30,683 nucleotides of DNA from a virus. A program made the translations under genes and the position numbers. The notes beneath the pieces are model-generated. The model ran no database searches. It saw only the letters and a program-made list of their open reading frames with translations, and was not told the origin of the DNA. The stretch lies in the IMG/VR virus record IMGVR_UViG_3300029448_000246, positions 1 through 30,683 of that record; one strand, written 5' to 3'. Shown piece after piece: positions 1 to 30,683 of this stretch (its first letter is position 1; each line of letters begins with the position of its first letter).

Positions 1-2
1 AA

Positions 3-65
3 TTATTATTTAGTAGCTTTTCATGTCCAACGTGTGGTAAAAAACAGAATGAACCAACAGCTTAA
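3..65 (+). CDS. 3' end of an unidentified gene (partial, CPxCG tail)
   Basis: An open frame runs in from the left edge and stops at 63-65. The visible C-terminus is 20 residues and contains CPTCGKKQNEP, a CxxC knuckle of zinc-ribbon type. It overlaps the next gene by 17 bases, matching the overlapping style of the following genes. The position just upstream of the head genes would suit a portal or terminase gene, but the visible piece is too short to identify. Frame 1 is also open to the edge, so this call depends on the next gene starting at 49. Confidence 0.4.
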   Translation, partial: LLFSSFSCPTCGKKQNEPTA

Positions 66-774
66 TCTTTCTGACGAAGTTTTAAATAGACGAGTTTTCA
101 ATCAACATTATTATGACTTACATAGTCAACACTTTATGTTAAGTCAAACTAAAAACTATATTACCGATAGCACCGTTATTGATGTAGGTGCAGCTGTGGG
201 TATGTATACAAAGTTCTTTGCACAATATGCAAACAGTGTCACCAGTTATGAAGCTGTTCCACCGGTATACGAACAGTTATTAAAAATTCATAAAGAATGT
301 CTTAATACAATGGTATGGAATAAAGGTGTATCCGATAAAGTAGGCACATCAACATTCTATGTAGATGACAAACGATTGTCTAATTCAGGTTTTCAAGATT
401 TAGTCGGAGGACAACCAATTGAAGTTGAAACTACCACATTAGATGAGATGCATCTGAAACACACACCAGATATTTGTTTTATTAAAATAGATACAGAAGG
501 CACAGAACTTGATGTCTTAAATGGTGGTCAAAAACTTATTGATAAACATAAGCCTCATTTAATGATTGAGATTTATGAGAAGTACAATAAGTATCCTGTT
601 GAAACAAGTTTTAAGTTTTGTTTTGACCGAGGATATAAATGTTATTATAACCATAAAGGAAAGGGATTAGTTGAAGTTCCTAGTATTGAATCAGGAGTCA
701 AAATTGTTAAGACTATGGTTGATATTACAGACGGAGACTTTTTATTTGTAAATGGCAATAGAATTACCAAATAG
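49..774 (+). CDS. FkbM-family SAM-dependent methyltransferase
   Basis: About 241 aa, a usual length for FkbM-type enzymes, which transfer methyl groups from S-adenosylmethionine, often to sugar hydroxyls. Motif I is visible as VIDVGAAVG (residues 43-51), followed by an acidic residue after strand 2 (E68). The family signature KIDTEGTELDVLNGG lies at about residues 146-160. The ATG at 49 is preferred; a GTG at 34 and an open frame to the window edge are alternatives. It overlaps the following sulfotransferase by 23 bases, so the two are probably translated together. The substrate is unknown; glycan on the host surface or on a virion protein are both possible. Confidence 0.82.
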   Translation: MNQQLNLSDEVLNRRVFNQHYYDLHSQHFMLSQTKNYITDSTVIDVGAAVGMYTKFFAQYANSVTSYEAVPPVYEQLLKIHKECLNTMVWNKGVSDKVGTSTFYVDDKRLSNSGFQDLVGGQPIEVETTTLDEMHLKHTPDICFIKIDTEGTELDVLNGGQKLIDKHKPHLMIEIYEKYNKYPVETSFKFCFDRGYKCYYNHKGKGLVEVPSIESGVKIVKTMVDITDGDFLFVNGNRITK

Positions 775-1369
775 TGTATTTATACACGTACCTAAGACCG
801 GAGGTCGGTGGGTTAAAGACATGTTGTTAAATTATGTAGAAGGAGCTAAACCAATTGGTGATGCAGTTTATGATTCTCATAATACACCAGAAATTTATGG
901 CAAACCGAGTTTTGCTTTTTTAAGACATCCAATGACATGGGTTCATAGTTTGTTTCATCATCGAGCTAAAAAGAAAGCAAACAGAAATGGTCATCAATGG
1001 AATTGGCAAGAACAATTAAGATTAGAAAAAGAATGCAAGGCAGAAAATTATGAGGATTTTTTAAACAATGTTGTCAACAACCCAAATGTTGTTCGTGACT
1101 ATTTTAATTATTATACTACAACTCATTATCCAATGATTCAATTTGGGTATATGGAAAATTTAGCACAAGACCTTATTTTAATGTTAAAGGGTTTTAACGA
1201 AAAATTTGATGAGCCTTCGATTCAAATGCATCATAAACTTTTAATAGGAGCTCGTAACAATGAGCCACCTATATCGGTAGCTAATGCTATGATTAAAGAA
1301 GAATATTTAGAAAAGATAAAAATATCAGAAGCAGAACTTTTTAAATTACATCCAATATGGACTCATTAG
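752..1369 (+). CDS. Sulfotransferase-family protein (PAPS-dependent)
   Basis: 205 aa. The N-terminus carries the 5'-phosphosulfate loop HVPKTGG (residues 12-18). A 3'-phosphate site follows as FLRHPMTWVHS, with Arg58 and Ser66 eight residues apart as in known sulfotransferases. The enzyme would move sulfate from PAPS to a hydroxyl or amine, most likely on a glycan. It overlaps FkbM by 23 bases and the next gene by 13. Its pairing with a methyltransferase suggests a two-step decoration of one saccharide target. Family is clear from motifs; substrate and role are inference. Confidence 0.8.
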   Translation: MAIELPNSVFIHVPKTGGRWVKDMLLNYVEGAKPIGDAVYDSHNTPEIYGKPSFAFLRHPMTWVHSLFHHRAKKKANRNGHQWNWQEQLRLEKECKAENYEDFLNNVVNNPNVVRDYFNYYTTTHYPMIQFGYMENLAQDLILMLKGFNEKFDEPSIQMHHKLLIGARNNEPPISVANAMIKEEYLEKIKISEAELFKLHPIWTH

Positions 1370-1557
1370 CAGATTACTTACGAAGTAAATTGACGGAAAA
1401 GAAAGATAATTTAGCTCAAGCTATTTCAACAGGTTCGTCCGATTCTTATGACGAATACAAATATCAAGTTGGTATTATTGAAGGATTGACTTTAGCTATT
1501 GAAGAAACTAAACTAGCTGAAAAAAATATTTACAACGATACTGAAGAAGGAGATTAA
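1357..1557 (+). CDS. Small helical phage protein, function unknown
   Basis: 66 aa, acidic at the C-terminus and predicted mostly helical (heptad-like N-terminal half, then GIIEGLTLAIEE). It starts inside the sulfotransferase gene (13-base overlap) and ends two bases before the co-chaperonin start, so it is part of the same transcript. Small proteins of this type sit beside head genes in other marine phages as I recall, but I cannot name a function. Tight coupling on both sides supports a real gene. Confidence 0.65.
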   Translation: MDSLADYLRSKLTEKKDNLAQAISTGSSDSYDEYKYQVGIIEGLTLAIEETKLAEKNIYNDTEEGD

Positions 1558-1559
1558 TT

Positions 1560-1979
1560 ATGAGAGCAGCAGGAGTAGCAACAGCCGCAGCTGGTAATGA
1601 CGAATGGATTACTAATAAGGATCAAAAAGACCCTGAAGTTTTACCAAGTTTACCCGGTTACCATGTTCTAATTAGACCGGTAACTATTAGAGAAAAAACA
1701 AAAGGTGGTATTTTATTACCTAATAAATTTAAAGATGATGCAAAGTATTTAACAACAGTTGGTCGTGTATTAAAAGTTGGTGAGTTAGCTTATGCAGATA
1801 CCAATAAATTCAAAGGTGGGTCATGGTGTAAGCCGGGAGATTATGTTGTGTATGGTAAATATCAAGGAGATAAATTTTTCTATCAAGGAATTAGAATGAT
1901 TCTTTTGTTTGATGATCAAATATTAATGGTCGTTCCAAACCCAGCTGATTTAGATCCTAGTTTGGATTTAAGTAGCTAA
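1560..1979 (+). CDS. GroES-like co-chaperonin (Cpn10)
   Basis: 139 aa. After an N-terminal extension of about 30 residues the Cpn10 fold begins (YHVLIRP). The mobile loop that docks on GroEL is at residues 41-60, with the hydrophobic GGILLP at 49-54 taking the place of GGIVL in GroES. A strand order like GroES follows (GRVLKVG, KPGDYVVYGKY, ILLFDDQILMVV). Phage T4 gp31 is the classic case of a phage co-chaperonin needed for capsid protein folding. Here the gene lies directly before scaffold and capsid, so the same role is inferred. GAAGGAG precedes the ATG. No GroEL gene is present, so the host chaperonin must be used. Confidence 0.85.
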   Translation: MRAAGVATAAAGNDEWITNKDQKDPEVLPSLPGYHVLIRPVTIREKTKGGILLPNKFKDDAKYLTTVGRVLKVGELAYADTNKFKGGSWCKPGDYVVYGKYQGDKFFYQGIRMILLFDDQILMVVPNPADLDPSLDLSS

Positions 1980-1990
1980 TACTATATAAT
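1962..1990 (+). promoter_or_regulatory. Candidate sigma70-like promoter before the scaffold gene
   Basis: A perfect TATAAT (1985-1990) lies 17 bases after TTGGAT (1962-1967). The -35 matches consensus only at TTG. It sits at the co-chaperonin/scaffold junction, one of the few real gaps in the head region. In AT-rich DNA such boxes arise by chance, so this is a candidate only. Three CGTAA copies (2003, 2009, 2016) follow before the start codon. Confidence 0.35.
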
Positions 1991-2036
1991 CTAAAATATT
2001 GACGTAAACGTAACTCGTAACTACGGAGAAATAAAA

Positions 2037-3074
2037 ATGAGTAATGAAATAGAAACTAAAACACAAGACGACGGATACCAAGAACTAGATGTTTCCAAAA
2101 CAACAGACAAAGTTGAATATGAGTTAGAGGATGGAGGATCACCTGATAAGGGATTGGCACCCTCCCCAACTTCTGAGCCGAAAGATGCTAGTCCCAGTAA
2201 AACTGAAGACAGCTACATTGTTGAATCGGAGAAATCTGAGGCATCTGAGCCAGCAAAAGAAAAAGAGTTAGAAGGCATTAATACTGCTGGTGCTGAAAAA
2301 AGAATAAGACAATTAATTAAACAACGTAAAGAAAGAGAAGAACAACTTGCTTTACAAGAAAGTAGAATTAAAGAATTAGAAGGTAAACTAACACAGTCTA
2401 CTGAAAAGGTTCAAAAAACAGAGATTGCAAGTTTAGCTAATTTTGAAGGACAACTTAAAGAAAAGTTAAAACTAGCAGAACAAAATTATAAAGATGCATT
2501 TGATTCTGGTGATAAAGACCGAATGTTAGATGCACAAAAAACTATTGCTGATGCAACAACTGAAATAAGAATGGTTGATGCAAAACGGTTCTACATGGAA
2601 GACCAAGCTGCTAAAGCTCCAACTCAACCAAGTAAAGCAGAACCTGTACAACAACCACAGCCTCAATCTCAACCACAACCTCAAAAGTTGCATGAATATG
2701 CTAGAGATTGGATATCAGAAAATAGTGAATGGTATAATAAAGATAGAATATTAACTCAAACAGCTCACATTATAAATGAAGATATTATAAACGAGGGGTA
2801 TGATCCAGAGAGTAAAGAGTTCTATAATGAGATAAGTAAAAGGCTAAAAAAAGAAATGCCTCACAAGTTTGGTCAGCAGGAGGAACCAATAAATAAACCT
2901 GCTCAAGTGGTTGCTGGAAAGTCACGTTCTTCAGCAACATCCAAAGGTAAGATTCGATTGTCTCAAGAAGATGTTCGACTTGCTAAAAAGATGAATGTAC
3001 CTCTTGATGTGTATGCTAAAGAGAAAGCCAAGGTCGAGAAGGCCGGTGACGACTACACTTATGTTAATGCTTAA
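2037..3074 (+). CDS. Capsid scaffolding protein (probable)
   Basis: 345 aa, highly charged and low in hydrophobic residues. It has an acidic, disordered N-terminal third, a long coiled coil at about residues 80-190 (Arg/Lys/Glu-rich heptads), a Pro/Gln linker (QPQPQSQPQPQ) and a basic helical C-terminal domain. Scaffolds of short-tailed phages have this build: a helical core with a C-terminal capsid-binding end. The gene lies a few genes before the capsid gene, the standard position. It organises procapsid assembly and leaves before maturation. No sequence motif proves the role; the call rests on composition and position. CGGAG precedes the start. Confidence 0.72.
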   Translation: MSNEIETKTQDDGYQELDVSKTTDKVEYELEDGGSPDKGLAPSPTSEPKDASPSKTEDSYIVESEKSEASEPAKEKELEGINTAGAEKRIRQLIKQRKEREEQLALQESRIKELEGKLTQSTEKVQKTEIASLANFEGQLKEKLKLAEQNYKDAFDSGDKDRMLDAQKTIADATTEIRMVDAKRFYMEDQAAKAPTQPSKAEPVQQPQPQSQPQPQKLHEYARDWISENSEWYNKDRILTQTAHIINEDIINEGYDPESKEFYNEISKRLKKEMPHKFGQQEEPINKPAQVVAGKSRSSATSKGKIRLSQEDVRLAKKMNVPLDVYAKEKAKVEKAGDDYTYVNA

Positions 3075-3109
3075 AACAACCACGTGGATAAAGAAAGGTA
3101 ATAATTGAT

Positions 3110-3610
3110 ATGACTACCAATACAGTAAAGAACGTTAAAGCTGCTACTCGTTCGGCAAGTACAACTGCTCGTAAACAAAGAAGTACATACGAGAGAAAAA
3201 ATTGGTTAAAGATACAACCAGAAGTTGAAGCACGATTCAAAGAGAAGGGTTTGACTCTTCGATGGGTTCGTATTTCAATCAAAGGTGTTTATGATGATCA
3301 GAATGTTCAACAGAAACAATATGAAGGATGGGAATTTGTCCGTCCAGAAGATGTTCCTGAAATAAGTGCGGGTTTCCAGAATCAAGAGTACGGAAATTTA
3401 GGACAATTAGTTGTTCGTGGTGATGTGGCTTTAGCTGCAAATACTATTGAGAATAGTGAGAACTACAAGAAACATGTAGAAAACTTTACTCAACAACAAA
3501 CCGATGCAATTAATCGTCAACTTATGAGCAAAAACGATCCTCGTATGCCAATTTCTAATAATAGTCGATCAAAAGTTACCACAGGTAGGCCTGCACACTT
3601 TGATAAATAG
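3110..3610 (+). CDS. Conserved phage head-region protein, function unknown
   Basis: 166 aa. The first 25 residues are Thr/Ser/Arg-rich and basic. A compact domain follows with the phrases LTLRWVRISIKG and GWEFVRPEDVPE, which I recall from proteins next to capsid genes in other marine phages. The C-terminal part is helical and Gln/Asn-rich. It may be a second scaffold-like or head-associated protein. An AAAGG stretch precedes the start. The opposite-strand frames here are shadows. Confidence 0.6.
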   Translation: MTTNTVKNVKAATRSASTTARKQRSTYERKNWLKIQPEVEARFKEKGLTLRWVRISIKGVYDDQNVQQKQYEGWEFVRPEDVPEISAGFQNQEYGNLGQLVVRGDVALAANTIENSENYKKHVENFTQQQTDAINRQLMSKNDPRMPISNNSRSKVTTGRPAHFDK

Positions 3611-3636
3611 GTGTAAGGGTTTACTATAATGTAAAC
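3600..3636 (+). promoter_or_regulatory. Candidate promoter with TATAAT inside an inverted repeat
   Basis: A perfect dyad GTTTAC-TATAAT-GTAAAC spans 3619-3636, so the -10 box TATAAT (3625-3630) is the spacer of the repeat. TTGATA at 3600-3605 matches the -35 consensus at five of six bases, but the spacer is long (19). It lies in the 54-base gap before the decoration and capsid genes, which need strong expression. It could be a promoter with a built-in operator, or an RNA stem-loop ahead of the TAGGAG ribosome site. Confidence 0.4.
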
Positions 3637-3664
3637 AACTTTTAACTATTAGGAGAACTAAATT

Positions 3665-4252
3665 ATGGCTACTACTAAAGCTTTTAATGGATTCCAACCT
3701 TCTAGAATGCGTGGTGGTGCGTACAATACCAGTGGTATGAACGAATATGGTATTAAAACAGCCCATGCAACAGATATTTTCCAAGGTGACTTGGTAAAGA
3801 TTGTCAGTGGTAAGGTACATAAAGTATCAGCTGCCACTGATCTAGTCGCAGGAGTCTTTATGGGTGCTAATTGGGTAGATCCCTCAACTAAGCAACCAAC
3901 ATTCAGTAACTATTTCCCGGGAACTCAAGTGCATCATGGTGCAGGTGAGCCAAAGGCATTAGTTTTGGATGATCCAGATGCTACATATATTATTCAAGCC
4001 GGGGCAACTGTTGCAGATGCTCAAATGGGTAAGAATATGGATGTATCATTAGGAGCTGGTTCTACGGTAACAGGTATGTCTGGTTTTAGTCTTAAAGGTG
4101 GAGCAGGTTCTGTTCAAGCCAAGACTGTAAGACTTTTAAGAAGATCCACGTTACCAAGTGAAGCAGCAACGGATGCATTTCCGAAAATCGAAGTAAAAGT
4201 ACAACTACACCGTGACCATTATGGTATGGGTTCAGTTGTATCAATAACATAG
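3665..4252 (+). CDS. Probable capsid decoration / head structural protein
   Basis: 195 aa, Gly/Ala/Val-rich with many predicted short strands and no enzyme motif. It begins with a Gly/Asn/Arg-rich arm and continues with beta-type phrases such as GDLVKIVSGKVHKV and LVAGVFMGANW. It lies immediately before the capsid gene and shares its strong ribosome-site style (AGGAGA here). Small beta proteins in this slot commonly decorate or cement the shell. Identification is by position and composition, so a different head role is possible. Confidence 0.6.
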   Translation: MATTKAFNGFQPSRMRGGAYNTSGMNEYGIKTAHATDIFQGDLVKIVSGKVHKVSAATDLVAGVFMGANWVDPSTKQPTFSNYFPGTQVHHGAGEPKALVLDDPDATYIIQAGATVADAQMGKNMDVSLGAGSTVTGMSGFSLKGGAGSVQAKTVRLLRRSTLPSEAATDAFPKIEVKVQLHRDHYGMGSVVSIT

Positions 4253-4273
4253 CATAAGGAAGGAGTATAAATT

Positions 4274-5215
4274 ATGGCTATTAATAGAGGTAATATTGCT
4301 AAACAGCTTCTTCCGGGTTTAAATGCGATCTTTGGTATGGAATACGGATCAATAGAGGACGAACACGTTCCTTTGTTTGAAGTAGAAAATTCTGATAGAG
4401 CATTTGAGGAAGAAGTGTTATTCACTGGATTCGGTGAAGCACCAACTAAATCAGAGGGTGCTGCTGTTCAATTTGACTCAGCTACTGAATCTTTCACAAG
4501 TCGTTATTCACATGAGACAGTTGCTCTTGCTTTCGCAGTTACTGAGGAAGCAATGGAAGATAACTTGTATGATACTTTCGCAAAAGTACGTGCAAGAGGT
4601 CTTGCTAGAGCCATGGCTGCTACTAAACAAGTAAAAGCTGCGAATGTATTTAACAATGGTTTCAATGCTACATTTGCTGGTGGAGATGGACAACCGTTCT
4701 TCTCTAACAGTCACCCAATTATTACGGGTGGTGTACAGGACAACTTGTTAGCTGCATCGGACTTATCTGAAGCAACAGTGGAAACAGCTATGATTGCAAT
4801 ACAAGAAACTAAAGATGATAGAAATATCCTCATTGGTTCTCGTGCTGAATCATTACACATTCCACCTGCTTTACAATTTACTACTGAGAAAATCTTAGCA
4901 AGTACATTGTCAACTCAGATTGGTGTGAATCCAACTACAGCAGCAAACGGAGCTACAAACTTGAACGATGTTAATGCATTACGTTCAATGAGTATGCTAC
5001 CGGGTGGTTATTTTATAAATCATAGATTTACAGATGCAAATAACTACTTTTTTAAAACGGATGTTCCAAACGGAGCTAAAATGTTCGTAAGAGCACCGTT
5101 AGCTACTAAGATGGAGCCAGACTTTGATACTGGAAACTTGAGATTTAAAGCTAGAGAAAGATATAGCTTTGGTTTCAGTGACTGGAGATCATATTATGGT
5201 GCAAGTCCTGCTTAA
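4274..5215 (+). CDS. Major capsid protein, HK97 fold (Mu gpT-like)
   Basis: 313 aa. Family features I recognise are PFFSNSHPII in the middle, followed by a helical spine and the paired phrases ILIGSRAESLHIPPAL and LPGGYFINHR. The C-terminus FGFSDWRSYYG is also typical of gpT-type capsid proteins. The ribosome site AAGGAAGGAG is the strongest in the window and the gene is closed by its own terminator, as expected for the most abundant virion protein. It follows scaffold and decoration genes. No protease gene or extra delta domain is visible, so the scaffold is probably a separate, non-fused protein. Confidence 0.85.
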   Translation: MAINRGNIAKQLLPGLNAIFGMEYGSIEDEHVPLFEVENSDRAFEEEVLFTGFGEAPTKSEGAAVQFDSATESFTSRYSHETVALAFAVTEEAMEDNLYDTFAKVRARGLARAMAATKQVKAANVFNNGFNATFAGGDGQPFFSNSHPIITGGVQDNLLAASDLSEATVETAMIAIQETKDDRNILIGSRAESLHIPPALQFTTEKILASTLSTQIGVNPTTAANGATNLNDVNALRSMSMLPGGYFINHRFTDANNYFFKTDVPNGAKMFVRAPLATKMEPDFDTGNLRFKARERYSFGFSDWRSYYGASPA

Positions 5216-5223
5216 TTAAAAAT

Positions 5224-5247
5224 GGGGTCAGCAATGGCCCCTTTTTA
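5224..5247 (+). terminator. Rho-independent terminator after the capsid gene
   Basis: GGGGTC (5224-5229) pairs with GGCCCC (5236-5241) through one G-U pair over a six-base loop, followed by TTTTT (5242-5246). It starts nine bases after the capsid stop codon. A partial terminator here would raise head transcripts relative to the genes downstream, as in other phages. Confidence 0.8.
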
Positions 5248-5277
5248 TTTAATACAATAATTTATAAGGAATTTTAA

Positions 5278-5559
5278 ATGGCAACAAATATAAAAGCAAT
5301 CTTTGCAACATCTACATCTACAATCGATTCGATTCCGGGTAGACTCAGAGGTTATAGCATAATAAACGGTATGGCTTCAGCAACGGATATTGTATTAAGA
5401 GATGGTGGGGCAGCAGGTTCAGTTATTATGCAACAAAGACTAATAGCAGGAGGTTCATCAGATCAGTACATTGAAGATGGAGGAATCCGTTATCAAACAA
5501 ATCTACATGTAACTATGAATGCAGGAGTAAGTGTAACCGGTACATTTTTTACAGGATAA
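5278..5559 (+). CDS. Small beta-rich virion protein, function unknown
   Basis: 93 aa, made of alternating short strands (GRLRGYSIINGM, TDIVLRDGG, GSVIMQQRLIAGG), with no charged clusters or membrane segment. It resembles small jelly-roll-like structural proteins that follow capsid genes. The preceding gap of about 30 bases has AAGGA before the ATG. A role as a head or tail decoration protein is inferred; no family is recognised with confidence. Confidence 0.6.
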   Translation: MATNIKAIFATSTSTIDSIPGRLRGYSIINGMASATDIVLRDGGAAGSVIMQQRLIAGGSSDQYIEDGGIRYQTNLHVTMNAGVSVTGTFFTG

Positions 5560-5562
5560 AAC

Positions 5563-5865
5563 GTGGCTGTTCGTAAAAAAAGAAAAGGTATGGGCATTAA
5601 AACCAGTGTAAAATCTGGTAATTTTAGGTCTACAAAAACAGGAGCTGGAATGACTTCTAAAGGTGTAGCTGCTTATCGTCGTGCTAATCCCGGATCTAAA
5701 TTAAAAACTGCTGTTACTGGAAGTGTAAAAAAAGGAAGTAAATCAGCTAAAAGAAGAAAGTCGTATTGTTCTCGTTCCGCAGGACAAGCAAAGATGCATA
5801 ATATTAACTGTAGTAAGACACCGAAGAAAAGAATCTGTGCAGCTAGAAGAAGATGGAAATGTTAA
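5563..5865 (+). CDS. Small basic Lys/Arg-rich phage protein (DUF6321-like)
   Basis: 100 aa starting at GTG. About a third of residues are Lys or Arg. The central phrase MTSKGVAAYRRANPGSKLKTAVTG, followed by KRRKSYCSRSAGQ and the end ARRRWKC, matches a phage family I recall as DUF6321; the name should be verified. Conserved Cys residues are spaced through the C-terminal half, so metal binding is possible. Strong positive charge suggests nucleic-acid contact, perhaps with packaged DNA. It is the first of several such genes in a row. Function is unknown. Confidence 0.68.
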   Translation: MAVRKKRKGMGIKTSVKSGNFRSTKTGAGMTSKGVAAYRRANPGSKLKTAVTGSVKKGSKSAKRRKSYCSRSAGQAKMHNINCSKTPKKRICAARRRWKC

Positions 5866-5869
5866 CATT

Positions 5870-6091
5870 ATGCAAAAAGATCAATTTACAGAACTCAAAG
5901 TAGAACTTACTAAACATATTGAACGTGAACAACAACTTCGTGAAGATGTCTCTGAGTTAAAGACAGACATGGGTTGTGTTAAAAAATCAATCTTTCAAGT
6001 TAAGTGGTTAGTTATTGGAGCATTATGTGCTACTATGGCTATGCAGTCTGGTATACCAACCGTATTTGCAAAAATATTAGTAGGAATATAA
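5870..6091 (+). CDS. Coiled-coil protein with C-terminal membrane segment (XhlA-like build)
   Basis: 73 aa from the ATG at 5870. An upstream ATG at 5837 would overlap the previous gene by 29 bases and is less likely. Residues 1-40 form a charged helix (TKHIEREQQLREDVSELK). A hydrophobic segment WLVIGALCATMAM follows, then a short hydrophobic tail. This coil-then-membrane build resembles the XhlA haemolysin/holin-associated family. A lysis or membrane role is possible but unproven. A second protein of the same build is encoded at 29402-29635. Confidence 0.6.
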   Translation: MQKDQFTELKVELTKHIEREQQLREDVSELKTDMGCVKKSIFQVKWLVIGALCATMAMQSGIPTVFAKILVGI

Positions 6092-6092
6092 T

Positions 6093-6425
6093 GTGGCAAT
6101 TAGTCGATCAAACATTAGTCAACAAATTACAAAAGCCGGAGGAGGTAAAGTGACAAAACTATGCCCGAGAGGAAAAGCAGCAGCTAAACGTAAATTCGCA
6201 GTGTATCCTAGTGCATATGCAAATGCTTATGCAAGTAAGGTCTGTGCAGGTAAAATAAAAGGTCCCGGAGGTAAAAAGAGAAAAGACTTTAGAGGACCAA
6301 AGCCTAGTAAAGCCGGTGGTGGAACTATTAATTTAAAAGGTGGTGGTAAGATTGCTCGTGGTTGTGGTGTTGTTGAAAACAATCGTAGAAAAAAAACTAA
6401 ATACCCTAAAATGAAAAATGCTTAA
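6093..6425 (+). CDS. Basic phage protein with YPSAYANAYAS motif (DUF5872-like)
   Basis: 110 aa, GTG start one base after the previous stop. It opens with a GGGKV stretch, then LCPRGKAAAKRKFAVYPSAYA and ASKVC, a cysteine-containing motif I recall from phage and giant-virus proteins (DUF5872-type; name uncertain). The C-terminal part is Gly/Lys-rich and ends in CGVVENNRRKKTKYPKM, a tail phrase seen in other marine phage proteins. The charge suggests DNA or capsid-interior contact. No enzyme motif is visible. Confidence 0.65.
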   Translation: MAISRSNISQQITKAGGGKVTKLCPRGKAAAKRKFAVYPSAYANAYASKVCAGKIKGPGGKKRKDFRGPKPSKAGGGTINLKGGGKIARGCGVVENNRRKKTKYPKMKNA

Positions 6426-6433
6426 AAAGAACC

Positions 6434-6706
6434 ATGGCTAAAAAAGGTTTAAAAACGTGGTTTAAAGAGAATTGGGTAGATATTTCTACAGGTAAAAAAT
6501 GTGGACGTAAATCTGCTAAATCTTCAAAAAGAAAATATCCAGTCTGTCGTCCAAAGGCAGTTGCTGATAGAATGTCTAAAGGCCAAAAGTCTGCTGCGGT
6601 TAAACGTAAAAGAGGTAAGAGTAATATTGGTCCAAAGCCAACTTCTATACGATATCCAATCAGTGCTAGTGGTAGGAAACAAAAACTTAGAAGGAAGAAA
6701 CGATGA
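6434..6706 (+). CDS. Basic phage protein, LKTWFKENWVDISTGKKCGR family
   Basis: 90 aa with more than 30 Lys/Arg. The N-terminal phrase LKTWFKENWVDISTGKKCGR, then YPVCRPKAVADRMS and the YPISASGRKQK end, forms a recognisable family of small basic proteins in marine phages and algal viruses. Two Cys (CGR and VCRP) could bind metal together. It overlaps the next gene by four bases (ATGA). Function is unknown; DNA binding or virion packaging is inferred from charge and neighbours. Confidence 0.65.
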   Translation: MAKKGLKTWFKENWVDISTGKKCGRKSAKSSKRKYPVCRPKAVADRMSKGQKSAAVKRKRGKSNIGPKPTSIRYPISASGRKQKLRRKKR

Positions 6707-7161
6707 TTGATCCATTTACAGCCTTTGCTGCCTTAAAAGCAGCTAGTGGTAGTATTTCTTCTGCTATAAAAGTAGGCAGAGATTTAACTTCAATGGGAGG
6801 TGCTGTAGCTAAGTGGGCTAAAGCTGAAGCTAGTTTACAAGTGGTTGCCAATCAAAAACCGGGAGTCTTTGGAAAACTGACCGGTGCTGAACAGAATGCT
6901 ATTGATGCTCATTTTAGAAACGAAGAAGCTAAAAGACTTCGTGATGAAATGAGGGAACTGTTTGTTCTTTACGGTTCTCCCGGTCAATGGGATAGGCTAC
7001 AGTCTGAAATTGCTGCTGAACGAGCACGACAGTCTGCGGCTTTAAAAGAACAAATACGAAAAGCTAAAAAAAGAAAAAATATTATTATAGGTACTTTAGC
7101 AGGTATTTGTGGTATTGGTCTTCTTGTGTTAGAATTAATTATTTTAAAAGGAGTATTATAA
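6703..7161 (+). CDS. Conserved marine phage protein, MIDPFTA family, C-terminal membrane segment
   Basis: 152 aa beginning MIDPFTAFAALKAASG, an N-terminus I recall from many cyanophage and pelagiphage proteins of unknown role. The first half is a small amphipathic helical region, the middle has a long charged coil (residues about 70-125), and the end is a clear hydrophobic span (IIIGTLAGICGIGLLVLELI). Translation is probably coupled to the preceding gene by the ATGA overlap. Amphipathic head plus membrane anchor would fit a virion or lysis-related membrane protein, but this is not established. Confidence 0.65.
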   Translation: MIDPFTAFAALKAASGSISSAIKVGRDLTSMGGAVAKWAKAEASLQVVANQKPGVFGKLTGAEQNAIDAHFRNEEAKRLRDEMRELFVLYGSPGQWDRLQSEIAAERARQSAALKEQIRKAKKRKNIIIGTLAGICGIGLLVLELIILKGVL

Positions 7162-7162
7162 A

Positions 7163-7615
7163 ATGGTAATGATAAGACGTAAAACGAAAAAGAAAACTGT
7201 AACAAAAGTAAAAAAACCTAATATGGCGGGAACTTCGTCTGTTATGTCAAAAACTAAAAAGAAAACGAACAGGCCTTCAGCTTCTTCAGCTGCACAAAAA
7301 AATAGAATATTTAATAAAAGAAAACAAAGGTCTGCAAATGATCAGAATCCTTTTACATCTTCTGCAAACCCTTCTGATATACCAAGAAAAACTAGAAAAA
7401 AAAGTATAGTTGATAAAAGTAAACGAGGTGTATCCACGAAAGCTAGAAAAACCCTTAAAGATGGATTTGCTATAGGCGATCAATATGGTAAAGCTTTTGG
7501 TCTAAAAAAAGGTGGTAAAGCCAAGATGATGAAAGCCGGTGGTAAAACTACTAAGTACATGGCTAGAGGTGGTAAAACATCTAAGTATATGTCTAAAGGT
7601 GGTAGAGCCAAGTAG
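7163..7615 (+). CDS. Very basic Lys-rich protein with C-terminal GGK repeats
   Basis: 150 aa, Lys/Arg/Ser-rich throughout and lacking a hydrophobic core. Residues about 117-150 contain imperfect tandem repeats of GGK-x-x-K-Y/M-M-x-x (GGKAKMMKA, GGKTTKYMAR, GGKTSKYMSK, GGRAK). AAAGGAG lies upstream; the ATGs at 7163 and 7169 are both usable. The gene overlaps the next start by one base. It looks like a disordered, DNA-neutralising or virion-interior protein. Function is inferred only from composition. Confidence 0.6.
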   Translation: MVMIRRKTKKKTVTKVKKPNMAGTSSVMSKTKKKTNRPSASSAAQKNRIFNKRKQRSANDQNPFTSSANPSDIPRKTRKKSIVDKSKRGVSTKARKTLKDGFAIGDQYGKAFGLKKGGKAKMMKAGGKTTKYMARGGKTSKYMSKGGRAK

Positions 7616-8283
7616 TGTCGTATCTCATTTCTAATATCCCACACTTTAAGTGTTGGGTGAGGAAAGAGTTCACACACAACCACCAAAAGTATCAAGGAGA
7701 ATTTATTCATGCCTTGGCTTTTGCAGTGAGCACTGTTCCAGACCGTTGTTTAGGATTTCAAGTGGTTTTTACAGGATGTGATGAAGGTCATCCCAATCCT
7801 CATGGTGGTGCTATGTGGGCACGAATACCAATTACGTCTTTAGTCGCAGATACTCCTTACGATGAATGGCCTCCCAATATGCAAACACATTTAGCTCAAC
7901 CTTGGGACTGTTCTAGCCGCAATCATGCCATCATTAAAATGGATCGAATTAGTTCAAGTCCGTGGTTGTGTAAAGTGGATGGAGAGCTCTATAATGGTAA
8001 ATATATGTTTACGGTTGACTATACAGACAGTTACATATCTGATGATCCAGCACAACACAAACAATCACATGTGTTGGAATTAACATCAGGACCTTATAAA
8101 GGTTGCATTGTAGCTTTACCAAACAATCGTGTACGTGTATCTAATCCTGCACTATGGGTTGTTGGAGAAGGACCACCAGACTTTGTACCGTCACAGTGGG
8201 AACACTCAGCAGAACAACACGATAGTTATATGGATTGGGAAAACACATTTAATAATTTGTATTCAGATAAGGACAAAAAATGA
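7615..8283 (+). CDS. Conserved phage protein of unknown function (WVRKEF-type)
   Basis: 222 aa from a GTG that shares one base with the preceding TAG. Unlike its neighbours it is a normal globular, mildly acidic protein. It opens with FKCWVRKEFTHNHQKYQGEF and has phrases such as GGAMWARIPITSL, QPWDCSSRNHAII and GKYMFTVDYTDSY. I recall similar proteins in many marine phages with no assigned role. Several His/Cys residues (GCDEGHPNPHGG) could bind metal. It overlaps the next gene by four bases (ATGA). Confidence 0.62.
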   Translation: MSYLISNIPHFKCWVRKEFTHNHQKYQGEFIHALAFAVSTVPDRCLGFQVVFTGCDEGHPNPHGGAMWARIPITSLVADTPYDEWPPNMQTHLAQPWDCSSRNHAIIKMDRISSSPWLCKVDGELYNGKYMFTVDYTDSYISDDPAQHKQSHVLELTSGPYKGCIVALPNNRVRVSNPALWVVGEGPPDFVPSQWEHSAEQHDSYMDWENTFNNLYSDKDKK

Positions 8284-8648
8284 GTGAAGAAACTAAAAAA
8301 TTTAAATATAAACGAAAACCAAATCTTAAAGAAAAACTCGTTAGAAAATTTCACAAAGCAATAGGAAATGAAAATAAGTTTACTAAAGCTATTGGTTTAG
8401 AAGAAGGAGAATTGGTTGACAAACAAGCCGAGGCATATAATAAAATTTTTGGTCGGGATATGTTTATTGAGAGGGCAAAAGAACTAGATAACTTAGAAAA
8501 ATTTGGGACACGTCCAAACTTAATGCAATTAAATAAAAGAAAGAAAAAAAATAAAGACTCTAAAGCTGGTGGTGGTAAAGTAGGTAGTAAATTTTTTACT
8601 GGTGGTTCTGTTCATGCCTCATTCGGCAAAGAGTTTGACGATAGGTAA
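8280..8648 (+). CDS. Lys-rich hypothetical protein with GGGKVGSKFF tail
   Basis: 122 aa. The first 90 residues are charged and helical; the end carries SKAGGGKVGSKFFTGGSVHASFGKEF. The AGGGKV piece recurs in the protein at 6093-6425 (KAGGGKV). It is coupled to the previous gene through ATGA and ends two bases before the neck-protein start. The role is unknown; a virion component is plausible from position. Confidence 0.55.
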   Translation: MSEETKKFKYKRKPNLKEKLVRKFHKAIGNENKFTKAIGLEEGELVDKQAEAYNKIFGRDMFIERAKELDNLEKFGTRPNLMQLNKRKKKNKDSKAGGGKVGSKFFTGGSVHASFGKEFDDR

Positions 8649-8650
8649 AC

Positions 8651-9343
8651 ATGGGAACTTCTGGAACAACAGCTTTTAATTTAGATGTAGCCGACGTAAT
8701 CGAAGAAGCATTTTCTATGATTGGTGGTGAACAGGCTTTAGGGTTTGAACCCATTGAAGCTAGACGAACTTTAAATCTATTGCTTATTGATTGGATGAAT
8801 CGTGGTATCTTGTTATGGAAACAAAACATTGCCACTCTAGATATTACGGCGGGAACCGAAAGTTATACATTACCAACATCATTAATTGACATTACTGAAA
8901 TTGTACATAGAACAGTTGATGGTACGACAACAACGGATCTAGCTTTAACAAGAATTAGTATGGAAGAATATATAAGATTAACATCTAAGTCTCAGCAAAG
9001 TCGTCCTACTCAATATGCAATTAATAGACTAAGAGATGCTGCTCAGTTGTATCTATGGCCAACACCTAATGCAACGACAACAAGTGGTACTCCTATTCTT
9101 CAATATTTTAGTTTTAACAAAGTAGAAGACATCAATAAATCAAATGAAGATGTTGATATACCGTTTCGTTTTCTACCCTGTTTAGCAACAGGACTTGCTT
9201 ATAAAATGTCTATTAAAAGAGAGGGCATTACAGCCGACCGAGCAGTCATGTTAAAACAGATGTATGAAGAAGAATTAACTTCAGCAATGTATGCAGATAA
9301 AGAACGTGCTAGTCTTTTGATTAAGCCGTCCTTTAGGTTATAA
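8651..9343 (+). CDS. P22 gp4-like tail accessory / head-to-tail adaptor protein
   Basis: 230 aa. The N-terminal region TAFNLDVADVIEEAFSMIGG, then ARRTLNLLLIDWMNRGILLW and a strand pair ending in ESYTLPTSLIDI, is typical of the gp4-like tail accessory family. These proteins bind below the portal and seal packaged DNA in short-tailed phages. The length (about 230 versus roughly 166 in P22) fits marine relatives, which have a longer C-terminal helical part. It opens the neck/tail module. Confidence 0.75.
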   Translation: MGTSGTTAFNLDVADVIEEAFSMIGGEQALGFEPIEARRTLNLLLIDWMNRGILLWKQNIATLDITAGTESYTLPTSLIDITEIVHRTVDGTTTTDLALTRISMEEYIRLTSKSQQSRPTQYAINRLRDAAQLYLWPTPNATTTSGTPILQYFSFNKVEDINKSNEDVDIPFRFLPCLATGLAYKMSIKREGITADRAVMLKQMYEEELTSAMYADKERASLLIKPSFRL

Positions 9344-9351
9344 TCAAGATT

Positions 9352-9624
9352 ATGGCAAAAGGTAAATATGCATATTTTATCTGTGACCGATCTGGATTTA
9401 GGTTTAAATATTCTGAAAGAATACGAGAACCATCTGGACTGATTGTCGGTGCTTCTGAGACTGATGGACGATATAATATAATTGATCATCCACAAAATCA
9501 TTCTCCGAATGTTTCTGATAATCAAAACTTACGGGATGCTCGTCCAAATCTACCAGTATTAGCAACAACTGGAGATGCAGGATGGACTCCAGACGATTCA
9601 ACTTTTACTAAACGAGGTAACTAA
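9352..9624 (+). CDS. Small conserved phage protein (CDRSGFRFKYSE)
   Basis: 90 aa. The opening AYFICDRSGFRFKYSE, followed by a short Leu/Val phrase and a Pro/Asn/Asp-rich tail, is a family I recall beside tail genes in many phages, with no proven function. It lies in the neck region between the gp4-like protein and a virion protein. The single CDRSG cysteine and aromatic residues suggest a small beta fold. A structural role is inferred. Confidence 0.6.
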   Translation: MAKGKYAYFICDRSGFRFKYSERIREPSGLIVGASETDGRYNIIDHPQNHSPNVSDNQNLRDARPNLPVLATTGDAGWTPDDSTFTKRGN

Positions 9625-9626
9625 CT

Positions 9627-10064
9627 ATGGCCATTACACAAGCTGTCTGTAATTCTTTTAAAACAGAAGTATTACAAGAAGGACATAATCTAAAAACCGA
9701 TACAATAAAGATTGCATTGTTTACAAGTGCAGCTTCTTTATCTGCCGGCACAACTGCTTATTCTACAAGTAACGAAGTAGTATCAAGTGGTTCTTATGCT
9801 CCGGGTGGAGGAACTCTTGCAGGTGCAACTATTTCATTAGGAGCTACATCAGCTTCGGGTGGTACAGCTATTATTGATTTTACAGATAAGTCTTTTACAA
9901 GTACAACATTCTCAGTTAGAGGAGCTTTAATTTATAATTCATCCAACAGTAATAAAGCTATTGCTGTGTTAAATTTTGGGTCTGATAAAGTATCGACTAA
10001 CGGTACATTTACAATATCATTCCCAGCTGCTGCTGCATCAACTGCTATTATTACACTTTCTTAA
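9627..10064 (+). CDS. Small virion structural protein (MAITQAVCNSFK family)
   Basis: 145 aa. It starts MAITQAVCNSFKTEVLQEG and continues with TDTIKIALFTSAASL, a Ser/Gly/Thr-rich beta domain and FSVRGALIYNSSN and AVLNFGSDK. This is a common family in marine and other tailed phages, usually reported as a virion protein. The all-beta pattern fits a decoration or tail-surface protein. Two bases separate it from the preceding gene. Confidence 0.68.
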   Translation: MAITQAVCNSFKTEVLQEGHNLKTDTIKIALFTSAASLSAGTTAYSTSNEVVSSGSYAPGGGTLAGATISLGATSASGGTAIIDFTDKSFTSTTFSVRGALIYNSSNSNKAIAVLNFGSDKVSTNGTFTISFPAAAASTAIITLS

Positions 10065-10081
10065 TTTACAGGCTTTAAATA

Positions 10082-11065
10082 ATGTCTGTGGTTACAAGTG
10101 GATACAGTAGAAATGCATATGGTACCGGTGCTTGGAATAGAAGTGTCGTTGATCAATCTGTATCAGCTACACGAGTAAGTTTGCAATCTACAGTTCGTTC
10201 TGTAGGTATCTCGATTGCAGGCACTCATTTTGTCACCGGCAATAATATAACGTCAACCGTTCGTTCTGTTGCTATATCAATTGACTCACCTGTACAAGTA
10301 ACCGGAACACCAGTTAGCTTTACTCAAAGAAATGCAACTGTTAATCTTGTACAAACGGTTAATGCTACACGAGCACCCGTTAGTTTTGTAAGTCGTTCAG
10401 CCGAAGCTATTATTGGAGCTTTTGGCAAACCCACATCACTATCATCAAGCTTAACAGTAAGAAATGCATCAGCTGTATCGGGTCCGTTTGTAAATGTTAC
10501 AAGAGTTCCTGTGTCATTTACACTAAGAAACACGGCTCAAGGAGCAGGAGCTAACGTCGTATTTTACCCAGCTAAAACATTTAAAGTTACAGTAAAAAGT
10601 GTAGGAGGAGCTAACAAATACTTTATTGATGGAAAACAACAATATGGACTTAACTTATTTAAACGAAACAATTTATATATCTTTGACCAATCTGACAGCA
10701 CAAATTCTGGGCATCCTTTACGACTCAGTTTAACATCAAACGGCACTCATAGTGGAGGTGATCCTTTTACAGCTAATGTACAAACAGTTGGCACACCGGG
10801 ATCAGCTGGAGCTTATACTTCAGTATTTGTTTTGGTAGACGGTCCAACAAGTTTATACTATTATTGTTCAAGTCACTCTGGCATGGGAGGAGCTTTAAAT
10901 TTCCAACCTGCAATAATTGGAGGACTCGGATCTTTAGGAATAGCTGGAGATAGTAATTTAGTTGCAACTGGTGTATCAGCTAGATTTAGTGTTAGAGTAA
11001 GAGGTATATGGACACCGAAGGTATTTGGTGGTACAAACGAAATATGGAAAGCTAAACGATTATGA
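10082..11065 (+). CDS. Repeat-bearing virion protein with cupredoxin-like domain
   Basis: 327 aa. Residues about 25-160 hold five or six imperfect beta repeats built around TR-x-VSFT-x-RNA (for example TRAPVSFVSRSA, TRVPVSFTLRNT). Residues about 165-275 form a second domain with GHPLRLS (His211), PGSAGAYTSVFVLV and YYYCSSHSGMGG (Cys262, His265, Met268). This His...Cys-x2-His-x2-Met order is that of type-1 copper proteins. The C-terminus is beta-rich. A virion surface or tail role follows from the neighbours; copper binding is unproven. It overlaps the next gene by four bases (ATGA). Confidence 0.62.
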   Translation: MSVVTSGYSRNAYGTGAWNRSVVDQSVSATRVSLQSTVRSVGISIAGTHFVTGNNITSTVRSVAISIDSPVQVTGTPVSFTQRNATVNLVQTVNATRAPVSFVSRSAEAIIGAFGKPTSLSSSLTVRNASAVSGPFVNVTRVPVSFTLRNTAQGAGANVVFYPAKTFKVTVKSVGGANKYFIDGKQQYGLNLFKRNNLYIFDQSDSTNSGHPLRLSLTSNGTHSGGDPFTANVQTVGTPGSAGAYTSVFVLVDGPTSLYYYCSSHSGMGGALNFQPAIIGGLGSLGIAGDSNLVATGVSARFSVRVRGIWTPKVFGGTNEIWKAKRL

Positions 11066-11721
11066 GCACAACATACAATTTATTAGTTAATAGAATTAAA
11101 GTAACATCTGAAAATGATGAACCTGATTTTAATGCAGAGATACAACATTTTATATCGAGAGCAGAAGCTCGATTAATACGAGAGATTGACAGCTATGGAG
11201 TTGTTCAATATTCAACCTCTAATTTAACTAGTGGTGATCCTTTTATAACCAAACCTAACAATACATTAATTATTAAAAATTTAAATATAGTACGAGATGG
11301 AACTCGAATTAATCTATTACAAAAAACAGATGAGTTTCTAAATGATTACTGGCCACAAAGAACAAGCACAGGCATTCCAAGATATTATGCTAACTTTGGA
11401 TTTGATCGATTATTAATAGCTCCAACTCCTGTATCAGCTTTTAATTGTGAGATGTCTTACATCGTTCAACCCACGGCTGCAACGTCAGTTCACCAAGAGA
11501 ATTTCTTTACCGAATATTGTTCTAATGGTTTGTTCTATGCTAGTATGAAGGAAGCTTGTATGTTTATGAAAAATTATACAGGTTCTCAGGCATGGGAACA
11601 AGAATATCAAAGAGCCTTTACTGATTTATTAAATGAGTCTAGGAGAACAAGACAAGATGATATGAGAAATAATGCATCTCCTGCCGGAGGAGATAACACA
11701 TTAGTAAAAGGAAGTAATTAA
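11062..11721 (+). CDS. Phage head-tail adaptor (SU10-adaptor-like)
   Basis: 219 aa. A helical N-terminus includes FNAEIQHFISRAEARLIREID, then a strand region (LIIKNLNIVRDGTRINLLQKTDEFLNDYWP, residues about 70-100), a beta insertion and a helical C-terminus. This order is that of the adaptor proteins that form a ring under the portal in podovirus-type phages. Together with the gp4-like protein it would build the neck. The C-terminal tail (Asn/Gly-rich) is probably disordered. Translation is coupled to the previous gene. Confidence 0.68.
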   Translation: MSTTYNLLVNRIKVTSENDEPDFNAEIQHFISRAEARLIREIDSYGVVQYSTSNLTSGDPFITKPNNTLIIKNLNIVRDGTRINLLQKTDEFLNDYWPQRTSTGIPRYYANFGFDRLLIAPTPVSAFNCEMSYIVQPTAATSVHQENFFTEYCSNGLFYASMKEACMFMKNYTGSQAWEQEYQRAFTDLLNESRRTRQDDMRNNASPAGGDNTLVKGSN

Positions 11722-11723
11722 TT

Positions 11724-12662
11724 ATGTCTAGTAGTTATTCAACACGATTAAGATTAGAAAAACAAGGTGATGGTGATAATGCTAACACTTGGGGTGCTCG
11801 TTTAAATACCAATGTTATCGACATGGTGGACGAGGCTGTAGGTGGTGTTGTCGTTGTTAGTACAACAGGAGGCAGTACAACTTTATCAGCAAACGATGGA
11901 TCGGCTGATCAATCAAGAAATGCAGTATTAAGATTTGAGGGAACACTAGGTTCAGCAGCAACCATTATAATACCGTCAGCCGAAAAAACATATTATGTAG
12001 ATAATGCAACATCAGGTGCTTATGCTTTAACCTTACGTACTGCTGTAACTAATGCAGGAACAGCCGTGCCACAAGGTGGTAAAATGGCGATCTACTCAAA
12101 CGGAGTCAACACAAGAGCAGCTTTAGATAATACAGGTATTGGGTCTTATCCAACAACAGGTGGTACAATTAACGGTAACGTAAAAGTTTCCGGTACAGTT
12201 ACAGCTACGAGTTATACTGGATCAAGAATAACAGTAACAAGTATTGGTGCTTCTACTATTGACACAACGAATCTATTTGCAACAACAGCTTTAGTTGTAA
12301 GTGCTACGACAGCAAAAGGTAAACAACTGAGATTAACAGGAGCTGCAATTGCTGACATTGTTTCATTAACGGATGCAACATCCATAACAGTTAACCTTAA
12401 CGATGCTCAAAACTTTGAAGTAAAACTTGGAGGCTCTAGAACATTAGCTGCTCCAACCAATGTTCAAGCTGGACAGACAGGATCCTTCTTTATTGTTCAA
12501 GACGGTACTGGATCAAGGACTTTATCATTTAATTCAATTTATGATTTCCCGGCGGCTACGGCTCCAACGTTATCAACAAGTGCAGATGCTGTTGATCGTT
12601 TGGACTACATTGTCCGTACCAGTTCTTCAATACATATGGTCGCATCCTTAAACGTAAGTTAG
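11724..12662 (+). CDS. Tail fibre-like protein, first of a homologous pair
   Basis: 312 aa, Thr/Ser/Gly/Ala-rich and all beta by pattern. The N-terminus has the attachment-type motif RLRLEKQGDGDNANTWGARLN followed by VIDMVDEAVGG, common at the base of marine phage fibres. The C-terminal half has a small domain with VNLNDAQNFEVKLGG and QDGTGSRTLSF. Its homologue lies at 17222-18193 with the same start and end motifs. Base use differs sharply: about 30 CpG here against one in the homologue. It is probably a tail fibre or fibre adaptor. Confidence 0.7.
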   Translation: MSSSYSTRLRLEKQGDGDNANTWGARLNTNVIDMVDEAVGGVVVVSTTGGSTTLSANDGSADQSRNAVLRFEGTLGSAATIIIPSAEKTYYVDNATSGAYALTLRTAVTNAGTAVPQGGKMAIYSNGVNTRAALDNTGIGSYPTTGGTINGNVKVSGTVTATSYTGSRITVTSIGASTIDTTNLFATTALVVSATTAKGKQLRLTGAAIADIVSLTDATSITVNLNDAQNFEVKLGGSRTLAAPTNVQAGQTGSFFIVQDGTGSRTLSFNSIYDFPAATAPTLSTSADAVDRLDYIVRTSSSIHMVASLNVS

Positions 12663-12669
12663 GAAACAC

Positions 12670-14103
12670 ATGGTATTTAGTAATACATTATTAGCTGGCT
12701 CTTCTGCACAAGGAGGTAGTGTACATTCAATAGACCAATCAATTAGATTTAATAATGATGATGATGCTTATATGTCAAGAACTCAAGACACAGCAGATAG
12801 TAAAAGAAAATTAACTTTTTCTTGGTGGATGAAAATAGGTTCATCTACAGGTACAGAAAGATGCATAATTTCAGCAGGTGCAAGTTCACGATTTATGGTT
12901 AGATTTAATACAAGTGATAAACTTACATTTAGATTAACAAATGGAACAACTGAAAAAACAATGACAACTGATATGGTGTTTAGAGATAATAGTGCATGGT
13001 ATCACTGTGTATGGTCACCAGATTGTACTGGGGGTATAAGTAGTGATTTTTCAAAATTTTATGTAAATGGTGCAAGAGTTACAATGACAGGAACACAGCC
13101 AAGTGCAGATACTGATTTTGCAGGATATGGTGATGGTTCAACAATGGCTATATCATCTCTTGCCCATTCATTAAGTGTACAAGAGTTTGATGGATATTTA
13201 GCTGAAATGGTTTTAATTGATGGAACTGCACTAGACCCATCTAGCTTTGGTGAATACAACTCATCTAATATTTGGATTCCCAAAGATGTAAGTGGTTTAA
13301 CATTTGGTACTAATGGTTTTCATATTGATGGTAGAGATGCATCTGATTTAGGAGATGATGAGTCTGGAAATGGTAATGATTTCACAACAAGTGGTCTTGC
13401 AACACATGACCAAATGGCAGATACACCTACAAATAATCATGCAGTGATGAATCTTCTTGATACTCGTACCACTGCTAACTGGACTGCAAGTAATGGAAAT
13501 TTAGATGTATACTGGCAAGGAAATAGTTATCCTAATCCATTATTTTCTACTCTTTCCATGCCAGCAACAGGTAAATGGTATTTTGAAATAGAATTTGATA
13601 CAGATGGTTCTGGTAATGTTCTTACTAATCAAAATATGCGAATTGGATTAATGAGAGAAGATATTAATGCTGCCTATGTTGAAGCAAATGCATCAACAGA
13701 TTTAACTACCAGTTCAACTTCACCTGAAATTATTCTTGTTTTAGGTAATGCAGGAAACTCTTGTCAACTTAAAGGCATGGGTAGTAACATTTATAATGTT
13801 GGAGGAAGTATATCAGCAGGAGATAGAATTAATTTTGCAAGAGAGGGTGCTAATTTATGGATTGGTAAAAATGGTACTTATTATAATAGTGGTAATCCTG
13901 CAACGGGTTCTAATCCAACTTTATCAAATTTACAGTTAGAAGGGTATAGAGCCAATATGCATTGGTCAACTGGTAATACAAGTGCAAATTGTATCGTAAA
14001 AGCATACTTTGGTGCAGATAAATCTATTGGCAGTGGTACTGGATTTAACGATACAGTTCCAAGTGGTTTTTTAGCATTGAACACAACAAACTTAGGAAGT
14101 TAA
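12670..14103 (+). CDS. LamG/SPRY-like adhesin (tail fibre, short paralogue)
   Basis: 477 aa. Residues about 25-215 form a concanavalin/LamG-like jelly roll (LTFSWWMKIGSS, AWYHCVW, FDGYLAEMVLIDG). GNGNDFTTSGLATHDQ links it to a second beta sandwich, SPRY-like, at about 260-465 (GKWYFEIEFDTDG, INFAREGANLWIGKNG). It ends at VPSGFLALNTTNLGS. The next gene repeats this architecture and adds a third domain. Such proteins bind glycans or receptors and are usually surface fibres. CpG is already scarce here (six by hand count). Confidence 0.72.
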   Translation: MVFSNTLLAGSSAQGGSVHSIDQSIRFNNDDDAYMSRTQDTADSKRKLTFSWWMKIGSSTGTERCIISAGASSRFMVRFNTSDKLTFRLTNGTTEKTMTTDMVFRDNSAWYHCVWSPDCTGGISSDFSKFYVNGARVTMTGTQPSADTDFAGYGDGSTMAISSLAHSLSVQEFDGYLAEMVLIDGTALDPSSFGEYNSSNIWIPKDVSGLTFGTNGFHIDGRDASDLGDDESGNGNDFTTSGLATHDQMADTPTNNHAVMNLLDTRTTANWTASNGNLDVYWQGNSYPNPLFSTLSMPATGKWYFEIEFDTDGSGNVLTNQNMRIGLMREDINAAYVEANASTDLTTSSTSPEIILVLGNAGNSCQLKGMGSNIYNVGGSISAGDRINFAREGANLWIGKNGTYYNSGNPATGSNPTLSNLQLEGYRANMHWSTGNTSANCIVKAYFGADKSIGSGTGFNDTVPSGFLALNTTNLGS

Positions 14104-14104
14104 T

Positions 14105-16519
14105 ATGGGTACACCAACAATTATAAAAGGCGAAGAATATTTCAACACTGTGGTTTACGAAGGTAATGGTGGTGGGCAACGAGTGGGTCGTTTTGTACCT
14201 TTTACAGATAATGGTACGATTGCTAATAGTGTATTGTATAATGATGATGACAGTCCTTACCTAACAAGAACTCAAGATAGTGGAACAGGTGACCAAAAAA
14301 GAAAAGCTACTTTTTCATGGTGGTTTAAACGAGGTGGTAGTTTTGGAACAGAAATGATTCATGTTGGAGCTGCTGCTTCAACAAGATTGTTAGTGCGTTT
14401 TGATACTTCAGATAGACTAGTGTTTCGTTTAACTAATTCAACTACAGAATACCAAAAAGTAACAAACAGAACATTTGAAGATACTTCGAAATGGTATCAC
14501 TGTCATTGGCAGATTGATGTAAGTCAAAGCACAGCTACTGATAGGTCAAAGGTATGGATTGATGGTGACCAAATAACAAGTTGGAGTTCTGATTCTAATC
14601 CAGCTCAAAACACAGATGTTGTAGGATTATCTGATGGAACAACACAAAGAATTGGCTGTGGTGCTCATTTTGTAGGACAAATTTTTGATGGGTATCTTGC
14701 TGAGTTTAATTACTGTGATGGTGTAATTACTACAGTAGATAATTTTGGCGTTACCGATACAAGCACAGGACGCTGGATTGCAAAAGCATTAACTGGTATT
14801 ACTTATGGCACTAATGGATTTAGACTTACCTTTGCTGATTCTTCTGCATTTGGAGATGACACCAGTGGAAATGGAAATGATTTTACAGCTACAAATTTAG
14901 CTAGTACAGACCAGACTACGGATAGTCCTACTCAGAATCATATGGTTTTTGATGCTAACAGAAATGGTGGTCAAACATTATCAGAAGGCAATTTAAAATT
15001 AACAATGAATGCATCATATAAACATGTCATGGGTACTATGCGACTGCCAAAATCTGGTAAATTTTATTGGGAAACAACAATTACTACTAATGTGGCTAAA
15101 TACAGGTCAATTGGTATAGCACCAGAAACACATAGTTTAACTGACACATCAGGTACCACAGATGTAAGAGTAATTCAAGTGGTCTTAAATGATGCCACAA
15201 GAGATGGTAGACCTATTAGTTGGAATAATGGTCATCAAGACCTTGGCTCATCAATAGGTACGATGTCAAATGGAACTGTTGTAAGTTGGGCATTAGATGC
15301 TGATAATGAAAAATTATATATATCTATCGGTGATAACAATTGGAAAGGGTTTGATACAAATGCATCAAATCCTGCTACTGGTTCTAATCCAGTATTTAAA
15401 AATGTTTTTAAAACAACTAATTGGAGACCTATTGCTACATCTTACAATAACAGCACCTCTCATGTTTTTGATTGGAATTTTGGACAAAGAACATTTGCGA
15501 ACACTGTACCATCTGGCTTTGTGGCTTTACAACAAGACAACTTACCAGAAACAGATAAAGGTATCAGTGGATTATCTTGGATTAAAGATAGAGATAGTTC
15601 AAGTCATTTTAATACTTTGTATGATTCAAGTAGGGGTGTTATGAAGGAACTTTACTCTAATAGCAATAGTGTTGAAGCAACACAAAACAATGGTCTACAT
15701 AAATTTTTAAAGGGTGGTTTTCAAACTGGAGATGCTGTAAATACAAACACAAGTGGTAACTCTTTTGTAAATTGGAACTGGGTAGCAAACAAAGGAACAA
15801 CTGCAAGTAACACTGATGGTTCAGTTACATCTACTGTTCAAGCTAATACGACTGCTGGATTTAGTATCGTGCAATTTACTGCACCTAGTGCAGGTAATTT
15901 TACAACAGGTCATGGACTATCTTCAACACCTGAATGGGTTATAGTTCGTATGGTAAATGCTACATCTAATTGGTCAGTTTATCATAAATCTGTATATGAT
16001 GCTTCTGGTAACCAATTTAGTGCAAGTTTAAATAGTACTGCTGCTTACTCTGATTTAGGGTCAGCTATTTGGGGTGCTGGTATGACTTCAAGCACATTAG
16101 GATTAACTTCAGATGGTGTTGTAACTGCTGGAGCAGTTTCACTAGCTTATGCTTGGCACTCTGTAGATGGCTTTAGTAAATTTGGTAGCTACTCTGGAAA
16201 TGGTAATGCTAATGGACCTTTTATTCAAACCAATTTTAAACCAGCTTGGCTTATGGTAAAACGAACAGATAGTGCTGGTTATGATTGGCAAATATGGGAT
16301 ACAAAAAGAAGTCCAATTAATCCAATTACAAATCAAGCATTATTTCCAAATGGAACTACTGCTGAGGGTGGAACAAGTGTTTTAGATTTTTTATCTAATG
16401 GTTTTAAATGGAAAAGTACTGGAGCTTGGTTAAATGCAAGTGGTGGAATATATATTTACATGGCATTTGCTGAAGCACCCTTTATTGGTGATGGTGTATC
16501 TCCAGTAACTGCAAGATAA
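14105..16519 (+). CDS. LamG/SPRY-like adhesin with DUF7483-like C-terminal domain
   Basis: 804 aa. Domain order: LamG-like about 40-225 (ATFSWWFKRGGS, KWYHCHW, FDGYLAEFNYCDG), SPRY-like about 280-475 (GKFYWETTITT, VVSWALDADNEKLYISIG), and a C-terminal domain about 580-800. The last domain has TGHGLSSTPEWVIVRMV, FSKFGSYSGNGNANGPF and GGIYIYMAFAEAPF, phrases of a fibre domain I recall as DUF7483 (name to be verified). The first 480 residues are homologous to the previous gene. It is the largest fibre-region protein and the best candidate for the receptor-binding protein. Confidence 0.75.
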   Translation: MGTPTIIKGEEYFNTVVYEGNGGGQRVGRFVPFTDNGTIANSVLYNDDDSPYLTRTQDSGTGDQKRKATFSWWFKRGGSFGTEMIHVGAAASTRLLVRFDTSDRLVFRLTNSTTEYQKVTNRTFEDTSKWYHCHWQIDVSQSTATDRSKVWIDGDQITSWSSDSNPAQNTDVVGLSDGTTQRIGCGAHFVGQIFDGYLAEFNYCDGVITTVDNFGVTDTSTGRWIAKALTGITYGTNGFRLTFADSSAFGDDTSGNGNDFTATNLASTDQTTDSPTQNHMVFDANRNGGQTLSEGNLKLTMNASYKHVMGTMRLPKSGKFYWETTITTNVAKYRSIGIAPETHSLTDTSGTTDVRVIQVVLNDATRDGRPISWNNGHQDLGSSIGTMSNGTVVSWALDADNEKLYISIGDNNWKGFDTNASNPATGSNPVFKNVFKTTNWRPIATSYNNSTSHVFDWNFGQRTFANTVPSGFVALQQDNLPETDKGISGLSWIKDRDSSSHFNTLYDSSRGVMKELYSNSNSVEATQNNGLHKFLKGGFQTGDAVNTNTSGNSFVNWNWVANKGTTASNTDGSVTSTVQANTTAGFSIVQFTAPSAGNFTTGHGLSSTPEWVIVRMVNATSNWSVYHKSVYDASGNQFSASLNSTAAYSDLGSAIWGAGMTSSTLGLTSDGVVTAGAVSLAYAWHSVDGFSKFGSYSGNGNANGPFIQTNFKPAWLMVKRTDSAGYDWQIWDTKRSPINPITNQALFPNGTTAEGGTSVLDFLSNGFKWKSTGAWLNASGGIYIYMAFAEAPFIGDGVSPVTAR

Positions 16520-16521
16520 GG

Positions 16522-16550
16522 TTGTATCTAAAATGATTTTAATATATAAT
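16522..16550 (+). promoter_or_regulatory. Candidate promoter in the fibre region
   Basis: A perfect TATAAT (16545-16550) sits 17 bases after TTGTAT (16522-16527), in the 63-base gap after the large adhesin gene. The -35 is weak (three of six). AAAGGAAAAAGATA ahead of the next ATG provides a ribosome site. The gap is very AT-rich, so chance occurrence is possible. Confidence 0.35.
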
Positions 16551-16582
16551 ATAAATTTAAATAACATGAAAGGAAAAAGATA

Positions 16583-17212
16583 ATGTGGGCATTAGTAAAA
16601 GCTGACCAAGTTATTGAAGTCTTTGGGAGTGCGAAAGCTATGACTATAAATGGTGTTCAGCATCCTGCAAGTATTTTTAATAATTGGACAAAAGAAGAAT
16701 TACAAACATTAGGTATTTATCCAGTAACTCAAGCATCACCTGCTGATAATAGATTTTATAAAAATGGTGCTTCAAGTTATAGTTATAGTGATGGAGTTGT
16801 AACTGAAACAATAAGTTCAACTCCACATAAAATAGCTGATGTAACTGTAACTGATGAAGATGGTGTAGTTTTAAAAAATAGAGATGGAACTACTATGATT
16901 TCTAAAGGTTTAATTACACAGTATAAAGAAAATATTGATAATCGTGCATATAATGAATTACAGTCTTCTGATTGGATGGCAGTAAGACAATATGAAACTG
17001 GAGTATCTATGACTGATGCTTGGAAAACTTATAGAGCAGGTGTAAGAACTAAAGCTGCAGAAATGAAAACTGCAGTATCTGCTGTAACTTCAGTAGGTGC
17101 ATTAAAAGATTTACATGTAGTTTCTGTACCAGTAACTGCAACAGATGGAACAGTTACAACTACAATTGGAAGTGGTATTCTATATAATTTTGGTGAAGCA
17201 CCAACAACTTAG
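16583..17212 (+). CDS. Tail fibre assembly / tail chaperone-like protein
   Basis: 209 aa. The N-terminus MWALVKADQVIEVF and GVQHPASIFNNWTKEELQ resembles phage fibre-assembly and tail proteins. The middle has a two-helix unit, ISKGLITQYKENIDNRA then LQSSDWMAVRQYETG and WKTYRAGVRT, the SDW...YR pattern of tail-assembly chaperones acting on fibres. It lies beside fibre genes, as these chaperones usually do. The C-terminal 30 residues are Thr/Val-rich. Moderate certainty; it could instead be a minor fibre protein. Confidence 0.6.
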   Translation: MWALVKADQVIEVFGSAKAMTINGVQHPASIFNNWTKEELQTLGIYPVTQASPADNRFYKNGASSYSYSDGVVTETISSTPHKIADVTVTDEDGVVLKNRDGTTMISKGLITQYKENIDNRAYNELQSSDWMAVRQYETGVSMTDAWKTYRAGVRTKAAEMKTAVSAVTSVGALKDLHVVSVPVTATDGTVTTTIGSGILYNFGEAPTT

Positions 17213-17221
17213 GGGAAATAA

Positions 17222-18193
17222 ATGGCAACTTTTACTTCAAGTATAAGACTTGAGAAACAAGATAATGGTTCCAACTCAGGAAGTTGGGGTACTGTACTTA
17301 ATGCAAATGTAATTGACTTAGTAGATAGTGCTATTGCAGGATATACTATTGTATCTTGTAGTAGTGCAGATATAACTTTAAGTTCTAGTAATGGTTCTGC
17401 TGACCAAGCAAGAAGTGCTATACTTGAATTACAAGGAACATTAACAAGTAATGTTGCAATTACAATTCCTGCAGTTTCTAAAATATATTTTGTAAAAAAT
17501 AGTACATCAGGTTCATATTCAGTAACATTAAAGACAAGTGGTAATAGTGGTAAAGCTATTACTCAAGGTGGTACAACTGGAGTTATATGTAATGGAGTAA
17601 CAGTAACAGATGCTGTAGATACAACTGGATTAGGTTTAGGTACTGCTTCTACATTAAACTTTGGTACTGCAAATGCTAATTTAATTCCAGTATCAAGTGC
17701 AGATATTAGATACATACCTACTTCAACTTCTTCAACTATTAGTTCTAATAAAGTATTTAGTGGTACTGTTATTACTTCAGGAACAAATACATTTACTTCA
17801 ACTACTACACAATCAGGTAAGGCAGTATTTACTGCTGAAGTATCAGCAGCTTCATCAGCAACTTTTTCAGGTGCAGTAGGAACTCCAGAAGTTTCAATTG
17901 CAAGTGCAACTTCAATGAATGTAGATTTTTCAAATGGTAATAACTTTGCAATTACACTAGGAACAAATGCTACACTTGCAGGAGCAGTTAATGGCAAGGT
18001 AGGTCAGTCAGGTACAATAACAATAACACAAGATGGTACTGGTAGTAGAACATTATCTTATGGAGCTTCTTATAACTTTTCAGGAGGTACAGCACCTACT
18101 CTTTCAACTGCTGCTGCTGCAAAAGATATTATAGTTTATAAAGTAAGAGAAGTATCTTCAATAGATTGTGCTAGTATATTAAATCTTTCGTAA
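17222..18193 (+). CDS. Tail fibre-like protein, second of a homologous pair
   Basis: 323 aa, homologous to the protein at 11724-12662. Shared pieces are SIRLEKQDNGSNSGSWGTVLN with VIDLVDSAIAG at the start, the NGSADQARSAILELQGTL strand set, and ITQDGTGSRTLSYGASYNF plus APTLSTAAAAKD at the end. The middle differs. It uses almost only AGA for Arg and has one CpG in 972 bases. It is preceded by a GGGGAAATA ribosome site and followed by the tail hub gene. Probably a fibre or fibre-base protein. Confidence 0.7.
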   Translation: MATFTSSIRLEKQDNGSNSGSWGTVLNANVIDLVDSAIAGYTIVSCSSADITLSSSNGSADQARSAILELQGTLTSNVAITIPAVSKIYFVKNSTSGSYSVTLKTSGNSGKAITQGGTTGVICNGVTVTDAVDTTGLGLGTASTLNFGTANANLIPVSSADIRYIPTSTSSTISSNKVFSGTVITSGTNTFTSTTTQSGKAVFTAEVSAASSATFSGAVGTPEVSIASATSMNVDFSNGNNFAITLGTNATLAGAVNGKVGQSGTITITQDGTGSRTLSYGASYNFSGGTAPTLSTAAAAKDIIVYKVREVSSIDCASILNLS

Positions 18194-18202
18194 GGAGAAA
18201 CT

Positions 18203-20038
18203 ATGTCAACAGAGACTAGACTCCAACTTTTAAAACTTGACTTTGCTCCAGGGTTTCATAGAGAGTCAACTCAATATGCTGAACAAGGTAAATGGTATGA
18301 TGGCAATAGAGTTAGATTTAGAGCAGGTAAACCTGAGAATATAGGAGGTTGGAACTTTAAAGTTACTGATGCTTTTATAGGAACATCAAGAGATTTAATT
18401 AGTTGGGAAGATAATGACACATTAAAGAGAGCAGCTTTTGCAACTGAATCTAAACTCTATACTTATTTTGGTGGTGTCAATTATGATATTACTCCAATTG
18501 TTTCTACTGTTACTGCTACTAATAAACTGACTACTACATCAGGTAGTATGAAAGTTATTTGTTCTGTAGCAAATACAGTTGAGACTGGAGACTTTGTAGA
18601 GTTTACTTCAATGGCTGCAACAATAGGTGGTAATGTATTCTTTACAAGTGGTAGTAGTTTTGCAGTAAGTTCAGTTAATAGTAATTCATTTGAAATACTT
18701 ACATCAACAACTGCTGCATCTAGTCAAGCTGCTGCAGGAACTGTAACAGTTAATTTTTTATTACCTACAGGAACAAGTGAACAAGTTGTAGGTTTAGGTT
18801 GGAATGCAGGTTACTATGGACAAAGTACATATGGTACTGCAAGAGCAACTTCAGATATAAATATTTTATCAAGACAATGGAAACTTGATACATGGGGGGA
18901 AGATTTAATTGCAGGAGTTAGGGGTGGTAGAGTTTATTATTGGGAAACTTCAACAGGTATAAATAGTAGAGCAATAGAAGTATCAGCAGCTCCTAACACA
19001 AGCAATAGTTTAATTGTTTCACAAGAGGATAGACACCTTATTTGTTTAGGTACAAATGAACAAACAAGTGGTTCTTTTAATCCTATGTTAGTTAGATGGT
19101 CTAATCAAAATGATTTTAATAACTGGACACCTTCAGTAAGTTCTACATCAGGTGAAGTTATTTTAGGTTCAGGTAATTCAATTAGAACTGCAGCTAGAAG
19201 TAGAAATAATATTATTATTCTTACAGATAACTCTGCACATACTATGCAATTTATTGGACCACCTTTTACTTTTGGTTTTAATGAGATAGGTACAAACTGT
19301 GGTGCAGCAGGTGCTCATTCAGCAGTTGACTTTGATGGTAGAGTTTACTGGATGGGTAGTGCAAACTTTTATGTATTTGATGGTACAGTTAAAAACTTAC
19401 CTTGTACTGTAAGAAGATTTGTTTTTGATGATATTAATCTTGACCAAGCTGATAAGATATATGCAGGAGTTAATTCACAATTTAAAGAAGTAACTTGGTT
19501 ATATCCTTCAGCAAGTTCAACTGAATGTGATAAGTATGTAACTTATAATCCTAATGAAAACTATTGGGTTTATGGAGATACTCACTTTACTACCTTTGAA
19601 GATAAAGGAGTATTTGGTAATACAATTACTAATGGAGTTGAATCAAGCACTACGTTTTCTTATTTATATGATAATGAACCTGAAGGAATTTATACTGCTA
19701 ATGGTAGTAAAATAGAATCATTCTTAGAGTCAAGTGATTTTGATATGGCTGAAGGTAATGATGTAATGTTTATTGACAGGATGGTCCCAGATATAAATAT
19801 ACAAAATGAAACTGAAGGAACTTCTGGTAAGATTAATTTACAATTAACAACCAAACAATATCCTAATGCTACACAAGCAATATTGAAAGGACCTTTTGAT
19901 GTTAGTGCTACAACTGAAAAAGTTTCAATGAGGGCAAGGGGAAGACAAGCGAAGATAAGGGTGGGTACTTCTACGTCTGGGACTAAATGGCAGTATGGTA
20001 CGATACGTTTAGATATTGGTAAAGATGGTATGAGATAA
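18203..20038 (+). CDS. P22 gp10-like tail hub / packaged DNA stabilisation protein
   Basis: 611 aa. The start FAPGFHRESTQYAEQGKWYDGNRVRFRAGKPENIGGW and repeated blades (LISWEDNDTLKRAAFATESKLYTYFGG, RVYYWETSTG, RVYWMGSANFYVFDG) indicate a beta-propeller hub. The phrases NMARWSNQNDF-like LVRWSNQNDFNNWTP and FIGPPFTFGFNEIG are typical of marine podovirus hub proteins. In P22 the equivalent plugs the tail channel and holds the DNA in. The length is a little above P22 gp10 (472), as in marine relatives. Its last base overlaps the next ATG. Confidence 0.75.
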   Translation: MSTETRLQLLKLDFAPGFHRESTQYAEQGKWYDGNRVRFRAGKPENIGGWNFKVTDAFIGTSRDLISWEDNDTLKRAAFATESKLYTYFGGVNYDITPIVSTVTATNKLTTTSGSMKVICSVANTVETGDFVEFTSMAATIGGNVFFTSGSSFAVSSVNSNSFEILTSTTAASSQAAAGTVTVNFLLPTGTSEQVVGLGWNAGYYGQSTYGTARATSDINILSRQWKLDTWGEDLIAGVRGGRVYYWETSTGINSRAIEVSAAPNTSNSLIVSQEDRHLICLGTNEQTSGSFNPMLVRWSNQNDFNNWTPSVSSTSGEVILGSGNSIRTAARSRNNIIILTDNSAHTMQFIGPPFTFGFNEIGTNCGAAGAHSAVDFDGRVYWMGSANFYVFDGTVKNLPCTVRRFVFDDINLDQADKIYAGVNSQFKEVTWLYPSASSTECDKYVTYNPNENYWVYGDTHFTTFEDKGVFGNTITNGVESSTTFSYLYDNEPEGIYTANGSKIESFLESSDFDMAEGNDVMFIDRMVPDINIQNETEGTSGKINLQLTTKQYPNATQAILKGPFDVSATTEKVSMRARGRQAKIRVGTSTSGTKWQYGTIRLDIGKDGMR

Positions 20039-20325
20039 TGGCTACACGAAAATCAATTGTATATCCTGAACTTAGAGATACCTTTAGTCAGCTAACAGAT
20101 GAGAAACAAAAAATTGCATTTGATGTTGTAAGGCAATGGGCAGATTCTTTAATTAATGAATTAACTTCTCAGCTTATTGAACAACAAGCAAGAGAATCAA
20201 TTAGAGTTGCAAGAGTAACTAATACTAATATTGTCCCTAATCCACAATTAGGTGACATTAGATTTAACGAAGCTACTTCAAAATTTCAGGGATATACTGG
20301 AAGTGCTTGGGTAGACTTTCATTAG
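20038..20325 (+). CDS. Small tail-associated protein
   Basis: 95 aa, helix-rich for 60 residues (DEKQKIAFDVVRQWADSLINEL), then a short beta tip, GDIRFNEATSKFQGYTGSAWVDF. That tip is a common phage surface-protein ending (a Gly/Trp strand pair seen at fibre ends). It starts on the last base of the hub stop codon. It could be a trimeric spike or a fibre-base protein; certainty is limited. Confidence 0.58.
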   Translation: MATRKSIVYPELRDTFSQLTDEKQKIAFDVVRQWADSLINELTSQLIEQQARESIRVARVTNTNIVPNPQLGDIRFNEATSKFQGYTGSAWVDFH

Positions 20326-20333
20326 GAGATAAT

Positions 20334-21011
20334 ATGGGTGCTGGTGGACAACGTATGTTGTATGAAGATTTAGTTAAAAGAATACCTCAACAAGAAGTAG
20401 AACAGCCTGTTGTTAATGAAAGTTATTCTCAACCAGTACAAACAAAAGGTAATTATCAAGCTACTCCTGAAGAACTTCTTTTAAAATATACTGAAGCTGG
20501 TAGTGGTTTAAATGCAACTCCACAAGCAAATAACTTAGCAAATACAATTGCTGAACGTGAAAAATTATTAAATGAATTAACAGTTAATGAAACTTTAAAT
20601 AAAACAAGACCAGGTGGTTATCAATATACTCCTTTACAAATAAATCCATATACTCAACCAGGACCTTCAAGAGTAGTAGATAGTATGCCTACAGGATTAT
20701 CTCAAACAACTGGAGATGGTAGGGGAACAGGTATACCTTCAGGAGTTTATGTAGAGAGAGGTCCTGCAGGAGGAGGTACATCTTTACCACAAGCAACAGG
20801 TTATTATAAACCTTTACCTGATGTAAAGTATACAGAAAATATAACTAGAGATGCAACTCCAGATGATTCTGAGTATATTAAACAACAAAGAATAATAGAC
20901 TCATTAAAACAAAGGCAAGGTATTAATGAAAGAACAGGAATAAATTCCCTTGTAAATCAGCCACAAACAAGTTATAATATAAATGATATAATGAAAAGGT
21001 ATATAGCATAA
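20334..21011 (+). CDS. Disordered Pro/Gln-rich protein, probable virion component
   Basis: About 225 aa from the ATG at 20334, chosen because TAGGAG lies just before it; an in-frame ATG at 20307 would overlap the previous gene by 19 bases. It has no hydrophobic core: QQEVEQPVV, QPVQTKGN and GPSRVVDSMPTG are typical stretches. There is an amphipathic helix near 10-25 and another at the C-terminus (NDIMKRYIA). The position between tail hub and ejection proteins suggests a minor virion or ejected protein. No family recognised. Confidence 0.55.
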   Translation: MGAGGQRMLYEDLVKRIPQQEVEQPVVNESYSQPVQTKGNYQATPEELLLKYTEAGSGLNATPQANNLANTIAEREKLLNELTVNETLNKTRPGGYQYTPLQINPYTQPGPSRVVDSMPTGLSQTTGDGRGTGIPSGVYVERGPAGGGTSLPQATGYYKPLPDVKYTENITRDATPDDSEYIKQQRIIDSLKQRQGINERTGINSLVNQPQTSYNINDIMKRYIA

Positions 21012-22246
21012 TGCAAAACGTCAGGACTTCACCACCACTCTCAGGTATAAGTAATCTTATGAAGATGCAGGGTCGTTATGGTGACTCTGAATTAGTACAT
21101 ATGTCACCTATGGAAGTTAAAGGTTTATCTTCTTTAGGTAAACTAACTCGTAATCCTGATACAGGTTTACCTGAAGCATTTAGTATTGGTGGATTTTTTA
21201 GAGACTATGTAGCTCCAGTAGCTATAGCTGCAATTCCAGTAATAGGACCACAGTTAGCAGTAGGTTATTCAATGGCTAAAACTGGTGCAATGGGTGGTGA
21301 TTTAGGTGATGTTGCTTTAGCAGGATTAACAACATATGCAGGTGGTAAGATAGGTCAAAAATTAGGAGGAGTTTTAGATGGTTTAGGTTCAAGTGCTGCA
21401 ACAGCAGCAGGAGGTACTGCAAATGAATTAGCTAAAGTTGCTGCTGAAACTGGTAAGGTAACTATAGGACAACGAGCTGGTGAAGCATTTAGTGGAATAG
21501 CAGCTCCTGCTGTTCAAGGTTCTAATCCATTTACTGGAGAAATTTTAGGTCTTAGTGCAGACCAACTTGTTAGTAAAATACCTGAAACTGTAGCACCTCA
21601 AACTTTAGGTTCCAAAGTTGGAGATGCTTTGTCAAGTATGATTCCTAAAACTGCTGCTGAAGCAGGTGCAGGTTTAGGTAGAGGATTAGGTAGTTCTATA
21701 TCAGATTCTATGTTACAACAAAAATTACAATCACAAACAATACCTAAACAAGTTAAAGATGCTGAAGAGATTGAGACTGGTTTTAACAAGACACAACTTA
21801 ATAGAAATGCTAAATATTCAAGAGATGCAAATCCATTAACAACTTCACAAATAACTGCTGCAGCTACAGGTTCTGGTGCACCTATACAATATTATAATCC
21901 TAATTATATAAGTAGTATGGGATTAAATGAAGGTGGTGGTATACAAGATGCATTAGAAGCTATTACTGAAAAAGCTGAAGAACTAGCAGATGTAAGTGAT
22001 GGAGAAGTTTACTTTGAAGGAATGGTAAAAGGTAAAGGTGATGGTATGTCAGATGAAATACCATTTAGTATTGAAGGAGAACAACCTGCATTGTTAAGTA
22101 GAGATGAATATGTATTACCTGCAGATGTAGTATCTGCTCTAGGTAATGGCTCATCAAATGCAGGAGCAGATACTTTAGATAAATTTATGACTGCTGTTAG
22201 AAAGAAATCAATGGGGAGAGAAAGACAAATCAACGAAATAGGTTAG
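21011..22246 (+). CDS. Probable internal virion / ejection protein with GD-EL-H motif and VPADVVS-like tail
   Basis: 411 aa. The N-terminus carries GRYGDSELVHMSPMEVKGL then TRNPDTGLPEAF (residues 21-55). A hydrophobic, Gly/Ala-rich region follows (VAPVAIAAIPVIGPQLAVGYSMA, about 70-130), suited to membrane insertion after ejection. The end has GDGMSDEIPFSIEG, LLSRDEYVLPADVVSALGNG and AGADTLDKFM, a motif I recall from internal proteins of marine podoviruses. It shares its last base with the previous stop codon. The motif is recognised; the ejection role is inferred. Confidence 0.62.
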   Translation: MQNVRTSPPLSGISNLMKMQGRYGDSELVHMSPMEVKGLSSLGKLTRNPDTGLPEAFSIGGFFRDYVAPVAIAAIPVIGPQLAVGYSMAKTGAMGGDLGDVALAGLTTYAGGKIGQKLGGVLDGLGSSAATAAGGTANELAKVAAETGKVTIGQRAGEAFSGIAAPAVQGSNPFTGEILGLSADQLVSKIPETVAPQTLGSKVGDALSSMIPKTAAEAGAGLGRGLGSSISDSMLQQKLQSQTIPKQVKDAEEIETGFNKTQLNRNAKYSRDANPLTTSQITAAATGSGAPIQYYNPNYISSMGLNEGGGIQDALEAITEKAEELADVSDGEVYFEGMVKGKGDGMSDEIPFSIEGEQPALLSRDEYVLPADVVSALGNGSSNAGADTLDKFMTAVRKKSMGRERQINEIG

Positions 22247-22247
22247 T

Positions 22248-22664
22248 ATGAAAGTAGTCCCTGTTCAACCTGTAGGGGTTGACATTTTTTGGAAACAAAT
22301 TGAACCATTAATTAAAAAAGCAGTAAGTTATTCAGGTGGTAGACATACAGTAGATACCACTAAATATCTTTTAAAGACTGGTATGATGCAATTGTTTGTT
22401 GTGTTTAAATCAGTAAAAGATATTGAAGCAGTTATTGTTACACAAAAAGCAATCTATCCTGCTAAGACTATGATGACTGTTGTGCTCTGTGGTGGTAAGA
22501 ATATGAATAAATGGGCAGGTATGGGTATAAAAACCATTATGGAATCTGCAAAAGAACAAGGATGCTCTGGTGTTGAAGTCATGGGTAGACCTGGATGGAG
22601 AAAAATTTTTAGTAAACATGTTAAATATAAGGAAAGCTATGTCTGTTTTGAAACGTATTTCTAG
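22248..22664 (+). CDS. GNAT-fold-like phage protein (T7 gp13-like position)
   Basis: 138 aa. It follows an acetyltransferase-like layout: an N-terminal helix pair, strands around MMQLFVVFKSVKDIEAVIVTQ and TMMTVVLCGG, and a helix then strand in IKTIMESAKEQGCSGVEVMG. The last piece PGWRKIFSKHVKYKESY is common in marine phage relatives. The usual acetyl-CoA loop (R/QxxGxG/A) is not evident, so catalysis is doubtful. T7 gp13, an internal virion protein, has a similar reported fold and place. It lies between two probable ejection proteins. Confidence 0.6.
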   Translation: MKVVPVQPVGVDIFWKQIEPLIKKAVSYSGGRHTVDTTKYLLKTGMMQLFVVFKSVKDIEAVIVTQKAIYPAKTMMTVVLCGGKNMNKWAGMGIKTIMESAKEQGCSGVEVMGRPGWRKIFSKHVKYKESYVCFETYF

Positions 22665-25014
22665 TTTTATAGTACAAAAACTATTACCAATTAAATATAA
22701 AGTTTGGTTATTAGAAACTCTTGCTTGTGATATTGCATCACAAGGTGAAGATGGTGATACTGAACTTGCACATATTAATTCATATGAAGCAAAGTTATTA
22801 AAATCAGTTGGTGGTTCAGGTACAATTAATAGTAAGACTGGTTTAAGGATGTATGGTTCAGGTGGTGGGTCTGCACCAGCTCCTGCTGCTACATCTACTG
22901 TTGTAGAAAAAGCAGAGTTTCCTCCAGAACTTAGACCTTATATTACTGATATACTTTCTAAAGCACAAGCACAGGAAGAATCAAGACTGGCTGCAGGTTA
23001 TCCTTTATACCCTGGTCCTCGTATTGCACCTTTTACAACTGAAGAACGAGCTGCTCAAGAAGGTATTAAATCATTAGTAGGTTCTTCGCAACCAGGTTTT
23101 GATGTAGCTAAAGGTTTAACTGCTGCAGGTACAGGAGCAGCTACAGCTTCAGACATTGCAAGAGGTATGTCTCCTTATATGCAGAATGTAGTTGATATAG
23201 AAAAGAGAGAAGCACAACGTGCTGCTGAACCTATGCAACAAAAAATAGCTGCACAAGCTATAGGTGCACAAGGTGCATTTGGTGGTTCAAGACAAGCTAT
23301 ATTAGAAGCTGAAGCTAATAGAAACTTACAACAACAGCTAGGTGATATACAGACTAGAGGTCAACAAGCTGCCTTTACAGAAGCACAGAGAGCCTTTGAA
23401 TCACAAAAGCAAAGGCAACTTGCAGGTGGTCAACAGTATGCTAACATTGTACCACAACAACAAGGTCTTGCATTTAAAGAACTAGGTGCACTTGCAGGTA
23501 TAGGTGAGCAAGACAGACAGCAAACACAAAAAGCATTAGACTTAGGATTCCAAGAGTTTAGAGAGCAGCAGCAATATCCTGAAGCAAGTCTACAACAATA
23601 TCAATCTATCATTCGTGGATTTCCTCTTAACCCAACAACCACACAAACTCAACAATCAATTCTACCTACACCTTCATTAGGTCAACAACTTATTGGTGCA
23701 GGTACAGGTGCTTTAGGTTTAGCAGGTGCAGCTAAAACTTTATTTAAAGATGGTGGAACATTAAAAGAAGTTCCTGAAGACAATGAAGGTTTATCTAAAC
23801 TTCCTACAGAAGTAAGAAACAAAATGGGTTTTATGAAAGATGGTGGTTCACCTAAAAAGAAAATATCTAAAAAAGAAAACACCATGTATAAAAAAATGTT
23901 AATGGATTTAATAAATAAAACTTCAACATCATCTACAAAGGGTCTTAATAGTATTGTTAAAAAAGCTCCTGGTGGAACTTTAGATTCTTTAAAACCTTTT
24001 AATTTTAATACGATAGATGCTGAACAAGCTCTTAGAATAATTGGAGATAAACAAATACAAGGAGCAGGTGTTCCTCTTCAAGAAGAAACAAAATCAGTAA
24101 AAGATAGAATAAAAGAGTTACAAGGCTTAACAGTTAGAAGTCAAGATGAAATTGATAAGGAACTAGAAGAAGATGAGAGAATGGATAAGTTCAAAGCATT
24201 TATGCAACTTGCACAATTTGGTGCTAAGACATTAGAAGCTGACCCAAGTAGAGGTACATTAGGTGCAATAGGTTCTGCATTCTCTGAAACTGGTCCAGGT
24301 TTTACAGAGATAGCTGAACAAAAAAGAAAAAGAGAAAAAGATGAAAGAACAAGACAGTTAGCTGAAAAGGCTACAGTTCTTGATTTAGATATTAAAAGTC
24401 TTGGTTTAACTAAAGATGTTAAAGGTGAAGAAGATAAAGCAATTGATAGGACTACTGACATTATGAAAACTATTTATGCTGCAGATAAATCTACTGAAGA
24501 TGCTTTAATAAAAGCTAATAAAGATACTAAAATTAAAAGAAAAGATTTAATATCAATTCTTAATGCTTCAGGTGATGACTTAACTAAAAGTGCTGATACT
24601 AGATTTGGTTTTGGTTTTACTAAAGAAGGAACAAGAGTATCACTAGATAAAAATTTAGACCCTGCAAAAGAAGAAAGAAATATTAAATCAAAACAATATG
24701 CAACATTAGCAAATGCTATATTAAAGAAAAATTTTCTTGAGATTGAAGAAGGTAAACTTACAGATAAAGATATGAAAACACAACAACAAGCTGAACTTGA
24801 AGCTGAAGCAATATTGTCTGCAGCTTATAATCAAAAGAAATATGGTACGAATATACCTTATGGTACACCTAACTTTAGTCCAGAAGCAGAACTTTATAAA
24901 TTTAGAACTCTTGGTGAAATAGGTAAAGGAGAAAAGGCAAAGGCTTATAAAACAAATGTTATGAATAATAAAGACTTTGAATCAGTGTTAAGAAGCTATG
25001 GTCTTTATTTTTAA
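22639..25014 (+). CDS. Probable ejection protein, 791 aa, with GD-EL-H motif
   Basis: The start at 22639 is chosen for its AAGGA site; it overlaps the previous gene by 26 bases. Residues 36-69 carry GEDGDTELAH...GGSGTINSKTGL, matching the motif in the 411-aa protein. A helical Gln/Ala-rich core follows (FPPELRPYITDILSKAQ, YPGPRIAPFTTEE, MSPYMQNVVDIEKREAQRA, GAFGGSRQAILEAEANRNL), which I recall from marine podovirus internal proteins. A GGTLKEVP / GFMKDGGSPKKK linker and a charged helical C-terminal half complete it. Ejection is inferred from build and place. Confidence 0.65.
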   Translation: MSVLKRISSFIVQKLLPIKYKVWLLETLACDIASQGEDGDTELAHINSYEAKLLKSVGGSGTINSKTGLRMYGSGGGSAPAPAATSTVVEKAEFPPELRPYITDILSKAQAQEESRLAAGYPLYPGPRIAPFTTEERAAQEGIKSLVGSSQPGFDVAKGLTAAGTGAATASDIARGMSPYMQNVVDIEKREAQRAAEPMQQKIAAQAIGAQGAFGGSRQAILEAEANRNLQQQLGDIQTRGQQAAFTEAQRAFESQKQRQLAGGQQYANIVPQQQGLAFKELGALAGIGEQDRQQTQKALDLGFQEFREQQQYPEASLQQYQSIIRGFPLNPTTTQTQQSILPTPSLGQQLIGAGTGALGLAGAAKTLFKDGGTLKEVPEDNEGLSKLPTEVRNKMGFMKDGGSPKKKISKKENTMYKKMLMDLINKTSTSSTKGLNSIVKKAPGGTLDSLKPFNFNTIDAEQALRIIGDKQIQGAGVPLQEETKSVKDRIKELQGLTVRSQDEIDKELEEDERMDKFKAFMQLAQFGAKTLEADPSRGTLGAIGSAFSETGPGFTEIAEQKRKREKDERTRQLAEKATVLDLDIKSLGLTKDVKGEEDKAIDRTTDIMKTIYAADKSTEDALIKANKDTKIKRKDLISILNASGDDLTKSADTRFGFGFTKEGTRVSLDKNLDPAKEERNIKSKQYATLANAILKKNFLEIEEGKLTDKDMKTQQQAELEAEAILSAAYNQKKYGTNIPYGTPNFSPEAELYKFRTLGEIGKGEKAKAYKTNVMNNKDFESVLRSYGLYF

Positions 25015-25023
25015 AGGGCAGTT

Positions 25024-28000
25024 ATGGTTGAAATAAAAACAATAGATTTTGGTAAAAATAAAGATAAAGAAAAATTAATTGATTTTGATAAATCTAGCTT
25101 TAAGCCAAAAGTAATTGACTTTGGTCCTCAACCACAGGCTCAAACTGTTCCAGATATTGAAGAAGAACAACCTATAGTTGTTGATAAAGAAGAATATATA
25201 AGTCCTTATGGTAAAACTTTTGGTGAAATATATGAAACAGTAAAAGCACTAAAAGAATTAGGTGCACCTGATGAAAATGTAAATAAATTTTTACAACAAA
25301 AAAATTTTACACGAGATAACTTTGAAAAAAAATCTATAGAATTTGAAAATTATTATAAATCACCTGAAAAAAAATTAAGAGAAAGTTTAACAGGTGAAGA
25401 AGAAAAATTTAATATTAAAGAAGACATTTCATCAGAATTTAAAATAGCTCCACCAATATATAAAGCTGCAAAATCTACTACTGAAGTTCTAGGTAAAGTT
25501 ATAGGTTCATTAGGAGACCCTGGAAAAAAAGTTGTAACCACTGTAGATGCAGTCAGAGATTTTATTGTTGATAAAACTCCAGTAGGTATCAAGGATGCAG
25601 CAACAGCAGTCTTTGACCCTTATCAAGATGATGGTATTATTACCACTCTTCCCCAAGACATGACTCAATTTTTAATTCCTTTTGCAGGTTTAGGTAAAAT
25701 AGGAAAATTACCTGGACTTAATTTAATTATAGGTGAGTCAGACAATCTTGCAAAGGCTTTAATAAAAACTAGTATAAGAGGAGGTGCTGCTGATGTATTA
25801 GCATTTGATGAAGACCAAGCTAGACTTGCTAATCTTCTTGTTGATAAACCAGTATTAGGTGAAGGTGTAAAACAATTTATGGAAGATTACCTTATTGCTA
25901 AACCTGAAGATACGTTTGCACAAAAAAAATTAAAACAATTTGCTGAAGGTATGGGTTTAGGTTTAAGTGTTGATGTTTTATTTAGAGCAGCTAAAGGTTT
26001 ATTTGATTTTGTTAATCCTAAACCAAAAGACCTAACAGGTATAACAGATACACTAGGAGATACTCTTCAGGAAGAAGTTGCAAAGACTGGTTCAAAACAA
26101 AAATCAAAATTAGAAGTAAAAGAAAAAAATAGTATAAGAGAAACAATTGGAAGAACAACTAAAGAAGATGAGGTTCTTGTATTTGGTGCAGGTAAACCTG
26201 ATGCAGAAGGTAAACTTACTGAGATTGAAGTTATAAAAGAAAAGACAAGTAAGGTTACTCCTTATGATTTAGAAAAAAATATGACTAATGAATTAGGGGA
26301 TGAACTATTACCTGCATATAAAGGGTCACAAAATGCATTGGAAAAACAATATGATAAAGTTGTAGCTAGTGATGTGGTAGATAGTTTACCTACTGTACCC
26401 TCAGTAAAAGCAACATTAAATGAAATATCTAATGCTACTAAAAAAAATGGTGAAGCAGTTATTGATTTTAAATCTAATAATAAAAGTAAAATGAGTCAAG
26501 AAAATTTTGAGTCTAATCTTAAACAACAGTTTGGTAAAATTGAAAAGGTAGGTGAAAAAGGTTTTAGAGGTGGAGCAACTATAACTTATAAATTAAGTAA
26601 ACCAAAAAGACCTATAATAAAACAAGAATTATTTAAAAATGCTGATGGTAGGACTACTATTGCTTCAAAAATGAGTGAAGATATAGGTTTCTTTAAAAAA
26701 AATTTTACCTCAAGACAAGGCATGACTGATGAAATGTTTAACATGTTCTTAAAAAATAAAGGTAAAAAAGAAATAATTCAAAAAGATATAGAGAAAGCAA
26801 TTAGAGATTTACAAAAATCAATTAAAAAAGATTTTGGTACAACTAAATTAACAGATAAACAAAGTAAATTAATTAATGATGCTTTAGCAGGTGGTGAACA
26901 AGTTGGTATTGTACGTACTCTATATAAAAATGTAGGTAATTCTATAACACAGATGAGAAAAGTTATTGATAAGTTATCTAAAGAACTTATTGAAACTGGT
27001 GCAGTTGATGAAAAACTTGCAGCAAAAATAGATAATAATATAGGAACATATTTAAATAGAAGTTATTTATTATATACTGACCCTAAATATTCTAAAAATA
27101 TTAGACAAAAAAATCCTTTAGCAATTCAAAGAGCAAGAGAAGCATTAAAAAGTATAAACAAAAAAGCTAGTGATGAACAGATAGAAGGTTTATTAAATAG
27201 TATTATTGACAAAGCAGATTTAAAATTAAATGATGTTATAGATTCTATAGGTGATAATAAAATTAAATTTACTACAGATAGTAAAGCACTTAAAAAAAGA
27301 AAAGATATTATACCTGAACTTAGAGCAATGATGGGTGAGATAGAAGACCCCTTTGCTAATTTTGCACAGACATATTCTAAACTATCTAATATGCTGAATG
27401 ATTATAAGTTATATAAAGATTTATCAGATTATGCTTTAAAAGAAGGTATAGCATTAAAAACACCCCAAGCATTAGGTAGTCAATATACTGTTGACGTTAA
27501 AGATTTAGGTAAGTCAGGTCCTATTAAAAGTCCTTTTCAAGGTTTGTTTAGTAATAAAGTTTTTACAAGAGCAGTTCAAGATGGTATAGAAATTGCAAGT
27601 ATAGGTGATGGTGTTTTAAATGCAGTATTTACTAGACCTTACTTAATGTATAAATCTTCATCTCAATTAGCAAAAACAGTTTTGTCTCATATAACACATT
27701 TAAGAAATATGAGTGGTGCTGCTATCTCTACATTAGCTAATGGTAATATAAGTGGTTTTTATAAAACTGTAAAAGTAATGAAAGATTATTTTACTGATAG
27801 AAAAAACTTTGATAATATAACAGAGTATCTTTTAGAAAATGGTTTATTAAATAGTAGTGTTGACTATAATATTTTAAGAAAAACATTAGACGATATAAAA
27901 GGTCCTGGAGATATGGAAAACTTTTTTTCTAAAATATTTAAACCTGTCTCAAAAATATCTAAAGTATATGCTTTTGAAGATAACATTTTTAAACTAGCAG

Positions 28001-29412
28001 GTTTTTTTTCTGAATTAAATAGATATAAAAAAATATATAAAAACTCTACTGGACCTTATAACTCTTTACTAGATGCACCTCAAGAAGCTGTGGATAGAGC
28101 ATTAACTATTGCTAGGGACACCATGCCTAACTATAACTTAACTCCTCGTGGTGTTCAAATGTTTAGAAGATTACCTTTCTTTGGTAACTTTATAACATTT
28201 GCTGCTGAGTCTGTTAGAAGTGGTATGAGTATATTAAGAAGAGGTTATCAAGAAATATTAGATGGTGCTGCTACAGGTAATGTTTTATTAACTCAAACAG
28301 GTATGGCAAGATTAGGTTCATTTGCTGCAGTTTTAGGTTTACCTAGTTATCTATCTATTAAATCAAGGTTAAAAAATAATATATCTGATGAAGCTGATAT
28401 AGGTATTAAAGAATTATTACCTGAATATTTAAAGACAGGTGATATATATTATTTAAGTCCATTAGAGTTTGCTAATAATGGTGATGTTATGTTGACTATA
28501 AATAATATGGCATACACTAATCCTTATGCAATGTGGAGAGAACCTTTCAATGCTGCATATGTTTCTTATCAAAAAAATAAAGATTATGATAATGTTGTAG
28601 TAGCTATTGCGAAAGCTGCTAAAGATAGCACTAAGGCTTTTTTCTCTCCTTTTCTACAAGAAACAATGGTATCAAAAGCATTGTTAAATGTTTTATTAAG
28701 CACAATGAGAGAAGATGAAATAGGTGGTTCATTAACAAAACCTGTATTTCAAAGAAGTGATACTGTCCCTCAAAAATTTAGTAAAGCTGTTGGTGAATTA
28801 ATAGGACCTGTAACACCTGGAACTTTAGAAAGTTTATATACTCTTATTCAAACAGGTCTAAGTGAACAAAAAAAAGGAATGGGATTAACAAAAGATGGTT
28901 CACCTAAACCTTTTGATTTAGAATTATTAAAAAACATTACAGGTATTGGTCCACAAAAACTTAATCTTAGTAAACTATATGCTTATAAAGTTAATGATTT
29001 TGTAAGATTAATTGATACCCCTCCTAAACAAGTAGCTAAAAAATTAAGAGACCAAACAGAATTAAATCCTCAAAATGTTTATAATATGTATGAGAAAGAA
29101 ATATTTAATGAGTTTAGAATGGCTAGAAATTTTGCAAAGTTTCAAAACAATTTAATGGACACAGGTATGTCTAAAGAAGATATGCAAACTGCTATTGAAA
29201 GGGCAGGTTACTCAGATAGAGTTAAAAGTAATCCTCTAATAAACAGTATAATATATGATAATGATATGTTTATACCAAAACAAATATTAACACCAACTAA
29301 CTTTATAAATATAATAGAGAAACAAGTTCCTGAAGTAGACGTAGATATTTTACAAGGCATATATAATAAATATATAAACAAAGAATTATTAGGAGAAGAA
29401 GATGAACAGTAG
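25024..29412 (+). CDS. Giant internal virion (ejection) protein with degenerate methyltransferase-like domain
   Basis: 1462 aa. The N-terminus has three IDFG-like repeats (residues 7, 19, 31). Residues about 380-530 resemble a Rossmann methyltransferase: VLVFGAGKPDAEG (384-396), VTPYDLEKN, YDKVVASDVVDSLPT (443-457) and NGEAVIDF, though the motif I acidic residue and GxG are lost. Long helical parts follow. The C-terminal third (RRLPFFGNFITFAAESVRSG, LPSYLSIKSRL) is typical of internal virion or polyvalent proteins. It is the largest gene and last of the virion block; it has only about eight CpG. Overlaps the next gene by 11 bases. Confidence 0.7.
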   Translation: MVEIKTIDFGKNKDKEKLIDFDKSSFKPKVIDFGPQPQAQTVPDIEEEQPIVVDKEEYISPYGKTFGEIYETVKALKELGAPDENVNKFLQQKNFTRDNFEKKSIEFENYYKSPEKKLRESLTGEEEKFNIKEDISSEFKIAPPIYKAAKSTTEVLGKVIGSLGDPGKKVVTTVDAVRDFIVDKTPVGIKDAATAVFDPYQDDGIITTLPQDMTQFLIPFAGLGKIGKLPGLNLIIGESDNLAKALIKTSIRGGAADVLAFDEDQARLANLLVDKPVLGEGVKQFMEDYLIAKPEDTFAQKKLKQFAEGMGLGLSVDVLFRAAKGLFDFVNPKPKDLTGITDTLGDTLQEEVAKTGSKQKSKLEVKEKNSIRETIGRTTKEDEVLVFGAGKPDAEGKLTEIEVIKEKTSKVTPYDLEKNMTNELGDELLPAYKGSQNALEKQYDKVVASDVVDSLPTVPSVKATLNEISNATKKNGEAVIDFKSNNKSKMSQENFESNLKQQFGKIEKVGEKGFRGGATITYKLSKPKRPIIKQELFKNADGRTTIASKMSEDIGFFKKNFTSRQGMTDEMFNMFLKNKGKKEIIQKDIEKAIRDLQKSIKKDFGTTKLTDKQSKLINDALAGGEQVGIVRTLYKNVGNSITQMRKVIDKLSKELIETGAVDEKLAAKIDNNIGTYLNRSYLLYTDPKYSKNIRQKNPLAIQRAREALKSINKKASDEQIEGLLNSIIDKADLKLNDVIDSIGDNKIKFTTDSKALKKRKDIIPELRAMMGEIEDPFANFAQTYSKLSNMLNDYKLYKDLSDYALKEGIALKTPQALGSQYTVDVKDLGKSGPIKSPFQGLFSNKVFTRAVQDGIEIASIGDGVLNAVFTRPYLMYKSSSQLAKTVLSHITHLRNMSGAAISTLANGNISGFYKTVKVMKDYFTDRKNFDNITEYLLENGLLNSSVDYNILRKTLDDIKGPGDMENFFSKIFKPVSKISKVYAFEDNIFKLAGFFSELNRYKKIYKNSTGPYNSLLDAPQEAVDRALTIARDTMPNYNLTPRGVQMFRRLPFFGNFITFAAESVRSGMSILRRGYQEILDGAATGNVLLTQTGMARLGSFAAVLGLPSYLSIKSRLKNNISDEADIGIKELLPEYLKTGDIYYLSPLEFANNGDVMLTINNMAYTNPYAMWREPFNAAYVSYQKNKDYDNVVVAIAKAAKDSTKAFFSPFLQETMVSKALLNVLLSTMREDEIGGSLTKPVFQRSDTVPQKFSKAVGELIGPVTPGTLESLYTLIQTGLSEQKKGMGLTKDGSPKPFDLELLKNITGIGPQKLNLSKLYAYKVNDFVRLIDTPPKQVAKKLRDQTELNPQNVYNMYEKEIFNEFRMARNFAKFQNNLMDTGMSKEDMQTAIERAGYSDRVKSNPLINSIIYDNDMFIPKQILTPTNFINIIEKQVPEVDVDILQGIYNKYINKELLGEEDEQ

Positions 29413-29635
29413 AGATTCATTGGAAGCACGACTAGCTGCATTAGAAGCACGTAATGAAGAGCAACACAAAGAGGTTGCTAATAAACTAGAAGTTGCTTTT
29501 GAATTAATTAATAAACAAACAGAGATTATATCAGGACTCAGAGCAGACTTAGCTAGAGGTTCAGGTGCTATCAAGATGTTGTTTATTGTAGGTGCAGCAT
29601 TAGGTATGGTTTACACATGGATAAAATTAATATAG
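29402..29635 (+). CDS. Coiled-coil protein with C-terminal membrane anchor (XhlA-like build)
   Basis: 77 aa. The first 55 residues form a charged helix (LEARLAALEARNEEQHKEV), then GAIKMLFIVGAALGMVYTWIKLI is a membrane segment. It starts within the giant virion gene (11-base overlap), with AGGAGAAG before the ATG. The build resembles XhlA-like haemolysin-associated or holin-partner proteins and the gene at 5870-6091. A lysis role would fit its place at the end of the virion block, but no endolysin is visible nearby. Confidence 0.6.
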   Translation: MNSRDSLEARLAALEARNEEQHKEVANKLEVAFELINKQTEIISGLRADLARGSGAIKMLFIVGAALGMVYTWIKLI

Positions 29636-29727
29636 TATTAATTCTTTTAGTCATTGAAATATGTCTACATTGTTTTGAGATAGTGATTGATGTTTTACAA
29701 TATTTTAATTTAACAAATTTAATATGA
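29617..29727 (+). CDS. 36-aa single-span membrane peptide (small overlapping gene)
   Basis: ATG at 29617 and TGA at 29725-29727 give 36 aa: MDKINIVLILLVIEICLHCF followed by a further hydrophobic and aromatic stretch ending NLTNLI. It starts inside the upstream coiled-coil gene (19-base overlap, different frame) and its TGA overlaps the IscA start as ATGA. It fills the only gap in this region exactly. This perfect coupling on both sides, and the hydrophobic span, argue for a real gene. It could be a lysis-related (holin or antiholin-like) peptide; function is unknown. Confidence 0.5.
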   Translation: MDKINIVLILLVIEICLHCFEIVIDVLQYFNLTNLI

Positions 29728-30047
29728 ACTTAATTAATTTAACACAGGCAGCTAAAGACCATTTAAATAAATTAACTAGCGACAACAATAAAAAATATGT
29801 TCGTCTTGAAGTTAAGGGTGGTGGCTGTGCTGGATTTAAATATGATTGGTCATTTGATGATATAATACAGGACTCTGATGAGCATGTTGACTTTGATGGG
29901 TTTACTTTATTGCTTGATAGGTCTAGCTTATTATACTTAACAGGCATGACTATTGAATATAAACAACAAATATTTGGTAGCTTTTTAGAACTACAAAATC
30001 CTAATGCAACAAGTAGTTGTGGATGTGGAGAAAGTTTTGGAGTATGA
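29724..30047 (+). CDS. iscA: A-type Fe-S cluster carrier, IscA/HesB-like
   Basis: 107 aa, the usual family length. Cys35 (KGGGCAGFKY) and Cys99/Cys101 (SSCGCGESF) are present at the same residue numbers as in E. coli IscA. These three cysteines bind the iron or Fe-S cluster passed to apo-proteins. The gene follows the 36-aa peptide by ATGA and overlaps IscU by ATGA, forming one coupled unit. IscS, HscA, HscB and ferredoxin genes are absent, so host partners would be required. The gene sits downstream of virion genes, as auxiliary metabolic cargo. Confidence 0.88.
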   Translation: MNLINLTQAAKDHLNKLTSDNNKKYVRLEVKGGGCAGFKYDWSFDDIIQDSDEHVDFDGFTLLLDRSSLLYLTGMTIEYKQQIFGSFLELQNPNATSSCGCGESFGV

Positions 30048-30424
30048 CATATAGTAAAGAACTATTAGACCATTATGAAAAGCCTAGAAATGTAGGCTCA
30101 ATGGATAAAGATTCTGCAGAGGTAGGCACTGGATTAGTAGGTGCTCCTGCCTGTGGTGATGTAATGAAACTACAAATTAAGGTAGGTGATGAAGGTGTTA
30201 TTCAAGATGCTAAGTTTAAAACATTTGGATGTGGGTCAGCGATAGCTTCAAGCTCACTAATAACTGAGTGGGTTAAGGGAAAGAACATAGATGAAGCTAA
30301 TAAGATAAAAAACACTGAGATAGCAAAGCATCTAGCCTTACCTCCAGTTAAGATTCATTGTTCTGTTCTTGCTGAAGATGCAATCAAAGCTGCAGTAAAA
30401 GATTATAAGGATAAGAATAAGTAG
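30044..30424 (+). CDS. iscU: Fe-S cluster scaffold protein IscU
   Basis: 126 aa from the ATG at 30044, which overlaps the IscA stop as ATGA; an upstream ATG at 30017 lies inside iscA and is rejected. Ligands are intact: Cys37 and Asp39 (APACGDV), Cys63 (FGCGSAIASSS), His105 and Cys106 (KIHCSVLAEDAI), with the same numbering as E. coli IscU. The LPPVK motif (99-103), recognised by the chaperone HscA, is also intact. The protein would receive sulfur from host IscS and release clusters with host HscA/HscB. Its stop is followed by a strong terminator. Confidence 0.9.
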   Translation: MTYSKELLDHYEKPRNVGSMDKDSAEVGTGLVGAPACGDVMKLQIKVGDEGVIQDAKFKTFGCGSAIASSSLITEWVKGKNIDEANKIKNTEIAKHLALPPVKIHCSVLAEDAIKAAVKDYKDKNK

Positions 30425-30447
30425 CCAACTGTGATATAGGCATACAT

Positions 30448-30490
30448 AAAAAAACCCCTAGTTATTAAGTTAACTAGGGGTATTTTATTT
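30448..30490. terminator. Bidirectional rho-independent terminator between convergent genes
   Basis: An 11-base perfect stem, ACCCCTAGTTA (30454-30464) with TAACTAGGGGT (30471-30481), has a six-base loop. Seven A precede it (30448-30454) and a T-rich run follows, so it can end transcription from both strands. It lies between iscU (+) and the minus-strand gene ending at 30489. Confidence 0.88.
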
Positions 30491-30662
30491 ATTTATCAGA
30501 TTTATTTTCAATCTTTAGTTCAGACATTTCGTCTTTCACTTCTTTTATTTCTTTTTCATAATGTTCTTTTTGTTCTACAAGATAATCTAATCTAGCTTGT
30601 AGTTTCTTTTGTTGAGCTTCCTGATACATCTTATCAGATACGACCATTACTCTTGGTCTCAT
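30489..30662 (-). CDS. Short coiled-coil protein on the minus strand (possibly partial)
   Basis: Reading the minus strand from ATG at 30662 gives 57 aa, beginning MRPRVMVVSDKMYQEAQQKK, then a charged helix rich in Glu/Lys (YLVEQKEHYEKEIKEVKDEM), ending in TAA at 30491-30489. No ribosome site is evident and the frame stays open to the window edge, so the true start may lie outside. It is the only gene on this strand and ends at the shared terminator. It probably begins the oppositely transcribed (early or replication) arm; function unknown. Confidence 0.55.
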   Translation of the reverse strand: MRPRVMVVSDKMYQEAQQKKLQARLDYLVEQKEHYEKEIKEVKDEMSELKIENKSDK

Positions 30663-30683
30663 TAAATCAAAATGATTATAGAA

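Follow-up and report, generated by a model that had tools for sequence, protein, structure and literature searches.

The C-terminal half of the 327-residue protein encoded by open reading frame P0001 is, we judge with some assurance, a cupredoxin domain that contains a complete type-1 site composed of His211, Cys262, His265 and the axial ligand Met268. P0001 (positions 10082..11065, + strand) lies in a 30,683-base virus record, the whole of which is referred to here as the window. The case for the site draws on the sequence, the predicted fold, an alignment of the ligands with those of known cupredoxins and the joint conservation or loss of the ligands among relatives. The explanation that we favour, and consider somewhat likelier to hold than to fail, is that P0001 is a tail, neck or fibre protein whose cupredoxin domain is an extracellular module and holds a functional type-1 metal site. 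From its ligand set, the metal at this site would probably be copper.

The putative first ligand, His211 (codon 10712..10714, + strand), stands in the motif GHPLRLS, and the other three, the thiolate ligand Cys262 (10865..10867, +), His265 (10874..10876, +) and Met268 (10883..10885, +), all fall inside YYYCSSHSGMGG. All four were assigned by profile alignment and conservation. The loop reads C262-S-S-H265-S-G-M268, that is C-x2-H-x2-M, with H211 upstream, an arrangement that agrees with the type-1 order H...C-x(2-4)-H-x(2-5)-M, in which the axial residue is Met or Gln. The first-pass annotation of this DNA had the residues and their order right but gave the last spacing as His-x-Met, whereas the sequence has two residues between His265 and Met268. 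P0001 contains four histidines (positions 49, 211, 223 and 265), none of them in an HxH motif, and its sole cysteine and sole internal methionine are both proposed ligands. Among 20000 letter shuffles of P0001, none produced the exact pattern H-x(25-70)-C-x2-H-x2-M and six produced a looser version of it; these shuffles, together with the conservation of the ligands among relatives, rule out a chance motif. That conservation, on which the earlier suggestion of a copper site had been made to depend, carries more weight than the shuffles and is borne out: none of the four residues varies across the 15 rows of alignment A5 (13 full-length relatives, one partial relative, L019, and the window copy), and they recur together in most of the broader sample described below.

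The cupredoxin-like domain itself spans residues 162-276 (10565..10909, +; profile match E 1.9e-52). It is preceded by an N-terminal part (residues 1-155; 10082..10546, +) made of degenerate short beta repeats that close in 'SFxxRN'-like turns; this part returned no family matches, and its sequence suggests that it probably serves as a stalk or attachment region. The C-terminal tail (residues 277-327; 10910..11062, +) is repeat-like and, in alignment A5, ends in a conserved RGIW...KVFGG...WKAK stretch. Read by eye, P0001 has neither a signal peptide nor the layout of an exported single-domain protein, as it starts with MSVVTSGYSRN and is a 327-residue protein of virion type.

To obtain a picture of the domain, residues 160-280 were modelled with AlphaFold2 from an alignment of 76 relatives (A4), which yielded nine strands with a mean pLDDT of 95.0 and a pTM of 0.88, in keeping with the beta-rich domain proposed earlier; prediction of full-length P0001 gave a pLDDT of 31.8. 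The model displays the Greek-key beta-sandwich of the cupredoxin superfamily, which has seven to eight strands. His211 lies just before the strand at model residues 54-57, and the Cys-His-Met loop connects the last two strands (98-103 and 111-116). A Foldseek search of the PDB at E <= 0.001 returned 12 matches, 11 of which are rusticyanin and copper nitrite reductase; the top matches comprise rusticyanin, the cupredoxin domain of NirK, laccases and amicyanin-loop variants, with modest TM-scores of 0.4-0.56. The twelfth match, also among the best, is Shewanella SO1698 (PDB 3njm and relatives), which is named an aspartic peptidase. With VIA-align, cupredoxin-fold copper proteins accounted for 50 of the 50 matches listed (Z 7.8-10.0, where Z below 8 may reflect a common arrangement). 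Nitrite reductase 2dv6 ranked first through its first cupredoxin domain, with 102 residues aligned at Z 10.0 and rmsd 3.0, and purple cupredoxin 5fc9 aligned at Z 7.8. The structural comparison proposed with the original suggestion therefore came out in its favour, the predicted fold being that of a cupredoxin.

Sequence searches place the family nearer to known copper proteins than P0001 alone would indicate. P0001 matched nothing in Pfam (no PF00127 match at E 1) or NCBIfam, and phmmer found 0 matches to it in the PDB. The domain profile matched the PDB weakly, with copper nitrite reductase and pseudoazurin at the top (E 0.055 and 0.056) and antibodies ranking lower. Among the 76 members of A4, however, 11 match PF00127 at E <= 0.1 (best 2.2e-5), and NCBIfam models for amicyanin, plastocyanin and pseudoazurin match two (best 1.9e-5), three (best 6.2e-5) and one of them, respectively. 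Two relatives exceed the PF00127 cut-off of 21.2 bits, namely a phage protein with six copies of the domain (L258, 24.2 bits) and a Woeseiaceae protein (L352, 24 bits); by these sequence scores the cut-off is reached by the family and not by P0001. PF25489 matches were also seen in some relatives. When A4 was aligned by hhalign with 29 bacterial PF00127 domains, drawn from 60 genomes and three loci, the probability was 84% (E 7e-6), short of near-certainty, and the score 35.5, whereas none of 50 column-shuffled controls scored above 14.4; H, C, H and M came into register with the four ligand columns. With a smaller set, made up of 12 short domains, the probability fell to 33.5% and the first His did not line up.

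An initial count of 181 of 186 distinct domains with H, C, H and M had been made with patterns that contain the ligands; an artefact of such patterns was set aside by sampling viral contigs with three DNA motifs covering ligand-free parts of the domain, which avoids circularity. The first 80 loci listed from this sampling comprised 71 with C-x2-H-x2-M and the upstream His, three with C-x2-H-x3-M, two with Tyr jointly in place of H, H and M (L258 and L298), three cut at a contig end and one that is unrelated. The full three-motif sample, taken in scan order and hence no census, contained 438 distinct anchored stretches, from which two without a profile match were removed (L302, unrelated; L315, too short). 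Once identical domain sequences had been merged and 10 copies cut at contig ends set aside, 292 domains were counted.

All four residues are present in 262 of these 292 domains. For the set H211, C262 and H265, all three are kept in 265 domains, one in 11 and none in 16. Exactly two are kept in 0 of 292, against approximately 59 expected under independence, a figure that serves as a yardstick only since the 292 are not independent lineages. The domains without the full HCHM set are also unevenly spread, 24 of the 30 belonging to one loose similarity cluster and the remainder to four, and the alignment of some ligand losers, L520 among them, is poor. The ligands would not stand out by conservation alone, because the columns of G75, G78 and F39 exceed them in conservation. 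By contrast, when co-variation was ranked for the 308 pairs that well-conserved columns form at a separation of three or more positions, the ligand pairs, six in all, took places 1, 2, 3, 4, 6 and 7. This joint retention and loss, a pattern read from sequences, suggests that phage particles carry a real metal site.

Where H, C and H are kept and the axial Met is replaced, the substitute is Gln in two domains (L533 and L523) and Lys in one (L508); Gln is the axial ligand of stellacyanin (PMC4059628). Among the 262 HCHM copies, the loop is C-x2-H-x2-M in 239 and C-x2-H-x3-M in 22, and in 248 the residue after the first His is Pro. No cysteine other than the ligand is present in 258 of the 262, so a disulphide role for the ligand Cys is unlikely. 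In 27 of the 292 copies (~9%), at most one of H, C and H is left and the domain still resides within a phage protein, which argues that the fold is usable without metal.

The domain is spread across phages of abundant marine bacteria. The earlier suggestion of a likeness to other marine phage proteins was well founded: in a tblastn search at E 1e-5, P0001 matched 65 of 50,697 phage records. A consensus-like relative used as the query matched 85 of the 50,697 and none of 72,556 plasmids. Named hosts of the matching phages are Synechococcus, Prochlorococcus, Pelagibacter and Methylophilales, and the proteins that carry the domain are annotated as virion structural, tail fibre, gp9-like connector, gp7-like baseplate or hypothetical proteins. 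Cultured phages with HCHM copies include cyanophage S-TIM5, the Pelagibacter phages Mosig, Baldr and HTVC028P, and the Methylophilales phage Melnitz. Among predicted viral structures in BFVD, 66 entries match the model at E 0.001, and none of the best 50 of these 66 is named a cupredoxin. The BFVD matches include short 'beta-sandwich proteins' from Pithovirus and Marseillevirus metagenome records (E 1e-5 to 1e-4).

Within 224 complete, distinct ORFs of viral contigs, the domain occurs once in 212, twice in 11 and six times in one, and copies on viral contigs lie in the N-terminal third (92), the middle (67) or the C-terminal third (81) of their ORFs. By this sequence evidence, the cupredoxin-like domain is a shuffled module of phage proteins. 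A free auxiliary electron carrier, of the phage-borne plastocyanin type, was considered and ruled out, because the domain occurs as a fused part of virion-type proteins. The ORF with six copies (L258, 691-10512, − strand) encodes a 3274-residue phage protein that also has YHYH matches (PF14240, four stretches); of its copies sampled by motif, two lack ligands. Five phage proteins of ~220-243 residues (L398, L266, L410, L406 and L528) combine an N-terminal CxxC...CxxC part resembling a zinc ribbon with a cupredoxin domain at the C-terminal end, giving two different putative metal sites in one protein. In cyanophage PSS2, a stand-alone gene of ~112 codons (L037, 3073-3411) encodes the domain alone, with Met kept and His, Cys and His absent.

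The surroundings of P0001 in the window are in keeping with a virion gene. It lies between a gene for a major-head-type protein (4274-5215, phrog_371) and one for a homologue of phage stabilization or tail needle-region proteins (18203..20038, +), amid tail-fibre and virion structural families. Its upstream neighbour (9627..10064, +) belongs to PHROG 644, a family of unknown function, and its downstream neighbour (11062..11721, +) to a virion structural or tail protein family (phrog_2941, phrog_10775). Of the PHROG families that match the domain, two are tail fibre families, one is a baseplate wedge-tail fibre connector and the other has no assigned function. On the basis of these matches and the gene order, P0001 would belong to the virion. 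The domain profile matched no other protein of the window. The best phage matches of the 18203-20038 protein are DSL-LC04 and the Pelagibacter phages HTVC027P and HTVC023P, a relationship that, at the sequence level, places the virus near podovirus-type pelagiphages. A gene at 7615-8283, 2.5 kb upstream of the cupredoxin gene, falls in PHROG 3704, which is labelled 'ferredoxin' (auxiliary/moron).

Copies on genome contigs were found at 31 loci with a pattern that includes the Cys and His. The two Pelagibacteraceae copies inspected belong to phage tail fibres whose N-terminal domain is of the T7-tail type. Others look cellular: a 161-residue SAR86 protein and two Woeseiaceae proteins of 622/623 residues have, by eye, a lipoprotein-like start, in which a hydrophobic stretch is followed by AACGGGG or SACGGGG. 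One of these Woeseiaceae proteins has cadherin/Ig repeats and a PF00127 match near the cut-off (20.4 versus 21.2 bits), a 1039-residue SAR86 carrier likewise has cadherin/Ig repeats, and two carriers of betaproteobacterial type contain DUF4214. On two Woeseiaceae contigs (L223, 3474-7293; L226, 3486-7317), a gene for a phenol-hydroxylase-type FAD monooxygenase comes after the lipoprotein-like cupredoxin gene. In a set of 398 genomes from a single phylum, just two have copies, so the domain appears to be rare in cells at large. Lipoprotein-like and cadherin-like surface proteins of marine bacteria are a likely source or sink of the phage copies.

P0001 shares with amicyanin, plastocyanin and pseudoazurin (PF00127; TIGR02657, TIGR02656 and TIGR02375) the predicted Greek-key beta-sandwich and the His...Cys-x2-His-x2-Met pattern, and its metal loop is as short as that of amicyanin. 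Those proteins are free periplasmic carriers, whereas the phage domain is found inside tail, fibre, baseplate or surface adhesin-like proteins. The azurin-type PF00127 domains compared here have Asn after the first His (GHNWVLS), where the phage copies mostly have Pro. The closest solved folds to the model (Z 8-10) are the cupredoxin domains of NirK, rusticyanin and two-domain laccases; P0001 differs from these in lacking trinuclear cluster ligands and an enzyme partner domain, and the metal-binding loop of NirK is far longer. Ig-like domains are shuffled among phage tail and fibre proteins. The cupredoxin-like domain has the same habit of a modular beta-sandwich, present in one to six copies in many unrelated virion proteins, but it belongs to another fold family and differs by its predicted metal site. 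The ephrin ectodomain also displays a cupredoxin fold at a surface, and both groups include copies without metal. P0001 and most phage copies differ from it in retaining the copper ligands and in having no disulphides; the non-conservative ligand replacement of ephrins is seen in the ligand-poor relatives, and P0001 has all four residues. HxH iron tail fibres (T4 gp37 and Alteromonas phage R22Y, PMC11705849) are likewise a case of metal in tail proteins, including those of marine phages. They use trimeric His clusters, whereas the predicted site of P0001 is a Cys-His2-Met site within a single chain.

Ephrins are the model for one alternative, in which the domain is a metal-free receptor-binding beta-sandwich for adhesion and the four residues are a remnant, kept merely for folding. 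In ephrins the cupredoxin fold has turned into a metal-free receptor-binding domain (PMC6485061), and the 27 ligand-poor phage copies, which include relatives of the stand-alone PSS2 protein with D, A, T and M at the four positions, may have taken a similar metal-free recognition route. A structural role does not predict, however, that H, C and H should be lost all or none and lead the co-variation, or that Met should give way to Gln at the axial position only, and every ligand is present in the window copy as well as in its 14 close relatives. The proposal that the motif is a fold remnant used for adhesion, made in the first-pass annotation, thus suits this minority of relatives and not the majority, and we regard it as rather unlikely for P0001.

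It is also improbable, in our estimation, that the site is type-1-like but natively holds Zn, Ni, Fe or Cu(I) only, for stability or host-surface binding with no electron transfer. Cys-His2-Met sites do take other metals in vitro. Non-copper metals in tails have a precedent, because iron at HxH motifs is known or proposed for the tail fibres of phages (PMC11705849). P0001 has no such motif, however, and its residue set, order, spacing and fold, together with the axial Gln variant, all fit copper cupredoxins. A virion copper site acting as a redox centre in infection, through electron exchange with the host envelope or by rendering oxidants or copper harmless at the host surface, seems very improbable. 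Its appeal is that the type-1 site looks intact by profile alignment and conservation and that most known cupredoxins work in electron transfer (PMC4059628); the window, however, offers no obvious partner except the PHROG 3704 gene labelled 'ferredoxin'.

With the favoured explanation, a working metal site on a virion protein, the apo-domain would be built into the particle in the host cytoplasm, and one copper ion would be taken up in the periplasm or, after release, in sea water. A cysteine in a particle assembled in the cytoplasm would meet scarce copper, which we counted against this explanation. Once bound, the metal would link the GHPL strand with the C-terminal loop and thereby stiffen the exposed beta-sandwich, creating a rigid module for the host surface that might be deployed in the manner of the Ig-like domains of phage tails. 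Such a mechanical latch in a fibre is plausible because copper alters the mechanical unfolding of azurin, where it sequesters part of the chain (PMC5792602). The latch could allow redox activity and would not require it. More tentatively, and with less confidence than we place in the site itself, a sizeable share of marine tailed phages might bear type-1 (blue-type) copper centres, loaded with metal, on the particle exterior, working in infection as a mechanical latch or as a redox contact with the host envelope.

Cupredoxins have so far been known as electron carriers and enzyme domains. Searches of the open-access literature found no account of cupredoxin domains in phage particles, although automatic superfamily annotation may exist in other databases; the fold itself is known, and its setting in the phage particle and the series of ligand losses appear to be new. 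A type-1 site under joint selection in the tails, fibres and baseplates of phages that infect the most abundant marine bacteria would place copper in a new setting, both extracellular and viral. It gives reason to test whether particle metals matter to infection and brings copper into the debate on iron in phage tails. The phage copies with and without ligands also provide a natural series for following how a metal protein can turn into an adhesion domain, as has been proposed for ephrins. If loaded copper centres prove to be widespread, phage particles would constitute a pool of copper-binding ligands in the ocean, a copper analogue of the 'Ferrojan' idea for iron.
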